From positions 62,001 through 126,000 of the forward strand of contig JAOZHO010000034.1 of assembly GCA_026014875.1 (NCBI GenBank): 64,000 nucleotides of DNA, written 5' to 3'. Positions 1 to 64,000 of the stretch are shown in pieces; position 1 is the stretch's first letter, and the number at the start of each line of letters is the position of its first letter. The DNA comes from Candidatus Bathyarchaeota archaeon. GTDB taxonomy: Archaea; Thermoproteota; Bathyarchaeia; TCS64. A program made the position numbers and the translations under genes. Below the pieces are notes generated by a model. It was not told the origin of the DNA. It did no database searches and saw only the letters and a list, made by a program, of their open reading frames with translations.

Positions 1-65
1 CCCCTGTTTACAGGGAACTCCTGCTGGGGAAGAACGCGAAGAGGATCTTCGGAGACCTCTTCTAG
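1..65 (+). CDS. Amidohydrolase family protein, C-terminal end only
   Basis: Only the last 20 codons lie in the window, ending in TAG at 63-65. The visible tail reads YRELLLGKNAKRIFGDLF, the usual last helix of TIM-barrel amidohydrolases of the amidohydrolase_2 (PF04909) type, where the motif is (L/I)xGxNAxRxF. It closely resembles the end of the amidohydrolase at 1905-2654 (QRKLVLGGNAERVFKDLL), so it is probably a third member of this local family. The catalytic part is outside the window, so activity cannot be judged. A T-rich stretch (tcctctttttcat, about 88-100) follows and may terminate it. Confidence 0.6.
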   Translation, partial: PVYRELLLGKNAKRIFGDLF

Positions 66-117
66 AAAAACGAGGGCTGTTGCCCTCTCCTCTTTTTCAT
101 AATGCTTCAGGTATACC

Positions 118-972
118 CTAGGAGCCCTGACCCTTCCTTGGTTCCACTATCTTCGAGTACATCTCGGGTCTCCGCTCCTTATCGTAGGCTCTGCGTCTCC
201 TCCAGATCGCCTCATCCTCAAGGTCGATCGATGCGGTTATGACGCATTCATCGAATCCCGCCTGGGCAAGGACTTTTCCATTAGGATTCACGATCATGCT
301 GTGCCCGAAATACTCCTTTCCGCTCTCCTTCCCACCCCTGTTCACGAAGACGCCGAAAACGCCGCTGTCATAAGACCTGGCCCTGTTCACCAAGATCCAG
401 CCGTCTGGGTAGGACGCCTTATCTCGGGGAAAGATCACCGACGGGACCATAACCATCTCGGCCCCCTTGAGAGACAGGACTCTGATTGGCTCCGGGAACT
501 CCCGGTCGTAGCATATCACCATACCGATTTTCCCGATCTCGGTGGGGAATACAGGGAACTCCGACCCCGGAGAGAAGTAGAATTTCTCCTCTGGCCTAGG
601 AGGGACATGAGTTTTACTGTATTTCCCGATGATCACCCCGTCGGGGCCGATGAGGGGCGCCGTGTTGTGATAAACCCCCGATGCAAGCCTCTCGAAGACG
701 GGGGCGACGATGTACACGCCGTGCTTTTTCGCGATTCTCCCGATGGCCTCGGTGGTGGGCCCCGGGATGGGCTCAGCCATGTCGAAGAAATCGGGGTTGC
801 GATCCTTGAAGATGTAGAACCCCATCGTGAAAAGCTCCGGTAGCACCATGAGCTCGGCCCCTTTCTCGACCGCGGTCTCGATTAGGCCAATCGCCCTTTC
901 GACGTTGGCAGCTTTATCAAATGGGGCGCAGTTCATCTGAATTGCCGCTAATGTGAGATTCCGTCTATTCAT
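118..972 (-). CDS. Carbon-nitrogen hydrolase (nitrilase superfamily amidase)
   Basis: Nitrilase-superfamily enzyme of about 284 residues, the normal length. Numbered from the GTG at 984, the catalytic triad is Glu50 (LPELF), Lys124 (YSKTH) and Cys158 (ICYDREFPEP). The family hydrolyses amide or N-carbamoyl bonds in the cytosol. The class resembles N-carbamoyl amino-acid amidohydrolase and omega-amidase, but the substrate cannot be read from sequence. A TATA box (TATAAAAA read from the plus strand, 1006-1013) places transcription start near 984, so translation starts either leaderless at the GTG at 984 or, as chosen here, at the ATG at 972 with a very short leader. It fits the nearby ureide, peptide and N-acyl hydrolases. 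Confidence 0.85.
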   Translation of the reverse strand: MNRRNLTLAAIQMNCAPFDKAANVERAIGLIETAVEKGAELMVLPELFTMGFYIFKDRNPDFFDMAEPIPGPTTEAIGRIAKKHGVYIVAPVFERLASGVYHNTAPLIGPDGVIIGKYSKTHVPPRPEEKFYFSPGSEFPVFPTEIGKIGMVICYDREFPEPIRVLSLKGAEMVMVPSVIFPRDKASYPDGWILVNRARSYDSGVFGVFVNRGGKESGKEYFGHSMIVNPNGKVLAQAGFDECVITASIDLEDEAIWRRRRAYDKERRPEMYSKIVEPRKGQGS

Positions 973-1064
973 TTTGATAACCACGGAAGTATGATAACAG
1001 GGATGTATAAAAAATCATGAGCGGGCCCGGGCCAATTCAGAGGGAATATATTAGCTCCAAAATC

Positions 1065-1814
1065 TCACTTGTCGCTCTGAAAATATAGACCGAAGAGCGC
1101 CTCTCGATTCCTCAGCAAACTTTCATGATGTTCCTTGACTTCGGATCCAAATTTTTCTAGGCGTGAATAAGCCGATGTCTCCGTTTCCTCTGTATGATTG
1201 CGGAGCGCGGCAACAATCCACACCTGAAACTCGGGATGGGGCCAGCTGAGAATGCTCGAGGCGAGGCCCTCCTTTTCGAATAGGGCTCTCATGTGATCCT
1301 CTGTGTACATTACGAAGCCGGGGTAGACCCATTCGTCACCGGAGTAGTTGTCATCGCCCTTGGCGAACGTGGCGATGAAAAGTGATGTGGGCCTCATAAC
1401 TTTCCTTGCCTCCGAGAGGCATCTACTGATCTGCCGCTCCGAGGCATGAGAGAAGATGGAGTGGGCCAGGATGTAATCGAATTTCCTGTCGAATGCGGAA
1501 AGGGTGAAGTTGTTGTCGTGGTTGAAGACTGGTTTTTTTACGCCTAGGATATCCTCACCGAGCTCGTTCCTTATCCCTTCGTCTATGAGCCATTGCTCGG
1601 GCTCGATGCCGTGGTATCTCCCGGGTAAAAGGAAGGGAATGAGGAGTTTCCCCGCCCTAAGGGAGCCGCAGCCGATGTCGAGGAGGTAATGGTCCTCCCT
1701 GAGATCGAGGAAGGTGAGCAGGTTGAACTGGGTAGCGCTGATGAGATCGTATTTCTCAGACGGCCCGACGAAGCCTCTGTAATCTTGTTCGCCGTCTCTG
1801 GATCCGGTGCTCAT
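1065..1814 (-). CDS. Class I SAM-dependent methyltransferase
   Basis: A 249-residue protein with a Rossmann methyltransferase core: motif I LLDIGCGSLRAGK (about 43-55), an acidic post-I residue in HGIEPEQ, motif IV FDYILAHSIFSH, then a region like post-motif V (KVMRPTSLFIATF). This is the layout of small-molecule class I methyltransferases. No C-terminal domain identifies a substrate. A TATA-like box (about 1844-1853) lies some 35 bases before the ATG with a short leader containing GGGAG. It appears to be a single-gene unit. The methyl acceptor is unknown. Confidence 0.75.
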   Translation of the reverse strand: MSTGSRDGEQDYRGFVGPSEKYDLISATQFNLLTFLDLREDHYLLDIGCGSLRAGKLLIPFLLPGRYHGIEPEQWLIDEGIRNELGEDILGVKKPVFNHDNNFTLSAFDRKFDYILAHSIFSHASERQISRCLSEARKVMRPTSLFIATFAKGDDNYSGDEWVYPGFVMYTEDHMRALFEKEGLASSILSWPHPEFQVWIVAALRNHTEETETSAYSRLEKFGSEVKEHHESLLRNREALFGLYFQSDK

Positions 1815-1868
1815 GATATTCTCCCATTCAACATGGATATCGATACATTATAGCGTCGCGTTCGATGT

Positions 1869-1881
1869 TGAGGAAAAAAAG
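1869..1881 (-). terminator. Poly-T terminator after the amidohydrolase pair
   Basis: Read on the minus strand, two T runs (six or more T each, interrupted by a C) lie 25-35 bases after the stop of the amidohydrolase at 1905. This is a typical archaeal U-tract terminator without a hairpin. Confidence 0.5.
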
Positions 1882-1904
1882 AAAAAAGGGATAAAATGGG
1901 GGTC

Positions 1905-2654
1905 CTAGAGCAGGTCCTTGAAGACCCTCTCGGCGTTGCCGCCGAGGACGAGCTTCCTTTGGTATGGCGTGATCTTGGACCACTCAATAGTCTGCTTATG
2001 GTTGCCTGTATGGTACCGGGGCGAACTGGAGCCGTAGAGGAGTCTCGTTGCGCCTAGTTCAGCGACGAGGCTCGAGACCCTACCTGCCGAGGCTCCCGCG
2101 GAGTCCACGTAGAGGTTTGGATGCTTCTGGCATAGCTCGATGATTCCCGGCCAGAAGAGGTCGACCATCATCCTGACCTCGGGGAACCGGCCCATGAGCT
2201 CATCGAGACCTCTGTATTGTAGTAGTGCGTTGTCGTGGCCGTGTCCCACCCTGATGTTGGGCATGCAGATGAGGATCGGAAAACCGTTATCCACCGCTTT
2301 CTCGAAGATGGGGGGCAGGAACTTGTTCCCCGGCGTCAGCGCCCGCTCCATGCTGAAATGGAACTCGGGGTCCAACATCAGACCTTTAAGCCCCATGTCT
2401 AGGGCCCTGTCGATCTCGGGAATGGCCTCAGGATCATTGGGGTTCAAGTTGAAGAAGCCCACGAGCTTGTCGGGGTGCTTCTTAACGGCCTCGGCTACCC
2501 TGTCGTTGGCTTCCTTGAAGCGCATCTTGGGAGCGGAGCTCAGGAATGTCTTGTCGATGCCATATTGCTTCATCTCCGTCAATACGTCGTCTAGGGTCTG
2601 CTCGAACATGAACAGCGGGTGCTTCCCGAGCTGGGAGTGAACGTCGATGATCAT
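1905..2654 (-). CDS. Amidohydrolase-fold protein lacking metal ligands
   Basis: A 249-residue TIM-barrel protein of the amidohydrolase_2 group, ending in LGGNAERVFKDLL. The start is the ATG at 2654, which overlaps the TGA of the upstream amidohydrolase (ATGA), so the two are translationally coupled. The expected N-terminal metal motif HxH is DVHSQ here. The strand that normally carries the third His reads MMVDLFWPG. The Asp of the usual GSDxP motif is replaced in LLYGSSSPRYH. These are the positions that bind metal and activate water in the family, so the protein is probably not an ordinary hydrolase. It may act as a partner of the intact paralogue at 2651-3457 or have another activity. Confidence 0.7.
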   Translation of the reverse strand: MIIDVHSQLGKHPLFMFEQTLDDVLTEMKQYGIDKTFLSSAPKMRFKEANDRVAEAVKKHPDKLVGFFNLNPNDPEAIPEIDRALDMGLKGLMLDPEFHFSMERALTPGNKFLPPIFEKAVDNGFPILICMPNIRVGHGHDNALLQYRGLDELMGRFPEVRMMVDLFWPGIIELCQKHPNLYVDSAGASAGRVSSLVAELGATRLLYGSSSPRYHTGNHKQTIEWSKITPYQRKLVLGGNAERVFKDLL

Positions 2655-3457
2655 GCCTTCACCTTCACGCCGTAGAGTTTTGCAGCATTTAGTCCCATCA
2701 GCTTGTCCTCCGCCTCCTGGGGGAGGTCGAGGCATTGTATTGTATGCATGTGTATCATCATCTCGTACGCTTGGCGCTCGTAACCGCTCCCGTACCCGAA
2801 TCCCGAGTTTGAGGAGTCGGATCCTAACATTATCCTGTCGGGCCCCAGGATCTCCACTGCCTTCTTCACGGGATAGGGGTTGGAGAAACAGGTCTCGAGC
2901 CAGACATTGGCGTTTTTCTCCGCCATTTTAATGGAGAGCATCTCGGCGGCCGCCGCTGTCCTTCCTCCCATGTGGAGTATGACTGTGGTGACTTTTGGGA
3001 AAGAGTTAGCGAGGTCAGCGATGATGTAGGGGTGGCCCCTGACGCTGTGGTCCGAGTGGATGCCCACGACCAAGCCGTACTCCTCGGCCTTCTCCATCAT
3101 GGGGTACATGTAACGGGCGACGGCGAACTTGTGGCCGATCTTGATTCCCTTGAAGGTGTCACCGGCCATCCCCATGCACCTTTCGATCTCATCCAAACCG
3201 TCCTCCTCGTATCGGGGGTCGAAGTAGATGAAAGGCACGATTCGCCCGGGGTAATCCTTGGCCGACTGGAGGTTGAAGTCGTTGCTTTTCTGGAGCTGCT
3301 CGAGGTACTGGCCGCCGCTCCCCATGGAGATGATGGTGTCGACTCCCGCCTCGTCCATCTTCTCGATCATGGTTTTAGCGGTGAGCTTGACCCCTCCGCG
3401 CCCCGAGCTGAGATGTGTGTGTGCGTCGATTACTATTGGGTTTTTTCTATCCGTCAA
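2651..3457 (-). CDS. Metal-dependent amidohydrolase (PF04909 type)
   Basis: A 268-residue amidohydrolase_2-type TIM-barrel enzyme. Metal-binding features are intact: IDAHTH (HxH, residues 10-14), GIHSD, VILHMGG and the barrel-end Asp in MLGSDSSNSG. The family hydrolyses or decarboxylates cyclic and acyl substrates; the substrate here is unknown. The start is a TTG at 3457, with a TATA-like ttaattttatc (about 3489-3500) roughly 37 bases before it. The stop overlaps the ATG of the degenerate paralogue that follows, giving a two-gene operon. The sequence is clearly related to that paralogue, so the pair arose by duplication. Confidence 0.8.
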   Translation of the reverse strand: MTDRKNPIVIDAHTHLSSGRGGVKLTAKTMIEKMDEAGVDTIISMGSGGQYLEQLQKSNDFNLQSAKDYPGRIVPFIYFDPRYEEDGLDEIERCMGMAGDTFKGIKIGHKFAVARYMYPMMEKAEEYGLVVGIHSDHSVRGHPYIIADLANSFPKVTTVILHMGGRTAAAAEMLSIKMAEKNANVWLETCFSNPYPVKKAVEILGPDRIMLGSDSSNSGFGYGSGYERQAYEMMIHMHTIQCLDLPQEAEDKLMGLNAAKLYGVKVKA

Positions 3458-3586
3458 ATAATCACTTCACGCTATATTCCCCTTTCTCTTGATAAAATTA
3501 ATCACTGTTTTTGGATGATACAATCTGAATAGTGTAATAATTCGGTAAAATAACTAGTTCAGTTTAGAAAAATAGAAGAAAAAGAA

Positions 3587-5287
3587 TTATTGGGGGAGTT
3601 TTAGGATCGCCTTGTCTCGGCCGGCTTTCGGAGATTTGACCTCCAGCGTGACCTCCCCGGGTTCCTCTGCGCTCACGATCCAGCTGAAAGTGGCCTTGTT
3701 ACTGTCCCTGGCGTTGAAACGCTCCTGCCTGACCTCGGTGAGATCCTTGTTTAGGTATCCCTCGAGATGGAATTTCTCGAAGTTTACCCCTTTCAAGAGC
3801 TTCATCCCTGCGCCGAGCTTGATGGACGCCATTGCAGGCTTCGTGCTCCCGATATCCACAGCATGCTTCATTACGTACGTGGGGAGGGCTCCGATGTTCT
3901 CCAGTGTCATCGAACACTCGTAGAGGTCCTCCCCCACTTTGGTCGCTGAGGCCTCTTTGATTACGAGGCTAGGCAGTAGTTTTGCGAGCCTGAGGGGGTA
4001 GAACATTAGCTTGTCCACCTCACCCTCCATGAACTTCACGGGGGGGTTCCTAAATACGAACTTCTTCTTAAAGCCCCCAATCTCCACCTTCCCCAGCTGC
4101 GGGTGGTCGAACTCGTGCCAGTCGATGAAGGCGTCTCCGTCGAGCTCTTTCTCGTTCCAGGCCATGAGTTTCAGGCCTTGTTCTTCCTGCCCTTCCGGGG
4201 TGGTCAGGAACTCCCTCCTATTGGTCCATCTCTCCATCCCGATCTCCCCGAGGAGGTCCCAGATCTCCACGGTGGGGCAGGGAATCGCCCTGTGAACCGA
4301 CATGTATGTGGAGAAGCTCCCGCTGGGCCCCTTGCGCCTCATGGAGATGGATGGGTAGCCCGTCTGATCCAAGAAGATCGACTCGATGATCTTGAACAAC
4401 TTCCTGTCCCGGGCGGGGATCTGCTCGTCCTCGGAGTAGCTGAACAGGACCCCGCCGTTGGTGTGGTAGGTCGCCCCAAGGCCGATGTTGGGGTGGTTCA
4501 CGAGGAAGTCAGCTACCGCCCGTAGCTCGGGTATAGACAAGGGGTATGGTCCGCTGCCCCTGCTGACCTCCTCCTTTGCCCACTCGCCGGGCCAGTTCCT
4601 GTTGAAGTTGAGGGACCACCTGGCGGGGGCCATCTTGATCTCCTTCTCGCCACGGTAGTTCAGTATCAGGCCTTCCGGGTAAACCCTGTAGAAAGTGCCC
4701 TCTTGGTCCTCCGGAGTCCTCTTCAACATTATCCGGGGATCCTTGTCAGAGGTTTTCCATTCGCCTACGGGGTCCGGTATCCTCATCTTGACGATGAATC
4801 CGTCTCCGTCGACATCCTCAAAGTGTAGCCCGCTTTCGGTTGACCGCCATTCATCCTCGCTGAGGGGGTACCATCTCCCGCCTCCCGTCTCGTTGTCGGC
4901 TCCCATGACGTAGTAGGGTTGGGTAAGGACGAACTCACTGCCGTCCGCATCGATCCTCGGCAGGACGTAGAACGTGATGGTGTCGAGCATCTCCGTGACG
5001 TCGGGGTCTTCCCCGTATTTCGTGAGCAGGTGCCAGATGGTCTTGAGGCAGACCATCGAACCCATCACCTCGCCTGCGTGGGTGTTCCCGTCGATCCAGA
5101 CGGCGGGTTTGTCCTCAGCCGGCCCTGTCTCGGTGTTCGTGATCTCCATTAGCCAGAGGTCCCGGTTCTCGACGGATTTTCCTAGGGATTTGAGCTTCGC
5201 GATGGAGGGGTATTCCGACGCCAGCTCGTGCAGTGTTTCTGTGAGCTCGTCGTAGAGGTAATAATGATCGAATTTCAACATATTCAT
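3587..5287 (-). CDS. M14 family zinc carboxypeptidase
   Basis: A 566-residue cytosolic-looking peptidase without a signal peptide. M14 catalytic features are present: zinc ligands His70 and Glu73 in NTHAGE, substrate-binding Asn/Arg in LNFNRNW (about 227-231), zinc ligand His275 in TYHTNGG, and general-base Glu341 in CPTVEIWD. A roughly 100-residue insert between the first two motifs contains EDVDGDGF, possibly a calcium-type loop. The C-terminal 170 residues resemble a beta-sandwich. It probably removes C-terminal residues from imported peptides. It lies 21 bases downstream of the TIGR04076 gene and is the last gene of an operon that begins with a broken D-aminopeptidase gene. Confidence 0.85.
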   Translation of the reverse strand: MNMLKFDHYYLYDELTETLHELASEYPSIAKLKSLGKSVENRDLWLMEITNTETGPAEDKPAVWIDGNTHAGEVMGSMVCLKTIWHLLTKYGEDPDVTEMLDTITFYVLPRIDADGSEFVLTQPYYVMGADNETGGGRWYPLSEDEWRSTESGLHFEDVDGDGFIVKMRIPDPVGEWKTSDKDPRIMLKRTPEDQEGTFYRVYPEGLILNYRGEKEIKMAPARWSLNFNRNWPGEWAKEEVSRGSGPYPLSIPELRAVADFLVNHPNIGLGATYHTNGGVLFSYSEDEQIPARDRKLFKIIESIFLDQTGYPSISMRRKGPSGSFSTYMSVHRAIPCPTVEIWDLLGEIGMERWTNRREFLTTPEGQEEQGLKLMAWNEKELDGDAFIDWHEFDHPQLGKVEIGGFKKKFVFRNPPVKFMEGEVDKLMFYPLRLAKLLPSLVIKEASATKVGEDLYECSMTLENIGALPTYVMKHAVDIGSTKPAMASIKLGAGMKLLKGVNFEKFHLEGYLNKDLTEVRQERFNARDSNKATFSWIVSAEEPGEVTLEVKSPKAGRDKAILKLPQ

Positions 5288-5308
5288 CTCCTAATTCACC
5301 CTTCCTAG

Positions 5309-5605
5309 TTAAGTCCTCTGCAGGTGGAAGAGCACGGGCCTCAGCCCATCGGTGCAACAAGCCACGCACTCACCTTTCTCTTTTATCCAGGGAAGATCCC
5401 CGTCAAGCATGAGGTGGATTGCCTGGAGGTAGATGTTGTTCCATGCCCAGGTGCAGAAGCCCTCGGGCATCTTGCCGTCCGGGGGGACCTCGAACACCTG
5501 CCCCTCCTCGAAGACGGGGCAAACGGGCTCCTCCTCGGAGTCGACGGGGGGGTTTCCCTCGAAGAGCTGGTTCCGGTCCAGCTTCTTGAGTACTGTAATT
5601 TTCAT
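5309..5605 (-). CDS. TIGR04076 family protein
   Basis: A 98-residue protein matching the TIGR04076 pattern: an MKITVLKK start, a CPVFEEGQVF segment, a PEGFCTWAWNNIY segment and the conserved ECVACCTDGLRPVLF end. The family is small, cysteine-containing and uncharacterised. The ATG at 5605 is chosen over an ATG five codons upstream because family members begin directly with the KITVL strand. It sits between an M55 peptidase remnant and the M14 carboxypeptidase on the same strand with short spacing, so it was probably co-expressed with peptide-degrading enzymes. Function unknown. Confidence 0.8.
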   Translation of the reverse strand: MKITVLKKLDRNQLFEGNPPVDSEEEPVCPVFEEGQVFEVPPDGKMPEGFCTWAWNNIYLQAIHLMLDGDLPWIKEKGECVACCTDGLRPVLFHLQRT

Positions 5606-5628
5606 TGGCGAAAACGACAATTCAGATC

Positions 5629-5903
5629 CTAACTGTTTCTGAATAAACTGTGATATAACTGTTTATTGTCTGGAATAAAAATCGTAAGAACCGTGAGCGC
5701 AAGATTGCGTGCATCGTCGCTGAAAGGGGAATCGCAGATGGCGATCTCTTCGATGCTGGCTTCGAGGACTCCGTCGATGGCTGCGTTCTCCTATCCCAGC
5801 ATGAGGCGCCTCGCCCGCGTCTGTTCTCTCCCCGTTTGCACCGTTACTGGTAGTTTGTGACGTCAACTATGCCGTCCATGTCGACTGGGGTGTAGAGCTT
5901 CAT
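5629..5903 (-). pseudogene. Broken M55 D-aminopeptidase (DppA-like) gene, N-terminal third
   Basis: The minus strand begins MKLYTPVDMDGIVDVTNYQ and then meets TAA (5844-5846). M55 D-aminopeptidases begin in this way (MKxYISxDMEGIxGV). In the next frame the similarity continues as TRARRLM, then an in-frame TAG, then ENAAIDGVLEA, IEEIAICDS and DDARNL, in the family order (RARxLMxxEVNAAIxGALEAGAxEIVVxDxHxxxRN). It stops at TAG 5629-5631. One frameshift, two early stops and loss of about two thirds of the roughly 270-residue family length make it a pseudogene. It precedes the TIGR04076 and M14 genes, so it was the first gene of a peptide-degradation operon. Confidence 0.6.
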
Positions 5904-6121
5904 GTTTGAGACCCCCGTGAGGAATCATTATGGTTAAGCGCTTTCTATTCTACTAAGAACACTTTTTTTATCTATTGATTTCCTTCTTGGAGCGTTTTAG
6001 ATACATAAACTAATTAATCCTTAGCCTATGAGGGAAAAAGCTTTGTTTCATCATTTTTTCTTCGAAAATATTATCAAGAGGCAACACTGTCTATCATTCA
6101 CAATCTAAGGAGTACATTCTA

Positions 6122-8464
6122 ATGAGAAATAGAAAAGCAAGTTCAAACAATCAGACTATGATCATTGCTGTCGTTGCAGTCATCATAATCGCTGCAGCCG
6201 CCTACTTCCTTTTGAAGCCGGCCCCCGAACCAACACCCCAGGAGAACAAGCCACCCATCGCTGTCGCCTCGAGCACTAGGTACTTCGCCGTGGTAGGAGC
6301 GAGCGTTGGTGTAACCGCCGAGGGTTCAAGGGACCCCGATGGTAGCATCGCGAGTTTCGACTGGGACTTCGGAGATTCCTATACTACAACTGGCGAGTCC
6401 GCTTCCCACGTATATGATCTTCCAGGTAACTACATCGTCAGCCTTACGGTCACCGACGATGACGATGCGTCATCGAATAACGATGCATCGCCTATCTTCA
6501 TCAAGGTGGACCGCGAGGCGCTTGACCCGACTCTGGAGTCGCCCCCCGTCGCCCTCATGGCCGCCTCGGATGAGATGGTCTCTGAAGGCGAGGAGGTCTC
6601 CTTTATCGGAGCAGGTTCATACGGCTGGAAGCTATATCGTGGCGTGATTTCGCCTGATACAACAAAAATCGAAGACTGGTCCTGGGACTTTGGCGATGGT
6701 TCCAGCGGAGACGAAGCCTCGGTTGAACATTCCTACTCAGTAACTGGTAACTACCTAGTCGAGCTGACCGTCACGGACGCGACGGGCAAGGAAGACACCG
6801 TGGTCAGGACTATTCGAGTTTTCCCCCCCGGCGTCGAGTACGAGGGTGAGATCAAGAACCCTGACACCTATGTCTTCGCTACTGTCATGACTATGACCCC
6901 TTCTGTTGACCTCTGGAGGATCTCCGGCGGTAACGTCGGAAGGCAAGTCGTTCTAACCCTGAGCGACACGTTGGCCTTCACGGGGCAGGGAGACATCGAG
7001 CCTCAGGTTGAGGGCTCCCTATCCGAGAGCTGGGACATATCCGACGATGGTATGGTTTACACCTTCCATCTGAGGGATGACGTCCAGTTCTGGAACGGCG
7101 ACGAGCTGACGGCCGAGGACGTGGAATACACCTACGAGAGGATCATGGCGCTCTCCGTTGCAAGGTCCAGGTGGGGCCTAATGTACGAGCGACTGATGGG
7201 CTACCGACCGGGCAACGAGGTTCCAGACGAGGCCATAAAGGTCGCGGTTGAGGCCGTGGGCGAGAAGACGGTGGTATTCACCCTAGCTTCACCCTACGCC
7301 CCGTTCCTCAACGACGTAGCCTACCCGAGCACAGGCATCGTTCAGAAGAAGTACGCTATCGACAACGGTGCCTGGAGTTGGGACGACACCAGAGACTTCT
7401 CTGCCATAGACGGCGTTGATAAGCCCATGGAGGACGGAGACGCCCTCATGTGCACTGGTCCTTACACAATCCTCGAGTGGAGCAAGGGCGAACGGATGAT
7501 CTTCGAAAGAAATGACAACTACTGGCAGGGTCCTGCCAAGATGAAGTACTTCCGCTTCCTAACGGTGCCCGAGTGGAGCACCAGGAGCTTGATGCTCAAA
7601 GCTGGAGACGCCGATGGAATAACCATTGGGACTCCAACTGAGTTCGAGCAAATGGTGGGAGTACCCGGGATCAACACAATGCAAATCAAGTACAGAGGAT
7701 TCGTCGAGGTCATGTACTTTGGCATAGACGTAGATCCCGCCCAGATGCCGCCAGAGCACGAAGTACCTGCCGACTTTTTCAACGACGAACACATGAGAAA
7801 AGCCTTCGCCTACGCATTCCCCTACGAGAGATATATCGAGGAGATCTGGCTAGGCTACGCCGAGGCAGCCAAGGGGGTCATACCCGAGGGCTGGTTGGGC
7901 CACTACGAGAACTACCCCTACACCCATGACCTCGAAAAGGCGGAAGAAGAGCTGAAACTCGCTCACGGCGGCAAGTATTGGGACGAGGGATTCCAAGTCG
8001 CCGCAGGGACACAGCTCTGGGCCATGGGAACCCACGGCCGCGCTTACGAGATGCTGGGCGAAGAGTTCGCCAAGATCGATCCCAAGTTCAAGGTAGTGCC
8101 CGTCGGCACACAATGGAGCGACATGTTGAACATGCCTCTGGGCATGCTCGTCGGGGTCATCGGCCTCGATCCTGTCTGGTACAGGAACATCTACCACAGT
8201 GACTACGGCTTCGAGAGCAGCTACGGCTGGAAGAACGATCGCGTCGACGAGCTCATCGTCCAATCCACGGAGACACCGTTCATAGAGGAGCGGCTGCCTC
8301 TGCTGCAGGAAGCGATGGACATCGTCGCCGAGGAGTGTCCGGCCATCCTGACGGTCTTCAACCCACAGTTCTCAGCATTCAACGACTACGTCGAGGGATA
8401 CTGGTACCAGGTCAACCACGTCGTAGACGGTGGATACGTCTACGAGATGTCTAAAGGCGGATAA
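6122..8464 (+). CDS. ABC transporter substrate-binding protein, family 5, with two PKD domains
   Basis: A 780-residue oligopeptide/nickel-type solute-binding protein. An N-terminal membrane anchor spans residues 13-31 with lysines before it, followed by a Pro-rich linker. Two PKD domains come next (about 45-118 with FDWDFGD, and 140-233 with WSWDFGDGSS). The SBP_bac_5 domain begins near 250 and runs to the end, with typical segments such as LSESWDISDDGMVYTFHLRD and CTGPYTILEW. It should display the binding domain outside the cell on PKD spacers. AAGGAG lies 10 bases before the ATG. No permease or ATPase genes adjoin it, so it depends on a transporter elsewhere. The nearby peptidases suggest peptide ligands. 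Confidence 0.85.
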   Translation: MRNRKASSNNQTMIIAVVAVIIIAAAAYFLLKPAPEPTPQENKPPIAVASSTRYFAVVGASVGVTAEGSRDPDGSIASFDWDFGDSYTTTGESASHVYDLPGNYIVSLTVTDDDDASSNNDASPIFIKVDREALDPTLESPPVALMAASDEMVSEGEEVSFIGAGSYGWKLYRGVISPDTTKIEDWSWDFGDGSSGDEASVEHSYSVTGNYLVELTVTDATGKEDTVVRTIRVFPPGVEYEGEIKNPDTYVFATVMTMTPSVDLWRISGGNVGRQVVLTLSDTLAFTGQGDIEPQVEGSLSESWDISDDGMVYTFHLRDDVQFWNGDELTAEDVEYTYERIMALSVARSRWGLMYERLMGYRPGNEVPDEAIKVAVEAVGEKTVVFTLASPYAPFLNDVAYPSTGIVQKKYAIDNGAWSWDDTRDFSAIDGVDKPMEDGDALMCTGPYTILEWSKGERMIFERNDNYWQGPAKMKYFRFLTVPEWSTRSLMLKAGDADGITIGTPTEFEQMVGVPGINTMQIKYRGFVEVMYFGIDVDPAQMPPEHEVPADFFNDEHMRKAFAYAFPYERYIEEIWLGYAEAAKGVIPEGWLGHYENYPYTHDLEKAEEELKLAHGGKYWDEGFQVAAGTQLWAMGTHGRAYEMLGEEFAKIDPKFKVVPVGTQWSDMLNMPLGMLVGVIGLDPVWYRNIYHSDYGFESSYGWKNDRVDELIVQSTETPFIEERLPLLQEAMDIVAEECPAILTVFNPQFSAFNDYVEGYWYQVNHVVDGGYVYEMSKGG

Positions 8465-8490
8465 ACACAAAACTAACCCAAACCCATTTC

Positions 8491-8521
8491 CCTTTTTCTT
8501 TTTATTATATTCATTTATTTT
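8491..8521 (+). terminator. T-rich terminator after the substrate-binding protein
   Basis: Several consecutive T runs (cctttttctttttatt and catttatttt) begin about 27 bases after the stop codon. This is a typical archaeal U-tract termination region. Confidence 0.5.
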
Positions 8522-8583
8522 CGAGTTTAACGAAGGCTTATCTTATCTCCAACGCGGTTTAGACGGTGAAGAGAGGGTTCTAC

Positions 8584-9081
8584 ATGGAAGTTATGGACGC
8601 GATAAGAGCGAGACGGAGCATCAGGAAGTTCAAGCCCGATATCGTTCCCGATGAGCTCATAACCCGGGTGATGGAAGCGGCGCGCATGGCCCCCTCGGGG
8701 AGCAACCGGCAGCCCTGGCACTTCATCGTGGTCAGCGACTCTGAGACCAAATCCAGGATGGGCCTGCACAAGTGGGCCGAGGAGGCGCCTATCGTAATCG
8801 TATGCTGCATCGACCCCGAGGAGGGGAGATGGTACATCATCGACGGCTCCATCGCCTTCGAGCACATGGTCCTCGAGGCCACGAGCCTGGGGCTCGGGAC
8901 CTGCTGGATGGGGAGGTTCTACGACAACCTGGGGGAGACCGATGAGAGGATCAAAAACGTTCTAGGGATCCCCGACCACATGCGGGTCCTGGCTGTCACA
9001 CCCCTCGGATACCCCAACGAGGCACCCGATCCGACTGAGAGGAAGAGATACGACAAGGTAGTTCACCACGAACGATTCTAG
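8584..9081 (+). CDS. Nitroreductase family FMN oxidoreductase
   Basis: A 165-residue nitroreductase-fold protein. The N-terminal FMN-binding signature is RRSIRKFKPD, followed by AARMAPSGSNRQPWHF and, late in the protein, LGLGTCWMGRF and the end YPNEAPDPTERKRYDKVVH. The family uses FMN and NAD(P)H to reduce nitro groups, quinones or enones. The ATG at 8584 (MEVMDAIRARRS) is the family start, with GAGAGGG just upstream. A second, clearly paralogous gene follows 15 bases downstream, so the two form an operon. Substrates are unknown. Confidence 0.85.
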   Translation: MEVMDAIRARRSIRKFKPDIVPDELITRVMEAARMAPSGSNRQPWHFIVVSDSETKSRMGLHKWAEEAPIVIVCCIDPEEGRWYIIDGSIAFEHMVLEATSLGLGTCWMGRFYDNLGETDERIKNVLGIPDHMRVLAVTPLGYPNEAPDPTERKRYDKVVHHERF

Positions 9082-9096
9082 ACTTAGGAGTCCACG

Positions 9097-9639
9097 ATGA
9101 ACGTCTTCGAAGCTATCGAGAAACGGAGGAGCATCAGGAAGTTCAAACCGATTCCCATCCCGGAGGAGCACCTGAACAGGATCCTCGAGGCGGCACGCTT
9201 GGCTCCCTCTGCAGGGAACAGGCAGCCCTGGCGCTTCGTGGTTGTGAAGAATGAACACACAAGATCCAGATTGGCAGAACTCGCAGACAACCAGACCTTC
9301 GTGGGAGCCGCTCCGGTCGTCATAGCCGTCTTTGGCGACCCCGATGACTCCCCAGCGGGCTATCGTCAGGACCCCATGGTCGCATATAAGCAGGACCCAA
9401 TGATCGCTGTGGAGCACATGTGCCTTGTAGCGGTCGAGCTAGGGTTAGGCACCTGCTGGATCGGCCCAGCCAGCCCCAACTACGATGTAGAGGCGATAAA
9501 GAGGCTCCTAGGTGTTCCGGAGAGGATGTACATGACGTGCCTGTTGCCCTTGGGATATCCCGACCAGGCGCCCAATGCGAGAAGCCGAAAGCCCCGGGAA
9601 AAAATCGTCTTCTACGAGAAATACTCGGACGTCGAGTGA
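9097..9639 (+). CDS. Nitroreductase family FMN oxidoreductase (paralogue)
   Basis: A 180-residue nitroreductase that shares RRSIRKFKP, AARLAPSAGNRQPWRF, LGLGTCWIGP and LGYPDQAPN with the preceding gene, so this is a tandem duplication. Compared with the first copy it has a longer middle loop around AGYRQDPMVAYKQDP. It should bind FMN at the dimer interface as in the family. It follows the first copy after 15 bases with TTAGGAGTCC as a ribosome-binding site. T-rich sequence follows the stop. Its specific substrate is unknown. Confidence 0.85.
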   Translation: MNVFEAIEKRRSIRKFKPIPIPEEHLNRILEAARLAPSAGNRQPWRFVVVKNEHTRSRLAELADNQTFVGAAPVVIAVFGDPDDSPAGYRQDPMVAYKQDPMIAVEHMCLVAVELGLGTCWIGPASPNYDVEAIKRLLGVPERMYMTCLLPLGYPDQAPNARSRKPREKIVFYEKYSDVE

Positions 9640-9701
9640 TCTTTTCCCTTTTTCAAACTGGAACGGGTTTTTAGAAAAAAGAAGATAAAAGGGAAAGGGG
9701 T

Positions 9702-10919
9702 TTAGGTGTGTCTCTTCAGGAACTTTTCTAGCTTATTGAAGCCTATCTCGAGGTTCTCGTCGCTAGAGAGGAATCCGACTCTGAAGTGGCCTGGGCTGTA
9801 GTAGTTGGAACCGGGGACGAAGTTGATCAGTTCTTCCTTCATGAGCTGTACCAGGAAGTCGACGTCGTCCTTCCACACTTTGCCGTGGGCAGACACGCAG
9901 TCGGGCAATCCGAACATGGAGCCCTCCGGCGTGGTCATGTTGACGCCTTCGATCTCCTCGATCCGCTTCACAGTCCAGTCACGGCGTCTACGGATGTCCT
10001 TGACCTCGGGCTGGACGTCCTCCATTGCCCTCTTCCAGTTCTGGTATCCGTAACCCGCTGCGACTGCCACAGGAGATGAGACTCGTCCACAGTAGCCCCT
10101 CAGCAATCCGATGGCCTTCCTTAGCTCGGGCATCTTGTCCGCAGGGTCATGGAACGCCAGGTACCCGACTCCCCAGCCGGTGATGTTGAAGAGCTTGGAC
10201 ATGCCGTTGCTCAGCATCACTGGGACATCCTTCGCCAGCTTGGCGACGGAGGTGGCCTGAGGAACATCGAAGGTCAGGAACGTGTAGATCTCGTCCGAGA
10301 AGATCATGATCTCGTTCTCTCCGGCGATGTCGATGAGCCCCTTCAGGGTCTTGTCGTCGTAGACGGCCCCCGAGGGGTTGTTGGGGTTGTTGATGATGAT
10401 GAACTTGGTCTTGTCTGTCACTGCCTTCCTGATAGCGTCCAGGTCGGGCTGCCAGCGGTCATCTTCGAAGCTTTCCGTCTTGACCATCTTACACTTGAAG
10501 TAGTTGGCGAAGAAGGAATACTGCTGGTAGATAGGCTCGGGGCTGATGATCTCATCTCCCTCGTCCAGCAGGGAGAGGTAGCAGAGGACCATCGCCGAGG
10601 TCGAGCTTGGAACCGGGAATATATCGCTGGGCTGATAATCGACGCCGCTGAACTCTTTCTCGAATTTCGCGATGCCGATGGGAAGATCAGGAGTCCTGGT
10701 GTCTCTGTAGCCATGCCTGCCGTCCTTCATCGCCTGAGTGACGGCATCCATGAGCCACTGGGGTGGAGGATATCCGGCCGCAGGGGGATCACCCGGTGCG
10801 AGTGCCAGAACTTTTTTACCTTCCTTGGCCAAAGCCATCTGAGTCTGTCTTAACGTTGGAGGTGGGGCTGGGTTCTCGTTGAAATCGTAACCCCACCTTT
10901 CGGCGCGTAGTTTTTTCAT
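9702..10919 (-). CDS. Pyridoxal-phosphate aminotransferase, class I/II
   Basis: A 405-residue aspartate-aminotransferase-fold enzyme. Features in order are LALAPGDPPAAGYPPP, HGYRDTRTPDLPIGIA, the cofactor-stacking strand VPSSTSAMVLCYLSL, IIINNPNNPSGAVY, IFSDEIYTFLTF and the Schiff-base lysine in SNGMSKLFNITGWGVGY. It should transfer amino groups between an amino acid and a 2-oxoacid; the substrate cannot be assigned. The ATG at 10919 is chosen because a TATA box (aaatataaaata, 10948-10960) lies about 30 bases upstream, which excludes the in-frame start at 10979. It is a single-gene unit in the amino-acid and peptide catabolic region. Confidence 0.85.
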   Translation of the reverse strand: MKKLRAERWGYDFNENPAPPPTLRQTQMALAKEGKKVLALAPGDPPAAGYPPPQWLMDAVTQAMKDGRHGYRDTRTPDLPIGIAKFEKEFSGVDYQPSDIFPVPSSTSAMVLCYLSLLDEGDEIISPEPIYQQYSFFANYFKCKMVKTESFEDDRWQPDLDAIRKAVTDKTKFIIINNPNNPSGAVYDDKTLKGLIDIAGENEIMIFSDEIYTFLTFDVPQATSVAKLAKDVPVMLSNGMSKLFNITGWGVGYLAFHDPADKMPELRKAIGLLRGYCGRVSSPVAVAAGYGYQNWKRAMEDVQPEVKDIRRRRDWTVKRIEEIEGVNMTTPEGSMFGLPDCVSAHGKVWKDDVDFLVQLMKEELINFVPGSNYYSPGHFRVGFLSSDENLEIGFNKLEKFLKRHT

Positions 10920-10947
10920 TTCTATGTCTCTTAACAGAGAACGGCAC

Positions 10948-10960
10948 AAAATATAAAATA
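10948..10960 (-). promoter_or_regulatory. TATA box of the aminotransferase gene
   Basis: An A/T-only run, read on the minus strand as tattttatattt, is centred about 35 bases before the ATG at 10919. Transcription is expected near 10928, giving a leader of roughly ten bases. Confidence 0.5.
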
Positions 10961-11024
10961 CTTTGGGAAATCCCTTCAAAAGCGGGGATTTTCTACATTA
11001 AAAAAATAGAAAAAGGTAGTTCCA

Positions 11025-12083
11025 CTACCTCACTTCTATGACCTTGGCTAGTGCGAAGACTCTCCACTGGCCGGAGCCGATGTGGGGGGCCTCACAGTAG
11101 TAGCTCTTACAGAACCCGTCTATCGGAGATTTGATCTCCTCCACGACCTCGCCGAAGAAGTTCTTGACCAGACCGATGGTCTGCCCCTCCTTCACTGGGT
11201 CCATGATGTCAACCAATGGTGTGAAGAAACCCCCTCTCGTCGTTTGGATGCCCGCAGAGTGCATCTTGCCTCCGGGGCCCACGCCTCCGATGTAGTTGAC
11301 GTATCTGATGTTCTTGGACTTGATCTCCTCGCCGGGGATCATCTTGAGGTGCCTCATCACGTTGAGGAGGCTGTCCCGCATGGAGTCGCCGCTAAACCCA
11401 TTACCTATGCCGCCTTCTCCCCCGTTCGATTCCAGATTCATGGTGAGGGGGCGGTCAGGCAGCGGGGGAAGGCCACGCCGTGCGCGATCTTCAGCGCTGT
11501 GTCCAAGGATGATCATCTTGTCGGGGTCAGTTATCCCGGACCTCCAGTAGTTGTCGTGCGCCGAGCCGGGGGGAGCGGACCAGCACCAGATCACATCGAT
11601 GCCGTACATCTGCTTGCATCCGTGGAACTTTACAATGGCGTCTGGATCGTACTCTTTCTCCACCTGGTGTACCTTGTATCCAAGCTGCTGGCCGTATTTG
11701 CCATAGGGGTTGCCCGGGCTGCGGGGGCGGGCTCCCTGATCGATGTCCAGGGCGCTGTTGCGCGTTCCGCCTCCGTATGGATTACCCCTGAAGGAGTCTA
11801 TCATCACCGCCGGTAGGAACAGCACTGAGCCGTTCATCTTATCCAGCATGTCCGGGAGAACGTTGTTGCAGGCATCTAATCCACCGAGAGCACCGGGGTA
11901 CTCGTCCCCGTCCTCAAGAGCCACGATCAGTAGCTTTGGTCCCGGATTCTTACCGTTCAGAATAATCACGGGCATGTTGACCGGGCTGCCGTCACTGAGC
12001 TCGCCGACCTTGACGAATCCCGTACCTTTCTCTCCGGGTCCAGCTTTAGCCGACCCGAATTCGAGAATTCTATCGTCACTCAT
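11025..12083 (-). CDS. AstE/aspartoacylase-like protein with altered zinc motif
   Basis: A 352-residue relative of succinylglutamate desuccinylase/aspartoacylase. The catalytic domain is followed by a C-terminal beta domain with GGFFTPLV, the DPVKEGQTIGLVKNFFGEVVEEI stretch and SPIDGF, as in the family. The usual zinc motif HGxE reads EDGDEYPG here, so the first His is Asp. The later His motif DIHG reads KFHGCKQ, and the DLNRxFPG segment is replaced by LDIDQGARPRSPG. It may use a different metal set or substrate, or have lost deacylase activity. The start at 12083 follows a TATA-like run (about 12124-12133). It is closely related to 13386-14426 and divergently transcribed from the canonical homologue at 12252. 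Confidence 0.75.
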   Translation of the reverse strand: MSDDRILEFGSAKAGPGEKGTGFVKVGELSDGSPVNMPVIILNGKNPGPKLLIVALEDGDEYPGALGGLDACNNVLPDMLDKMNGSVLFLPAVMIDSFRGNPYGGGTRNSALDIDQGARPRSPGNPYGKYGQQLGYKVHQVEKEYDPDAIVKFHGCKQMYGIDVIWCWSAPPGSAHDNYWRSGITDPDKMIILGHSAEDRARRGLPPLPDRPLTMNLESNGGEGGIGNGFSGDSMRDSLLNVMRHLKMIPGEEIKSKNIRYVNYIGGVGPGGKMHSAGIQTTRGGFFTPLVDIMDPVKEGQTIGLVKNFFGEVVEEIKSPIDGFCKSYYCEAPHIGSGQWRVFALAKVIEVR

Positions 12084-12202
12084 ACTATTACATCCGCTAG
12101 TGTCTACAGAAGAAGGATATCCCATTAAAAATACTTTGTCTGGCTCCATCTGGTGTTTTGTCTCATATCTGACCCGAATTTCCGGTCTGATGTAGGCACA
12201 AT

Positions 12203-12210
12203 CTTTTAAA
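12203..12210 (+). promoter_or_regulatory. TATA box of the AstE-family deacylase gene
   Basis: The sequence cttttaaa lies about 45 bases before the TTG start at 12252. Transcription is expected near 12232, leaving a leader of about 20 bases. Confidence 0.4.
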
Positions 12211-12251
12211 CTTGATCATAAGGATGTACCGCGTACTATTGGTGAGTACAA

Positions 12252-13238
12252 TTGAAAACTGAAGTAACATTTGGAGGAGTGACAGTCCAGCCTGGTGAGA
12301 TCGGCTTCGGCTCTCTCATCGACGTCGAGCTCAAGGATGGCACCGTCGTTAAGCTCCCGATAATCGTGATGAACGGCGCCGAGGACGGACCCAAATTCGT
12401 GGTCTCGGGCGCCGTACACGGCTCAGAGCTGATTGGCGCCGAGGTCGTCAGGCGCGTGCTCAGGGAGAAGGTGGACCCCAAGAAGCTGAAAGGCCTCGTG
12501 GTGGGCATCCCCATAAGCAATCCCCTGGGATTCCAGGCGGGTAATCGATCCGCCCCCCAGGATGGCCTGTTCCCGGTGATAAACCGCCCGGGAGACTCCG
12601 GGGGCTCGATCACGCAGAGAATGGGAGCGGCCGTCTGGGATCAGGTCACATCCAAGATGGATCTGAGGATAGACATCCATGGCAACATGCGGCCTTGCAC
12701 CGCTTTCTGCCTCTGCAGCCTCCATGATCCCAAAACACGGGATATGAACGAGAAGATGGGGAGGGCTACCGGCCTGACAGTCGTGTACTCTCCACCTACG
12801 GGTACCCTGGAGGGCATGGGCGGAGCCAGAGCCGAGGGCATAAAGGCGGTTTACTCGGTTTCCCTCGAGCTCATCGCCGCAGGCAAGGTGACCGAGGTGT
12901 CCGGCGATCTAGGCACCAGGGCCGTGCTGAATGTGATGAAGCTCTGGAGCATGATCGAGGGAGAGATCGAGAAGCAGCCCGAAGAGTACGTCTGGGGGCC
13001 CGGATGGGTCCAGAACGCCGGTAGGATCAAAGTGAACAGGGGAGGAATCCTCCACTTCACCAAGGACCCCGGGGAGTTCATCAAGGGCGGCGAGACCGTG
13101 GCGAAGACATACAACCCCTATGGGGACATCGTGGAGGAGATCAAGTTCCCCCACGATGGCTACATCAGGGCCTGGGCGGCCGCCCACCAAGCGGTGAACA
13201 CCGGGAGCAGCATCGCCTACATTACCCACGACGAGTAG
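12252..13238 (+). CDS. Succinylglutamate desuccinylase/aspartoacylase family deacylase
   Basis: A 328-residue zinc hydrolase with the intact family motifs: zinc-binding His and Glu in SGAVHGSEL, the substrate loop in NRPGDSGG, the second zinc His in IDIHGNM, and a probable catalytic Glu in VSLELIAAG. The C-terminal beta domain ends with GGILHFTKDPGEF, a KGGETVAK stretch and YGDIVEEIKFPHDGYI. It should remove an acyl group from an N-acylated amino acid in the cytosol; the acyl group is not identifiable. The start is the TTG at 12252, preceded by GGTGA (12241-12245). It lies between two aberrant homologues on the opposite strand. Confidence 0.85.
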   Translation: MKTEVTFGGVTVQPGEIGFGSLIDVELKDGTVVKLPIIVMNGAEDGPKFVVSGAVHGSELIGAEVVRRVLREKVDPKKLKGLVVGIPISNPLGFQAGNRSAPQDGLFPVINRPGDSGGSITQRMGAAVWDQVTSKMDLRIDIHGNMRPCTAFCLCSLHDPKTRDMNEKMGRATGLTVVYSPPTGTLEGMGGARAEGIKAVYSVSLELIAAGKVTEVSGDLGTRAVLNVMKLWSMIEGEIEKQPEEYVWGPGWVQNAGRIKVNRGGILHFTKDPGEFIKGGETVAKTYNPYGDIVEEIKFPHDGYIRAWAAAHQAVNTGSSIAYITHDE

Positions 13239-13249
13239 TCTCATTCAAC

Positions 13250-13276
13250 TTTTTTTTATTTTTTATCTTATTTTTC
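13250..13276. terminator. Poly-T region between convergent AstE-type genes
   Basis: A nine-T run followed by ATTTTTTATC and CTTATTTTT begins 12 bases after the stop of the deacylase at 12252-13238. It is a strong U-tract for plus-strand transcripts. A-rich sequence at about 13345-13365 may serve the converging gene. Confidence 0.55.
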
Positions 13277-13385
13277 CTAGATACCTAGTTAATACGCCCA
13301 AAACAAAGAGTGCATTAAGCCTTGGGCTATCTCAAGAATAAATATTAAAAAAAGGGAGAAAAACTCCCTTAGAGTTTTTTCGGTT

Positions 13386-14426
13386 CTACCTGTACTCTGT
13401 GCGGGCCGCGATGGCAAAGACTCTCCACTGGCCGGAGCCAATGTGAGGGGCCTCCGCGTAGGTGCTCAGGACCACACCGTCGATGGGGGACTTTACCTCC
13501 TCGACGACCTCGCCGAAGAAGTTCTTGACCACGCCCACGACCTGTCCGGCCTTGACATCGTCCTTGACCGCCACAAGGGAGGTGAAGAAGCCGCCCTTTT
13601 GGGTGGTGATCCCGCCTGAGGACGCCATGCCTTCGGGCTTTTCAACCCGCTTGTACCCGACGTACTGGATCTTGTCCACTACGATCTCCTCGCCGGGGAT
13701 CATCTTCAGGTGCCTCATGCAGTTCAGGAGGCCGTCCCTCATGGAGTCGCCGTTGTAGCCGTTGCCAACTCCATTGTCGCCACCGTTGGACTCCATGGAC
13801 ACCTGTAAGGGGCGCTCAACGGGCTCTCCCCTATCGAAGGTGAGCATACACATCTCGCCGGGCTTGGTCACGCAGGCCCTGGCCAGCTTGTCCAGCGCGG
13901 ATCCTTCCGGGCTCTTCCTGTAGAGGACCCTGTCCCAGCCGTTCATCTGCTTGCATCCGTGATACCTGATATGGACGTCGGGGTCGTACTTCTCTGTTAC
14001 CTGATTTATGTGGTAGGCCAGCTGGTGCGTGTGCTTACCATAGACGTTACCCGGATGTATCGAGGGCAGCCTGGCTCCCTGGTCGATGTCCAGGGGGCTG
14101 TTCCGCGTGCCGCCGCCGAAGGGGTTGCCCCTGAAGGCGCTGATGTTTGTAGCGGGAAGGAGAACCATCGAGCCGTTCATCTCGTCCAGCATGTCGGGCA
14201 GAACGTTGTTTGCGGCGTCCAGCGCGCCGAGGGCGCCGGGGTACTCGTCCCCGTCCTCGAGGGCCCAGATCAGCATCTTAGGGCCGGGATTCTTTCCGTT
14301 GAGTATGATGACTGGCATCTTCACGGGGGCACCGTCAGACAACTCTCCGACTTTGATGTATCCGGTTCCCCGCTCGCCGGGTCCAGCTTTTGCAGTTCCG
14401 AATTCTAATACTTCACCCATATTCAT
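13386..14426 (-). CDS. AstE/aspartoacylase-like protein with altered zinc motif (paralogue)
   Basis: A 346-residue close paralogue of 11025-12083, with long shared stretches (EFGTAKAGPGERGTGYIKVGEL, ILNGKNPGPKMLIWALEDGDEYPGALGALDAANNVLPDMLD in pieces). It shows the same substitution of the HGxE zinc motif by DGDE, the same RYHGCKQM in place of DIHG, and the same DIDQGARLP in place of DLNR. Conservation of these changes in two copies argues for a functional subfamily rather than decay. The C-terminal beta domain is intact. The ATG at 14426 is preferred, with AGGTTGG just upstream; a TTG at 14432 is the longer alternative. The substrate is unknown. Confidence 0.75.
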   Translation of the reverse strand: MNMGEVLEFGTAKAGPGERGTGYIKVGELSDGAPVKMPVIILNGKNPGPKMLIWALEDGDEYPGALGALDAANNVLPDMLDEMNGSMVLLPATNISAFRGNPFGGGTRNSPLDIDQGARLPSIHPGNVYGKHTHQLAYHINQVTEKYDPDVHIRYHGCKQMNGWDRVLYRKSPEGSALDKLARACVTKPGEMCMLTFDRGEPVERPLQVSMESNGGDNGVGNGYNGDSMRDGLLNCMRHLKMIPGEEIVVDKIQYVGYKRVEKPEGMASSGGITTQKGGFFTSLVAVKDDVKAGQVVGVVKNFFGEVVEEVKSPIDGVVLSTYAEAPHIGSGQWRVFAIAARTEYR

Positions 14427-14619
14427 TTCCAACCTTTGATTAGGTCTATTTACATCACGTAGTTTGCTTATAATTTTTTCGTGCTTTATTCGTAATAATC
14501 GAAGATTTACCTCTGTTTGCTCATTTTTTCCACAATCATTTTTATCCGTGTTATCGGATCAACCGAGATAATACCAATAAATTTTAAATCGTAACTCCAG
14601 AAGGTATGTGGTGAATACT

Positions 14620-15357
14620 ATGTTTAATATTAGGCAAGTTCTCAAGAGCACCTACTCGTTCATCCTTCCCGAAGATGCCCCGTTTACGGGCATTCCAGGA
14701 TGGGACGGCGCCAAGGTTCAGGTCCTCGCGGCCCCCGTAATGGGGTGCGATTTCGTCGAATATCTGATCACGGTGAATGAGGAGGGTAAGGTCGTTGTAC
14801 CTGTCCAGGATCACCCCGAGTACGTTTTTTACGTCCTCGAAGGGAAGGGGGTCCTAAAGAAAGACGGAGAGGAGTACCCCCTCGAGGTGGGGAGCTACGG
14901 TTATCTCCCCCCAAAGACCGCTTGGAAGATCAAGGGGACCACAGAGGAGGACATGAAATTCCTCATGGTGAAGAAGAGATACGAGCCCATCGGGCCCGAA
15001 CTCCCTGCGTTCATCATAGGCATCGACAGGGAGACCCCCGAGACCTCGAGGCAGCCGGGGAGGGCCATAAAGAACTTCGTGCCCTTCGGAGAGGACAAGC
15101 TCTACGACCTCTCCTGGTTCATCCTCTACTTTGAGTCTGGCACGGGCATGGACCATGTGGAGAACCACCTCCACGAGCACGGCCTCTATATGCTCTCAGG
15201 GGAGTCCCTCTACCTCCTGGACGACACCTGGTACCAGACGGTGCCCGGCGACTTCATCTGGATGGCCCCCTATGTCCCGCAATCCTGCAAGTGGTACGGT
15301 GAAGAGAGGGGCGCATACCTCCTCTACTCGAACCGAAACAGGGACCCCGAGGTCTAA
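14620..15357 (+). CDS. (S)-ureidoglycine aminohydrolase-like bicupin
   Basis: A 245-residue protein with two cupin domains, the usual size and layout of ureidoglycine aminohydrolase (AllE/YlbA), which releases ammonia from ureidoglycine in purine ureide breakdown. The first cupin has DHPEYVFYVLEGKG and GSYGYLPP. The second keeps the metal-binding pattern ExHxxxH in VENHLHEHGLY and the Gln ligand in VPQSCKWY, plus LLDDTWYQTVPGDFIWMAPY. The ATG at 14620 has GGTGA six bases upstream (14610-14614). The allantoinase-like gene begins 26 bases after its stop, supporting an allantoin/ureide operon. The assignment is by family motifs and context. Confidence 0.85.
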   Translation: MFNIRQVLKSTYSFILPEDAPFTGIPGWDGAKVQVLAAPVMGCDFVEYLITVNEEGKVVVPVQDHPEYVFYVLEGKGVLKKDGEEYPLEVGSYGYLPPKTAWKIKGTTEEDMKFLMVKKRYEPIGPELPAFIIGIDRETPETSRQPGRAIKNFVPFGEDKLYDLSWFILYFESGTGMDHVENHLHEHGLYMLSGESLYLLDDTWYQTVPGDFIWMAPYVPQSCKWYGEERGAYLLYSNRNRDPEV

Positions 15358-15383
15358 GACCACCCCATCGGAGGAGCTTGTAA

Positions 15384-16745
15384 GTGTCACAGGTCGATAA
15401 GGTCTTCAAGAACGGCAAGATCGTGACCCCCCACGGCGTCTTCAGAGGCGGGATAGCCGTCAAGGACGGTAAGATCGTCGCCATCGGGGCAGATTCAGCC
15501 CTACCAAAGGGGGACACCGTGTTGGACCTAGGGGGAAAGGTGGTCCTGCCTGGAATCATCGACAATCACGTGCACTTCGGCTCCCGGGTCGGGGATCCCG
15601 AGAGAGAGGACTACAAGTCCGGGACCCAGGCCGCCGCGGCCAGCGGCATCACCACCATCGGGGATATGCCCACGGGAGTCCCCGGAGTCCTGGACGCCGA
15701 AGGTTTCGAGGAAAAGAGGGAGATGGCCGAGAAGTACGCGTTCGTCGACTTCGCCCTCTACGGAGGCGCCGGATACGGCAACAACGCCGCCCTGCAGGGC
15801 ATGGCCGACGCAGGGTGCGTTTCCTTCAAGACCTACATGGTGGGCTCCAGCGGATATTCCTGTGGGAACGACCACGAGATACTGGGGCTGCTCAAAGCCG
15901 CCGCCGAGACGGGGGTGGTCACAGGCTGGCACGCGGAGAACGGGCTGCTCATCAATCCTCTGGTGGAGAATCTGAAGGAGGAGGGGAGGGTGGACCCCAT
16001 GGCCCACGTGGAGTCGAGGCCCAACTACACCGAGTACGAGGCCATCTCCAAGCTGATCCTCTTCAACAGGATAGCGGGGGCCACGCTCCACATCATCCAC
16101 CTGAGCACCAAGGAGGGGTTGGCCCTCATCAAGGCCGCCAAGGCGGAGGGCATGAAGATCACCGCGGAGACCTGCCCTCACTACATGCTGACGACCTCCG
16201 AGTACATGGAGAAGGTGGGCCCCTTCGCGAAGATCATTCCCCCCCTCAGGTCCGAGGAGGACCGGCTGGCGATGTGGAGAGGTTTAGCGGATGGGACCAT
16301 CGACTACATCTGCAGTGACCACGCCCCCCACCCCAAGAGCAGCAAGATGGCGGGCTGGAAGAACATCTGGGACTCTGGCAACGGCAACCCGGGCACCGAG
16401 ACCCTCCTTCCACTGATGCTGGACCGGGTGAACAAGGGAGACCTATCGCTGCAACGGCTGGCTTATCACCTCTCGGCGAGGCCCGCCCAGATCTTCAAGA
16501 TGTACCCCAAGAAGGGGAGCCTCATGGTGGGGACAGACGCGGACATCACGGTCGTGGACATGGACGCCGAGTGGACCATAGATGCTGAGAAGATGTACAG
16601 TAAATCCCGGGAGACCAGCATGTTCAACGGCTGGACGGTGAAGGGGAAGCCCGTGCTGACGGTGGTCCGGGGAGAGATGGTGGCTGAGGACGGTGTCGTG
16701 GTCGGAGAGGAGGGCTACGGCAGTTTCCAGAAGAGGCTCTCCTAG
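15384..16745 (+). CDS. Allantoinase/dihydroorotase-type cyclic amidohydrolase
   Basis: A 453-residue enzyme with a complete binuclear-metal amidohydrolase site: DNHVHFG (HxH, about residue 61), the carboxylated lysine in SFKTYM, His in GWHAEN, His in IIHLST, and the catalytic Asp in CSDHAPHPK. The N- and C-terminal beta-sandwich segments are present (VFKNGKIV and the end of the protein). It is most like allantoinase/dihydropyrimidinase; its position directly after a ureidoglycine aminohydrolase-like gene favours allantoinase. Hydantoinase remains possible. The start is GTG at 15384 with GGAGGAG about 10 bases upstream. Both genes form one operon. Confidence 0.85.
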   Translation: MSQVDKVFKNGKIVTPHGVFRGGIAVKDGKIVAIGADSALPKGDTVLDLGGKVVLPGIIDNHVHFGSRVGDPEREDYKSGTQAAAASGITTIGDMPTGVPGVLDAEGFEEKREMAEKYAFVDFALYGGAGYGNNAALQGMADAGCVSFKTYMVGSSGYSCGNDHEILGLLKAAAETGVVTGWHAENGLLINPLVENLKEEGRVDPMAHVESRPNYTEYEAISKLILFNRIAGATLHIIHLSTKEGLALIKAAKAEGMKITAETCPHYMLTTSEYMEKVGPFAKIIPPLRSEEDRLAMWRGLADGTIDYICSDHAPHPKSSKMAGWKNIWDSGNGNPGTETLLPLMLDRVNKGDLSLQRLAYHLSARPAQIFKMYPKKGSLMVGTDADITVVDMDAEWTIDAEKMYSKSRETSMFNGWTVKGKPVLTVVRGEMVAEDGVVVGEEGYGSFQKRLS

Positions 16746-17146
16746 GGCTCCTCCTTTTTCATTCTAATATTTACTTGAGGATTTCGTTTAACTTCGTTTT
16801 CTCTTGGAAAGGGCGATTCACTGCTAACTTGTAGATAAAACAACTAAAAACCCGTACACACCTCCACCCCGCCTCTAACACCCCACCCATAACCCACGCT
16901 ACGACCCCACCGCCAATACACCCAACCCAACAAAAATGAAGCACAAACACGCAAACACCATCTTCACCATCGCCGCCGGGTTGATGTGGGGTCTGCCTCC
17001 GTGGGAGCTCTGATTGTCGTCGGGGGGCTGGATGGTGGGGGGTGAAGGTGTTCATGTTTGGGTGGTTGGTCTGGCGCGTTAAACGGTTAGCCGGGGGGGA
17101 TTGGAAAACGCTGAAACCGGAGGCTATTCGAAATCCTCGCGAGTAA
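16746..17146. other. Intergenic stretch with strand-biased C-rich/G-rich tracts
   Basis: No firm gene was found. About 16850-16970 is almost free of G on the plus strand (repeated CCACCC, CACACA, AACCC), and 17015-17100 is G-rich. On the minus strand a short reading frame ending at 16899 encodes a membrane-like segment (MVKMVFACLCFIFVGLGVLA, ATG at 16970), preceded in the same frame by a Pro/Gly-rich stretch without a start codon. An upstream ATG at 17055 would join it if one base were changed in a run of six C. This could be a broken or mis-sequenced small membrane protein, or chance. Confidence 0.3.
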
Positions 17147-17461
17147 TTAAATGGCTTCTACTGCTTTTATCCCCGGAATCTTTTTTTTCAGATAAGTCTC
17201 CACGCCCCATTTGACCGTCATTTGAGACATGGGACAACCAGCGCAAGCCCCTTTCAATCGCACCTTGACAACACCATTCTCAATCCCAACAAATTCGAGA
17301 TCGCCCCCATCAGCTTGAAGATGAGGACGAACATCTTCAAGGGCCTCTCTTACCTCTCGTTCCACTACCATCTTAACATAAACTCTCAATTGACTCCAAT
17401 AAACATCGCGATATTCCTTACGCGCGAGCATGTCTGAGATCGATGACCTTGTAATCTCCAT
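17147..17461 (-). CDS. NifU-like Fe-S scaffold domain protein
   Basis: A protein of up to 104 residues whose last 72 form a NifU C-terminal domain: VEREVREALEDVRPHLQADGGDL, then LKGACAGCPMSQMTVKWGVE with the CxxC that holds a transient Fe-S cluster. The ATG at 17461 is used; a shorter start at 17371 (MVVEREV) directly before the domain is possible. The first 30 residues match nothing I recognise. It is divergent from the PadR gene and shares its promoter region, where TATA (17479-17485) lies about 20 bases before this start. It probably delivers Fe-S clusters, in keeping with the Mrp/NifX genes downstream. Confidence 0.8.
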   Translation of the reverse strand: MEITRSSISDMLARKEYRDVYWSQLRVYVKMVVEREVREALEDVRPHLQADGGDLEFVGIENGVVKVRLKGACAGCPMSQMTVKWGVETYLKKKIPGIKAVEAI

Positions 17462-17481
17462 GTTTTTCGTCTAAACCCATA

Positions 17482-17498
17482 TATAACACGATGTTATA
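17482..17498. promoter_or_regulatory. Palindromic operator over the NifU/PadR divergent promoter
   Basis: A perfect inverted repeat, TATAACA-CGA-TGTTATA, overlaps the only TATA-like element between the divergent NifU-like gene and the PadR gene. A further half-site atgttat lies at 17506-17512, directly on the PadR start codon, 15 bases after the first half-site atgttat. PadR repressors bind dyads of this size, so autoregulation is likely; the assignment to PadR is inferred. Confidence 0.55.
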
Positions 17499-17505
17499 GG
17501 TAGCA

Positions 17506-17889
17506 ATGTTATCTATGGCTGGCAGGGGGGGAAGAGGCCAAGGTGAGAGCTGGATTCAGCTACTTATCCTCAGAGTGATCTTTGAGACGCCCCTCCATGG
17601 ATACAGACTTATTGAAAAAGTGAACGAACTCATGGCAGGAAGGAAACCCCTCAAGCCAGGGAGTTTATACACAACCCTGAGGAGAATGGAGAAAAGCGAC
17701 CTACTCGCCTCTGAGTGGGACAGAGAATCGTCCCGCCTCGAACGAAGAGTCTACAAGCTCACCGAAGCGGGTTTAGAGAGGTTAAAAAAAGGGCGCCTCA
17801 TGGTTGCAGGACAGAAAAAGATTCTCGAAGAGATGAAGACATTCTACGAGAAACATTTCCCTGAGAGTGAATCTGATGACGGAAATTAA
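17506..17889 (+). CDS. PadR family transcriptional regulator
   Basis: A 127-residue PadR winged-helix protein: VIFETPLHGYRLIEKVNE, LKPGSLYTTLRRMEKSDLLASEW, ERRVYKLTEAGLERL and a C-terminal helix for dimerisation. PadR proteins repress nearby transport or detoxification genes and are released by a ligand. The gene overlaps the following ABC ATPase start, so it controls its own operon (PadR, ATPase, permease). The ATG at 17506 gives a leaderless transcript; an ATG at 17515 is equally possible. The dyad at 17482-17498 is the probable operator. Confidence 0.9.
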   Translation: MLSMAGRGGRGQGESWIQLLILRVIFETPLHGYRLIEKVNELMAGRKPLKPGSLYTTLRRMEKSDLLASEWDRESSRLERRVYKLTEAGLERLKKGRLMVAGQKKILEEMKTFYEKHFPESESDDGN

Positions 17890-18850
17890 AGCCATAGAGG
17901 CCAAGGGACTCACAAAGTATTACGGGGATTTTCTGGCAGTAGACCATATTAGCTTTGAAGTTGAACAGGGTGAGATCTTCGGATTCCTTGGTCCAAACGG
18001 GGCAGGAAAATCGACTACCATCAGGATGCTGACAGGTATCTCGACACCCACCGAGGGGACCGCTAAAATTATGGGGTTTGATATCCTCAAGCATTCTGTA
18101 GAAGCCAAATCCGTTATGGGAATAGTTCCTGATATTAGCAATATCTATACGGAACTCTCGGCTTGGGAAAATCTTATTTTCACGGGTAAACTTTACGGCG
18201 TCTCAAAAGACATAAGAGAAAAAAAAGCTGAAGAACTGCTTCAACTCTTCGATCTCTACGACCGACGTGATGATAAAACGGTTGAATTCAGCCGAGGAAT
18301 GAGGCGTCGCGTCTGCATCGCCATGGCCCTCATCAGCGACTCTAAAGTCCTGTACCTGGACGAACCCACATCGGGTCTCGATGTTAAAAGCGTCCGGAGC
18401 ATTCGCAAACTCATCAGAGAACTCAACGAGGACGGTTTGACCGTGTTCCTCACGACCCATAACATCGAAGAAGCCAGCCAGATGTGCGACCGGATAGCGA
18501 TTATCAACAGGGGCAGGATAGCCGAGATCGATACTCCCGAGAGGATCAGAACGGCGATGAAGAGCACTCAAGCGGTCGAGATCGCTTTCAAAGAACAAAA
18601 AAAGGGGACACGGGAGTTGCTCGAGAATCTCTCCTCGGTCACTGAGGTTCAAAAAAGAGGGGACAAACTGAGGCTGATCACCAATGATTCAGCACAGACC
18701 CTAAGACAGATCCTACAGGTAATCGATGAAAACGGACTTGTACCGATCTCGCTGAACACCCTGGGAGCTAGTATGGAAGACGCTTTTCTGTGGCTCACCG
18801 GTGCCGAGATGGAGTCTGAGATCATCCACAGGAGGAATCGAAGAAAATGA
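17876..18850 (+). CDS. ABC transporter ATP-binding protein (DrrA type)
   Basis: A 324-residue ATPase: Walker A GPNGAGKST, Q-loop region, a signature reading EFSRGMRRRV (a divergent LSGGQ), Walker B VLYLDEPTSGLD, H-loop LTTHNIEEA, and a C-terminal DrrA-like region. With the next gene it forms an ABC-2 type exporter of drug, lipid or antibiotic type. The ATG at 17876 lies inside the end of the PadR gene (14-base overlap); a GTG nine bases upstream is an alternative. Its stop overlaps the permease start. The exported substrate is unknown. Confidence 0.9.
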   Translation: MTEIKAIEAKGLTKYYGDFLAVDHISFEVEQGEIFGFLGPNGAGKSTTIRMLTGISTPTEGTAKIMGFDILKHSVEAKSVMGIVPDISNIYTELSAWENLIFTGKLYGVSKDIREKKAEELLQLFDLYDRRDDKTVEFSRGMRRRVCIAMALISDSKVLYLDEPTSGLDVKSVRSIRKLIRELNEDGLTVFLTTHNIEEASQMCDRIAIINRGRIAEIDTPERIRTAMKSTQAVEIAFKEQKKGTRELLENLSSVTEVQKRGDKLRLITNDSAQTLRQILQVIDENGLVPISLNTLGASMEDAFLWLTGAEMESEIIHRRNRRK

Positions 18851-19599
18851 CACAGGTTACTTTCAGTGATAAGATTAAGCGAAGCTGGGCGATAACCGTC
18901 AAGGACATGAAGATCTACTACTTACGCCCCCCCGCTTTGATGTTCGGAATTCTCTTTCCCGTGGCACTCTTCTTCACATTCACAGTTGGGCGGAACTTGT
19001 CCCCTGATAGACTTATTCCCGTTCTCTCCGCGCAGACCGTATTCTGGTCGGCGAGCACCATAGGACCCGTCGCGATTCCCATGGAGCGCAGGCTTCGCAC
19101 ATTCGAGAGATTTCTCTCGGCCCCCATCTCCCTGATATCGGTGTTGTGGGGCAAGATGATGGCGGGCTTCATCTTCGGCGCAGGGATAACGACTATCGCA
19201 ACGGTTATCGGCATCTTGTGGGGTAACCAGACTGTTTCGGACCCCGTTGCCTTGGTTCTCGGAATAGGGTTGTCTTCAATGGTCTATTCGGCCATGGGCA
19301 TACTCTTTGCCTCGATCCCCACAGGAAGCCCCGGTGAAGTGATAGTTCCACTGAACTTCGTGAGGATCCCCCTCATGTTCGTCAGCGGCATGTTCATTCC
19401 AGTAGAAAGTATGCCGGCTGCTGGCCAGATCGTGGCAGCGCTGTCGCCCTTGACCCATACGATAGGCTTGCTAAACCTAGGTACAGGAAGCCCCTCGGTA
19501 TTTGGATTCGCAGCCAACATCGGCGCCTTGTTAGTCTGGTTGCTTGTGTTCCTCTACGTTGGGCAGTTGTTCCATAAGATAATCATGAGGAGAGAATAA
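18847..19599 (+). CDS. ABC-2 type transporter permease (DrrB type)
   Basis: A 250-residue membrane protein with six predicted transmembrane segments in the ABC-2 arrangement. It starts SWAITVKDMKIYYLRPPALMF, has PMERRLRTFERFLSAPIS after the second segment, and RIPLMFVSGMFIPVESMP near the fifth, all typical of DrrB/YadH permeases. The ATG overlaps the TGA of the ATPase gene (ATGA), so the two are translationally coupled. Together with PadR they form a ligand-induced efflux operon. The substrate is unknown. Confidence 0.9.
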   Translation: MTQVTFSDKIKRSWAITVKDMKIYYLRPPALMFGILFPVALFFTFTVGRNLSPDRLIPVLSAQTVFWSASTIGPVAIPMERRLRTFERFLSAPISLISVLWGKMMAGFIFGAGITTIATVIGILWGNQTVSDPVALVLGIGLSSMVYSAMGILFASIPTGSPGEVIVPLNFVRIPLMFVSGMFIPVESMPAAGQIVAALSPLTHTIGLLNLGTGSPSVFGFAANIGALLVWLLVFLYVGQLFHKIIMRRE

Positions 19600-19639
19600 G
19601 GTATGAGAAGCACTCGTGTAATCGAGAAAGGTGAAAAAT

Positions 19640-20503
19640 GTGAGTAAAAATGGAGACAAACCGGGATCAGCGTCCACCAAGGACAACCCCGAAGTAAGTA
19701 GGCAACCCGATGAGGAGATGCTCCGTTCAAGGATGACCAAGATACGTCATAAAATCGCGGTCATCAGTGGAAAAGGGGGCGTCGGTAAGAGCCTCGTTAC
19801 AGTAAACCTGGCTATGGCCCTGGCGATAAAGGGACGGAACGGAAGGGTCGGCGTCCTCGACGCTGACCTCCACGGGCCCTGCGTCCCCAAGATGCTTGGT
19901 CTAAAGGGGGAACGGCTCCAATCGGGTCCTCCGGGAATATTCCCCGCGCTCGGCCCACTAAATATGAAGGTCGTCTCCATGGCATTCCTCCTCCCCTCCG
20001 ATGACGCTCCGGTGATCTGGCGAGGGCCGTTGAAGATGGGTGCGATACGCCAGTTCCTATCAGAAATTTCGTGGGGCAACTTGGATTATCTCTTAATCGA
20101 TCTGCCTCCGGGAACAGGAGACGAATCGCTGAGCGTGCTTCAGCTCATACCGGAGATGGAAGGCGTGATAATCGTTACAATCCCCAGTGAAGTCTCCCAA
20201 GACGTGGTCAAGAAGGCGGTTTCTTTCGCACGGAAGATGGGTGTCCCCATACTTGGTATCGTCGAGAACATGAGCGGCATGGTCTGCCCCCACTGCGGTG
20301 AGACGATAGATGTCTTCAGCAAGGGGGGTGGAGAGAGGGTGGCCAAGGAGATGAGCGTCGAGTTCCTCGGGAGTATACCTCTGGATCCCAGGATTTCGGC
20401 GGACAGCGACGAGGGCACTCCCTTCGTCGTGAGTCATCCCGACTCGACGGCGTCCAAAGCATTTATGCGTATTGTAGAGCAAATAGAGGAGAAGGTGAAG
20501 TAA
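19640..20503 (+). CDS. Mrp/NBP35 family Fe-S cluster carrier ATPase
   Basis: A 287-residue Mrp/ApbC P-loop ATPase. The deviant Walker A is VISGKGGVGKS, Walker B is LLIDLPPGTGDE, and the cluster-binding CxxC is in MVCPHCGE. The first 40 residues are a polar tail. Family members carry Fe-S clusters to target enzymes. The GTG at 19640 is chosen because GGTGA (19630-19634) sits five bases before it; an in-frame GTG at 19631 is an alternative. It opens a run with two NifX-type proteins and two ferredoxin-containing MinD ATPases, suggesting joint work on a metallo-cofactor. Confidence 0.9.
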   Translation: MSKNGDKPGSASTKDNPEVSRQPDEEMLRSRMTKIRHKIAVISGKGGVGKSLVTVNLAMALAIKGRNGRVGVLDADLHGPCVPKMLGLKGERLQSGPPGIFPALGPLNMKVVSMAFLLPSDDAPVIWRGPLKMGAIRQFLSEISWGNLDYLLIDLPPGTGDESLSVLQLIPEMEGVIIVTIPSEVSQDVVKKAVSFARKMGVPILGIVENMSGMVCPHCGETIDVFSKGGGERVAKEMSVEFLGSIPLDPRISADSDEGTPFVVSHPDSTASKAFMRIVEQIEEKVK

Positions 20504-20505
20504 AA

Positions 20506-20910
20506 ATGAAAGTAGTAGTTTCGACCTCAGGTGAAGATCTGTCAGGCCCAGTGGAGCCCCGTTTCGGGAGGTGCCCGCGTTTCATCGTGGTGGACACCGA
20601 GACCATGGAGTTCGAAGTCATCCCCAACACGGCTGTAAGCTCAGCCCACGGCGCGGGGATCGCTGCAGCCCAGCTAGTAGGCTCGATGGGTGTGAAGGCG
20701 GTCCTGACGGGAAACGTGGGCCCTAACGCGTATTCAGCCCTGTCAGCTACTGGGATAAAGATCGTCACGGGAGTCTCAGGAACTGTGGGAGATGCTGTTA
20801 AGCGTTTCAGCTCGGGGGAATACAAATCCACAGGCGGACCGAGCGTCGGCGGCCACTTCGGCACCGGGGGGAGGGGCGGAGGAGGCGGCGGCAGGCGCAG
20901 GCCGTTCTGA
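20506..20910 (+). CDS. NifX/NafY-type cofactor-binding protein with Gly/Arg tail
   Basis: A 134-residue protein of the dinitrogenase iron-molybdenum cofactor family (PF02579): PRFGRCPRFIVVDTETMEFE, GAGIAAAQLVGSMGVKAVLTG and GIKIVTGVSGTVGDAV. In nitrogen fixers these proteins hold FeMo-co precursors; many archaea have them without nitrogenase, where the role is unsettled. The last 22 residues form a Gly/Arg-rich tail like that of 25819-26424. It starts 2 bases after the Mrp stop, so it is in the same operon. No nif structural genes are in the window. Confidence 0.85.
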   Translation: MKVVVSTSGEDLSGPVEPRFGRCPRFIVVDTETMEFEVIPNTAVSSAHGAGIAAAQLVGSMGVKAVLTGNVGPNAYSALSATGIKIVTGVSGTVGDAVKRFSSGEYKSTGGPSVGGHFGTGGRGGGGGGRRRPF

Positions 20911-20958
20911 GGATACGTATAATTGAGAGCATAATAATAGAGATGTGAGGAAAAGAAA

Positions 20959-21315
20959 ATGGTGAAGATCGTTTTTCCTACAGTGGATGATAAGGGCGAG
21001 TCGATAGGGCAGCACTTCGGGAGGGTCCCCTACTACGCCTGGTTCGATGTCAAGGATGGCAAGGTAATCGACAAGGGAGTGGTTCCCAACGACAGCGAGC
21101 ACTTCGGAGGCGTGGGCCTCCCACCGGAACGGATAGCCATGTTGAATCTCGACGTCATGATCGTGCTCGGGATGGGTGGCAGAGCCATCGACATGTTCCA
21201 GGAAATGAACACCGCCGTGCTGCAGGCAACGGGCACATCGACCGCCGAGAACATCGACCTCTTCGTGAAAGGAGAACTGAAGGAGCTCACCGAGGGCTGC
21301 CTCCACGTGCACTAA
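20959..21315 (+). CDS. NifX/NafY-type cofactor-binding protein
   Basis: A 118-residue PF02579 protein: IVFPTVDDKGESIGQHFGRVPYYAWF, LPPERIAMLNLDVMIVLGMGGRAI and a Cys/His end (EGCLHVH) that could bind metal. It lacks the Gly/Arg tail of the preceding paralogue. The ATG at 20959 has a GTGAGG site about 13 bases upstream. It lies between the first NifX-type gene and the MinD pair on the same strand, so a shared operon is likely. The bound cofactor is unknown. Confidence 0.85.
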   Translation: MVKIVFPTVDDKGESIGQHFGRVPYYAWFDVKDGKVIDKGVVPNDSEHFGGVGLPPERIAMLNLDVMIVLGMGGRAIDMFQEMNTAVLQATGTSTAENIDLFVKGELKELTEGCLHVH

Positions 21316-21339
21316 AAACAGGTTCATGCTGGGATAATC

Positions 21340-22173
21340 GTGAAGATAGCTGTAGCCAGCGGGAAGGGAGGCACGGGGAAGACCTCCGTGGCCGTGAACC
21401 TCGCCCTATCCATGGGAAAGGTTCAGGTTCTCGACTGCGACGTCGAGGAGCCTAACGTCCACATACTGCTCAAACCAAAAGTCGGGGAGACTTTCCCCGT
21501 CAAGTTACTGGTGCCCAAGATACTGGAGGAGCGATGCGATTACTGCGGTGAGTGCGCCAAGTTCTGCCAGTTCAACGCCCTCTTCGTGGCGGGCGAGACG
21601 GCCATAGTGTTCCCGGAGCTGTGCCACAGCTGCGGCGGATGCGTCATCGTCTGCCCCAAGGAAGCCATAATCGAGGAGCCTAGGCAGATAGGCACAGTCA
21701 TCAAGAGTAAAGCAGGGGACATAGACCTGATCTACGGAGAGATCAACGTGGGCGAGGCCCTGGCGGTCCCCATCATAGCGGCCGTCAAGGATCACATCGA
21801 CGAGAAGAGGACGGTCATCCTCGACTCGGCGCCGGGCTCCGCCTGCCCGTTGGTCGAGACCGTCCACGGCGTCGACTTCTGCCTGTTGGTGACGGAGCCC
21901 ACCCCCTTCGGACTCCACGACCTAGAGGTGGCGGTCGAGGTCGTCAAGATCCTCGATATACCCATGGGCGTGCTCGTGAACTTCGCCGGCATCGGCGACA
22001 GGGGTGTGTACGACTTCTGCGAGGAGCAGGGCATTCCCATTATGATGGAGATCCCTTTCAACCGTAAGATAGCCGAGCTCTACTCCAGGGGCGTCCCGTT
22101 CGTAGAGGCTATGCCCGAGTGGAGGCAGAAGTTCATAGATCTGGTAGATCGGATCGAGGAGATGGTACAATGA
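21340..22173 (+). CDS. MinD/ParA-type P-loop ATPase with inserted ferredoxin domain
   Basis: A 277-residue COG1149-type protein. The deviant Walker A is SGKGGTGKTS (residues 7-16). Two 4Fe-4S motifs are inserted after the first strands: Cys66, 69, 72, 76 and Cys95, 98, 101, 105. Walker B region is VILDSAPGSACP. Such proteins usually come as adjacent pairs, as here, next to NifX or CGGC genes. They probably couple ATP use to Fe-S or electron handling; the target is not established. The start is GTG at 21340. The stop overlaps the start of the partner gene. Confidence 0.85.
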   Translation: MKIAVASGKGGTGKTSVAVNLALSMGKVQVLDCDVEEPNVHILLKPKVGETFPVKLLVPKILEERCDYCGECAKFCQFNALFVAGETAIVFPELCHSCGGCVIVCPKEAIIEEPRQIGTVIKSKAGDIDLIYGEINVGEALAVPIIAAVKDHIDEKRTVILDSAPGSACPLVETVHGVDFCLLVTEPTPFGLHDLEVAVEVVKILDIPMGVLVNFAGIGDRGVYDFCEEQGIPIMMEIPFNRKIAELYSRGVPFVEAMPEWRQKFIDLVDRIEEMVQ

Positions 22174-23030
22174 AGAAGATGACAATCCTGAGCGGCAAGG
22201 GCGGCACGGGCAAGACCACGATCACGGGCTCCCTCGCGGCTCTCTCCAGTGGCGCCGTTTTCGCCGACTGCGACGTCGACGCGTCCAACCTCCACCTGCT
22301 CCTGAAGCCCGAGGTCAAGGAGACCACCGCGTTTCAGGGGCTCAACCTTGCAGTCATCGACCCCGAGAAGTGCACCCAGTGCGGCCTCTGCGAGGAGAAA
22401 TGCCGGTTCAACGCCATCCACAACTTTACGGTCGACAGCGTCCACTGCGAGGGCTGCAAGGTCTGCGTCATAATCTGCCCGGTGCAGGCCATAGACTTCG
22501 TGGAGAGGATCTGCGGCCACGCCTACATCTCGGAGACAGAGTACGGTCCCATGAGCCACGCCAGATTGATTCCGGGGATGGAGAACGCGGGGAAACTGGT
22601 CAGCCTCGTGATGCAGAACGCCAAGAAGCTGGCAGACGATGGAGGACACGGGCTCGTGCTGGCGGACGGTCCGCCGGGCATCGGGTGCCCAGTCATAGCC
22701 TCCCTCGCCGACATCGATCATGGCCTCGTGGTTGTGGAGCCAACCCTTTCGGGTATTCACGACCTTAAGCGGGCCCTGGAACTCCTGGTTCACTTCAAGG
22801 TGGAGGCCCTCGTCTGCATCAACAAGCACGACCTCAACTTAGAGAACACAGCGGCCATCAAAGAGTTCTGTAGCGAGGAAGGGATCGAAATGGTGGGGCA
22901 GATCCCCTTCGACCCCGAGGTCACCAAAGCCATGGTTGCCGGGCGTCCAGTCGTGGAATATGCGCCAGATTCACCGGCATCGGAGGCCATAAAGGCCATT
23001 TGGGAGAGGCTGGCCTCAATCCTGGTCTAA
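22170..23030 (+). CDS. MinD/ParA-type P-loop ATPase with inserted ferredoxin domain (partner)
   Basis: A 286-residue homologue of the preceding gene with Walker A SGKGGTGKTT near the N-terminus, two 4Fe-4S motifs (CTQCGLCEEKC and CEGCKVCVIICP) and Walker B region LVLADGPPGIGCP. The ATG at 22170 overlaps the TGA of the partner gene (ATGA), so the two products are made together and probably form a heterodimer. Conserved clustering with NifX and Mrp points to assembly or repair of a metal cofactor; the substrate is not known. Confidence 0.85.
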   Translation: MKKMTILSGKGGTGKTTITGSLAALSSGAVFADCDVDASNLHLLLKPEVKETTAFQGLNLAVIDPEKCTQCGLCEEKCRFNAIHNFTVDSVHCEGCKVCVIICPVQAIDFVERICGHAYISETEYGPMSHARLIPGMENAGKLVSLVMQNAKKLADDGGHGLVLADGPPGIGCPVIASLADIDHGLVVVEPTLSGIHDLKRALELLVHFKVEALVCINKHDLNLENTAAIKEFCSEEGIEMVGQIPFDPEVTKAMVAGRPVVEYAPDSPASEAIKAIWERLASILV

Positions 23031-23040
23031 CCCACCAGGA

Positions 23041-23523
23041 CTATTTTAACCTGCCATCTGCCTTCGCATGTCGCACGTTGCGCGACCTTCCGGCGAGCCA
23101 CCCGATCTGGTCGGTCTCCCTCATGTCGAAGTCAGGGACGTAGGGCTTGATGTCCAGGAGGGGTGTGCCGTCGATGATGTCCACGTCCTCCACGTGGAGT
23201 GTGCAGCCGTCGACGCCGACGAGGCGCACTATGGAGAGCCCGATGGGGTTGGGCCTCCCCGGGATTCTCGTGGAGAACATGCCCCGTCTCTCCTTATCCA
23301 TGTAGGGCTGGACCTGGAGGGAGTATCCCTCGGTCAGGTGGAAATGGTACAGCAAGAATATGTGGGAGAAGCCCTCGATGTCCTTTAGCCCCTCCCCGTA
23401 CTCGGGCTCGACGTGGACGCTCCCCCTGACGCCCAACGCCCCTGGGGGCTGGATCGGGGTGCCCTTGACCTCCTTGAAGGGGGTCCGGATCACGCCGATG
23501 GGTCGATATGTGATCTCCGACAT
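23041..23523 (-). CDS. trmO: TrmO, tRNA t6A37 N6-methyltransferase family
   Basis: A 160-residue TrmO/TsaA (UPF0066) protein: ITYRPIGVIRTPFKEVKGTPIQP, IEGFSHIFLLYHFH, RRGMFSTRIPGRPNPIGLSIVRL and LLDIKPYVPDFD. Bacterial TrmO uses SAM to methylate t6A37 of certain tRNAs. Some archaeal homologues sit with MinD/NifX genes, as here, so another role is possible. It converges on the second MinD gene with 10 bases between stops. The ATG at 23523 is the family start. Confidence 0.85.
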   Translation of the reverse strand: MSEITYRPIGVIRTPFKEVKGTPIQPPGALGVRGSVHVEPEYGEGLKDIEGFSHIFLLYHFHLTEGYSLQVQPYMDKERRGMFSTRIPGRPNPIGLSIVRLVGVDGCTLHVEDVDIIDGTPLLDIKPYVPDFDMRETDQIGWLAGRSRNVRHAKADGRLK

Positions 23524-23597
23524 CGCGAGTCACTCAATGCTTACACTCGCTTCAAGGTTGATAAGGGCGATGAAAAAAAGCGGGTTCGAGTCCGCCA

Positions 23598-24065
23598 TCA
23601 CTCTTTGAGGAAGTGGGGGTCCGTGGAGTCGTACCTGCGGGCCGCCTCCGGGTCCCCCGTGACGTTCTTGAGGAACTCACGTGCGTCGTCCCTGTCCCAG
23701 TCGCCCGCCTTCTCGTGGGCGTCGATGTAGTTCTGGGGCATGGGGTGGGTGCCGACGACCACCGGAAGCCCGATGACGTTCTCGATGTATGTCTTGTGGT
23801 CCCTGATGTAGGGGCAGACGGGGTATCCCGCAAGGTAGCAGGAGGCGAGGTAGATGACCTCCGCGCCGAACTTCTTCATGTCGGCCGGGGCGAACTCGAG
23901 CCTCTCGCCTGGGCAGCCGCCGCATGCTATCCAGCCCACCACCTCGATGGGTTCGTCTTCGGGGTATTCTGAGAAGACGCCGTCGCGCTCCAGTATCGAC
24001 TTGAAGCACTTGTTACCTGTGCATTTCCGGTTCCTGTCGCAGATCATAACGCCTATCTTGACCAT
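23598..24065 (-). CDS. CGGC domain protein
   Basis: A 155-residue protein of the CGGC family (PF08821). It begins KIGVMICDRNRKCTGNKC, has the eponymous motif in WIACGGCPGER, a third Cys pair in LASCYLAGYPVCPYI, and a C-terminal tail of about 35 residues. The family is a proposed metal- or Fe-S-binding group often next to MinD-type ATPases and NifX proteins, consistent with this location. It could receive clusters from the neighbouring carriers. The biochemical role is unknown. Confidence 0.75.
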   Translation of the reverse strand: MVKIGVMICDRNRKCTGNKCFKSILERDGVFSEYPEDEPIEVVGWIACGGCPGERLEFAPADMKKFGAEVIYLASCYLAGYPVCPYIRDHKTYIENVIGLPVVVGTHPMPQNYIDAHEKAGDWDRDDAREFLKNVTGDPEAARRYDSTDPHFLKE

Positions 24066-24161
24066 TGCGAATCGTCGTAGTTGTTAACCTGGCCTAATAT
24101 GTCTTGTTCCTCGTGAGCGTATCAATGCCATCGAGGCTCGATTCGAAGGAGCGTTGGAGAA

Positions 24162-25394
24162 TTAGATGTCATTCTTCGCATTGTGGAGGGTCTCCGGCAC
24201 CGTATAGAGCAGTGGCATCCGGATGAATAACTCCACGAAGATCGGGATTATGAAGACCCACATGGGTCCAATGTTCTCCCAAATCCATCCCCCAACTATG
24301 GGTCCGGGTATCGCCGCCAGCCCGAGGCAGAGGCCAATCAACCCTCTCCACCTCCCGATGCAGTCCCGGGGGACCAGCTCAGGGGTCATCGCTCCATATG
24401 CCACGTATGAGAGCATCTTGAAACCCATTAGGAACCCGGCGAGGAGGAGCCACTCCTGGGAGGGAGCCAGGACGAAGATTACATAGGAGAGACAGTAGAC
24501 GGGCGTGAGCATGTAGAACATCTTCTTACGCCCTATCCTGTCGGTGATCCTTCCCAGGGGGGCGGCGAACAGCGCCTCGGCGAGGATCATGGCGGTCGTA
24601 ATGCCGCCTATTATGAAAGGGCCTGATCCCTTCACCTCGTGGGCGAAGAGGTACATGAAGGGGTTTATCATGCTCATCGTGAAGTAGTTGGTGGCGAGGA
24701 AGAGGAGCCACCGCTTGGTGGCGGTCCCCCTCCGGAAGACCTCCCGAAATTCCTCGATGGGATTAATGGATTTAGATTTCCGCACGGGTCTCTCCACCTC
24801 CACCATCCGCTTAGCGGTGTAGACGACCAGCAGGACCTGCGCCACGAACTGTATCCAGTAGAGGGGCCTGATGCCCTCGACGTTCATCCCACCGAACATG
24901 GTCACCAGGAGGGCCGCAATCGTCGGAGAGAGAAGGGTTGGCAGAGCGCCTATACCCTCGCAGAGAGCCTTCCCCGTAGCCCGGTCCTCATTGGGGAGCG
25001 AGAGGTCGCAGATGATGACGCAGGACCCCAGCCTCTCGCAAAGCCCCGCTATGAGGATCGCCGGGATGACGAACTCCCACCTGTCGGCGAGGGCGAATAG
25101 CAGGGGGGAGAGGGTGAGTATCGAGATCCCCAGCAGGTAGATCTTCCTGATGCTGTACCTGTCCTGGAAGTACCCCAGGGGCAGGGAGATGAGGGTGCTG
25201 CCGAGGCCGGAGGCGCTGTTCACGGCACCCAACTCCATTGCCGAGGCCCCCAGATCCCTGATGAAGATGTTGCTGTACTGCAGGGTCAACTGGCGGATGA
25301 AGCGGTTGAACACCTGCCTGGTGACCACGGTCCTCCAGTTCAGGTTCTGCCGTCTCCAGACATCCCGGAGTTCACGGACAAAGGAGGCGGCCAT
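24162..25394 (-). CDS. Major facilitator superfamily transporter
   Basis: A 410-residue membrane protein with about 12 predicted transmembrane segments in two halves. MFS features include GYFQDRYSIRKIYLLG after the second segment, a long polar loop (residues 198-225) in the middle and GRITDRIGRKKMFYM in the second half. It probably exports a small molecule with proton exchange. The first 20 residues are a basic amphipathic stretch. No neighbour on its strand fixes the substrate; the CGGC gene lies downstream after about 100 bases. Confidence 0.85.
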   Translation of the reverse strand: MAASFVRELRDVWRRQNLNWRTVVTRQVFNRFIRQLTLQYSNIFIRDLGASAMELGAVNSASGLGSTLISLPLGYFQDRYSIRKIYLLGISILTLSPLLFALADRWEFVIPAILIAGLCERLGSCVIICDLSLPNEDRATGKALCEGIGALPTLLSPTIAALLVTMFGGMNVEGIRPLYWIQFVAQVLLVVYTAKRMVEVERPVRKSKSINPIEEFREVFRRGTATKRWLLFLATNYFTMSMINPFMYLFAHEVKGSGPFIIGGITTAMILAEALFAAPLGRITDRIGRKKMFYMLTPVYCLSYVIFVLAPSQEWLLLAGFLMGFKMLSYVAYGAMTPELVPRDCIGRWRGLIGLCLGLAAIPGPIVGGWIWENIGPMWVFIIPIFVELFIRMPLLYTVPETLHNAKNDI

Positions 25395-25474
25395 TACAGT
25401 CCTTTTAGGCTAGCTTAAGTTGTTAATATGTCTTCGTTTAAAGACCTTAAAAAAAATTGTAGGGAATTTAATCC

Positions 25475-25822
25475 CTAGGCTTGAGATTCGATGTAACGGC
25501 TTACGGCCTCAGAGACTTTGGTGCCAGCCTCGATCTTCCAGAGCCTTATCCCGCTTATCTCCATCAATGTTTTGGCGCCCGGGCCTACCTCGCCGGCGAG
25601 GACGACGTCCACGCCCCTGTCCTTGAGGTTCTTCATCACTAAGGGTCCCGTGCCCTGGGCGAGCTTGGCGGCATCGTTCTCCTGTACGATGATCTCCCCT
25701 CTCTGTTTGTCGATGACCTCGATGAATGTGAAAAATGGTGCTTTTGCGAAGATGCTGGATACTCTGTCCCTTACTCCCCTGTCTCCCTCGGTGGGGACGG
25801 CTATCAGCTCCTTGGGTGTCAT
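25475..25822 (-). CDS. NifX/NafY-type cofactor-binding protein
   Basis: A 115-residue PF02579 protein, more divergent than the others: IAVPTEGDRGVRDRVSSIFAKAPFF, VMKNLKDRGVDVVLAGEVGPGAK and GIRLWKIEAGTKVSEAV. The ATG overlaps the stop of 25819-26424 (four-base overlap), so it is the last gene of the DUF5320-like/NifX/NifX operon. Its family binds metal-sulfur cofactors; here the cofactor is unknown. The operon is transcribed from the promoter carrying the DUF134 dyads. Confidence 0.8.
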   Translation of the reverse strand: MTPKELIAVPTEGDRGVRDRVSSIFAKAPFFTFIEVIDKQRGEIIVQENDAAKLAQGTGPLVMKNLKDRGVDVVLAGEVGPGAKTLMEISGIRLWKIEAGTKVSEAVSRYIESQA

Positions 25823-26424
25823 TTAAGATCCTCCAGCCTCTTCTTTACCTCTTTCAGCTGTGCCTCAAGATCCGTGAGATGTCCTTTTAGCATTTCCTTT
25901 GCCTCATCGCGGCTCGTCGGAGCTGGCGGCGCCTCGTATCCGGGCTGCGGTGCTGTGTAGGGGGCTCGGAATCCCATGCCCCTCCCCATTCCGCGGCCAC
26001 TTCCCCTTCCTCCTCCCGCCCCACGGCCTCCGCCCATGCCTCGGCCGTAGCCCATTCCTGGGTCGTAGCCTATTCCCGGGCCGGCGGGGATTGATGGCGC
26101 CTCGTTGAGGCCACCGTTCTTGTAGGTCTCCACGGCCTGCCTCACCGTTCCACTGGCTCCCGTCACCATCTTTATGCCTACCTGAGACAGGACCTGGGAA
26201 GCGTTGGGGCCGAAGCGCCCGGTAAGAACCGCGTCGATCCCTCTGCTGGCGACCTCCTGAGCTGCCGCTATTCCGGCTCCGCTTGGGCTGTTGGCGCTGG
26301 TGTTGGGCATTGCTTCGTATCCCATGGTCGCGGTCTCGACTATGACGAAGTAGGGGCATCTGCCGAATCGGGGGGAGACCGCTGCGTCCAGATCTGGGCC
26401 CATGGAGGAGACTGCGACCTTCAA
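25819..26424 (-). CDS. NifX-type protein with Gly/Arg-rich linker and C-terminal coiled coil
   Basis: A 201-residue protein. Residues 1-105 form a PF02579 domain very similar to 20506-20910 (RFGRCPYFVIV, GAGIAAAQEVASRG, IKMVTGASGTVRQAVE). It continues with a Gly/Arg/Met-rich linker (about 115-165) and ends in a helical coiled coil (AKEMLKGHLTDLEAQLKEVKKRL). The same coiled-coil style ends the DUF5320-like neighbour, suggesting the two interact. The start is a TTG at 26424, four bases after the neighbour's stop. It is the middle gene of a three-gene operon. Confidence 0.8.
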   Translation of the reverse strand: MKVAVSSMGPDLDAAVSPRFGRCPYFVIVETATMGYEAMPNTSANSPSGAGIAAAQEVASRGIDAVLTGRFGPNASQVLSQVGIKMVTGASGTVRQAVETYKNGGLNEAPSIPAGPGIGYDPGMGYGRGMGGGRGAGGGRGSGRGMGRGMGFRAPYTAPQPGYEAPPAPTSRDEAKEMLKGHLTDLEAQLKEVKKRLEDLK

Positions 26425-26428
26425 GGGG

Positions 26429-26968
26429 TCAGTCCTCTTCCTTTATCTCTTCTAGGCGCTTCTGGATGGCTTCCATCTGCGAAGATATGGCCGTCATCTG
26501 CCCCTCGAGGAGCTTCTTCTCCTGCTCGGGCGAAGGCGCGAAAGCCCCAGCGCCGTAGTAGGGGAGGGGCTGCGTGGGCCAGGTGGCCGGCATAGTGCCC
26601 GCCTCGACGTGCTTCCTCATCTCCTCGATGCTCGTCTCGAGGGCCATCCTCTCCGCCTGGAGCCTGTCAAGCTCGGCGCCGGCGTCAGGCGTCGGGGGGT
26701 AGGGCAAACTCGACCCGTACTTGGGGTCATCCCACCACCACCTGGGGAGCCAGGGGAACCTGGCGCAGCTGTAGGGGCTGACGGAGCTGTAGCCCCTTCC
26801 GTAGCCTGCGCCGTAGTATCCGTATCCTCGGCCGTATCCCATGCCGGATCCTCTGCCGTATCCCATGCCTCTGCCGTAGCCGTAGAGCCGTCCCGGCCTC
26901 TGGTACGGTGGCAGGTCTCTGAAGGGCCCGTATCCGGGGTACCTTCCTCTTCTTCCTCTATATCCCAT
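26429..26968 (-). CDS. DUF5320-like Gly/Tyr/Arg-rich protein
   Basis: A 179-residue low-complexity protein. The first 70 residues are repeats of GYGRG/GMGYGR type. A Pro/Trp segment follows (FPWLPRWWWDD). The C-terminal half has two coiled-coil stretches (LDRLQAERMALETSIEEMRK and LEGQMTAISSQMEAIQKRL). This is the layout of DUF5320-type proteins often encoded beside NifX and DUF134 genes. It is the first gene of the operon with two NifX-type genes. Its promoter carries a dyad at the expected start of transcription (26986-26997). ATG 26968 or ATG 26977 can be the start. Function unknown. Confidence 0.7.
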   Translation of the reverse strand: MGYRGRRGRYPGYGPFRDLPPYQRPGRLYGYGRGMGYGRGSGMGYGRGYGYYGAGYGRGYSSVSPYSCARFPWLPRWWWDDPKYGSSLPYPPTPDAGAELDRLQAERMALETSIEEMRKHVEAGTMPATWPTQPLPYYGAGAFAPSPEQEKKLLEGQMTAISSQMEAIQKRLEEIKEED

Positions 26969-26985
26969 ATTTTTCATCTCTTTTC

Positions 26986-26997
26986 GTGCTTATGCAC
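26986..26997. promoter_or_regulatory. DUF134-type operator, copy 1 (at the DUF5320-like gene start)
   Basis: GTGCTTATGCAC is an imperfect palindrome and the exact reverse complement of the copy at 27039-27050. It lies about 18 bases before the ATG of the DUF5320-like gene, where transcription should start if caattatgtg (27003-27012) is the TATA element. Confidence 0.6.
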
Positions 26998-27006
26998 AGA
27001 TTCAAT

Positions 27007-27020
27007 TATGTGCATATGCA
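27007..27020. promoter_or_regulatory. Central dyad of the divergent promoter
   Basis: TATGTGCATATGCA contains the symmetric core TGCATATGCA, related to the flanking GTGCATAAGCAC sites. It lies between them, about ten bases from copy 1 and 18 from copy 2, and could be a third binding site. Confidence 0.4.
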
Positions 27021-27038
27021 AAGAAACATATAAATATT

Positions 27039-27050
27039 GTGCATAAGCAC
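27039..27050. promoter_or_regulatory. DUF134-type operator, copy 2 (between TATA and start of DUF134 gene)
   Basis: GTGCATAAGCAC lies directly after the TATA box acatataaata (27026-27036) and 10 bases before the ATG at 27061. The extended form ATTGTGCATAAGCACATAAT recurs with one mismatch before the second DUF134 gene (28731-28750). The position would block transcription start, so it is a likely repressor site. Confidence 0.65.
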
Positions 27051-27060
27051 ATAATCCCCT

Positions 27061-27375
27061 ATGATGCACCGGGGACGGAGACGCCGGGGGAGGCGGGGGA
27101 GGCCCCCATCCCCCGTCTACATAAACCACCTACCAAGCGCCAGGGAGTTCATCCCCGCACCCAGAGGCGACGAACCACCCATCCAACTGGAGCCCGCCGA
27201 GCTGGAGGCCCTCAGACTCGTCGACCTCGAGGACCTGTCCCAGGAGGAGGCAGGGAAAAGGATGGGGGTCAGCCGGGGAACCGTGTGGAGGCTACTCCAG
27301 GAGGCCAGGAGGAAGGTCACTCAGGCCCTCGTCGAGGGGAGGCCCATCAGGATCACCCCACCCCAAGAGTCATGA
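27061..27375 (+). CDS. DUF134 (UPF0251) family DNA-binding protein
   Basis: A 104-residue protein with an Arg/Gly-rich start, the family core LEPAELEALRLVDLEDLSQEEAGKRMGVSRGTVWRLLQEARRKV containing a sigma-like helix-turn-helix, and a short tail. DUF134 proteins are presumed transcription regulators. This one is divergent from the DUF5320-like/NifX operon. The dyads at 26986-27050 lie at both expected transcription starts, so it probably represses both units. The start is ATG 27061 or 27064, directly after the TATA box by leaderless spacing. Confidence 0.85.
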   Translation: MMHRGRRRRGRRGRPPSPVYINHLPSAREFIPAPRGDEPPIQLEPAELEALRLVDLEDLSQEEAGKRMGVSRGTVWRLLQEARRKVTQALVEGRPIRITPPQES

Positions 27376-27388
27376 CCCGCCTCGCGCG

Positions 27389-28045
27389 CTAGCTTGCGTG
27401 TGCCCTTAGCACAATGACCCCGTTCTCGCTGCTGGGCTCAGTGATCGCTCCTTCGACCTCCGTCTCCATCGGCTGCGTTGTGAGGGTCCCCGCCCTCTCG
27501 GTGACGCTGTATCCCGATACGGTCATCAGTGCCTCGACCTCCACCATCGTGTAGAGCCTTGCGTGCCTGAAGACCGGGTCCCCCTTCGAGCCGATGTCCC
27601 TGTAGAAGTCGCCCCAGGCGCTCTCCGAGTTTATGAAGAGGAGGGTCAGCTCGGCACCTTCTTTGGCGGTCTCCCGTATCTCCCCCAGTACCGCCGCAGG
27701 CTCATCGAGGAACTCCAAGACGGTGACCATGTAGGTGAAATCGAGGACACCGACCCTCAGTGGCAGGGCTTCTCCCACCCCCAGCACGGACGCCATCCCG
27801 CGTTCGGCGGCTTTCTTCAGCATCTCCCCTGAGGGATCCAGGCATACGACCGTCCTCCTCACCCCCGTCAGGTGCTCGGCGAATATCCCCGTCCCGGCGC
27901 CCAGCTCCAGACCAATCCCCTCCTTCGGTATGTGCATGTCCACGGCTTTTAGTTCGGCGTCGAAGACCTGCCTTCCCTGGGGGTGGTTGTACCAGTCGTC
28001 GTAGGTGACCGCGACGAGATCGAATGCCCGAATAGCGTCACTCAA
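27389..28045 (-). CDS. Class I SAM-dependent methyltransferase
   Basis: A 218-residue methyltransferase of the UbiE/small-molecule type: FDLVAVTYDDWYNHPQG, motif I GLELGAGTGIFAEHL, post-I VVCLDPSGEMLKKA, motif IV VLDFTYMVTVLEFLD, then ETAKEGAELTLLFIN. The acceptor is unknown. Its start overlaps the end of the ThiN-domain gene by eight bases, so they form an operon. It converges on the DUF134 gene with 13 bases between stops. Confidence 0.8.
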   Translation of the reverse strand: MSDAIRAFDLVAVTYDDWYNHPQGRQVFDAELKAVDMHIPKEGIGLELGAGTGIFAEHLTGVRRTVVCLDPSGEMLKKAAERGMASVLGVGEALPLRVGVLDFTYMVTVLEFLDEPAAVLGEIRETAKEGAELTLLFINSESAWGDFYRDIGSKGDPVFRHARLYTMVEVEALMTVSGYSVTERAGTLTTQPMETEVEGAITEPSSENGVIVLRAHAS

Positions 28046-28577
28046 GCTCGATTATCTCCGCCATTATCTCCACGAGCCTGTCGGGGTGCCTCGCGATTAT
28101 CGTCGTCGTAGGTTCGACGCCGAAGTCTCCGGGGTGGACGTAGGCATCTGCCAGCTCCCCCGTCCTCCTGATGTAGTGGGTGACGGGACACCCCTCCCCC
28201 TCGACCCTGCTCGGGATAGTCACCACGTTCAGCCCTACCTCTTTCAGCCGCCGTGCTACGTCGTCAGCCCTTATGTTTAGACCTGCACGTATTTCCCCGT
28301 CGAGCCTCTGCGCCTCGATCACCACTGACGCCAGATGGCTTGAGGCCCCGTATGCCACCTCCCCGCAAGCGATGGGTCCCCTAATCGTGGCGATGATCCT
28401 CCCCGTCAGCGCGGCGGCGTCTTCAACGGTTGATGAGTCTGCCTTGGCGTAGACTAGGTTGGAGCCGACTTGGGGTATGTAGTCACCTATACCGTCTATC
28501 CCCGTCAGTCTCCGCACAGCCGCGTCCAGCACGGCTGGCACCGGGTCCTCATCGCCTGAACCCCGCACACCGCTCAC
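28038..28577 (-). CDS. ThiN domain protein (thiamine-phosphate synthase family)
   Basis: A 179-residue protein consisting of a single ThiN domain (PF10120): VRRLTGIDGIGDYIPQVGSNLVYAKADS, GRIIATIRGPIACGEVAYGASSHLASVV, AGLNIRADDVARRLKEVGLNVVTI and PGDFGVEPTTTIIARHPDRL. In archaea ThiN occurs fused to ThiD, where it makes thiamine phosphate, or to a helix-turn-helix as regulator ThiR. Here neither partner is fused, so it could be a stand-alone synthase or a ligand-binding protein. It is followed by an overlapping methyltransferase gene. Confidence 0.8.
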   Translation of the reverse strand: MSGVRGSGDEDPVPAVLDAAVRRLTGIDGIGDYIPQVGSNLVYAKADSSTVEDAAALTGRIIATIRGPIACGEVAYGASSHLASVVIEAQRLDGEIRAGLNIRADDVARRLKEVGLNVVTIPSRVEGEGCPVTHYIRRTGELADAYVHPGDFGVEPTTTIIARHPDRLVEIMAEIIELE

Positions 28578-28733
28578 GCCCCATGACTACATTATCAGTG
28601 CATTCTTATGATTCCTAGCCTGCTTCGAATTGCGGCGATCACGGCTATGGCTACGTCGCGCGCGATTCTACATTTTTCTTCTGTGCCTATGAAGAGAGCC
28701 ATTAGGTGCACTCGTTTAGGAATATATGGTATT

Positions 28734-28745
28734 GTGCATAAGAAC
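28734..28745. promoter_or_regulatory. DUF134-type operator before the second DUF134 gene
   Basis: GTGCATAAGAAC, in the context ATTGTGCATAAGAACATAAT (28731-28750), matches the site before the first DUF134 gene with one mismatch in 20. It lies between the TATA box aatatatgg (28721-28729) and the ATG at 28755, the same arrangement as at 27026-27061. Half-sites tgtgcctatg and ggtgcac lie further upstream. Confidence 0.65.
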
Positions 28746-28754
28746 ATAATTAAA

Positions 28755-29132
28755 ATGCAACGACGAAGAAGGAGACATGGGAGAAGGGGGCGTATTCCTT
28801 CTCCCGTTTTCATTGGACACGATCCAAAGGCGAGGATGTTCAAACCTCATCCGGACAGTAATCGCGAGCCGGTTATCCTAGAGCCCGACGAACTTGAGGC
28901 ATTACGCTTGGTAGATCTTGAGGGCTTGTCACAAGAAGAAACGGGTGAGAAGATGGGGATCTCAAGAGGAACAAAATGGAGATTGCTTCAATCAGCAAGA
29001 CGTAAGACGACACTAGCACTACCGATGGAAGGACTATCCGAATCTCTGAGAACCCCTAGACAGAGCCTAAAAAAACAAAGTGAACACTCGGGAACTGAAG
29101 CCGCTTGCGCGGTGAGCACAAAATCTTATTGA
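28755..29132 (+). CDS. DUF134 (UPF0251) family DNA-binding protein (paralogue)
   Basis: A 125-residue paralogue of 27061-27375: RRRRRHGRRGRIPSPVFIG, LEPDELEALRLVDLEGLSQEETGEKMGISRGTKWRLLQSARRK, with a longer C-terminal tail containing one Cys. Its codons are more AT-rich than those of the first copy, suggesting separate acquisition. The ATG at 28755 is chosen because a TATA box and operator lie just upstream; the frame is open further upstream but would cover the promoter. It probably regulates itself and may cross-regulate the first copy. Confidence 0.8.
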   Translation: MQRRRRRHGRRGRIPSPVFIGHDPKARMFKPHPDSNREPVILEPDELEALRLVDLEGLSQEETGEKMGISRGTKWRLLQSARRKTTLALPMEGLSESLRTPRQSLKKQSEHSGTEAACAVSTKSY

Positions 29133-29157
29133 AATGGCATTCTAAACATGGGCACTA

Positions 29158-29247
29158 ATGAAACACGAGGTCAACATCGACTACAAGAAAGACATTTGCA
29201 GGCCCCACAAGGCCGATTGCAGACACGTAAAAACGCATTGCATCTGA
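29158..29247 (+). CDS. Possible Cys/His-rich microprotein, 29 residues
   Basis: A short frame just after the second DUF134 gene encodes 29 residues, with Cys14, His17, Cys21, His23, His27 and Cys28 in the last 16 positions (pattern CxxHxxxCxHxxxHC). Such spacing could bind zinc or an iron-sulfur cluster. No clear ribosome-binding site or TATA box precedes the ATG; translation after the DUF134 gene (25 bases away) is conceivable. It may be chance or the remains of a larger protein. Confidence 0.3.
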   Translation: MKHEVNIDYKKDICRPHKADCRHVKTHCI

Positions 29248-29537
29248 AACGAAAAGAGTCCAAGAATTAAAAAGATAGGGGCATAGCTCGGGTGAGCTTT
29301 GCATAGCTATTAATTCTATTCAGATCGATTTTAAGGCATACTTGAGCGAGATTTGGTGATAGACATGTTTACCAGAAGGTTATTCCAGAGAATCGTGGAA
29401 GGATATCCTTATTCTCATTATCTTGTTCGATAAGATTCTAATACGTGCAAGAATAGTATCAAATAGTTTCCAGTTGAATCGATGCAGACCAGTTTGACTA
29501 AGTGCGACTGGTAACATTAACAATAAATTGAAGAGCT
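29248..29537. other. AT-rich intergenic stretch
   Basis: No gene is supported here. The short hairpin AGCTC-GGGT-GAGCT (about 29286-29299) is flanked by two copies of GCATAGCT, a possible RNA end or binding site. The rest is AT-rich with short frames only. Confidence 0.3.
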
Positions 29538-29678
29538 ATGAAAAAAGAATGCAAATTCGTGAAAATGTTCAACATACAAATAGAGATCGATTGCACGCCT
29601 GAGAAATGTCCTTTTGGCTGTTCGATTGCGAATAAACGAGTAAAACCGAGTAGGATTCAAGCAAGTAAAAACATGTGA
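29538..29678 (+). CDS. Possible small ferredoxin-like peptide, 46 residues
   Basis: A 46-residue frame (or 37 from a second ATG at 29565). It contains IDCTPEKCPFGCSIANKRVKPSRIQ. The run of Cys followed by a basic stretch and PSRI resembles the first cluster site of ferredoxin subunits associated with aldehyde or CO oxidoreductases (CxxCxxC, then NPxxSRI), but with irregular spacing and an early stop. It may be a small metal protein or a decayed ferredoxin fragment. No promoter evidence was found. Confidence 0.3.
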   Translation: MKKECKFVKMFNIQIEIDCTPEKCPFGCSIANKRVKPSRIQASKNM

Positions 29679-29826
29679 TTGCACGCGTGTGAAATAATTA
29701 TCGACATCACTCGCGTGCGCGGCGACACCCCCCCATGTTTCTTGGTCGCTAGGAAGCCCAAGTGGTCTAGAGAACACGACGCAGTTATGGTTCGAGATCC
29801 TTTGTCTTGGTGAAAGGGTAAACCGG

Positions 29827-30273
29827 TCATTTCTGGCTGAGGTAGAGGAGCATAGCCGAGGCGATGAGTGTGAAGAGGTCGGGGAGCATCGCGAAGGGTC
29901 CCAGCCCCGATCCCATGAATCCCAGCCATCGGTGGATAAGCGGGTTAGACGTTATGGCGTAGAGGAGGAGAGCGACGTTCAGGGCAATGAGCCCGATAGT
30001 GAACTCTGACCTCACCTGGTTGAATATATCGACGTATATGAAGAGGAGGCCGAGGAGTAGCACAGCGTTCACCGACGAGAGGAGAATTTTCGCGGTGTAG
30101 TAAACCTCCAGGTCACCGCGCATCCCAGGCCCCATCCCCATGCCGCGCCGGGGGGTCCATATTCCTTCTGTGTACTGTGGCGGTGCGGCGAGCTGTAGGC
30201 TGATCACCCCTACTGCAATCGCCGTTACTACGATGATGGCTATTCTCTGGTTCCTATCCATGTGTGTCATCAT
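29827..30273 (-). CDS. Four-helix membrane protein of unknown function
   Basis: A 148-residue protein with four predicted transmembrane segments (about 10-28, 60-80, 90-108 and 125-145) and a Met/Gly-rich extracytoplasmic loop (RRGMGMGPGMRGD) after the first, which could bind metal such as copper. The ATG at 30273 overlaps the stop of the winged-helix gene (ATGA); a later ATG at 30261 is possible. The regulator probably controls this membrane protein. I do not recognise the family. Confidence 0.65.
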   Translation of the reverse strand: MMTHMDRNQRIAIIVVTAIAVGVISLQLAAPPQYTEGIWTPRRGMGMGPGMRGDLEVYYTAKILLSSVNAVLLLGLLFIYVDIFNQVRSEFTIGLIALNVALLLYAITSNPLIHRWLGFMGSGLGPFAMLPDLFTLIASAMLLYLSQK

Positions 30274-30602
30274 TCCTCCTGGGCCTTTTTCTTCTTATTT
30301 CCAAATCTCTTCAGAATCTCCTCAAAAACCGGGTAGTTCTCCTCCATTTCAGGGGAGAGGAAGTACATCTTTCCGTATCGCTCACCCATAGGCGTGATTA
30401 CTCCATTCTTCTCCAGGACGTCCAGATGGTGCCGGACGGTCCTATAGTCCACCTCCAGCATACCCGTGAGCTGGTTCGCGTTCATTGGTTCATCTTTTAG
30501 TATGCGGATGATCTTCGCGCGGTTCACGCCCCCTCTGCTCCCGGCTATCAGCCAATGGAGCAGATGCCTGAACGAGCGGGATCGAGGGGCCATGCAGAAC
30601 AC
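30270..30602 (-). CDS. Winged helix-turn-helix transcriptional regulator (ArsR-like)
   Basis: A 110-residue protein with an ArsR-type winged helix: RAKIIRILKDEPMNANQLTGMLEVDYRTVRHHLDVLEKNGVITPMG, then a wing (GKMYFLSPEME). The N-terminal 25 residues are basic. It is coupled to the membrane protein gene by a four-base overlap. Such pairs are common in archaea and usually sense conditions at the membrane. No metal-binding Cys set typical of ArsR is visible. The target is inferred to be its own operon. Confidence 0.8.
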   Translation of the reverse strand: MFCMAPRSRSFRHLLHWLIAGSRGGVNRAKIIRILKDEPMNANQLTGMLEVDYRTVRHHLDVLEKNGVITPMGERYGKMYFLSPEMEENYPVFEEILKRFGNKKKKAQEE

Positions 30603-30754
30603 CAGTTAATGATTTGAGATATCATCTCGACATACCCCTTTGAGAACATAAATCTAACCGAAGCCCCCCCTCAAAGCCACCGAGACCGGAGAATGTTCTG
30701 GAACCACCGGGATACACGATTCTGATCAGATTCTGAAATGATCTTGAAAAATCG

Positions 30755-30764
30755 TTTATTTATA
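30755..30764 (+). promoter_or_regulatory. TATA box of the small exported protein gene
   Basis: The sequence tttatttata lies 23-32 bases before the GTG at 30787, so a leaderless transcript is expected. Confidence 0.5.
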
Positions 30765-30786
30765 CCGCATCGTTGAGTGTCTCGAG

Positions 30787-31266
30787 GTGAAACGATTGGA
30801 AAAGAAAATAACAATCCTGCTAACATCTCTGGTACTGGCCGCCTTGGCCATAGGGAGCATCGGCTTCGTCCTCGCGGACACCGGTGACCCCATACTAGGC
30901 CAAGTGGAGGGCGTAGACATTCCTTGCCTAGGTTTGGGCCCGAGGGGCTTAATTGAAGGCCGGGGCGTCTGGGCGAACCTTACCCAGGATCAGAGTGATG
31001 AGTTGGTCGCCGAAATTGAAGCTTTGAGAGACGCAGACGCCACCCACGAGGAGGTCCGGGAGTATATCGCCGGTAAGCTCGATGAGTGGGGTCTAGAGGC
31101 TCCCATGTGGAGCGGTCCCCACTACGGGGATAATGAACAGGGCTTCAATGGCCAGATGAAAGGCTACGGTAGCAACGGCATGGGCTCTCGTATGAGAGGC
31201 CAGGGTCGAGGCTCCGGTGGGAACGGCGGTTTCAGGCAGGGCGTCTGCCCCAATGTTACCGGCTAA
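30787..31266 (+). CDS. Small exported protein with Gly/Met-rich tail
   Basis: A 159-residue protein with a signal peptide (KRLEKKITILLTSLVLAALAIGSIGFVLA, cleavage probably after LADT). A helical segment follows (LTQDQSDELVAEIEALRDADATHEEVREYIAGKLDEWG), in the style of Spy/CpxP periplasmic proteins. It ends with a Gly/Met/Arg-rich tail (about 115-150). Such proteins are often metal- or stress-responsive, but I cannot assign a role. The GTG at 30787 starts directly at the expected transcription start. A T-rich terminator follows. The Met/Gly tail recalls the loop of the membrane protein at 29827. Confidence 0.65.
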   Translation: MKRLEKKITILLTSLVLAALAIGSIGFVLADTGDPILGQVEGVDIPCLGLGPRGLIEGRGVWANLTQDQSDELVAEIEALRDADATHEEVREYIAGKLDEWGLEAPMWSGPHYGDNEQGFNGQMKGYGSNGMGSRMRGQGRGSGGNGGFRQGVCPNVTG

Positions 31267-31295
31267 TCTATGCTGAGACCTTCGAAGCTACACCC

Positions 31296-31318
31296 CTTTT
31301 TTTATTTTTTCTATCTTC
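31296..31318 (+). terminator. T-rich terminator after the exported protein
   Basis: CTTTTTTTTATTTTTTCTAT follows the stop codon by about 30 bases. This is a typical archaeal U-tract. Confidence 0.55.
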
Positions 31319-31568
31319 TGAAAAGAGTCATAGGTCATTCAAGAGAAGGAAAGCGACTTTGGATATTCCCCACCATTCATCCTATAGATCCCGCTCTTTA
31401 GGTGCGTGATAGAGTTAAGGGAGCAGATGTAACATCGTGCCAGCGTCAGGTACACAAGAATCTTGACGTAATTTTCCCTTAAGCCCTCTAATCTCGTGTA
31501 GGAAAGCCCCTTCGGCATCAATTTACTTCAAGGGGATTATTTTTCTCCATTACTAGTGAGCTACAGAT
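31319..31568. other. Intergenic stretch, possible gene fragment
   Basis: A minus-strand frame (31339-31521) could encode 60 residues with a Cys-containing helix (VKILVYLTLARCYICSLNS). It lacks a recognisable family and a promoter, and may be a remnant such as a transposase end. No other structure was seen. Confidence 0.2.
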
Positions 31569-33509
31569 TTACATGAACCCAAAAAAAGTGATCAAACGGT
31601 ATATGATTCCACCAAGTACAAGAGCCAATACTATCTCTGCGGCACTGATGATGAAAGCTTTCCTGTACCCGAATTCCTTCACAAGCGCTCCAACAGTTGC
31701 AATGCAGGGAACGTAGATCATCACCACGAAGGAGAAGACGAACATCTGGACCGGCGTGAGCACCGCAGCGAGATTCGTGGTGCCCAACATGGTGCCCAGC
31801 AGTATCAATGTCATCTCCTTCCGGAGGATGCCGAATATCAGGGTCACCCCCGTGGCCGCGGGTAGGCCCAGCCACCCCACGGTCATGGGGCTCAGGAATC
31901 CCTGGACCCAAGCGAGGAGCCCCACGAGGCTCGCGAGGTGGATCGCCAGATTTCCCGCCAGCATTATTGGGAACGCTTCCTTGACGAAGTGCTCCAGTTT
32001 GAACCAGGTCCGACTCGCCGTCACGCCTATGGAGGGCATCCTATAGCTCGGCATCTCCATGATCAATCCTACGGGCTCCCCGGGAAGAGCCTTGAAGGCG
32101 ATTCTCCCAAGGACGAAGATCAACGCAAAGTCGATAAGGTAAAGGAGGATGGCCCACTCGAAGCCGACATATGTGGCCACCAGACCCATGATGACTATGC
32201 TCCGGGCGGCACAGGGCACCAGGGTTGCGGTGAAAGCGGCGATCATCCTCTCCTTCTCAGTCTCCATTATCCGGGTCCCCAATACCGCGGGGACGCTGCA
32301 GCCGAAACCCAGCATCAAGGGGATGAATCCCTTGCCGTGGAGCCCGATGTGATGCATCGCCGAGTCCATCAGATAGGCGATACGGGCCAAGTAACCCGAG
32401 TCCTCCAGCACCGAGAGAGCCAGATAGAAGGGCACTATGTAAGGAAGAGCGATTGTGACCCCCGCCACGATGCCCTCCACGAAGCCATCCCAGACAAAGG
32501 AGGGGATGGGTCCGACGCCGAAGAAAACGTCGTAACGTCCTCGGAGCGCGACGAAGACTGTCTCGAGGACGGCAGTTAACCAGTCTCCGAGAGTGAAGAT
32601 CAAAGCGAAAACTCCGAGGATCACAGTGAACATGAAGACGTAACCCAGCACCGGGTGGGCTGTCAACTCCTCCAGACGCTTCCCCCTTTTTGTTTCTGGT
32701 TCACCCAAAGTAGTCACAGAGGACGCGATCCTACTCGCCACGGCATATCTTTCCGAAGCGATGACGCTTTGCACGTCGTGGCCGTGGAGCGCCTCGACCT
32801 CTCCTGTGAGCTGCTCGACCAGCTCCATGACATTAAGTCGGGCATCGGAGGCTATTTTTATGGCTTCCTCGTCGCCCTCCAGGAGCTTGAGGGCAAGCCA
32901 TCTTGGTGGATAAGGGGAATCAAGGCCTCGAAGTCTCTCGCAAAGCCTTCTTAATCGATCCTCGATCTCCGGGCCATAATGGATAGGCGCGGCAGGCTCG
33001 CCGTCCTCATCGGCGACTTGCACGACGACGGTCATCAGTTCCTCGAGCCCCACTCCCCTGATCGCAACTGTAGGGATCACGGGGACACCGAGCTCCCGGG
33101 AGAGGGCTTCTGCGTCGATTTTAATCCCCTTTTTCTCCGCGATATCCACCTGGTTGAGGGCGAGGACCATGCGGGGCTCGAGCTCCAGGAGCTGTAGTGT
33201 GAAGAAGAGGTTCCTCTCCAGTGTGGAGGCGTCGACGACGTTCACGAGGACGTCGGGTCTCTCCACTGCGATGTACTCTCGGCTCACGATCTCCTCGATG
33301 CTGTATGTGGAAAGGCTGTAGATTCCGGGGAGGTCAAGGATGTCGATGGTGCGGCCGTGGAAGCTGAGGGTGCCCTCGGCCTTATCTATGGTCTTGCCTG
33401 GCCAGTTGCCGACGTGCTGGTGTAAACCGGTGAGCTCGTTGAATATGACGCTCTTCCCAACGTTGGCGTTCCCGGCTAGGGCGATCTTCAAGAGCGTGCC
33501 TTCAGACAT
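31569..33509 (-). CDS. feoB: FeoB ferrous iron transporter
   Basis: A 646-residue FeoB. The N-terminal G domain has G1 GNANVGKS, G3 DLPGIYSL and G4 LNQVD, then a helical spacer, then a membrane domain with two gate regions (GYLARIAYLMDSAMHHIGLHGKGFIPLMLGFGCSVPA and a second repeat) ending in VYVPCIATVGALVKEFGYRKA. It takes up Fe2+ across the membrane with GTP control. The ATG at 33509 is chosen because the G domain starts a few residues later. It lies about 85 bases after a DtxR-type gene carrying a FeoA domain, and no separate feoA is present. Confidence 0.95.
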   Translation of the reverse strand: MSEGTLLKIALAGNANVGKSVIFNELTGLHQHVGNWPGKTIDKAEGTLSFHGRTIDILDLPGIYSLSTYSIEEIVSREYIAVERPDVLVNVVDASTLERNLFFTLQLLELEPRMVLALNQVDIAEKKGIKIDAEALSRELGVPVIPTVAIRGVGLEELMTVVVQVADEDGEPAAPIHYGPEIEDRLRRLCERLRGLDSPYPPRWLALKLLEGDEEAIKIASDARLNVMELVEQLTGEVEALHGHDVQSVIASERYAVASRIASSVTTLGEPETKRGKRLEELTAHPVLGYVFMFTVILGVFALIFTLGDWLTAVLETVFVALRGRYDVFFGVGPIPSFVWDGFVEGIVAGVTIALPYIVPFYLALSVLEDSGYLARIAYLMDSAMHHIGLHGKGFIPLMLGFGCSVPAVLGTRIMETEKERMIAAFTATLVPCAARSIVIMGLVATYVGFEWAILLYLIDFALIFVLGRIAFKALPGEPVGLIMEMPSYRMPSIGVTASRTWFKLEHFVKEAFPIMLAGNLAIHLASLVGLLAWVQGFLSPMTVGWLGLPAATGVTLIFGILRKEMTLILLGTMLGTTNLAAVLTPVQMFVFSFVVMIYVPCIATVGALVKEFGYRKAFIISAAEIVLALVLGGIIYRLITFFGFM

Positions 33510-33593
33510 TTTTGATCTCGACCATGGCGATGCCAATAATGGGAATTCTTGCGACCGGGGTAGTCCATGAACATCTTTGCTCCTGCAGGAATC

Positions 33594-34340
33594 CTATTTT
33601 GAATGGTAAGGACCGTGGGGATGCGTAGGGGGCATCTCGAGGTCCCCGTTGAGGACCTCCACGAATACCCTTGCGGCTAAGCCCCTTCCTAGTGCCAATG
33701 TGGCTCCTCTGAGGCTCAACTCGAGGGGGCCGTGAAAGGGAGCGGCGTTGATAACCTCAACTACTGTACCCTTGGTTAAACCCATGTCAAGGAGACGTTG
33801 GTAGGCATTGGTCCCCGCTCTGATGAATGCGACTTTACCTCTCTCCCCAGGCTTAAGGTGTGATAGTTCGGTGAGGAGAAACGTGGAAGCCTCCGGCCTC
33901 TCGGTTAGACATTCTTCGCAGTCTGCGACATCGAGGGTGCATGCGGGGAGTGTCATCGAGTCGTCGGGGCAAGTCGCGGGGTTGTCGAGGGTCCTACAGA
34001 GAGCGATGGCTGCCTCATCCGAGAGGCTGTGCTCCATCCTGCACGCCTCATTGTGGACCTTCTCCTTAGCCATGCCGAGAATGTCATGGAAGAACCTCTC
34101 GAGGAGCCTGTGCTTCCTTACGACTTTTTGAGCATGCGCAACACCTGCCCCTGTTAAAGCAGTACCTTTGTACGGTTGGTGCTTAACGAGGCCTTCATCA
34201 GCTAGTCTTTTGATCATTTGGGTGACGCTGGGGGGAGATACGTTCAGCCTTTTCGCCAGGTCCGTGGTTTTCGCCAACTCTCTTTTCTCATTGAAATAAT
34301 AGATAGCCTCGAGGTATTCTTCGACGCTGTGGCTAATCAT
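33594..34340 (-). CDS. DtxR-family metalloregulator with C-terminal FeoA domain
   Basis: A 248-residue protein. The N-terminal winged helix is SVEEYLEAIYYFNEKRELAKTTDLAKRLNVSPPSVTQMIKRL. The metal-binding dimerisation domain includes HRLLERFFHDILGM and MEHSLSDEA. A Cys-rich stretch (CPDDSMTLPACTLDVADCEEC) follows, and then a FeoA/SH3-like domain (GERGKVAFIRAGTNAYQRLLDMGLTKGTVVEV). It should repress iron uptake when Fe2+ is bound. The ATG at 34340 is preferred over a TTG at 34349, since the palindrome and TATA box lie just upstream. It precedes feoB. Confidence 0.9.
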   Translation of the reverse strand: MISHSVEEYLEAIYYFNEKRELAKTTDLAKRLNVSPPSVTQMIKRLADEGLVKHQPYKGTALTGAGVAHAQKVVRKHRLLERFFHDILGMAKEKVHNEACRMEHSLSDEAAIALCRTLDNPATCPDDSMTLPACTLDVADCEECLTERPEASTFLLTELSHLKPGERGKVAFIRAGTNAYQRLLDMGLTKGTVVEVINAAPFHGPLELSLRGATLALGRGLAARVFVEVLNGDLEMPPTHPHGPYHSK

Positions 34341-34350
34341 GCCGTTCAAA

Positions 34351-34366
34351 TTTAGGGTGGACTAAA
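34351..34366. promoter_or_regulatory. Candidate DtxR operator
   Basis: TTTAGGGTGGACTAAA has inverted arms TTTAG and CTAAA. It lies between the TATA element (34367-34376, ATATTTAAAT) and the ATG at 34340 on the minus strand, where a bound repressor would block transcription. Half-sites of TTAGG type are usual for DtxR/IdeR boxes. Binding is inferred. Confidence 0.5.
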
Positions 34367-34379
34367 ATATTTAAATGAT

Positions 34380-34551
34380 GTGGTAGATTAAGGATAATTA
34401 TGGAGTTCTATCTTGAAGTTTCAAAGTCTACCCTCTATTTACTAGTTCAGCACGCGTGAAAATTATCTGAGGAGAATTTTGATAAACCTCTGGTTTCACG
34501 ATTCTTAACCCCTCGAATAACATTATAGCGCGACAAGGTCCCCGCCCTAAC
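34380..34551. other. Intergenic stretch with a long inverted repeat
   Basis: CGTGAAA (34455-34461) and TTTCACG (34494-34500) are inverted with a 32-base spacer. They might be a transcript end or an insertion-sequence end, because a transposase fragment follows. No gene was seen. Confidence 0.3.
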
Positions 34552-34788
34552 ATGAACACCTTCAAGATCCACATGCTCAAAAAAGCCTGCGAGAGAATCC
34601 AGAAACTAGGAGACCAACTCGCCAAAATAGAGCCCCTCCTAGACTGGGCGGCCCTCTCTTCCGTGGTTCATGGAGTCGAGTTCTGCTGGGTAGTCTCTAC
34701 GAAGCTTGGTTCTAGTACGAGTTATCCGCGTTTGATGAGACGTTCGTCGGTTTCTCTCCATTCGGCGGGCATGTATATGTGCTATTAA
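34552..34788 (+). pseudogene. Transposase N-terminal fragment
   Basis: The first 34 residues (MNTFKIHMLKKACERIQKLG, then DQLAKIEPLLDWAAL) match the start of IS4/IS5-superfamily transposases of archaea, which read ...F..KKAYERIxELGDxLxEIExLIDWxxFRPI. After DWAAL the similarity ends and the remaining residues look unrelated, so about 85 per cent of the transposase is missing. It is a decayed insertion sequence. No matching copy elsewhere in the window was seen. Confidence 0.55.
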
Positions 34789-34897
34789 CGTAAACGCGAA
34801 ATAAATCACATGGATAATCCAAAGTATTTTTTGTAATTTTTTAATGAAACCTATGTAGTTATTAGGGCATTCATGATATGTTTAGGGAATACAGACT

Positions 34898-36568
34898 TTG
34901 CCGCTTCATGGACAGCTTCAGGCGATATATAACATCCTTCTAGTCGTAACCGTAATCAATCTCGCCACGAGACGCCTCCGGCTCCCCTCATCCCTCGCGC
35001 TCATACTTGCGGGCGTCATGTCTACGGTTTTGACCTCATTCAGCCTCCCTATTCTGAGCCCCGAGATATTCATGTCCCTTCTTCTTCCTCCTATCTTATT
35101 CCAGGAGACTCTTCACCTGGATATTGACGGCTTCATAGATGAATCAAAGCCCGTTTTCGGATTTGCGATATTTGGAACCCTCTTGATGATCGCCGCTGTA
35201 AGCCTCTTTCTAAATATGGTCCTCGGGTTCAGCCTCTTGGAGGCGTTCCTCCTCGGCATCATCATCGCCCCCACGGATCCAGTGGCGGTAATTAACGTGT
35301 TCCAAGATATAGGTGTGGTCAAGAGGTTTCAACTAATTGTCTGCGGTGAATCCCTCTTCAACGACGGTATAGCCATCGCACTCTACTCAATAGTCGCGAG
35401 CATCATCACCCTCGGCACAATCACAACGACCAGTGTGGTGAAGATCACAGCCATGGCCATACTCGGAGGCGTCCTTCTTGGGATTCTTTTCAGCTACGCC
35501 GCCCACATCTTGTTCTGTTGGACCGACGATAAGTTCACGGAGGTCCTCATCTCCTTCCTCGTCGCCTTCGGCGTCTTCTGGATCTCCGAGACGATAGGGG
35601 CGAGTGGCGTGATAGCCACGGTCACGACAGGACTTATCATCAATTACAGGACCCATGCCTTCGGGGGAATAGGGAAGGACTCCTTCGAGATGCTCGAGGC
35701 CATATGGGAGTTCGTCGGCTTCGCAGCTTCGAGTATCGCATTCATATTCATCGGAGCGAATCTGAATATCTCCGTTCTCTTCGCCAACGTCTATCCCACA
35801 ATATACCTCTTCGCCTTCATCATGATCTCAAGGCACATAATGGTCTACGTGGTGGGGAACCTAATCGAGAGACTGGGAAGCAAGAAGATCCCGGGGAATT
35901 GGATGCCGGGATTGTCCTGGTCAGGTCTACGAGGGGCCGTCTCTGTGGTGCTCGCTCTAGGCGTTAGCGGCTTGGGCCTCCCCCACGCAGATGATATCAT
36001 GGCGCTAACATTCGGAGTGGTCTTGGCAAGCAATGTAATCCAGGGGCTATCGATCTCCAAGGTGCTCACACACTTAGGACTGACCCCTCAAAGCGGAGAC
36101 CTCCCAGGTGAAGCAAAGGAAGTCGCCCCACAAAGGATGAACGCCGAGTACTCTTCTCAAGGATTCAAAACAGAGGGGAGCATCGGGGAGAAGATATTAT
36201 TCTCTGCGCCGGAGTACTTTGTGTTCGAGACGAGGATTGGCACGTGGATCCTACTGCGGCTCCAACATGCGCTGGAGTTCATCAACATGTACGCGGTGAC
36301 CAAGATGCCCAAGGCCGAAGGGGGCATGCTTAGAAGGGGCTTCGCGTTCTCGACCGACTTGATCGTCTTCGGCCTTACGCGAATAACACAGGCTCGGCGG
36401 GACTATTACTGGGAGAGGGAAAAACAGTACGCGACGGATAGAAGCCGTCAACTGGACTCGCTGTATGAGATAAGGAAGCGCCAAGTGGACAGGATCATGA
36501 AATCCGGAGGCATCGACGGCTTACGAAGGCGCAAACCGAAAAAACCTAAACCCTCGGACACCGAATGA
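34898..36568 (+). CDS. CPA1-type cation/proton antiporter (NhaP-like)
   Basis: A 556-residue antiporter with 12 or more membrane segments in the first 400 residues. CPA1 motifs are LLLPPILFQETLHLD, GIIIAPTDPVAVINVF and VCGESLFNDGIAIALY. The amphipathic segment SGLRGAVSVVLALG lies near the end of the membrane part. A soluble tail of about 160 residues ends in a Lys/Pro-rich stretch. It should exchange Na+ or K+ for H+. The start is a TTG at 34898, since no in-frame ATG precedes the first segment. The tail may sense ligand or pH but has no recognised domain. Confidence 0.85.
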   Translation: MPLHGQLQAIYNILLVVTVINLATRRLRLPSSLALILAGVMSTVLTSFSLPILSPEIFMSLLLPPILFQETLHLDIDGFIDESKPVFGFAIFGTLLMIAAVSLFLNMVLGFSLLEAFLLGIIIAPTDPVAVINVFQDIGVVKRFQLIVCGESLFNDGIAIALYSIVASIITLGTITTTSVVKITAMAILGGVLLGILFSYAAHILFCWTDDKFTEVLISFLVAFGVFWISETIGASGVIATVTTGLIINYRTHAFGGIGKDSFEMLEAIWEFVGFAASSIAFIFIGANLNISVLFANVYPTIYLFAFIMISRHIMVYVVGNLIERLGSKKIPGNWMPGLSWSGLRGAVSVVLALGVSGLGLPHADDIMALTFGVVLASNVIQGLSISKVLTHLGLTPQSGDLPGEAKEVAPQRMNAEYSSQGFKTEGSIGEKILFSAPEYFVFETRIGTWILLRLQHALEFINMYAVTKMPKAEGGMLRRGFAFSTDLIVFGLTRITQARRDYYWEREKQYATDRSRQLDSLYEIRKRQVDRIMKSGGIDGLRRRKPKKPKPSDTE

Positions 36569-36580
36569 GTCACGCGTATC

Positions 36581-36736
36581 CTAGGTAGATTTCTGGTACT
36601 TCCTCCCCACTCCGTCGTAGATGGTGCACCCAATGTCCAGCCTGTAGGCTAGCTCAGCCAGCTCGGGCGTGATGTCCACGTAGCTGAACCCAAGGTGGTT
36701 GCACGGCCAGACCCCGATGAACTCCTCGTCAGGCAT
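36581..36736 (-). CDS. Small protein, 51 residues
   Basis: A short frame starting ATG at 36736 with GGAAGG seven bases upstream. It encodes an acidic start (MPDEEFIGVWPCNHLGFSYV), then a helix (DITPELAELAYRLDIGCTIY), ending VGRKYQKST. Codon choice looks like the neighbouring genes and the two Cys are well placed. I do not recognise the family. It converges on the antiporter with about 12 bases between stops. It could be an intact small gene or the remainder of a larger one. Confidence 0.5.
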   Translation of the reverse strand: MPDEEFIGVWPCNHLGFSYVDITPELAELAYRLDIGCTIYDGVGRKYQKST

Positions 36737-36938
36737 CGTTATCCTTCCTTATAGGATGGGCCACGACGGATTACACCGGTCGCGAGCGCAGAGGGCATCC
36801 TAGGTGATGATAACTATAATAGCCACGGGCCATAAATAGACCCACTTTAAGAATGGGTCAGATCCAGAGCGGCTACACAACTTATCCCTGAAGACCAAAA
36901 GGGGCATGCCGTCTGCAAACCACCCAGGGTGATATCCC
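36737..36938. other. Intergenic stretch before the IS110 remnant
   Basis: Nothing supportable is seen besides TATA-like ctataagg (minus strand, about 36750) that could serve the small gene at 36581-36736. Confidence 0.3.
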
Positions 36939-37065
36939 ATGAAGTATGTTGGAATAAATGTGCATAGAGAAAAGGTACCAATCAGCCGTCCTCGAAGAGG
37001 ATGGGGAGCTGCTCGACCAGATCCACGCGTGCCGAAGAACCTGCCAGACAAGGGAACCGGTGTAG
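36939..37065 (+). pseudogene. IS110-family transposase remnant (frameshifted N-terminus)
   Basis: The frame begins MKYVGINVHREK. After one extra base it continues YQSAVLEEDGELLDQI. Together these match the N-terminus of IS110 transposases (MKYVGIDVHKxxxxxAVLDEDGExL), including the first Asp of the DEDD site, here changed to Asn. Similarity stops after about 28 residues and the frame ends at TAG 37063-37065. The remnant lies five bases before the glycosyltransferase start, so an insertion was followed by deletion here. Confidence 0.6.
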
Positions 37066-37069
37066 AATA

Positions 37070-38200
37070 ATGAACGGAATCATACCCGAATACGTGGATG
37101 GCGTGAGCATAGTGATACCCACATACAACCGCTGTCTTCATCCAAATGACGAAAGGAATCCCCTCATGTGGTGCATCTCTTCCATCAAGCAACAGACGTA
37201 TGAAGGATTAGAGATAATCGTCGTGGACGACGCCTCAACTGATAATACCCACACGAATATGACACAAAAATGCAGGGGAGACCTAAACGGAATAGATCTA
37301 AAATACTTGCGAAACGAGGAGAGAAAGGGTTCATCCATAAGCAGAAATATCGGTGCAAGCCTGGCAAGCAACGAGCTGGTTCTCTTTCTTGACGATGACT
37401 GCATCTTCATGAGCAAGGACGCGGTGGCCGCAGCGGTGTATTCATTCAAGGAGACGGAGAGAGAGGGAAACGACATCGGGGCGATGCATCTGCCTGTGTA
37501 TTACCGGTCAAACAGATTCAAGAATGTCCTGCCCGTGAAAGAGATATTGGGCATAGACTATGAGAACGCCCGCATCCGTTGCAGCACTAGCTCCTTCCCG
37601 AAGGAACGGTCTGAGTTTAAGGAGGACGACTATTTCAAGGGCACACACATACTCAAGCCCCTGGAGGTTAACAATCTTGCAGGTGTCTTCATGTGCAACA
37701 AAGAAGTGTACCTCGATGTCGGCGGATTCTCAGACTATTTTCCCACACCCGCCCTTGGCGAGGAGCACGAACTGGCGCAAAGGATGACTGAGAGCGGTTA
37801 CAAGCTCTTCTTTGCTCCGGACCCCAAGTCGGCCTTGCTCCATTTCAAATATGGCAGAGAAGACAAAGAGCCTGTCGTGCCATTCGGACCGTTGCATCAC
37901 AATGCGGTGGAGTTTCCACTGTCATTGAAAGAGATGGTCGATGAGAGCAGGATTGTGAGGGACTACACAGGAAATGCCGTCACTGTCGAAGAGGGCATGT
38001 ATTCTTACGTGTTTGGTAGATCGATGATCTTTAGTGGCAACGAATCATGCAAGCGAAGGTTCAAAGAGCGCGTGAAGGATGAGATCATAGAGAATAACGG
38101 ATACGTCTATTTCAATCGAAAAATAAATGACAGAGACCTCAGGGAAAGGATTTGCCTGGATGCGATCAGTGCAGCTGAAATGAAATACAACGCCCTCTAG
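37070..38200 (+). CDS. Glycosyltransferase family 2
   Basis: A 376-residue GT-A enzyme: VSIVIPTYNRC at the N-terminus, VVDDASTDNT, the ASNELVLFLDDDCIFM region with the metal-binding DxD-type site, and FMCNKEVYLDVGGFSDYF with GEEHELAQRM as the acceptor-side motif. It transfers a sugar from a nucleotide sugar in the cytosol or at the membrane face; no transmembrane segment is visible. The ATG at 37070 is chosen because upstream sequence belongs to a transposase remnant. It is more AT-rich than most neighbours, suggesting transfer. The acceptor is unknown. Confidence 0.85.
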   Translation: MNGIIPEYVDGVSIVIPTYNRCLHPNDERNPLMWCISSIKQQTYEGLEIIVVDDASTDNTHTNMTQKCRGDLNGIDLKYLRNEERKGSSISRNIGASLASNELVLFLDDDCIFMSKDAVAAAVYSFKETEREGNDIGAMHLPVYYRSNRFKNVLPVKEILGIDYENARIRCSTSSFPKERSEFKEDDYFKGTHILKPLEVNNLAGVFMCNKEVYLDVGGFSDYFPTPALGEEHELAQRMTESGYKLFFAPDPKSALLHFKYGREDKEPVVPFGPLHHNAVEFPLSLKEMVDESRIVRDYTGNAVTVEEGMYSYVFGRSMIFSGNESCKRRFKERVKDEIIENNGYVYFNRKINDRDLRERICLDAISAAEMKYNAL

Positions 38201-38278
38201 ACTGGATGCGGAGTCGGATAAAGAGATAAATCTGATGATGCTGTAGGGGCGAATCACCGCTTAAAAATTAAGCGAGAA

Positions 38279-39559
38279 TCAAAGGAAATACAGGTAAATC
38301 GTGGATACAATCAGGTTCACCATCGTGACTCCGAAGCAGATAACGAAGAAGCGTCCTAGGGGTATCGGGTGTCCCTCTTGTTCTGCGACCCCGATGGCGA
38401 TGATGCTGCTGGGGGAACCTATCGGGGTCAGGCAGCCACCGAGATTAGCCCCTAGAACTAGCCCCCACCAGACTTTAGCCGAAGCTCCCTCTTGGATCCA
38501 TCGGCTCATAACCGGGGCCAATGTGGCTGTAAGGGGGATGTTGTCGACTACGCCCGAGGGCACTGCGGAGAGCCACATGACCGCCGTGGGCATATTCACG
38601 GGTAAATGATCCACGAAGTTCAACATCCAGTCCGAGAGCATATCGATCAGCCCATTCTTGTCGAGGCAGTTCACCAAGACGAAGAGGCCGGCGAGGAAGA
38701 TCACCGTGGACCAGTCGATGCCTCTCAGTGATTCCGTCGGGCCCTCCCCGGAGAACATGATCATCAGGAAGCCACCCGCCATCGCTACGAAAGCGGGGGT
38801 CAGGCCGATCTGATCGTATACCGCAAAGCCGATAATGGTGAAAACCATAATCAAGGCCGCTACAGCCATTCTCCAAACCTCACCCTCTTCGTCTAACTCC
38901 CTTACGGATATATTCACCCAGTCAGAGAATTCTAGGGCCCTCATCTCCTGCGTGATTCCTTTTTCGACCTCAGAACCGAAGACCCTGATAAATATGAGCA
39001 GGGTTACTACGAAGAGGATTATCCCGATGGGCGCGATGTTGACCAAGAAGGCGGAGAATGATATCCCACCCTCCACGGCGACGATTATGTTGGGTATGGA
39101 GCTCATCAGAAGCATCATGCCTCCGATGTTCACTATTATGGCCTGGAATATCAGAAACGTCTCGGGCTTTATCTTGAGGGACTTGGCTAGGGGTATGGTT
39201 ATCGTGGCCATGATGAGCATTCCTCCGATGTTCTCCAGAAAGATGGAAAGGACAAATGTTAGAACCATCATAATTATGGCGAAGGAGGTTATGCTCTTGG
39301 AGGCCTTGGTTATCTTCTTTGCGAATACGTTGAATATCCCCGATCTCTCCGCGCCCCTCACGAGTAACATCATGCCGACGATGACCCCTAGTATCTCGAT
39401 ATCGATGAAGTGAAGAACCTCTTCGGCACTCACGGCTCCTACAAAAACCATAGCCCCTGAGCCTAGGAGAGCGGCGTACATTCTGTGAATCCTTTCTGTC
39501 ACTATTAGGATTATAGTTAACAAGAAGATAATTACGGAGGCGGTTTGAATAGGATTCAT
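38279..39559 (-). CDS. ArsB/NhaD-type ion transporter (IT superfamily)
   Basis: A 426-residue membrane protein with about 11 predicted segments and an internal repeat. Features are IDIEILGVIVGMMLLVRGAERSGIF, ENIGGMLIMATITIPLAK, ANLGGCLTPIGSPSSIIAIG, and a polar loop around 200-225. The second NxGG plus TPIGSP motif is typical of NhaD, P-protein and arsenite permeases. It may exchange Na+ and H+ or export an anion; substrate not assignable. The ATG at 39559 is 23 bases after a small damaged frame on the same strand. Confidence 0.8.
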   Translation of the reverse strand: MNPIQTASVIIFLLTIILIVTERIHRMYAALLGSGAMVFVGAVSAEEVLHFIDIEILGVIVGMMLLVRGAERSGIFNVFAKKITKASKSITSFAIIMMVLTFVLSIFLENIGGMLIMATITIPLAKSLKIKPETFLIFQAIIVNIGGMMLLMSSIPNIIVAVEGGISFSAFLVNIAPIGIILFVVTLLIFIRVFGSEVEKGITQEMRALEFSDWVNISVRELDEEGEVWRMAVAALIMVFTIIGFAVYDQIGLTPAFVAMAGGFLMIMFSGEGPTESLRGIDWSTVIFLAGLFVLVNCLDKNGLIDMLSDWMLNFVDHLPVNMPTAVMWLSAVPSGVVDNIPLTATLAPVMSRWIQEGASAKVWWGLVLGANLGGCLTPIGSPSSIIAIGVAEQEGHPIPLGRFFVICFGVTMVNLIVSTIYLYFL

Positions 39560-39582
39560 GTATCGGCTTGCTCTTATGTCGT

Positions 39583-39798
39583 TTAATGCGGCTCTACTTT
39601 GATTTTACGGTACTCCGCCATCAGTTCATCCTGGGTATGCTTCCTCAATCTTAGATCATATTTTTTGCCATGCGCCTATCTCCCTCTCATCAAACCCAGA
39701 GGAGATGCTAGATACCTGGTCCCGTATCCCCACGAACTCTTTCTCAAGCGCCTCTTTACCCAAATTCTGATCTGTTTACCGATATCCATATCGACCAT
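39583..39798 (-). pseudogene. Small disrupted gene upstream of the transporter
   Basis: No single frame covers this stretch well, but joining three pieces gives a 71-residue protein: MVDMDIGKQIRIWV, then KEALEKEFVGIRDQVSSI through DEREIGAWQK, then KYDLRLRKHTQDELMAEYRK to the TAA at 39583-39585. The shifts fall at GGGTAAAG and at a run of six A, and cancel each other. Each piece has the mixed charge of a helical soluble protein. In the first frame alone a TAG interrupts it. It could be a pseudogene or a sequencing error in homopolymers. It lies 23 bases before the transporter start, so a shared operon is likely. Confidence 0.4.
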
Positions 39799-40171
39799 CG
39801 CCTAAATTCAATAGAATCATTCGCAAGCGTCACATGATTGTTAGCCTCTCACATTAATGTTATGGAGGGTGCATCACCGCGCGCGGCTATATGAAGGCGT
39901 GTTTATCCTTTACCTCTAACATCCACCCGTGAAAACTGTACAACCGCCTATCCCCCCACCATGAGACATTATGACTATACGCCTAGGCTCCTCCAATTGC
40001 GCGCGAGATCTCTTGTCGTGGTGTATCCGCCCATTCTACCTCAGCCATCCAATAGTAGACCAGATAGTTAGGCATCATCGGAAAATTTATCCAGGGGATA
40101 AAAATGGAGAAGGATTAAAACCGAATATTCCCCTAAAACACCCTATAAACTACCCAAGCCAAGAATTTTAT
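39799..40171. other. Intergenic stretch left of the tRNA-end repeat
   Basis: No supported gene. The sequence is AT-rich with frames that lack ribosome-binding sites or family resemblance. It may hold remains of the insert next to the tRNA gene. Confidence 0.25.
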
Positions 40172-40191
40172 ATGGTGGACTGGGAGGGATT
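40172..40191. repeat. 20-bp copy of the tRNA-Ala 3' end (candidate att site)
   Basis: atggtggactgggagggatt is identical to 40981-41000, which covers the CCA, discriminator base, 3' acceptor strand and part of the T-arm of tRNA-Ala on the minus strand. Such a partial tRNA copy is what tyrosine-integrase elements leave at their far end. Confidence 0.7.
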
Positions 40192-40249
40192 ACCCTAAAA
40201 TTTTAGGCAGAAATGATTTGTTTAATCTCTGGGCGGGGTACGAACCCTT

Positions 40250-40351
40250 CTAGAAATGGAAACGAAAGATATATTCTTCGACACATTTCATCTTACCATC
40301 TGAAAACCTGAGAAGTCTTCTTTCTCCAACCCTGTTCTCAAGGTTGTCCAT
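40250..40351 (-). pseudogene. Short coding remnant inside the tRNA insert
   Basis: A 33-residue frame (ATG 40351 to TAG 40250-40252): MDNLENRVGERRLLRFSDGK, then MKCVEEYIFRFHF. It is preceded in the same frame by LDYFYEL. The composition looks like a real protein fragment of the same AT-rich style as the DUF6884 gene 45 bases upstream on the same strand. The family is unknown. It is probably the end of a deleted gene. Confidence 0.3.
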
Positions 40352-40396
40352 GAGTTCATAGAAATAGTCGAGCTAAACAAATCTATCCAAAGTCTA

Positions 40397-40846
40397 TCAC
40401 GTGCAAGTGAATGGTTTGTTTTCTCTTAGGGCTTCCCTTACTGCGCGCGCAATCATTATCCCAGTGCAAGGAGTTATGACTTTTTGATCGGTGCTCTTGA
40501 AAGTTTCAATGACCAAGTTTGCGTAGGTTGTTCCTCCTAGGGCTACGATACAGGGATATTCAGAAAACATGTCCTTCGCCTGTTCCCTTAATTCTGATAA
40601 CGAGATAGGATTGGTTTTGGGATCATTAAAAGCAACGTGATAATCTTCAGGGATAACAAAGTCAGGTTCAATGAAACCATATTTCGGCGAGAGAATCACC
40701 CATTTATCAGAAAAGGTTTCAGCGTACTCTCGATTTACCTTGAAAGGCGGTCCTGTGTATACATTTTTAGCTAAAGTAGGTCTAGCATTTGGTATGTTTT
40801 CCCAGATTTTCCTTCTACCGCTAGGTACAACGACTAAGGATTTCAT
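40397..40846 (-). CDS. DUF6884 domain protein
   Basis: A 149-residue protein matching the DUF6884 (YaaA-like) pattern. It starts with VVVPSGRRKIWENIPNARP, then AKNVYTGPPFKVNREYAETFSDKWVILSPKYGFIEPDFVIPEDY, FNDPKTNPISLSELREQ and VALGGTTYANLVIETF. In most members the N-terminal motif is PCGKxK; here the Cys is Ser. The family occurs on mobile elements and near restriction or defence genes; its biochemical role is not established. It is the only intact gene of the AT-rich insert at tRNA-Ala. The ATG at 40846 fits the family start. Confidence 0.75.
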   Translation of the reverse strand: MKSLVVVPSGRRKIWENIPNARPTLAKNVYTGPPFKVNREYAETFSDKWVILSPKYGFIEPDFVIPEDYHVAFNDPKTNPISLSELREQAKDMFSEYPCIVALGGTTYANLVIETFKSTDQKVITPCTGIMIARAVREALRENKPFTCT

Positions 40847-40981
40847 GATTTGAGTAGTATAAGAATATACGTTAATATATTATTCGAAATTATCTGTGTG
40901 ACTCATTCGCCTGCGTTAATAAAGGCTCCCTTAATCCAGACCATGAAAGTTAGGGATAGAGGTCGATTAACCTGAGAATGA

Positions 40982-41058
40982 TGGTGGACTGGGAGGGATT
41001 TGAACCCCCGACCCCTGCCATGCCAGGGCAGTATTCTACCGAGCTAAACTACCAGCCC
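40982..41058 (-). tRNA. tRNA-Ala (GGC), CCA encoded
   Basis: The minus strand folds as a complete tRNA. Acceptor GGGCTGG pairs with CCAGTCC, including the G3-U70 pair that identifies tRNA-Ala. The D-arm contains TAGCTCGGTAGA, anticodon stem CTGCC/GGCAG encloses loop CTGGCAT with anticodon GGC, and the T-arm carries GGTTCAAATCC. Discriminator A73 and an encoded CCA (40982-40984) follow. No intron is seen. Its 3' end is duplicated at 40172-40191. Confidence 0.95.
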
Positions 41059-41214
41059 ACTTCACCAACACATCAAGCAAACTACCTAAAAACCTTCCCC
41101 CGGGACATCAAAAGAATATAATACGAGAACAAACCATCAACCCTCCCCCACATCTCCCCCGATTTCAAGAGAGTTTTTATCATCCCGCCAGATCATCTAG
41201 AACAGGGATACAAC

Positions 41215-41694
41215 ATGGACCGCGATGTAGCAATTTTGAAGAGATTCGCCGAGTACGCCTTCTCGAGCCTAGAGAGGACATGTGAAGGCCTCACCGAGAC
41301 GGAGGCGGACTGGAGACCCGTCGAGGAGGCCAACAACGCCCGCTGGATCCTCAACCACCTTGCAAGAATCGCGAACATTTCTCTCCCCCGGATCTTCATG
41401 GGGGACCCCAACTATACTCCCGAGGGATGGCCGGAAGACTATAGAGAACAGGCCTACGGCCTCGAGAAGCTCCTCACAGACATCCAGACAGGGAAAGAAG
41501 CCGCCCTCGAAAGCATGGGAGGCCTAAAATCCGCGGCTCTGGCCGAGGATATCTCCCTGTGGGGAGGAACCAAGAAGAGAGAGTTCGGGATCTTCGCCTA
41601 CCTCGGGGAGATCGTGACCCACAAGGGACAGATCGCAGCCCTGAGGGGCAACATCAAGCGCCGCCGAGAGAAGGACGCCAGCTTCCTAGCATAG
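41215..41694 (+). CDS. DinB-like four-helix protein
   Basis: A 159-residue protein with the DinB/YfiT layout of four helices and metal-ligand positions. The first helix is ILKRFAEYAFSSLERTCEGLTETEADWRP. His in ARWILNHLARIANI and His in GEIVTHKGQIAALRGNIKR match two of the usual three His ligands. Such proteins bind Zn or Ni and often act in thiol or detoxification transfer. A TATA-like gagtttttatc (about 41170-41180) precedes the ATG at 41215 with a short GGGAT leader. The substrate is unknown. Confidence 0.75.
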   Translation: MDRDVAILKRFAEYAFSSLERTCEGLTETEADWRPVEEANNARWILNHLARIANISLPRIFMGDPNYTPEGWPEDYREQAYGLEKLLTDIQTGKEAALESMGGLKSAALAEDISLWGGTKKREFGIFAYLGEIVTHKGQIAALRGNIKRRREKDASFLA

Positions 41695-41749
41695 CCTCGA
41701 ATCCATCCTCTTTTTTCTCTTACTCAACATCTGAATACGGGGTGTCAGC

Positions 41750-42190
41750 ATAATCCAACGAAAAACTGAGGCAGAGGACTCGTTCACGGCCTGGGGCCAC
41801 CCCAACATCACATCCAAGCACAAGACCACCATCATGGTCACAACAGACAAACATCTATCGAAAAAGGGGGACTGCATCGTAGCGGTACGGGCCGAGAAGG
41901 GCCTCGCTGATCTTCTCCCGGATCTCAAGGAGATTATCAGAAACTCGGAAGCAGAGGTCAGCTTCATTATGGAGACCGGCGGTCAGAAACTGGTGGTGAG
42001 GGGGCAAGGCCACCCCGGGCTCACGCTAACCACCCCCTCAGACATGGTGATCAGGAAAAGCAGCTTCATTTGCGATAGGACTCTGATGATAAAAGCAGAT
42101 ATTGCAGCATCGGATATCCCTCCCGAGTTCGTCCGGCTCCTTGAAGACAGCAACCGTGAGGTTCACATCAAAATCAGAGCAGTTTTGTGA
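41750..42190 (+). CDS. DUF371 family protein with no ordinary start codon
   Basis: DUF371 is an archaeal family of about 140 residues whose N-terminal signature is GHPNxTAxHxTTxxVTxxxxLxxxGDCI. Here the signature AWGHPNITSKHKTTIMVTTD, then KHLSKKGDCIVAVRAEKGLAD, begins well before the first in-frame ATG (41834). Reading back, there is no ATG, GTG or TTG before the stop at 41732-41734. Candidates are ATA at 41750, with GGGGTG a few bases before it, or a frameshift joining the GTG at 41743. The entry uses ATA for a 146-residue protein. Function unknown. The stop overlaps the dyad at 42184-42196. Confidence 0.7.
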   Translation: MIQRKTEAEDSFTAWGHPNITSKHKTTIMVTTDKHLSKKGDCIVAVRAEKGLADLLPDLKEIIRNSEAEVSFIMETGGQKLVVRGQGHPGLTLTTPSDMVIRKSSFICDRTLMIKADIAASDIPPEFVRLLEDSNREVHIKIRAVL

Positions 42191-42196
42191 CACAAA
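42184..42196. promoter_or_regulatory. Palindrome upstream of the RHH-Fae-Hps gene, copy 1
   Basis: TTTGTG-A-CACAAA is a perfect palindrome. Its first ten bases TTTGTGACAC recur at 42236-42245, 52 bases (about five helical turns) downstream. Confidence 0.5.
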
Positions 42197-42235
42197 GAGA
42201 GAGAAATAAGTGAGAGATTCATATACGAAACACAG

Positions 42236-42245
42236 TTTGTGACAC
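42236..42245. promoter_or_regulatory. Repeat TTTGTGACAC upstream of the RHH-Fae-Hps gene, copy 2
   Basis: This copy lies about 27 bases before the TATA box gttaaatagg (42271-42280), which is itself some 30 bases before the ATG at 42311. Two copies in phase on the helix suggest binding of a dimeric regulator; the RHH domain of the encoded protein is a candidate. Confidence 0.5.
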
Positions 42246-42310
42246 CTAGAGGGCACACAATCGGAAAAGGGTTAAATAGGCGGACCATTCCCCTAATCGC
42301 AGGGATATCA

Positions 42311-43657
42311 ATGAGCGAAGACAAAGGCCTCCAGAGGACACCGGGAAGAATCACACAGGAACAATACAAGTTTCTCGAGAGCCAAGTCGAGCAGGGAAGA
42401 TTCGGGTCCATGAGCGAGGCCGTGAGGGCGGCCATAGACAGATTCAGCACCGGCTCAGCTCACAGAGGGGGAGCCTTCCTCATAGGGGAAGCCCTCGTGG
42501 GAGAGGGAAACGAGGTCGCCCACATCGACCTCATGATCGGGGACAAACAGGGCCCCGTGGGCTACTCCTTCGCCCAGTCCCTGAGCCACCTCTCAGCGGG
42601 GCACACGCCCCTCCTAGCGGTGATCCGCCCCAACCTCCCCCCTAAACCCCACACGGTCATCGTCCCCAAGGTCACAATCAAGAACATGGAGGACGCCGCG
42701 AAGATCTTCGGGCCGGCCCAGTCCGCGGTCGCGAAGGCGGTGGCTGACGCCGTGGAGGACGGCATCATCCCCATGGCCATTATCGAAGACTGGGTCGTCA
42801 TCGTCAGCGTCTTCATCCACCCCAAGGCCGAGGACGAGCGCCGGATCTGGCAGTACAACTACAGCGCCACAAAGCTCGCCCTGAGCAGGGCCCTCGAGTC
42901 CTATCCGCCGTGGGAGAAGATCCAGTACGACAAGGACAGGGTCAAGCACCCCCTGATGAGCTTCAGGCCCCCGAGGCTCTGGAGGCCGCCTTATCTCCAG
43001 ATCGCCCTCGATAACCCGAACATCGAGATGATCAAGCGAGTCATAAAGAACATCCCGAGGAACGACAACGTGATCCTCGAGGCGGGGACCCCCCTCATCA
43101 AGAGATACGGGGTCAGCGTCATCCGGGAGCTGAGAGAGGCCCGGAAAGACAGCTTCATAATCGCCGACCTCAAGACCATGGACGTCGGGAAGGTCGAGGT
43201 AGACATGGCCTTCGAGGAGACCGCCGACGCAGTCTGCTGCGCCGGAGCCGCATCCTCGGCCACAATAGACGAATTCGTCTACGAAGCCCGGAGGCTCGGA
43301 ATCTACTCGTTCCTCGACCTCATGCAGGTGGAAGACCCCGTAAAGAAGCTGAAGGGCCTCAAGAAACTCCCACACGGAGTCATCTTCCACAGGCCTATTG
43401 ACACGGAGCAGAGGGGAGGAGAGACGAGGTGGGGCTACATCTCCAAGATTCGGGAGGCCTTCCCGGACACGAAGCTCCTCATCGCAGTCGCCGGGGGTAT
43501 CCGCCCCAACACAGCCAAGTTCGCCCTCGAGTCCGGAGCCGACATACTCATCGTGGGACGATACATCACCCAGTCGAAGGACGTGGAGAGATCCGTCGAG
43601 GAGTTCCTGCCGTTGCTGCAGGGGGACATAGACCTCTTCAGGGTACACGTCGAGTGA
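42311..43657 (+). CDS. Fused RHH domain, formaldehyde-activating enzyme and 3-hexulose-6-phosphate synthase
   Basis: A 448-residue protein. Residues 12-46 (RITQEQYKFLESQVEQGRFG, then SMSEAVRAAIDRF) look like a CopG/ribbon-helix-helix domain, which known Fae-Hps fusions lack. Residues 55-215 are Fae (IGEALVGEGNEVAHIDLMIGD with active His71; later PHTVIVPKVTI). Residues 228-448 are Hps, an OMPDC-type barrel with LQIALDNP, IIADLKTMDVG (Asp286, Lys288, Asp291) and VAGGIRPNT. The enzyme fixes formaldehyde and, in archaea, makes ribulose 5-phosphate from fructose 6-phosphate in reverse. The ATG at 42311 follows a TATA box by about 30 bases. Confidence 0.9.
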   Translation: MSEDKGLQRTPGRITQEQYKFLESQVEQGRFGSMSEAVRAAIDRFSTGSAHRGGAFLIGEALVGEGNEVAHIDLMIGDKQGPVGYSFAQSLSHLSAGHTPLLAVIRPNLPPKPHTVIVPKVTIKNMEDAAKIFGPAQSAVAKAVADAVEDGIIPMAIIEDWVVIVSVFIHPKAEDERRIWQYNYSATKLALSRALESYPPWEKIQYDKDRVKHPLMSFRPPRLWRPPYLQIALDNPNIEMIKRVIKNIPRNDNVILEAGTPLIKRYGVSVIRELREARKDSFIIADLKTMDVGKVEVDMAFEETADAVCCAGAASSATIDEFVYEARRLGIYSFLDLMQVEDPVKKLKGLKKLPHGVIFHRPIDTEQRGGETRWGYISKIREAFPDTKLLIAVAGGIRPNTAKFALESGADILIVGRYITQSKDVERSVEEFLPLLQGDIDLFRVHVE

Positions 43658-43693
43658 CCAGTAAGCCACAAATACCCCGCTTCCACCTTTCCT

Positions 43694-44806
43694 TTGAGCC
43701 CCATTTTGAGAGCCAAGACTGCCGCAGCCCTCCTGTGCGTCCTCATCGTCCTCGGAGCCATCCCCGTGGCGCTGGGGGCGAAGCCGCCGCGGTACTCATA
43801 CCGGTCCACTTACACCTTCGAGAACAGGGGGGAAGAACCCTATATCATCGTTGAGGACGATGCAAAGATCCCTCTGTTCACCGATAACAAATGGCAGAGC
43901 GTCACCATAATCGACTCGAGCCACGAAATTCTGGAGGAACTCGCAGACGAGGACGGCAACCCTGTGGGGTACATGGATCTACCGTCGGAAATCCAAGCCG
44001 GTGGGACCCTAGTTTTCTCGGTTGAGTATCTGCTCGAGTCTATTGGTATGGATAGTCCCCTGATCGATCCCGCGCAGTCGGGGGAGATAAGCGACATCCC
44101 CGAAAGACTTGTGGAAACCTATACCTCGGAGACGGAGACCTTCAGGAGGAACGAGGAGATCGAAGGCCTGGCTTTAGAGCTTGCGGGGGGGAGGACTGAT
44201 GTCCTTGAGATCGTCACCGACGTCCTGGGCTGGGTGGTCTCCAGGGTGAACTATCGCAACTTCGAGGTCCCCTTATACCCCGACGAGACCCTCGAAGACC
44301 TCCAGGGGGACTGCGACGACCAGGCGATCCTCATGATCACGATGCTCCGCTCCCTCGGGATACCCGCCTTCCTCCAGATCGGCGTCGTTTTCAGCGAGAG
44401 CATCTCCAGCGAGAAGGCCTCCTGGGAGGGGCACCTCACATTCGTACAGGAGGGGATGGGATGGCACGGGTGGGCCATGGTCTACGTCCCCCCCTGGGGC
44501 TGGATCCCCGTCGACCTGACACTGACCAGCGCAAGGGACCCCCTGGACATGATCCAAAGTGCACCCGAGTACGCGAGCAACATCGTCACGGCATTCAACG
44601 TCTCAGAGCAGCAGTACATCGGGGGGAGCCGCAGCTCCCGGGAATTGCTCGTCGCCAGCGACATCTACATCATCGTCGCTGACATAGTCCTCGATAATGC
44701 CGACGCATCCTTCTGGAACAGCTACACCCTCATCGGCGCCGGTGTAATTGGTGGAGCCGTCCTCGTCGGCATCTTCGTGTTCCTTTCCCGAAAAAACCGG
44801 GTATAG
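43694..44806 (+). CDS. Membrane-anchored transglutaminase-like protein
   Basis: A 370-residue protein with an N-terminal signal sequence (AKTAAALLCVLIVLGAIPVALGA) and a C-terminal membrane segment (about 343-362) followed by RKNRV, so the body faces outside. The transglutaminase core has Cys207 in GDCDDQA, His258 in GWHGWAMVYV and Asp274 in WIPVDL. Archaeal members are putative proteases or transglutaminases. The start is a TTG at 43694; TTG 43706 is also possible. It follows Fae-Hps by 36 bases and may be co-transcribed. Substrate unknown. Confidence 0.8.
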   Translation: MSPILRAKTAAALLCVLIVLGAIPVALGAKPPRYSYRSTYTFENRGEEPYIIVEDDAKIPLFTDNKWQSVTIIDSSHEILEELADEDGNPVGYMDLPSEIQAGGTLVFSVEYLLESIGMDSPLIDPAQSGEISDIPERLVETYTSETETFRRNEEIEGLALELAGGRTDVLEIVTDVLGWVVSRVNYRNFEVPLYPDETLEDLQGDCDDQAILMITMLRSLGIPAFLQIGVVFSESISSEKASWEGHLTFVQEGMGWHGWAMVYVPPWGWIPVDLTLTSARDPLDMIQSAPEYASNIVTAFNVSEQQYIGGSRSSRELLVASDIYIIVADIVLDNADASFWNSYTLIGAGVIGGAVLVGIFVFLSRKNRV

Positions 44807-44833
44807 GCTCCAGTACGCTCGAATCAATGAGAG

Positions 44834-45196
44834 CTAGGCTGGCCTCGCCACGGGGCGACCCATGGAGATCCCGAGCTCAGATTCTAGGCGCGCCTTATCC
44901 TCGGTCAGGCTCCTGAATGCATCAAGCGTCTCCTTGATGAAATCGATCTCGAAGAGCTCCTTGAGCTCCGAGTGGCTGAACCTGTACTGGTTGAACTGGG
45001 GGGCATTCTCCAGGTCGAAGAAAGCGATCTTGCTCTCCGACCAGTAGTTGCTGTCGAGTTCGTTCCTGAGACCCTGGGCGAAGTTCTGCATGTTGACCCA
45101 GACCCTCTGGAGGACGTCCTTCTTCTCTTGGAGCTGCTGGGTGACTCTCCTGAGCCGTATTAGTTTCATGGTCTCCTCGTCGAGCGCCTCGCTCAT
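44834..45196 (-). CDS. Conserved-looking helical protein, function unknown
   Basis: A 120-residue protein, almost entirely helical. A likely coiled coil spans LIRLRRVTQQLQEKKDVLQRVWVNMQ and a second spans DFIKETLDAFRSLTEDKARLESEL. The middle (NYWSESKIAFFDLENAPQFNQYRF) is aromatic-rich. The ATG at 45196 starts the first helix. It converges on the transglutaminase gene with 27 bases between stops. I do not recognise a family. It may be a partner subunit of a larger assembly. Confidence 0.6.
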   Translation of the reverse strand: MSEALDEETMKLIRLRRVTQQLQEKKDVLQRVWVNMQNFAQGLRNELDSNYWSESKIAFFDLENAPQFNQYRFSHSELKELFEIDFIKETLDAFRSLTEDKARLESELGISMGRPVARPA

Positions 45197-45364
45197 GGCA
45201 TGACTTCCCTGAACTCTGAAAATTCAATTATATAATAGGGATATTGGAGCCGTTTCAGGTCTTATTGAACCGCGTTCATCTTGGGTCTCAGGGACAAGGC
45301 TTGGAAAGACCGGTTTGCGATCGACGGCGGCCAGACTACGAATCTATGGTGATGAACGATTCAC

Positions 45365-46225
45365 TCACATGGGGAACAGGGGGCTGAACCCCTGCTCTTT
45401 AGCGTAGTTCACGGCCTCCCGTTGTTCGGCATCTGTCATCGGCTCGAACCTCTCGGCAGCATCCAGGACCATTCCCCAGAGACCTGTATCGCAGGGTAAA
45501 GCGTAGGTGGCAACATTTTCTTGGGAGAGGGTGTATCGGATCCCGAGCTCGATGTCGCTGAGTGTGACTGAGGGCTCGTACCATGTTCTGAGTTTCCGCT
45601 CTCCGGGCCATCTCCCCCTCGCCACCGCCTTTATGGCGGTCACGGAGATTCCTTGGTCACGGGCCTCCTTGAGGACGGGCCTGAAATCGTTCTGGGGGTG
45701 GGGCTTCGCCATGCTGCACAGACTCACGGGTAGGAGGACCGAGTCGAAGACTTGGCGGGTCAGAGCCTCCTTGAGGACTCTCATGTCCTCGTGGCCCGTG
45801 ATTCCTATATAGTCGGTGAGCCCGGTCTCCTGGGCCTCCTTGAATGCTTCGATGGCTCCTCCCTCCCCCAACGCCGTTTCGAGTTCCTCCATGTTCCCGA
45901 TCCCGTGCATCTGGTAGAGATCGAATTTGTCGACGCCCAGCCTCGCGAGGCTTTCATTCAACTCCTTCTCTGCACCCTCGCGACTCCTCTCTCTCGTCTT
46001 CTCTGCGATGAAGAAACTACCCCTCATCTTCTGAGCCCACGGGGCGAGCCTGAGCTCAGCGTCCCCATAGGTGGGGGCGACGTCGATCATGTTTACGCCG
46101 TGTTCTAACGCCAGCTCGATATATCGGTCAGCCACGGTCTGGTCCACTTTACCGACTCCGCAGCCTCCCAGGGTGATAATTGAGGCGTTATAGCCCATCT
46201 GGCCTAGTTTCCTCTTCTTGATCAT
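45365..46225 (-). CDS. Aldo/keto reductase family protein
   Basis: A 286-residue AKR barrel. The start IITLGGCGVGKVDQTVADRYIELALEHGVNMIDVAPTYG carries the catalytic Asp and Tyr, FIAEKTRERSREGAEKELN the catalytic Lys, and DLYQMHGIG the catalytic His. A C-terminal region includes LPCDTGLWGMVLDAAERF. AKRs reduce carbonyls with NAD(P)H. The ATG at 46225 fits. It is a single gene. The substrate is unknown. Confidence 0.85.
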   Translation of the reverse strand: MIKKRKLGQMGYNASIITLGGCGVGKVDQTVADRYIELALEHGVNMIDVAPTYGDAELRLAPWAQKMRGSFFIAEKTRERSREGAEKELNESLARLGVDKFDLYQMHGIGNMEELETALGEGGAIEAFKEAQETGLTDYIGITGHEDMRVLKEALTRQVFDSVLLPVSLCSMAKPHPQNDFRPVLKEARDQGISVTAIKAVARGRWPGERKLRTWYEPSVTLSDIELGIRYTLSQENVATYALPCDTGLWGMVLDAAERFEPMTDAEQREAVNYAKEQGFSPLFPM

Positions 46226-46412
46226 CTAGGTCTCCTCGAGGGGTCTTTCGTCGGAGCACATTAATAATGTTGGGACTTTGATGCTCGAATTTGCTTTAAC
46301 GTTTCAGTGAAGATTGTCGAAAAAATGGATATATAGCTTCCCGGTGTCCTACTTCCCTACAAGCGTCCGGATAATCATGTTTACTTCTTAAAGGAGTGGT
46401 CGGTGCGCCAAT

Positions 46413-47666
46413 TTGATCCCCACGGAAAAATTCCTGCTGCTCATCTCCTCAACTCTCTTCCTCTGCTACGTGAGCGGCCTCATCTATACTAAGACTAAGA
46501 TACCTGACATCCTCTGGCTCCTGGGCTTCGGCACGATCTTGGGGCCCATACTAGGGGTCTTCGAGAAGGAGGGATTCGTCTCGATATCTCCCCTCATGGG
46601 GGTGATCGCCATCTGCATAATCACCTTCGACTCGGGGATAGGCCTGGACTTCCGGATTCTCCAGAAGACCTTTCTAAAGTCCATCGCCCTCACGCTGGCT
46701 ACATTCTTCTCAATCGTCATCGTAGTGGGCGTGGCCATCAGCTTCCTGGCACCGGGAAGCTTCAGCTTAACCGAGGGCATGCTCCTGGGGACCATGGTGG
46801 CGGGGATCAGCACCGTCGCCGTGACGAGCCTCATGGATAGCCTCAGGAAGCTCTTCCCCAACATGGAGAGCACCCGAGCCCTCCTCATGCTGGAGTCCAC
46901 CCTCTGCGACCCGATCCGGGTGGTGGCTGCGATCACCCTCATCAGGATGATCATGCTCCCCGGGGTCTCCATAAGGGACAGCGCGAGGGACATCGTCTTC
47001 ACCTTCGTGATGGGATCCATCATAGGCCTCCTGATCAGCATGCTCTGGGCCGAGGTGCTCGACAAGCTCAGGGGTCAACCCTTCAACTACATGATGACCC
47101 TCGCAGCCCTCTTCCCCACATACCTCCTCGCAGAGAACCTGGCCGGCGACGGAGCCGGGACCATGGCGGCCTTCGTCTTCGGGCTGGTCCTCGCCAACTA
47201 CCGGCGGGTGGCCCGGGGGCTCAGCATCGACAGAAGCCTCAGGACGGACAAGAGGAGGCTGATCGACTTCAACGAGGAGATCATCTTCCTCCTAAAGTCC
47301 TACTATTTCGTGTACATCGGCCTGATAGCCACCCTGTCCCAGGAATACATCCTGATGGGCTTGGGAATAGTGATATTACTGATCGCAGTCAGATACGGCG
47401 TCGCCTCCGCAGTAGGCCAGGCCATGGGGTTCACCCTCGAGGAGAAGGTGATCTCCCGGATCGTCTACACTCTGGGGACCTCCACCCTCGTCATGTCCCA
47501 GCTACCCCTGATCTTCGACCCGGAGATGACGTTCATAACCAACCCCGGGATCTACTCAGACCTCTGCTTCTCCATCGTCCTGGGGACGGTGATCTTCGCC
47601 TCAATCGCCAGCCCGATCATCGCTAAGCGGCAGCTCAAGGGAGAGGGGCCAATTCCGTATAACTGA
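46413..47666 (+). CDS. CPA2-type cation/proton antiporter
   Basis: A 417-residue membrane protein with about 12 segments. Features are ISSTLFLCYVSGLIYTKTKIPDILWLLGFGTILGPI, VAGISTVAVTSLMDS, a domain core EEIIFLLKSYYFVYIGLIA, and LVMSQLPLIFDPEMTF. The fold is that of Kef/CPA2 Na+(K+)/H+ antiporters. It lacks the C-terminal TrkA-N domain of Kef proteins. The start is a TTG at 46413 with GGTG (46402-46405) upstream. It is a single gene. Ion specificity is unclear. Confidence 0.8.
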   Translation: MIPTEKFLLLISSTLFLCYVSGLIYTKTKIPDILWLLGFGTILGPILGVFEKEGFVSISPLMGVIAICIITFDSGIGLDFRILQKTFLKSIALTLATFFSIVIVVGVAISFLAPGSFSLTEGMLLGTMVAGISTVAVTSLMDSLRKLFPNMESTRALLMLESTLCDPIRVVAAITLIRMIMLPGVSIRDSARDIVFTFVMGSIIGLLISMLWAEVLDKLRGQPFNYMMTLAALFPTYLLAENLAGDGAGTMAAFVFGLVLANYRRVARGLSIDRSLRTDKRRLIDFNEEIIFLLKSYYFVYIGLIATLSQEYILMGLGIVILLIAVRYGVASAVGQAMGFTLEEKVISRIVYTLGTSTLVMSQLPLIFDPEMTFITNPGIYSDLCFSIVLGTVIFASIASPIIAKRQLKGEGPIPYN

Positions 47667-47680
47667 GAAGATTAGACAGC

Positions 47681-47938
47681 CTACCCTTTCCTTGCAACTG
47701 CGTGGATCGGCTCAACGTAGACCGTCGCAGAATGTCTTTTATCCTCGACTCGGATTGCCTCGTATCCCAATGGGATGTCCCTGAGGTCCTCTGCGGTTCC
47801 TCTGAAGATCCTGCTGCCGAAAGGCCCCAGCTCGATTACCCTGTAGCCCATTGTAACCGAGTCTAGCTCCGGTTCTGTTTTGATAAATCCGACCCATCTT
47901 TTGTCGGATGGGAGGTAAGCGAAACTGGTCTCCCGACT
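47681..47938 (-). CDS. Coding extension or small gene after an in-frame TAG
   Basis: Directly after the TAG of the COG1709-type regulator (47939-47941), the same frame stays open for 85 codons with protein-like content: SFAYLPSDKRWVGFIKTEPE, MGYRVIELGPFGSRIF, LGYEAIRVEDKRHSATVYVE. There is no ATG, GTG or TTG until ATG at 47851, which gives only 56 residues, yet the 29 codons before it look equally coding. Explanations are TAG readthrough, a mutated start, or a one-base error. TAG is a normal stop for many other genes here, so general recoding is unlikely. I do not recognise the family. Confidence 0.5.
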   Translation of the reverse strand, partial: SRETSFAYLPSDKRWVGFIKTEPELDSVTMGYRVIELGPFGSRIFRGTAEDLRDIPLGYEAIRVEDKRHSATVYVEPIHAVARKG

Positions 47939-48667
47939 CTACTCTTGTGTGATTCGATAGACGTTCAACAGGGCTTGTACGAGTTCGTCTTGGCTTTCCA
48001 ATCGGGAAACGGCTAGCGGTATGCCCTCGTTCTGGGCGAGGGTTATTGCCAGGGGATCGATGTCTCCTTTGGCTCCGTGGAGTATGATGACGCGGGGTTT
48101 GAAGGGGCTGATCTTAACGGCGATCATCGGGGACCTGCCCCGGCTCACGCCGACGAAGATGAGGGCCCGTTCGCTGGTGGTCCCGAATATCCTGTAGAAG
48201 TCGAGGCCTGAGAGGGTCTGGATCGCTTTGAGGCTGTCGATTACGGTGTAGCCGTAGACCTCTTGGTCGATGGATTCCTTTCCCACGAGGATCTCGCAGT
48301 CCAGGGCGGTGAAGATCTCTCCGATTCTGACGGGGGTGGCGAACTCTCTGATGTCGAGGAAGACGTCTCCGGGGGTCAGGGCTATCCTCGCCATCTGCTG
48401 CACGTAGCGCCCTCCCCTCCTCTCGTCGATCTCCAGGAGAGCCCCGACGAAACGCCTGATGAACGCGCTCCCCGGCGAGCGCCTGCGCCCCGTCTCGTAG
48501 TCGCTTATCACTGAGGGGGAGAGCCCGAGTTCGTGGACCACCTCGACCTGGTTGACCTGGAGGAGGCTACGCCACTTCCTCATGGTGACTCCCGGGTGGA
48601 GGGAGAGGACTATCTCGCCGGCTATACGCTTCGCCAGCATCTCAGTGACAGAGTCTTTGGAAAGCAT
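47939..48667 (-). CDS. COG1709-type archaeal transcriptional regulator
   Basis: A 242-residue protein. The Cro/C1-type helix-turn-helix is at about 27-65 (WRSLLQVNQVEVVHELGLSPSVISDYETGRRRSPGSAF). A C-terminal alpha/beta domain follows (VYGYTVIDSLKAIQTLSGLDFYRIFG, RALIFVGVSRGRSPMIAVKISPFKPRVIILHG, DPLAITLAQNEGIPLAVSRL). This is the archaeal regulator family of COG1709. It is transcribed in the same direction as porCDAB but is separated from porB by about 40 bases. Its targets are unknown. Confidence 0.75.
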   Translation of the reverse strand: MLSKDSVTEMLAKRIAGEIVLSLHPGVTMRKWRSLLQVNQVEVVHELGLSPSVISDYETGRRRSPGSAFIRRFVGALLEIDERRGGRYVQQMARIALTPGDVFLDIREFATPVRIGEIFTALDCEILVGKESIDQEVYGYTVIDSLKAIQTLSGLDFYRIFGTTSERALIFVGVSRGRSPMIAVKISPFKPRVIILHGAKGDIDPLAITLAQNEGIPLAVSRLESQDELVQALLNVYRITQE

Positions 48668-48707
48668 CAGGTAACAAAAATATGTGGATGGTTAAAAGAG
48701 TGGGGGC

Positions 48708-49682
48708 TCAGACCCCCGCCTTCTCCAGCAGGATCTCCCATTTTTGGTCGACCCAAGCCTGGATGCTATCGATGAGGTCATCCCGCTTCTCAGGCCTGAA
48801 CAGATGCCGGAACCGCCCCTGGGACACCAGGTACTCCTCAACGGGTTTCTTCGAAGCCGGCCTCCTGGCTATCGCGGCGCTGGGCCCCGATAACTTGTAG
48901 ACGGGTCGGCCTTCCTCAAGAGTGCACTCGTAGAGGGGGAACAGGCATGTTTGGGTTGCTAGCCTGGAGAGAGAGATGGTCTTTTCCATGGGATACCTCC
49001 AGCCTCGGGGGCACCCGATGAAGGCGTGTAGGAACGCCGGGCCCTCAACCTCGAAGGCAGTCCTCGACTTCCTCATGACGTCCATGGGCCAGGCTGGGTT
49101 CAGCGTCGCAACATAGGGGATGCCGTGGGCGATCACTATGTCGTCGATGGGCTTCTTCCACTCCTTCTTGCCGGGTATCACGCTGCCGGCGGGGCTCGTC
49201 GTGGTCGCTGCGGCGAAAGGGGTCCCTCCGCTCCTCTGGATACCCGTGTTCATGTAGGCCTCGTTGTCCAGAAGGACGTATGTGAAGTCGTGGCCCCTCT
49301 CCAGCGCCCCGGATAAGGCCTGGAGCCCGATGTCATATGTTCCCCCGTCCCCTGCGAAGGCGATGACATCCAGAGTCTCGTATTTCGCTAGAGGTCCTTT
49401 CCCTCTCTTCCTCTGGGCCTGCCATGCGGACTCGATGCCGCTAGCCGTTGCAGCCGCGTTCTCGAAGGCGTTGTGGATCCATGGAATGTTCCATGAGGAG
49501 TAGGGCATGATGCTGGTCGCGACCTCGAGGCATCCTGTGGCTGAGGTCGCGATGGTGGGTCCCCGGGTCGCCTTGAGGATCATCCTGACGACGATGGAGT
49601 GACCGCAGCCCGCGCAGAGTCTGTGGCCCGCGGCCAGTCCTTCGGGCTTTCTCGATGCTTGCTTTAGATTGAGTTCGCTCAT
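48708..49682 (-). CDS. porB: 2-oxoacid:ferredoxin oxidoreductase, beta subunit (PorB-like)
   Basis: A 324-residue TPP-binding subunit. Iron-sulfur Cys are Cys23 and Cys26 in RLCAGCGH, Cys51 in ATGCLEV and a fourth in IGCPRGW. The TPP-Mg motif is FAGDGGTYDIGLQ plus NEAYMNTGIQRS. It oxidises pyruvate or another 2-oxoacid to the acyl-CoA with ferredoxin. It is the last gene of porC-porD-porA-porB. The ATG at 49682 lies 11 bases after the porA stop. Pyruvate is the most likely substrate because the four-subunit order is that of archaeal Por. Confidence 0.9.
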   Translation of the reverse strand: MSELNLKQASRKPEGLAAGHRLCAGCGHSIVVRMILKATRGPTIATSATGCLEVATSIMPYSSWNIPWIHNAFENAAATASGIESAWQAQRKRGKGPLAKYETLDVIAFAGDGGTYDIGLQALSGALERGHDFTYVLLDNEAYMNTGIQRSGGTPFAAATTTSPAGSVIPGKKEWKKPIDDIVIAHGIPYVATLNPAWPMDVMRKSRTAFEVEGPAFLHAFIGCPRGWRYPMEKTISLSRLATQTCLFPLYECTLEEGRPVYKLSGPSAAIARRPASKKPVEEYLVSQGRFRHLFRPEKRDDLIDSIQAWVDQKWEILLEKAGV

Positions 49683-49693
49683 TCATATTCCTC

Positions 49694-50911
49694 CTAAGGC
49701 CTTGCTCCCACATAGTTCATCGGGTCGCCGATCTCTCCCTTGTCTTTGATCTCTAGGAGGCTTTCGAAGACTCCTCTGATGAGCTGGGGCCCTGTGTCTC
49801 TCCCGCCTAGGCCATGGATGTAGTTGGCGATGAGAGGTTTCTTGGGCAGGTGGTAAAGGGTTGCCATCGTCTCCTCGAAGAGAGGCCCTCCCGGGGCGCC
49901 GAGGCTCAGAGACTTGTCCAGTACGCCCACTGCGGGGATATCCTTGAGGGCGTCGACCAGATCACTAGATGGGAACGGCCTGAAGACCCTCATCTTGACC
50001 AAACCAGCCTTGACACCCTCGTCTCGCAGCTGGTCAACGGTGTACTTCACTGTCCCCATCGTTGAGCCGAGGCCGAGGACCGCTACCTCCGCGTCCTCCA
50101 TCCTGTATGGGTGGAGTAAATCGTAGCTCCTGCCGGAGATCTTGGCGTACTCGGCGTCGACCTCCGGGATGACTTTGAGGGCTTGCTTCATTGCGTCGAT
50201 CTGGTGGAGCTTGTGCTCGAAGTAATAGTCCTGGAGGTCTACGGGGCCGAAGGTGAGGGGGACGTCTGGGTTGAGCCTGAGCTCCGTCTCGCCCATGTGC
50301 CCTTTCACGGTGATGAACTCCCTCTCCCCTACGAAGTCACTGACGACTTTATCGGGTAGCGTGAGGACATTCTCCATGGTGTGGCTCAGGGTGAAGCCGT
50401 CGAGGCAGACCATGATGGGCAGCAGGACGTCTGGGTGCTCGGCCATCCTCCAAGCCGTGATGCTCGCGTCGTAGACTTCCTGGCTGTTCTCGCAGTGGAT
50501 CTGTATCCATCCGCTGTCCCGGGCGCCCATGGAGTCGCTGTGGTCGTTGTGGATGTTAATGGGGCCCCCGAGGCTCCTGTTGACTATCGCCATAACGATG
50601 GGGAGCCTCAGGCCGGAGGCGATGAATGTGATCTCCCACATCAGCGCCAACCCGTTTGCGGCCGTCGCTGTGAAGGCTCTAGCCCCCGCGGCGGAGGCAC
50701 CCACGCAGTTGCTGAGGGCGCTGTGCTCCGACTCGACTGCGACGTACTCGTAGTCCACTTCGCCATCCGCCACGTATTCGCTTAACTTTTCGACTATGAT
50801 AGTCTGGGGGGTTATCGGGTAGGCGGCTACGACGTCGGGGTTCACCTGCTTCGTGGCGTAGGCCACCGATTCGTCCCCGTTCATGCCCATGAGTGTTTGT
50901 TTCTCGCTCAT
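49694..50911 (-). CDS. porA: 2-oxoacid:ferredoxin oxidoreductase, alpha subunit (PorA-like)
   Basis: A 405-residue alpha subunit: DESVAYATKQVNPDVVAAYPITPQTIIVEKL, EYVAVESEHSALSNCVGASAAGARAFTATAANGLALMWE, LPIVMAIVNRSLGGPINIHNDHSDSMGARDSGW and the transketolase C-terminal part GLGSTMGTVKY. The ATG at 50911 overlaps the TGA of porD (ATGA), so the two are coupled. Together with PorB it forms the catalytic core. Confidence 0.9.
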   Translation of the reverse strand: MSEKQTLMGMNGDESVAYATKQVNPDVVAAYPITPQTIIVEKLSEYVADGEVDYEYVAVESEHSALSNCVGASAAGARAFTATAANGLALMWEITFIASGLRLPIVMAIVNRSLGGPINIHNDHSDSMGARDSGWIQIHCENSQEVYDASITAWRMAEHPDVLLPIMVCLDGFTLSHTMENVLTLPDKVVSDFVGEREFITVKGHMGETELRLNPDVPLTFGPVDLQDYYFEHKLHQIDAMKQALKVIPEVDAEYAKISGRSYDLLHPYRMEDAEVAVLGLGSTMGTVKYTVDQLRDEGVKAGLVKMRVFRPFPSSDLVDALKDIPAVGVLDKSLSLGAPGGPLFEETMATLYHLPKKPLIANYIHGLGGRDTGPQLIRGVFESLLEIKDKGEIGDPMNYVGARP

Positions 50912-51186
50912 TTCGTTCTCACCATCTCTATGCATTTGACTGGGCATTCTTCTGCGCAGATTCCGCAGCCTTTGCAATACTTGTTGATAACTTCAGGGTA
51001 ACCGTCATCATTCATCGTGATCGCTCCCTCAGGGCAAAAGTAGTGGCAGAGGGTGCACTGGGTACACTTTTCGAGATCGGTCTGGGGCTTCATGACCCCC
51101 CAGTCCCCTGTCTCGTATTCCATCGAGGACTTTGTCACTACAGCCCCTATGGGAAGCTCCTTTGAACTTGGTTTCCGAGTGCTCAT
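50908..51186 (-). CDS. porD: 2-oxoacid:ferredoxin oxidoreductase, delta (ferredoxin) subunit (PorD-like)
   Basis: A 92-residue 2x4Fe-4S ferredoxin: CTQCTLCHYFCPEGAI and CKGCGICAEECPVKCI. The N-terminal segment GAVVTKSSMEYETGDWGVMKPQTD is typical of PorD. It carries electrons from the catalytic core to external ferredoxin. It overlaps porC at its start by four bases and porA at its end, so the order porC, porD, porA is tightly coupled. Confidence 0.9.
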   Translation of the reverse strand: MSTRKPSSKELPIGAVVTKSSMEYETGDWGVMKPQTDLEKCTQCTLCHYFCPEGAITMNDDGYPEVINKYCKGCGICAEECPVKCIEMVRTK

Positions 51187-51752
51187 TCTCCGTCGACCTC
51201 CTCGTAAGTGATATTAATTAGCTCCTTGTTGAGCTCACCTATACGTCCGCTGAATCTCTCTCCTACGACCTGTAGCATCGAGTCGATCTCCACTATCCCG
51301 GTCACCTTCACGACCGCCCCTAGCATTGCAGTGTTGGTTATGGGGCGCCCGAGTATTTTGAGGGCGAGGCTCGTGGCGTCGAGAACGTAGAGTTTACCTT
51401 CCGGTACTCCCATGGTGGCTCTCATCTCCTCCGTAGATTGGTCGGTGTTCACGACGATCTTGGTCTCCGGCTTCAAACCCTCCACGACGGAAGGGCCCAT
51501 AAGCGTGGGATCCAGTACAACCACTACGTCAGGCTCGTAGACGCTGGAATGGATGTTGATTGGCTCCTCGCTTATCCGTGTGAAGGCGGTTATAGGCGCC
51601 CCGGCTCTCTCCGGCCCGAAGGCCGGGAAACTCTGAATGAATTTCTCCTCCTTCAACCCAGCCTGGGCGAGGAGCAGAGATGCTGTCCAGGCCCCTTGAC
51701 CTCCCCGGCCGTGGAAACGGATCTCGATAAGACTATCTTTCAAGTATAACAC
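51183..51752 (-). CDS. porC: 2-oxoacid:ferredoxin oxidoreductase, gamma subunit (PorC-like)
   Basis: A gamma subunit of up to 189 residues: IEIRFHGRGGQGAWTASLLLAQAG, ERAGAPITAFTRI and TNTAMLGAVVKVTGI. The TATA box tatattttaa (about 51783-51795, minus strand) excludes the in-frame start at 51779. The GTG at 51752 is used here; a TTG at 51743 (MKDSLIEIRF) is also good. It is the first gene of the operon. The gamma subunit helps bind CoA. Confidence 0.88.
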   Translation of the reverse strand: MLYLKDSLIEIRFHGRGGQGAWTASLLLAQAGLKEEKFIQSFPAFGPERAGAPITAFTRISEEPINIHSSVYEPDVVVVLDPTLMGPSVVEGLKPETKIVVNTDQSTEEMRATMGVPEGKLYVLDATSLALKILGRPITNTAMLGAVVKVTGIVEIDSMLQVVGERFSGRIGELNKELINITYEEVDGE

Positions 51753-51814
51753 CCGTGGAATCAGTCTTTTGTATACCACAGAGTATTAAAATATAGTCGT
51801 TACAATGCGATCCA

Positions 51815-52684
51815 TCAGCTCAACTGATTCCTTATCTCGTTGAGCTCGTCTCTCTTCTTCCTCGCCTGGACCCCGGCAGCCTCGGCAAACCGCTCCCCCT
51901 CCCAGCCCAATGACTCGTAAGCGAAGTCGATTGACCTAGACGAAGAGACGATCAGCCCCTCCCCCTCGCTGTTGGCACCGAACTCCAGGGCTGACCTTGG
52001 GTCGCCTCCCTGGGGGCCCAATCCGGGGGAGAGTATGAGCCGCTCCTCTCCTATGATCGATCTGATCTCCCCTAGTTCGGAGGATGCAGTACACCCGACC
52101 ACGAAGCCATTGCATCCATGGTCTGTGGCGTCTCTTGCGAGCTTCAGATATAGGGGCTCGCCTCCCACTGTCTGAGACATGTAATCGTGGGCCCCCGGAT
52201 TGGACATGCGGCAGAGGCTGAATATCCCCTTGTCTCTCTCCCTGGCCCAGGTGTATATGGCGTCGGTGCCGTTCTCGTACCCCGGGAATGGATTGAATGT
52301 GACCGCGTCGAACCCCGCCTCCCCTATCCAGTGGAGCCCTGCGGCGTTCGTGGAGCCGATGTCCGAGAGCTTGATATCCAGAAGGGCGAGGCATCCCCCC
52401 TCGTGGATGGCCTCCACGATCTCCCGGAGGTCCTCGAAGGAGAAGGGGTAGACGATGAACTGGGCGTTGGGCTTCATGATAGGCGTGTAGGGGGCGACGG
52501 CTTCTATCACGTCGAGGCAGAACTTTTTGGTTCCTTCAATCACGCCATGGCGCTCAATAAGCTTCGGGGGGATCACGTATCTGTCTCTCATGTCCGAAGT
52601 GACGGGGTCAAGCCCCACGCAGAGGAAACTGTCCTTCTCCCTGCTTAACTCATAGTATCTCTCAACGAAGCCTCGGCCAAGCAT
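51815..52684 (-). CDS. pyrF: Orotidine 5'-phosphate decarboxylase, type 2
   Basis: A 289-residue OMPDC: SREKDSFLCVGLDPVTSDM, IMKPNAQFIVYPF, the catalytic DxKxxDI in LALLDIKLSDIGSTNA, AVTFNPFPGYENG, and LSPGLGPQGGDP. Length and the PFSF/GYENG segments fit the type 2 (longer) class. It makes UMP in pyrimidine synthesis. A TATA box (about 52709-52718) lies some 30 bases before the ATG at 52684. It is a single gene divergent from the hypothetical gene at 52798. Confidence 0.92.
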   Translation of the reverse strand: MLGRGFVERYYELSREKDSFLCVGLDPVTSDMRDRYVIPPKLIERHGVIEGTKKFCLDVIEAVAPYTPIMKPNAQFIVYPFSFEDLREIVEAIHEGGCLALLDIKLSDIGSTNAAGLHWIGEAGFDAVTFNPFPGYENGTDAIYTWARERDKGIFSLCRMSNPGAHDYMSQTVGGEPLYLKLARDATDHGCNGFVVGCTASSELGEIRSIIGEERLILSPGLGPQGGDPRSALEFGANSEGEGLIVSSSRSIDFAYESLGWEGERFAEAAGVQARKKRDELNEIRNQLS

Positions 52685-52797
52685 ATCAGAAATGATCTTG
52701 GTTCATGAAGTAATAAAAGCTCTCTAACGGATGCTGAGATGACTCATCCGATTGCTTTTAATCGACTCAACGAGACTATCCACAGGAAGCTGCGAGC

Positions 52798-53358
52798 GTG
52801 ACGATGGTGAGCGGGGAAGACGAAACGAGGAAACTCCTCAGGGTCCGCGAAGACCTAGAAGGTAGGATTCGCAAATTGGACGCGGAGATTGGGGATCTGA
52901 GAAAAGCCATCGTAGAGATCGATAAGAGCATCGTCAGACAAGGGTTTCGACAACCCGTACCCCCCAAGGTGGAGGCTAAACCCGTCGTCGAGGATGAAGG
53001 CGTCGGGGGGATGTCCGTTAAGTCCCAGGATGGAACCACCCTGGGTCACATGCAGATCGAGGAAGAGGTTATAGTGTTCAACCCCGTGGAGAGCCTCGCG
53101 TTCACGGTCTCGATTCCCCCCTTCCAGTCCTTCTTTCTGGAGAGGGTGCTGGGGAACATGAAGGCGACGGATGAAGGGAAGGCCGCTGGAGGGGAGGTCT
53201 CTCCCGGTGAGGTGCTCTCCTTCGAGGTGGCAACCGATGGCGAGAGGATCGTCAGTATCAGCATCAGGAATTACGGTGGCGAGAGGCGGCTGAGGGAGAT
53301 CCAGAGCAGCCTCCGCTGGGCCTTCGACAAGATGTATGAGAAGCTCATTCAGACTTAA
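52798..53358 (+). CDS. Conserved-looking protein with N-terminal coiled coil
   Basis: A 186-residue protein. Residues 8-45 form a coiled coil (LLRVREDLEGRIRKLDAEIGDLRKAIVEID), then comes a Pro/charged linker, and then a compact domain (about 85-186) with VIVFNPVESLAFTVSIPPFQSFFLERVLGNM, GEVLSFEVATDGERIVSISI and a final helix. I do not recognise the family, but the domain looks like a conserved archaeal fold. Start options are GTG 52798, ATG 52804 and GTG 52807. It converges on the RNA polymerase genes. Confidence 0.6.
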   Translation: MTMVSGEDETRKLLRVREDLEGRIRKLDAEIGDLRKAIVEIDKSIVRQGFRQPVPPKVEAKPVVEDEGVGGMSVKSQDGTTLGHMQIEEEVIVFNPVESLAFTVSIPPFQSFFLERVLGNMKATDEGKAAGGEVSPGEVLSFEVATDGERIVSISIRNYGGERRLREIQSSLRWAFDKMYEKLIQT

Positions 53359-53390
53359 AGCATGAAAACAGGATCCGTTGACGTCGGTGA

Positions 53391-53933
53391 TCAGACGACG
53401 TAGCGGTAGGACACCGAGAGACCTGCGGTCCGGCTTTCCAGGTTTATCTTGATCACTTCTCCCGGCCCGGCTCCGAGTATTATCGCGACGGGATCGCTGA
53501 CCTTTATCCAGGGGAACTGGTATAGCTCGCAGTGATACTTCTCCAGGAGTGCCTGCTTGCCATCCTCGCTCACGAGCTCGGCCGGGGAGACGTACTCGTG
53601 CTCGAAGAGATCGAACGTGGGCAGGGATGGAGGTATCAACTCCACTTTTAGCTTCGGCGCATTGGCCTTGGCCGAATAGGTGTATTTGCCGCCCCCCACG
53701 AGGATCCCCTTCGTCGCTTCGGCCTCCTCGACGAGGTCCCTAAGCTCCCGGACGAAGGCGATGCCGATGGTTTTCTGGTCGATGAGAATCTGCATGATAT
53801 ATGTCTCGTCGCCCCGGCTGAGATGGTAGATTATCTGCTGATCTTCAGCTTCCTTACTCGTGATCTTCAGGTTCCTGTACTTTATGATCAGGGCTGCACG
53901 CTTTTCTTCGTCCGATTTCACCTTTCTAGACAC
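53391..53933 (-). CDS. rpoH: RNA polymerase subunit H (Rpo5/Rpb5) with long N-terminal domain
   Basis: Residues 105-180 are the usual archaeal RpoH/Rpb5 C-terminal domain: FDLFEHEYVSPAELVSEDGKQALLEKY, IKVSDPVAIILGAGPGEVIKI and the end TAGLSVSYRYVV. Archaeal RpoH is normally about 80 residues. Here 104 residues precede it (QIIYHLSRGDETYIMQILID, TIGIAFVRELRDLVEEAEATKGILVGGGKYT, LKVELIPPSLPTF), whose arrangement resembles the jaw domain of eukaryotic Rpb5 (VGVKxIxxYCxxM...RALIVVQ...). The start is GTG at 53933, with GAGG about 10 bases upstream. It lies 13 bases after rpoP on the same strand. Confidence 0.85.
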   Translation of the reverse strand: MSRKVKSDEEKRAALIIKYRNLKITSKEAEDQQIIYHLSRGDETYIMQILIDQKTIGIAFVRELRDLVEEAEATKGILVGGGKYTYSAKANAPKLKVELIPPSLPTFDLFEHEYVSPAELVSEDGKQALLEKYHCELYQFPWIKVSDPVAIILGAGPGEVIKINLESRTAGLSVSYRYVV

Positions 53934-53946
53934 GGTTGATCAGCCT

Positions 53947-54135
53947 CTATCTCGCCTTGATGTGTTTCACGATGGGAGCCCGCACCTTCCGGAATATGCG
54001 GTATCCACAGTAGGGGCAGCGGAATGAGATGTATCGCTCAAGCTCCTGGAACGAGACCCGACGGCCACAGCGGACACACTCGTAGCTTGGACCGCTCCGG
54101 GGCTCCGGAGCTTTGGTTTTCTCTTGTTCGTCCAT
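53947..54135 (-). CDS. rpoP: RNA polymerase subunit P (Rpo12)
   Basis: A 62-residue RpoP/Rpb12-like zinc ribbon: YECVRCGRRVSF, RYISFRCPYCGYRIF, and the basic end KVRAPIVKHIKAR. An acidic-basic stretch of about 18 residues precedes the zinc ribbon. The ATG at 54135 is chosen over one six codons upstream because it leads directly into the polar tail. It is the first gene of the rpoP-rpoH pair. Confidence 0.88.
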   Translation of the reverse strand: MDEQEKTKAPEPRSGPSYECVRCGRRVSFQELERYISFRCPYCGYRIFRKVRAPIVKHIKAR

Positions 54136-54282
54136 GGGATTCCACCGATGCAACTAGTAACTTTCAGGCTTTCATTAAAACATACCGTATGTGATAAACG
54201 CTTTGATTGACAAGTTTAACAAAAAAGAATAGAAGTTTGTCTCAGCCCATCCGCCTGAAAGATTCTCGATTTTCGCAGGAGG

Positions 54283-55896
54283 CTATCTCACCAGAGTTCC
54301 TTTCACGATCCTGTCCGAGGCTACACCCGAAACCTCCACATCCACAACCTCTCCTTCCAGACCCTGAGCCCGCTCAACCAGCACGACGGGTCCATGGAGC
54401 ATAGGATAGGCGACGTGAAACCTGCGGTCCCTCGAGTATGGCTCCGCAACAACAACCCTGATTCGAGATCCGATCAGCTTCTCCTTGAGACTAGAGTTGG
54501 CCCTCACCGCCGCATCGCGAACCAGGCTACTAAGCGGATCCCTTGCGGCAGGGGGGGCCCGGGGCAAATCCTGGAATGCCGACATGGGAAGCGGTTGGAA
54601 ACGGTAGAGGATGATCCTGGAAGCCCCCGCAGCCACGCTGTCAGCGATGGCGCTGACCGTCGCCTTGACCGTTCCCTCGTTTTGCCCCGGCAGACCGTTG
54701 ACGAAATAGACGTAGGGCTTGAGACCTGCCTTCCTGAGCCGCCTCACGGCGTTGAGGTTCTCCCTCGGAGTAGACGAGCGCCCTATCTGACGGCTGTGAA
54801 TGTCCGAGCCTGTCTCGAAGCCGATGTTGACGGGAGTCCCCGATAAATACCGGCCCAGGACTTTTGCGGCTCTTTCCGTGACGAGGTCTCCCTTGAGGTT
54901 CTCGATCATCAAAGAGGCCTCTCCCTCGGCTATGGGCGCCAGCTCTGAGAGTCTCGAGAGCAGTCTCTCCAGGGCGTCGTAGTTTGGCGGGGGGCTTCGG
55001 GGATCGGTGAGGGGTTCGGGTTCGACCAGGAGGTCCCGGCCATAGTCGAGGAAACCGGGGGCGCTGAGAACCACTCTACGGACTCCCTCCCGGAGGAGGC
55101 TCTCTACCTCTTCCTGCATTTTCTCGACGGAGCGACTTTTGGGTGGGCCGAAGAGGCTGGGAACCGAGCAGTACCCGCAGCCGGGGGGGACGCCGTGGGG
55201 GCAATCGTATCTCGTCTCCAGTCCTCCGGATCGGCAGAGATTGCATGCTTCGCAGGTCTCCTCGGGTAGTGCTCCCTGAGCACGATGATAGTTGCTGCAT
55301 CCCCTCAGGGCCTCGACGTAGACTCTGGAGGCGCGGAAGAGGGGATAGCTGGAGATGGTTCGTGTCGACGGGGTGAGTTCGTCGTATTCTTTGCGGCTCA
55401 TCCTCGGTCGGAGGGGGTTGATTTGGGTTCCGGCCTCCGTCCTGTATATTATTCCCTTGACCGAGGACAGCTCGTCCTCTCCGGGGATTATTCCTTCGTT
55501 TAGACCCAGGCTCAGGAGCTCCAACAGGGTGGCCTCTCCCTCCCCTGTCACGGCTATGTCTGCGTCGACTCTTCTTAGGACCTCGACATCGGAGGCCACG
55601 GGGCCGCCGATGAGGGTGGGTCCCTCTGACTCCTTTCTCCAACGGGTCACCATTTTCCTGACGGTGCGGAGATCGGAGGTCATCCCGCTCACCATCAGCA
55701 GGTCGTAGGCCGAGTGATTGAACGCTCTTCCAAGTGCCTCCTCGACGGGAGCGACCCTTGGCTCGATCCCGGAAGATTCCAGGACCCCGGCGATGGATCG
55801 GGGGCCCGCACCGATGACGTCTCGTGTCGCCTGCCTTTTTCCTCTGCCGTAGGCTAGGGCGTCCACGATGAGGGGTCTCACGGTTACATGCCTCAA
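54283..55896 (-). CDS. Radical SAM protein with B12-type domain and TRAM-like end (COG1031)
   Basis: A 537-residue protein. The N-terminal 150 residues form a B12-binding-like Rossmann domain (YDLLMVSGMTSDLRTVRKM, GPTLIGGPVASDVEVLRRVDADIAVTGEGE). The radical SAM core has an unusual cluster motif, CPHGVPPGCGYC, with seven rather than three residues after the first Cys. An extra Cys cluster, ETCEACNLC, precedes it. SAM-binding segments such as LIENLKGDLV and NIGFETGSDIHSRQIGRS follow, and the protein ends with a TRAM-like domain (GPVVLVERAQGLEGEVVDVEV). The reaction is unknown; tRNA or cofactor modification is likely. Confidence 0.8.
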   Translation of the reverse strand: MRHVTVRPLIVDALAYGRGKRQATRDVIGAGPRSIAGVLESSGIEPRVAPVEEALGRAFNHSAYDLLMVSGMTSDLRTVRKMVTRWRKESEGPTLIGGPVASDVEVLRRVDADIAVTGEGEATLLELLSLGLNEGIIPGEDELSSVKGIIYRTEAGTQINPLRPRMSRKEYDELTPSTRTISSYPLFRASRVYVEALRGCSNYHRAQGALPEETCEACNLCRSGGLETRYDCPHGVPPGCGYCSVPSLFGPPKSRSVEKMQEEVESLLREGVRRVVLSAPGFLDYGRDLLVEPEPLTDPRSPPPNYDALERLLSRLSELAPIAEGEASLMIENLKGDLVTERAAKVLGRYLSGTPVNIGFETGSDIHSRQIGRSSTPRENLNAVRRLRKAGLKPYVYFVNGLPGQNEGTVKATVSAIADSVAAGASRIILYRFQPLPMSAFQDLPRAPPAARDPLSSLVRDAAVRANSSLKEKLIGSRIRVVVAEPYSRDRRFHVAYPMLHGPVVLVERAQGLEGEVVDVEVSGVASDRIVKGTLVR

Positions 55897-56085
55897 GGGG
55901 GTTGAGATAAACCTTGTCTGTGATGCTCCGGAGTGTTGGTATTTATTGGTACACTGGTTTATCGGACCGGATTTCCGGTGAACATCATCTGTCCGGAGAA
56001 TCGATAGGCTTCACGTGATAAGGATACGGGATAGTGAAAGTTGTTCTGAATCTTTATATTTACTAGAAGATTATCGCAGGTAATC

Positions 56086-56679
56086 ATGTCCATTTTGGTT
56101 CGCAGTAGATTACGTCGGAGGAGGGGGCTCACGAACGTCGTGACCACCCTCATCCTCCTCACTTTTGGGGTGCTCCTCGCCCTAACCGCCACGTCGTTCA
56201 CTAGCAGCATCACGAGAGCCAGGGTCAAGAGCGCCGGCCAGGAGAATCTTCGATTCTATAAGACCCATGTCTGGGTGGAGGGGCTCAGCAATGGCACTGA
56301 TCGGGGAGTCGCGGCTTTCAAGCTTCACAACCTGGGGGGGAAGAGCACGACTATAGAGCTCATCGATATCCGGGGATGGGAGATGGACTGGCTGGACGTC
56401 TACTTCCACGCGGTGAACGTGACATCTGAGCCCACACTGCTTTACCGCGACCTCGACCCCTTCTCATGGGCTTCCCTCGCGGGCTCCTCGGTCATGATTG
56501 ACGGGTATAACTATACGCAGGCGACCGGCAGCATCCACTTCGGGTCCGGGGCCACCCTCATCGTTTACGTGAGGATGCCCCCCATGATCTACAGGGATAA
56601 CATCGGTCAGCCCGTTGCCGTGGCGGTGGGCACGGTCAACGCTAACTTCTTCACGGAGTTCGTCGCAGAGTCGCACTAA
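56086..56679 (+). CDS. Archaeal type IV pilin-like protein
   Basis: A 197-residue protein with a class III signal sequence: basic SRLRRRRG, then LTNVVTTLILLTFGVLLALTATSF. Prepilin peptidase would cut after the Gly and leave the hydrophobic helix to form the filament core. The rest is a beta-rich extracellular domain with possible N-glycosylation sites (NGT, NVT, NYT). The ATG at 56086 is closely preceded by a TATA-like region. No pilus assembly genes are nearby. It may form a pilus or surface structure. Confidence 0.75.
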   Translation: MSILVRSRLRRRRGLTNVVTTLILLTFGVLLALTATSFTSSITRARVKSAGQENLRFYKTHVWVEGLSNGTDRGVAAFKLHNLGGKSTTIELIDIRGWEMDWLDVYFHAVNVTSEPTLLYRDLDPFSWASLAGSSVMIDGYNYTQATGSIHFGSGATLIVYVRMPPMIYRDNIGQPVAVAVGTVNANFFTEFVAESH

Positions 56680-56893
56680 GCGCAGGCTGGGCAGTTCGGA
56701 AACCGGAAATGGGAACAAGGGTGTAAATACTCATTCATTCTCTCTTCTAGTACCCCCTCTGAATTCCGATTACCGAATTCCTCACCATTGGTTAAATTGG
56801 GTTCAACATCTAGGGATACCAAGTTTCACAAACCTCACCCCCTCAACACCATGAGTCTTCCTTAAAAAATGGAGTTGGCCATCGCGAGATGTG
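56680..56893. other. Intergenic stretch with a promoter
   Basis: No gene was found. A TATA-like cttaaaaaat (56861-56870) lies about 30 bases before the small gene at 56894. Confidence 0.35.
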
Positions 56894-57049
56894 ATGAAAG
56901 AGCTTTTCGAGTATCTGGCTCAATTCCCCGTTGATCGCTATGGAACCTCATGGGTCTTAGCCATCCAAGTGGTGAAAGAGACAGGGATCTCCCTGACGGA
57001 ACTGGGGGAGATAACGATGAGGGTTAAGGCTGAGGCTTTCCTGGACTGA
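56894..57049 (+). CDS. Small protein, 51 residues
   Basis: A 51-residue helical frame (MKELFEYLAQFPVDRYGTSW, then VLAIQVVKETGISLTELGEI and a short tail ending FLD). A TATA box is about 28 bases upstream, so a leaderless transcript is expected. Composition is that of a folded small protein. I do not recognise the family. It may be a small regulator or a fragment. Confidence 0.45.
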   Translation: MKELFEYLAQFPVDRYGTSWVLAIQVVKETGISLTELGEITMRVKAEAFLD

Positions 57050-57502
57050 ATAACAACTAATGTTCCGTGTGCTGGAGGTCTTCTTTCGGTGATGATCACT
57101 CAGCGAGGAAGGCTCTGACTAAAAGGTGAGGATTACTCACACATTCCCCCAGAACGAGAGAAGGTCTACACTTTACTGTAGTTTTGAGTCCAGAAGCTTT
57201 TCAGAGCCCTTTATCAACTCGGAAAAATGCAGGAGCGTGTCCAAACAAAATACGTAAGACGATCCGTAACTCCTTCCACGAAAAAAACCGAAAAAACAAC
57301 CCCCACCCTAATAATAGGGGATCAAGCGTCCACGTATGAAAACACAGCTAAACCCCGAAAGGAACCCGAGATACCCTCCTCTGGGATCCGATTCCAAACA
57401 TAAACCCAGGCAACTCCGAGAAACCCACGCCCTGGAAACCGCTATAATATGTTACCACTCATAACCCACACCTATATCTGAAACCCCCACCACGATCAAA
57501 CC
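57050..57502. other. Intergenic stretch before the rhomboid gene
   Basis: No gene is supported. It has a region with GTGATGA (57089-57095) and CTGA (57115-57118) that resembles C and D box elements but lacks a full C/D pair. A TATA box cctatatctg (57470-57479) lies about 25-30 bases before the rhomboid start. Confidence 0.3.
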
Positions 57503-58165
57503 ATGCTCCCCCTCGGCGACGAGAACCCCACCCGCCTAACCCCCATCGTCAACTACACAATCATCCTCACATCCATCGCCGTATTCCTCTGGCAATCATC
57601 CTCAACCCCCACCCACTTCACAGCCACCCTATACACGTACGGCCTCATCCCCCGACTCATCATCAACGGCCAGAACCTCCCCACCCTCGTAACCAACATA
57701 TTCCTCCACGGAGGATGGGCTCACCTCGGGGGCAACATGCTATTCCTCTGGATATTTGGAGACAACATCGAAGACTGCTGCGGCCACCTACGATACCTCC
57801 TATTCTACACCGCCACAGGCATCGCCGCGGGCCTCATCTGGACCCTCACCGCAGCCAACTCCCCCTACCCCGCCGTCGGAGCCTCAGGCGCCATCTCAGG
57901 AGTCCTCGGAGCCTACTTCATACTCTACCCCCGAGCCAAGATCCGCACACTCATCGGCGCAGGCCTATTCTTCAGGATAATCCGCATACCCGCCTCCGCC
58001 ATGATCGGCCTATGGTTCGTCTACCAGATCATCCTCGCCAGCCTCCCCATCAACACAGGAGTCGCCTACTGGGCCCACATCGGAGGCTTCGCCGCAGGAC
58101 TAGCCCTCTCCAGAATAATGAGACCCAAACTGAGGGGACCCAGCCCCCTCCAAGAATGGAGATAA
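57503..58165 (+). CDS. Rhomboid family intramembrane serine protease
   Basis: A 220-residue protein with six predicted segments. Catalytic Ser128 is in AVGASGAISG and His192 in YWAHIGGFAAG. The HGGWAHLGGNMLFLWIFGDNIED segment is typical of the rhomboid L1/TM2 region. It cleaves membrane protein substrates within the membrane. Codon use is strongly C-ending with little G on the coding strand, which differs from most neighbours. The ATG at 57503 lies at the expected start of a leaderless transcript. Confidence 0.9.
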   Translation: MLPLGDENPTRLTPIVNYTIILTSIAVFLWQSSSTPTHFTATLYTYGLIPRLIINGQNLPTLVTNIFLHGGWAHLGGNMLFLWIFGDNIEDCCGHLRYLLFYTATGIAAGLIWTLTAANSPYPAVGASGAISGVLGAYFILYPRAKIRTLIGAGLFFRIIRIPASAMIGLWFVYQIILASLPINTGVAYWAHIGGFAAGLALSRIMRPKLRGPSPLQEWR

Positions 58166-58171
58166 AAAAAA

Positions 58172-58519
58172 CTATTTCAGGATCCTGATCCGGGAAGGCG
58201 CCACGCCCTCCTCCAGCAGATCAACCAGCGACACAGCCTGGGAACCAGACGCCACGATCTTCGCCCTAGCCCCCTCGCTGAACGAATACGCCGCCACAGT
58301 CACACCGGCCCCCATGGAGCCCGACGCCAGCACTTTACCCGGCACCGCGACCACGTCTCCCTCACCGCTGTGCCTACCGATCCTGCTCAGATTCACCGCG
58401 ACCCTCCGCCGCTTAGGCTTATCCAACTCATCAGCCAGGGCCCCCCAGATCGGCTTACCCCCACCACGGGAGGCAGCCCTGAGGACCCTGATCGCCATCT
58501 TTAGCTCACTATTCAACAT
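58172..58519 (-). CDS. rpl18e: Large-subunit ribosomal protein eL18 (L18e)
   Basis: A 115-residue L18e: LRAASRGGGKPIWGALADELDKPKRRRVAVNLSRIGRHS, VVAVPGKVLASGSMGAGVTVAAYSFSEGARAKI. The start overlaps the end of rpoD by 11 bases, the usual arrangement. It is the last gene of the operon here; L13, S9 and RpoN, which often follow in archaea, are absent. It converges on the rhomboid gene with 6 bases between stops. Confidence 0.92.
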   Translation of the reverse strand: MLNSELKMAIRVLRAASRGGGKPIWGALADELDKPKRRRVAVNLSRIGRHSGEGDVVAVPGKVLASGSMGAGVTVAAYSFSEGARAKIVASGSQAVSLVDLLEEGVAPSRIRILK

Positions 58520-59477
58520 CCGAATCTACATCCCCTTCATCCTCAGCGCCGACGTCCGAAACAGCATCCTCATCGTCACCGCCCACGTCTTCGATACTCC
58601 CTCTGGCGAGCCTGGCTTTCTCCACCTCGGCCACCGCGTAGACGTCGATAACATCCTCCGTCTCCCCCCGTTCCACCTTACCCGCGAATTCGTCCAGCTT
58701 GACCGACAGGATCCGAACCGCCTCCGCCACCAGCCTCGCCGGCTCCAGGCAACCCGTCGACTCCACCGTGAGCAGGAACAGGTCATCCAGCGGCCTCGCC
58801 CTCACCGCAGTGGGATCCACGGGGCACGCCTTCTCACACTCCCCGCAGATGGTGCACAAATTCACGTCCACCACCCGCAGCTTTCCCTCCTCCATGGCGA
58901 AAACGTTCCGAGGACACGCCTTCACGCACTCGGCACAATCGGTGCACCGGTCTTCATCCACCTCGATCTCGGCCACGTGTTGATACACCGCCGTGGAGAC
59001 GGGCTGCCACTTGGCGTGCTCCTTACCCGTCCCCAGCCTCGCATAGGCCTCCAGTCTGACCGCCTGACCCGGCGCGATCTTGGTCAAGGGAATGCTTGGG
59101 GACACGGGCACCACCGCAGGGTCCTCCGAGACGAAATCCCCGGAGTATACTGTGCGGGTCTCCGTCTCCGCCGCCACGTCCAGGGTGAGCACCACGCGGC
59201 ACTTTTCGCACCCCAGCTCGCTACCGCAGTCGCAGTCCCCCGGGAGAGCATAGCGATCCAGATCCGTTCTCAAAGGTACGAACCCGATCCTGTGGGCTAG
59301 GTTCTCGTCCGGCACCACCGACGAATTATCGAAAAAGAAGATGTCGTCGATCACCATGCAGGGCACGTCCATGATCAGGGTCCTCCTCAGGGCGTTCGTG
59401 AACGCCACATCCACGCCCCCCAGGAGGAAGCGTACCCTGTCATCATCGACGCTGAGAACCTCGACCTTCAAGACCAT
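58509..59477 (-). CDS. rpoD: RNA polymerase subunit D (Rpo3) with ferredoxin domain
   Basis: A 322-residue Rpo3. The dimerisation domain (VRFLLGGVDVAFTNALRRTLIMDVPCMVIDDI) is followed by a Cys-rich zinc-like site (Cys82, 84, 90, 93) and the inserted ferredoxin with two complete 4Fe-4S motifs (Cys178, 181, 184, 188 and Cys208, 211, 214, 218). The end is a 30-residue acidic tail. Some archaea have lost one or both clusters; here both are intact. The ATG at 59477 is chosen because upstream sequence belongs to uS11. It overlaps eL18. Confidence 0.93.
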   Translation of the reverse strand: MVLKVEVLSVDDDRVRFLLGGVDVAFTNALRRTLIMDVPCMVIDDIFFFDNSSVVPDENLAHRIGFVPLRTDLDRYALPGDCDCGSELGCEKCRVVLTLDVAAETETRTVYSGDFVSEDPAVVPVSPSIPLTKIAPGQAVRLEAYARLGTGKEHAKWQPVSTAVYQHVAEIEVDEDRCTDCAECVKACPRNVFAMEEGKLRVVDVNLCTICGECEKACPVDPTAVRARPLDDLFLLTVESTGCLEPARLVAEAVRILSVKLDEFAGKVERGETEDVIDVYAVAEVEKARLARGSIEDVGGDDEDAVSDVGAEDEGDVDSDVE

Positions 59478-59493
59478 ATCCCCACCAGACCCG

Positions 59494-59886
59494 CTAAGGC
59501 CTGCGACCCCGCCTGCCCCCCGGCTTACGAGTTCCATCGTGGGGAATAGGGGTCGACTCCTCGATCCGACCGATCGTGAAATTACTCCGCGCCAGAGCCC
59601 GGATGGCCGCCTGAGCTCCGGGACCCGGAGTCTTGGAACCGGACCCACCCGGAGCCCGCACCCTAATATGGATGGAGGTGATCCCCCGATCCCGACCCAC
59701 ATCGGCGACATGCTGCGCAGCCTTCATCGCCGCATAAGGGGAAGGCTTCAACCTGTCCGCCTTTACGAACCTGCCCCCGGAGGCGAGCGCGATGGTCTCG
59801 GCCCCCGTGAGATCCGTCATGTGAACGATCGTGTTATTGAAACTGCTGTGAATGTGGACCACGGCCCATCTCTCGCCCTCACTCAA
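59494..59886 (-). CDS. rpsK: Small-subunit ribosomal protein uS11
   Basis: A 130-residue uS11: [76 protein letters not shown] and a basic end [15 protein letters not shown]. It overlaps uS4 by eight bases. It binds 16S rRNA at the platform near the decoding site. Third gene of the uS13-uS4-uS11-rpoD-eL18 operon. Confidence 0.95.
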
Positions 59887-60430
59887 CCGGGGCCGCCTCC
59901 ACGTTTTCCCTAATGATGAGGTCCTGCCTCAGCGGATGAGTCTTGACAACGAAGGGACTCGACTCCGCGTAGTCCAGGCTCCCCTCGTCAATTCTCGTGA
60001 CCGTGTAACTGGGCGCCTTCATCTTACGCCCCGCTATACTGATGTGACCGTGAGATATGAGCTGCCTCGACTGGAAGAGGGACTTGGCCATCCCCTTCCT
60101 GAACAGGACCGTCTGGAGCCTCCTCTCCATCAAATCCTGGACGTTCAGGCCCAAGATATCGTCCAGATGACCCTTCTCAGGGATAAGCCCCAGCCGGTAG
60201 AGCCTACCCAGGAGCTCCGCCTCCAACTGCTCCCTCTCCGCGACACCCATCGAGACCATCTCCCTCGCCCTCCGCCTCAAAGTGCTCAACTCCGTCTTGT
60301 GACGCCAGAGCTCCCTCTTATTCCTGAGCCCATACGCCCCGACCAGCTTGAGCTCCGCCTCGAGATTCGCAAAATCCCAGGGACGCTTCGGAGTCGTGTA
60401 AAGTTTATGCTTTTTCTTAGGATCACCCAA
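59879..60430 (-). CDS. rpsD: Small-subunit ribosomal protein uS4
   Basis: A 183-residue archaeal uS4: [46 protein letters not shown], an S4 RNA-binding segment ([42 protein letters not shown]). It lies three bases after the uS13 stop. It starts assembly of the small subunit body. Second gene of the operon. Confidence 0.95.
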
Positions 60431-60433
60431 ATA

Positions 60434-60904
60434 CTATCCCTCTCGGCTCTTCTGCTGAATTCTAGCCCTGCTGACGCCGACGCTCCGCCCCTTCCGAGCG
60501 GCCGTCTTGGTCCTCTGCCCCCTCACTTTGAGGCCTCGAGCGTGTCGCTCCCCCTTCCAGCTCCGGGTCTCCCTCATAATGTCGATATCCTCCCTCTGAG
60601 CGAGGGTGAGATCGGAGGCGAGGAGGTGACGGTCTAGGCCGGTCTGCGGGTCCTTCCGCCTGTTGAGCATCCATATGGGTATCCCATGGGTGGACGGATT
60701 ATCGATGATGTCTTCAAGTTTCCTCACGTCACCCTCCGAGAGGTTGCCCAGCCGCTCGGATGGATCGAGGCCCAGCTTTTTGATCATCGTCCTAGCCACA
60801 CGGATGCCGACGCCCTTTAGATCAGTCATGGCGTAGGGCAGAAGCTTGGTCCCATCTAGGTTGGAACCGTGCAGCCTCACGATATAGTTGAATTCTTTGG
60901 ACAC
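60434..60904 (-). CDS. rpsM: Small-subunit ribosomal protein uS13
   Basis: A 156-residue uS13: FNYIVRLHGSNLDGTKLLPYAMTDLKGVGIRVARTMIKKLGLDP, NRRKDPQTGLDRHLLASDL, RSWKGERHARGLKVRGQRTKTAARKGRSVGVSR. The start is GTG at 60904. An AT-rich stretch with a TATA-like element (about 60937-60950) begins the operon. It contacts tRNA at the head of the small subunit. Confidence 0.95.
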   Translation of the reverse strand: MSKEFNYIVRLHGSNLDGTKLLPYAMTDLKGVGIRVARTMIKKLGLDPSERLGNLSEGDVRKLEDIIDNPSTHGIPIWMLNRRKDPQTGLDRHLLASDLTLAQREDIDIMRETRSWKGERHARGLKVRGQRTKTAARKGRSVGVSRARIQQKSREG

Positions 60905-60936
60905 GCGGAAATCTCCCGACTCTGTAGGTCAACATT

Positions 60937-60950
60937 AAACATAAAAACCT
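60937..60950 (-). promoter_or_regulatory. Promoter of the ribosomal/RNA polymerase operon
   Basis: A TATA-like run, read on the minus strand as ggtttttatgtttaa, is followed by the GTG start of uS13 about 35 bases later. Confidence 0.4.
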
Positions 60951-61080
60951 TATTAAAAAGTATCGCATGCCCCCTCCAAGCGGTATACCCATAGTGAAAA
61001 ATCAGCGAAATAGGGATTCCCAGCTTAAATTCCCGATACATTTAGCCCTAGAGGGCGAATATTCTGGTCGCGATCGCCGC

Positions 61081-61857
61081 CTATTCATGGTGGAAAAACA
61101 CTCCCAGATACCAGATAACAGCTAATCCCAGAAGGAACATCGCGAACTGTGCAAGCGACTTCCAGAAATTTTCTTCCTTCTTCAGCTCCGGTACAAGTTC
61201 AGAGGCTGAGAGATAGAGAAAAGCCCCGGCGGAGAACGCGAGGAGAGTCCCACTGAGGGTTTCCACCATATCAAGGAAGAAAATGGCGAAGACCCCCCCA
61301 ACCACTGTAGTAAGGGCGGCCACGAAGTTTAGGAGCAAAGCCCTGACTTTGTTGAACCCGGCGTAGATGAGTATCCCGTAGTCTCCTATCTCCTGAGGGA
61401 GCTCGTGGAAGATCACCGCAATCGTTGTCGCGAGACCCACGGAGAAATCTACGTTAAAGCTAACGGCGATGATCATCCCGTCAAGAAAATTGTGGATGCC
61501 GTCCCCGAGGACGTTCAGGTAGGCGAATCCTTTGGTATACTGCTCTGCTCCGTGTTCGCTTAAATCGCTGTGATGTCCGTGTCCGTGATACCAGTAGATG
61601 AACCGCTCCAAAAAGTAGAACGCCACGAATCCCCCAGCTACGTATACGAAGACCACAGATCCTTGGATGTGTTCCACCGCCTCGGGGAGGAGTTCAAAAA
61701 GTGCTGCCCCTAGGATTGTACCGGCTGAGAAAGCTATCAAGAAGAACAGAATCTTATGAAGAGTCTCGTCACGTAACGAGAGCGCCAGAATTCCCACTAA
61801 AGAGAAAAGACTCACGGTTATTGTTGCGAAGAGAATAGTGATCTCTACTGACGCCAT
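61081..61857 (-). CDS. ZIP family metal transporter
   Basis: A 258-residue ZIP protein with eight predicted segments: a His-rich loop between segments 3 and 4 (YHGHGHHSDLSEHG), then the metal-transport motifs HNFLDGMIIAV in segment 4 and HELPQEIGDYGILIYAG in segment 5. It moves Zn2+ or other divalent metal into the cytosol in its class, though some relatives export. The ATG at 61857 is chosen, with a TATA-like catttaatcc (about 61881-61890) upstream. Its neighbour is a zinc-type P-ATPase. Confidence 0.88.
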   Translation of the reverse strand: MASVEITILFATITVSLFSLVGILALSLRDETLHKILFFLIAFSAGTILGAALFELLPEAVEHIQGSVVFVYVAGGFVAFYFLERFIYWYHGHGHHSDLSEHGAEQYTKGFAYLNVLGDGIHNFLDGMIIAVSFNVDFSVGLATTIAVIFHELPQEIGDYGILIYAGFNKVRALLLNFVAALTTVVGGVFAIFFLDMVETLSGTLLAFSAGAFLYLSASELVPELKKEENFWKSLAQFAMFLLGLAVIWYLGVFFHHE

Positions 61858-61921
61858 TGGTATCATTATATTTTCGTGGATTAAATGGTTAAGGATTTAC
61901 ACTGCCTGGAAACGTGGGATA

Positions 61922-63859
61922 TCATCCAATATTTCTTTCCTGTGCTTTGATCCTGCCCAATCTCATGGAGTTAAGTATAACCGCTAGGCTCAGCCCCATG
62001 TCACCCACGGCGACGGCTATCCAAAGAGTGATCCACCCCGGGATAGCAAGGCCGACTACAATAAGTTTGACTAGGATTGAAGCGGCGATGTTCTCTTTGA
62101 TGCGACCCATGGTTGCCTGACTCAACCGGACGAGGTAAGTTATCCGGCTGAGATCGTCTTCCATGAGGGCTATATCCGCTGTCTCCAACGCCACGTCGCT
62201 TCCTATCGCCCCCATGGCAATCCCGACGTCTGCAGCGGCAAGAGCCGGAGCATCGTTCACGCCGTCACCGACCATCGCCACCGGCCCATACTCGGCTCTC
62301 AACTTTTCGATGGCTTCGAGTTTTTCCTCGGGGAGAAGATGGGCCATGTATCCGTCCATACCCAGTTTTTCGGCTATCGCCTTGGCTGTCACCTCATTAT
62401 CCCCCGTGAGCATCTGGACGTTCATACCCCGTTTTCTCAATTCAGCGATTGCATGAGAGGCTTCATCTCTTATCTTGTCCATCAACGCGATTGCGCCCAC
62501 TGCGCAGTCCTCCTCGGAGACGAGTACCACCGTTTTTCCTTGGGCCTCGAGTTTTTCTACGATGCCGTCTAGAGGGGCTATCCCCAGCTCCTCGAGGAGG
62601 CGGAGATTACCGATGCAACATGTCTTCTCATCGATGCATGCTTCGACCCCACGCCCAACGTAAGCCTTGAAATCTGTGGTTTCAACGGCCTCAACTCCCG
62701 CTGCCTCGGCTCTATCATAGATTGCTTTCGCGATTGGATGTTTGGCCTTTGCTTCGAGTGAGACCGCCATCCTCAGCACCTCTTCCTCTGTAAGGCCCGG
62801 GGAGACGATATCGGTGACCTCTAACTCGCCCATGGTCAGTGTTCCCGTCTTGTCGAACGCGATGGCTTTCACATCGTTCATGCGCTCCACGAAGGTGCTC
62901 CCTTTGACGAGTACGCCGTTCCCGCTGGCGCTCGTTATGGCTGAGACCATGGCCACAGGAGTCGAGATGGCGAGAGCGCAGGGGCACGCCACTACGAGCA
63001 TCACCAGCGCTTTGTAAACCCAGTCACGGATTGGTTCCTGTAAGATTATCGGCGGGATAGTCGCCACGAGGACTGCGAGTATTATCACCGCGGGCGTATA
63101 GACCCTGGAGAATCGGTCCACAAACGCTTCCGTCGGAGAACGGCTCTCCTCTGCCTCCTCCACCAGTCTCAGAATCCTGGCGAGGACAGTCTCACCGGCC
63201 ATCTTCGTGACTCGTACTACGAGGAACCCATCCAGATTGATGGTGCCCGCAAAGACATCCTCCCCCTCAACCTTCGGAACAGGCGCAGACTCTCCCGTAA
63301 TTGTTGCCTGGTTAACGCTGGAAGCCCCCTCGATGACAACACCATCCAAGGGAATCCTGTCGCCCGGCCTCACGACGAACACTTCCCCCGGTAGGACCTC
63401 CTGAACGGACACCGTCACCTCCTTTCCATCCCTCCTCAGGATAGCATTCTCGGGTTTCAGTTCCATCAGTGTCTCAATGGAGTTACGAGCACGATCCGCA
63501 GCGTAATTCTCCAGTCTCTCAGCGATATTAAATAAGAGAACTACCGCAGCCGCCTCCTCTAGATGCCCGATGGTGAATGCGCCTATCGACGCGATGGTGA
63601 TGAGGAGGTTGATGCTGATGCTCCCTCTGATCAGGCTCTTTAAGCCCAACTCGGCGATGGAGTATCCAGATAGTATCATCGTGGAGACCAACAGTAGATC
63701 GGAGACGAGAGATTGTCCTTGGACATATCTTAAGCCAAGGCCCAGAACCATGGTTATGGCTGAGAGTACTAGAGGAAGCCAGCCCCCCTCCGAGTGTTCA
63801 TGAACATGTGCTCCGGAAGAAGAGGCTTCGTGGTTATGGTCGTGATCGTGTTCTGGCAT
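61922..63859 (-). CDS. P1B-type heavy-metal ATPase, ZntA-like
   Basis: A 645-residue P1B ATPase without an HMA domain; instead the N-terminus is His-rich (EHDHDHNHE, HVHEHSE). The actuator has TGES, the metal site in segment 6 is the CPC of VACPCALAIST, the phosphorylation site is DKTGTLTMG, then LTGDNEVTAKA and VGDGVNDAPALAAADVG. In segments 7 and 8 a Lys (LVKLIVVGLA) and an Asp (VGDMGLSL) match the Zn/Cd/Pb class (P1B-2). It exports Zn2+ or Cd2+. The ATG at 63859 is preferred. A dyad lies upstream (63891-63917). Confidence 0.9.
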   Translation of the reverse strand: MPEHDHDHNHEASSSGAHVHEHSEGGWLPLVLSAITMVLGLGLRYVQGQSLVSDLLLVSTMILSGYSIAELGLKSLIRGSISINLLITIASIGAFTIGHLEEAAAVVLLFNIAERLENYAADRARNSIETLMELKPENAILRRDGKEVTVSVQEVLPGEVFVVRPGDRIPLDGVVIEGASSVNQATITGESAPVPKVEGEDVFAGTINLDGFLVVRVTKMAGETVLARILRLVEEAEESRSPTEAFVDRFSRVYTPAVIILAVLVATIPPIILQEPIRDWVYKALVMLVVACPCALAISTPVAMVSAITSASGNGVLVKGSTFVERMNDVKAIAFDKTGTLTMGELEVTDIVSPGLTEEEVLRMAVSLEAKAKHPIAKAIYDRAEAAGVEAVETTDFKAYVGRGVEACIDEKTCCIGNLRLLEELGIAPLDGIVEKLEAQGKTVVLVSEEDCAVGAIALMDKIRDEASHAIAELRKRGMNVQMLTGDNEVTAKAIAEKLGMDGYMAHLLPEEKLEAIEKLRAEYGPVAMVGDGVNDAPALAAADVGIAMGAIGSDVALETADIALMEDDLSRITYLVRLSQATMGRIKENIAASILVKLIVVGLAIPGWITLWIAVAVGDMGLSLAVILNSMRLGRIKAQERNIG

Positions 63860-63890
63860 GCCTCTCGTTCCTTCTATTCTGCGGAATGAG

Positions 63891-63917
63891 AGCATTAACG
63901 CTTATTAACTTAATGCT
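63891..63917. promoter_or_regulatory. Inverted repeat upstream of the ZntA-like ATPase
   Basis: AGCATTAA (63891-63898) and TTAATGCT (63910-63917) form a perfect 8-bp inverted repeat with 11 bases between. It spans the expected transcription start, between the TATA element (catttatagc on the minus strand, 63914-63923) and the ATG at 63859, and is a candidate metal-regulator site. Confidence 0.45.
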
Positions 63918-64000
63918 ATAAATGGGGCTGTTTTTAATAAATGTTAATAATATCTGTATACTATTTTAATAAGAGTGAATTGACCGTCATAAGTGTCTCA

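What the first reader, a model, noticed from the sequence alone, without database searches (positions are those of the whole stretch)
40172..41058. Minimal tRNA-bound insert carrying DUF6884, with no integrase
A 20-bp exact copy of the tRNA-Ala 3' end (T-arm to CCA) lies 809 bp from the intact gene. Between them is an AT-rich segment with one intact gene, DUF6884, and one fragment. This is the footprint of tRNA-targeted integration, but the element has no integrase. DUF6884 genes are frequent on mobile elements and their role is open.
Basis: partly seen in the sequence, partly recalled or inferred. Interest (0 to 1): 0.65.

Follow-up and report, generated by a model that had tools for sequence, protein, structure and literature searches.

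The report
Decayed mobile-DNA scar at a tRNA gene
A 0.8-kb piece of DNA beside an archaeal alanine-tRNA gene is the worn-down remnant of a mobile element that inserts at tRNA gene ends; its one gene, a probable DNA-handling protein tied to virus defence, seems to have lost its active-site motifs, so this is a real but fairly ordinary genomic fossil.

Summary
An exact 20-bp copy of the tRNA-Ala(GGC) 3' end (40172-40191) lies 809 bp from the gene's own copy (40981-41000) and encloses an AT-rich segment with DUF6884 and no integrase. The reading as a tRNA-targeted insertion is supported by relatives. (1) In two same-family genomes the sequence next to tRNA-Ala resembles the window just outside the distal repeat, as an empty site would. 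(2) A same-genus genome (G001) carries the same 720-bp DUF6884 module at 91% identity, ending at the same repeat core, at another location. Its dS is 0.076, against 1.2-2.0 for neighbouring genes of the same genome pair, so the module moved horizontally. (3) There it is physically joined to a broken tyrosine integrase that elsewhere in the same assembly starts at tRNA-Leu. The 'minimal element' idea fares less well. The insert looks like a two-part mosaic, with about 100 bp next to the tRNA shared with other chromosomal flanks. The DUF6884 gene has lost both family motifs (CxxxK to SxxxK, LSAxxG to LSPxxG) and shows dN/dS of about 1. Best reading: an integrase-less, deletion-shrunken remnant with probably dead cargo, a new example of a known kind.

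The parts
40982..41058 (-). tRNA-Ala (GGC), intact target gene
   Evidence: ARAGORN, Rfam RF00005 62.4 bits
40981..41000 (.). tRNA-side copy of the 20-bp att core (3' end of tRNA-Ala plus 1 nt)
   Evidence: exact repeat
40172..40191 (.). distal copy of the att core (orphan tRNA-Ala 3' end)
   Evidence: exact repeat; same boundary in G001 L040:3226 with 2 mismatches
40184..40238 (.). distal end arm of the element, also present in G001 (L040) and without DUF6884 in G002 C87 (L105 1578-1632, 87%)
40250..40396 (-). non-coding remnant downstream of DUF6884, broken frames, 93% identical to G001, no family match
40397..40846 (-). DUF6884 (PF21818) gene, 149 aa; open frame but CxxxK changed to SxxxK and LSAxxG changed to LSPxxG; dN/dS about 1 against the G001 copy
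40847..40891 (.). upstream part of the module shared with G001; sequence similarity to G001 stops at 40891
40880..40981 (.). tRNA-proximal about 100 bp, not in G001's element; shared with the tRNA-Ala flank of G002 (L042) and with G000 C39 (L003); probably chromosomal flank or an older insert; putative deletion/recombination junction at 40880-40891
40072..40171 (.). flank outside the distal repeat, similar to the sequence directly next to tRNA-Ala in G016 and G006 (empty-site evidence)

Best explanation
The segment 40172-40981 is the remnant of an archaeal integrative element that a tyrosine recombinase inserted at the 3' end of tRNA-Ala(GGC). Integration kept the tRNA intact and left a 20-bp copy of its 3' end at the far side (inferred from the repeat and the empty-site-like loci). 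DUF6884 sat at the end away from the tRNA. The integrase and small genes, which in G001 lie upstream of DUF6884, were then lost by deletion or recombination ending at about 40880-40891, so the remnant cannot excise by itself. The DUF6884 protein belongs to the YaaA-like DNA-binding fold and to the PDC-M57A defence candidate, so the cargo was most likely a DNA-processing defence gene. This copy has lost both family motifs and shows no sign of purifying selection, so it is probably no longer functional. Shown: repeat, module boundary, horizontal transfer, integrase linkage in G001, motif loss. Inferred: the order of events, the deletion, loss of function.
For: Exact repeat far above chance. The flank outside the distal repeat aligns with the sequence immediately next to tRNA-Ala in G016 (score 44, best of 500 shuffles 30) and G006 (37 against 34), with the repeat itself left out. 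The 720-bp module is 91% identical in G001 and starts at the same att core in a different context. dS is 0.076 for DUF6884, against 1.2-2.0 for three neighbouring genes of the same genome pair and 78-82% backbone identity. In G001 contig C20 the module lies beside the C-terminal part of a tyrosine integrase (PF00589), with an in-frame TGA after the R-H box and no catalytic Tyr region. Its N-terminal part starts at tRNA-Leu(CAA) on contig C1, with a 51-bp copy of the tRNA-Leu end on C20. Several of the nearest integrase relatives also lie by tRNAs. A second orphan tRNA-Ala(GGC) 3' half in G006 is joined to an integrase N-terminal domain, so tRNA-Ala-targeting integrases exist in this family. 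Motif loss is unique to the G000/G001 copies among 14 aligned (one distant member, L123, is also atypical at the first motif) and differs from 78 viral relatives.
Against: No single relative carries an integrase-bearing DUF6884 element at tRNA-Ala. In G001 the module lies in a tRNA-Leu context, and the tRNA-Leu element is inferred across two contigs that overlap by only 59 bp. The empty-site flank match rests on about 40-100 bp of AT-rich DNA in another genus. The same-genus genomes G001, G002 and G003 have other DNA at that spot. The 100 bp next to the tRNA also occurs away from any tRNA (G000 C39), so a single clean insertion is too simple. dN/dS rests on 32 differences, and an omega of 0.5 is not firmly excluded (P = 0.06).
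Confidence: 0.72

Rival explanations
1. A genuine minimal non-autonomous element: a cassette of two end arms plus DUF6884, moved in trans by integrases encoded elsewhere in the genome, still mobile.
For: Same distal boundary in G000 and G001 and a third copy of the 55-bp arm in G002 without DUF6884. Low dS shows recent transfer. G000 encodes an integrase with an open frame at another tRNA, tRNA-Leu(TAG) on C24.
Against: The tRNA-proximal 100 bp is not shared with the G001 copy, so the two ends are not conserved as a unit. The cargo shows motif loss and dN/dS of about 1. Only one copy exists in the genome.
Confidence: 0.13
2. A patchwork made by homologous recombination and rearrangement at a tRNA hotspot: the flank X plus orphan tRNA end came with foreign DNA from a lineage related to G016, and the DUF6884 module was captured on the way. 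No integrase acted at this tRNA-Ala.
For: Window 34838-36782 is 88% identical to G016 while the backbone is about 70%. Each of G001, G002, G003 and the G006/G016 pair has different DNA at the tRNA-Ala end. The block next to tRNA-Ala in G002 is on C39 in G000 with its own copy of the 100 bp.
Against: The module ends exactly at the tRNA end core in two unrelated contexts (G000, G001), and a third arm copy in G002 begins within the core; random recombination would not place the border there.
Confidence: 0.13
3. Chance or vertical feature: the repeat is coincidental and the DUF6884 gene is an old resident of the locus.
For: None found.
Against: Repeat expectation 0.04 per window. DUF6884 found at the locus in no other genome of 61. 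dS 16-fold or more below neighbouring genes.
Confidence: 0.02

Closest known systems
tRNA-targeted integrative elements / genomic islands of archaea with tyrosine recombinases (general kind)
   Same: 3' end of a tRNA duplicated as a direct repeat, intact tRNA on one side, empty-site-like loci in relatives, AT-rich foreign segment, integrase-bearing relative of the module.
   Different: No integrase left, only 0.8 kb, mosaic interior.
PADLOC candidate system PDC-M57 (PDC-M57A = DUF6884, PDC-M57B = GIY-YIG-like)
   Same: The window protein matches PDC-M57A at E 7.8e-10; its relatives in L051, L058 and L115 sit beside PDC-M57B proteins.
   Different: No PDC-M57B partner here, and both conserved motifs are altered.
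YaaA (DUF328) of E. coli and B. subtilis YfjM (DUF6884)
   Same: The AlphaFold2 model (pLDDT 90) matches YaaA 5caj at Z 8.0 over 142 residues and AF0587 2q07 at Z 8.1. Pfam authors describe DUF6884 as distantly related to YaaA, with YfjM an interactor of DNA lesions (PMC11701544).
   Different: The window copy lacks the Cys of CxxxK and the Ala of LSAxxG.

Membership tests
tRNA-targeted integrative element | Direct repeat of the tRNA 3' end bounding the insert, tRNA left intact | tested here: met
tRNA-targeted integrative element | Empty site in relatives, with the outer flank joined directly to the tRNA | tested here: met
   G016 and G006 flanks above all 500 shuffles; short match, other genus
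tRNA-targeted integrative element | Cognate integrase encoded in the element | tested here: not met
   no integrase frame in 40172-40982; remnant in the G001 relative only. Hence filed as a remnant, not a working element
tRNA-targeted integrative element | Horizontal mobility | tested here: met
   dS 0.076 against 1.2-2.0 for three neighbouring genes
tRNA-targeted integrative element | Precise excision between repeats | not testable with these tools
   needs reads
DUF6884 (PF21818) | Profile score above curated cut-off | tested here: met
   53.2 bits against 30
DUF6884 (PF21818) | Conserved CxxxK and LSAxxG motifs | tested here: not met
   SxxxK and LSPxxG in window and G001 only; the motifs are those named in PMC11701544
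PDC-M57 defence candidate | DUF6884 (M57A) next to GIY-YIG-like M57B | tested here: not met
   M57A match, but no partner gene inside the insert and none in the adjacent genes examined
Archaeal integrase whose gene starts in the tRNA end (SSV/pNOB8-like) | att core overlapping the 5' part of int | tested here: inconclusive
   seen as fragments in G001 C1 and G006, absent in the window

The most novel reading that the evidence does not exclude
DUF6884 with altered active-site motifs is a trans-mobilised cassette cargo that hops between tRNA-Ala and tRNA-Leu elements and is under diversifying rather than relaxed selection: between G000 and G001 all changes in codons 64-93 are amino-acid changes. 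It would be a repurposed, non-catalytic DNA-binding member, for example a decoy or regulator in a defence/counter-defence contest.
Probability: 0.08. Interest if true: 0.55.

Novelty: new member of a known kind. Interest (0 to 1): 0.27.

Why it matters
It gives a relative-supported case of an archaeal tRNA-targeted element reduced to an integrase-less scar. It shows that a DUF6884 defence-candidate gene travels on such elements in this archaeal family. It also shows that tRNA-Ala(GGC) is a rearrangement hotspot in the lineage, and warns that an open reading frame on such a scar need not be a working gene.

Tried and rejected
Looked for an integrase fragment inside the insert: none. Tested whether the downstream fragment (40250-40396) is a GIY-YIG/PDC-M57B remnant: no Pfam match. 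Rfam search of 39400-41300: only the tRNA. No close relative of the protein in viral contigs with the single-sequence query; the alignment query found 78 distant ones. Plasmid and phage collections: only distant Listeria and Caulobacter hits. No solved structure related by sequence. Searched for a second att core in G002 and G003: none identical, only 1-mismatch copies that look like tRNA ends. BLAST E-values for the empty-site flank include the 20-bp repeat and are inflated, so the flank was retested without it.

Full report
Observation. The window lies in an assembly of 51 contigs (G000, contig C45) whose gene content looks archaeal. tRNA-Ala(GGC) is at 40982-41058 on the minus strand. A 20-bp exact repeat of its 3' end lies at 40172-40191 and 40981-41000, 809 bp apart, and is the only such pair in the window even with 3 mismatches allowed (0.04 expected). 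The longest match of the tRNA to 5 kb downstream is 20, against at most 14 in shuffles. The enclosed DNA has 39.6% GC against 55.2% for the window and one gene, DUF6884. All of the stated observation is confirmed, with two small corrections: the repeat covers the 3' T-stem and acceptor strands plus CCA rather than the whole T arm, and the 'fragment' has no recognisable family.

Empty site. In G016 and G006 (same family, other genus) the sequence directly next to the tRNA-Ala 3' end aligns with the window outside the distal repeat. Because BLAST scores there include the repeat itself, I retested the outer flank alone: it beats all 500 shuffles for both genomes (44 against at most 30; 37 against at most 34) and is at background level for G001, G002, G003, G008 and G012. 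This is what an insertion between tRNA-Ala and its old flank predicts, though the match is short. In a class-wide profile search PF21818 passes its cut-off in 10 of 257 genomes and is patchy. With the window protein only 5 of 61 genomes match (G000 itself included), and none but G000 has it at this locus.

Mobility. In G001 (same genus) a 720-bp stretch, from 40172 to 40891 in window terms, is 91% identical and begins at the same att core (2 mismatches), but on a contig with an unrelated kinase pseudogene beyond the core. The backbone is 78-82% identical. dS is 0.076 for DUF6884 and 1.2-2.0 for three neighbouring genes. The module has therefore moved between the lineages after they split. A third copy of the 55-bp distal arm, starting within the att core, lies in G002 contig C87 without DUF6884.

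The lost integrase. In G001 contig C20, upstream of DUF6884, lies the C-terminal half of a tyrosine integrase (PF00589, E 2.7e-6), with a TGA after the R-H box and no catalytic tyrosine region. Contig C1 ends inside the N-terminal half of an integrase that begins right at tRNA-Leu(CAA); the two contigs overlap by 59 bp at 97%. C20 also carries a 51-bp copy of the tRNA-Leu end. The simplest reading is a tRNA-Leu-targeted element of about 3 kb that contains int, two small frames and DUF6884; its continuity across the contigs is inferred. Several of the nearest integrase relatives in other genomes also lie next to tRNA genes. In G006 an orphan tRNA-Ala(GGC) 3' half is joined to an integrase N-terminal domain, so integrases using this tRNA exist in the family.

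Mosaic structure. The window matches G001 up to 40891, while 40880-40981 matches the tRNA-Ala flank of G002 and a place on G000's own contig C39 next to the same membrane-protein gene. The 809-bp insert therefore has two parts with a junction at about 40880-40891. This suits an internal deletion or recombination in a once larger insert, but the history of the 100-bp part is unclear. tRNA-Ala ends in G001, G002, G003 and the G006/G016 pair each adjoin different DNA, which marks a hotspot.

The cargo. The AlphaFold2 model (pLDDT 90) resembles E. coli YaaA (Z 8.0 over 142 residues) and AF0587 (Z 8.1). Z of 8 is modest, but it agrees with the Pfam authors' statement that DUF6884 is a YaaA relative with CxxxK and LSAxxG motifs and a putative DNA-lesion role (PMC11701544). 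The protein matches PADLOC candidate PDC-M57A. Relatives stand next to GIY-YIG proteins (PDC-M57B in L051, L058, L115; GIY-YIG domains in L045, L054, L059), next to AGOG-type DNA glycosylases (L052, L114), or are fused to DpdA (L117). The family theme is handling of damaged or modified DNA, often in defence islands. In the window and G001 copies the Cys of CxxxK is Ser and the Ala of LSAxxG is Pro; 77 of 78 viral relatives keep the Cys and 78 of 78 the Ala (the viral search pattern admitted only A or P at that site). dN/dS between the two copies is 0.99, and the non-coding stretch downstream is as conserved as the gene (93.2% against 92.9%). An omega of 0.23 is rejected (P = 1e-4), an omega of 0.5 is not (P = 0.06). 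The gene is thus probably relaxed and non-functional.

Verdict. It is a decayed, integrase-less remnant of a tRNA-targeted integrative element with probably dead defence-type cargo: a new member of a known kind, of modest interest.

Noticed in passing
window 34838-36782: A Na+/H+ antiporter-like gene region is 88% identical to G016 (other genus), where the backbone is near 70%: likely recent horizontal transfer close to the insert.
   Followed up: no
L105 1625-3430 (G002 contig C87): A gene for an AAA ATPase/FtsH-like protein is flanked by 37-bp direct repeats (92%), 1769 bp apart, directly beside the copy of the element's distal arm: perhaps another small element.
   Followed up: partly
L135 about 1471-1520 and 1136-1501 (G006): Orphan 3' half of tRNA-Ala(GGC) joined to a truncated integrase N-terminal domain, 280 kb from the real gene.
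   Followed up: partly
L112 1477-1923 (G000 contig C24): A second, motif-intact DUF6884 in the same genome, next to a divergently oriented 328-aa gene similar to the AGOG-like partner seen in L114, and a NucS-like protein; PDC-M57A E 5.9e-39.
   Followed up: partly
L117 214-1923 (G179): DpdA fused to DUF6884 in one protein, linking DUF6884 to 7-deazaguanine DNA modification; L118 shows a similar arrangement by eye.
   Followed up: no
window 40568-40657 (codons 64-93 of DUF6884): Between the G000 and G001 copies all changes in this stretch are non-synonymous, several with two or three base changes per codon: chance, recombination or diversifying selection.
   Followed up: no
L102 5003-5757 (G000 contig C28): A broken integrase of the same family as the G001 one, whose frame starts in a tRNA-end-like sequence.
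   Followed up: no
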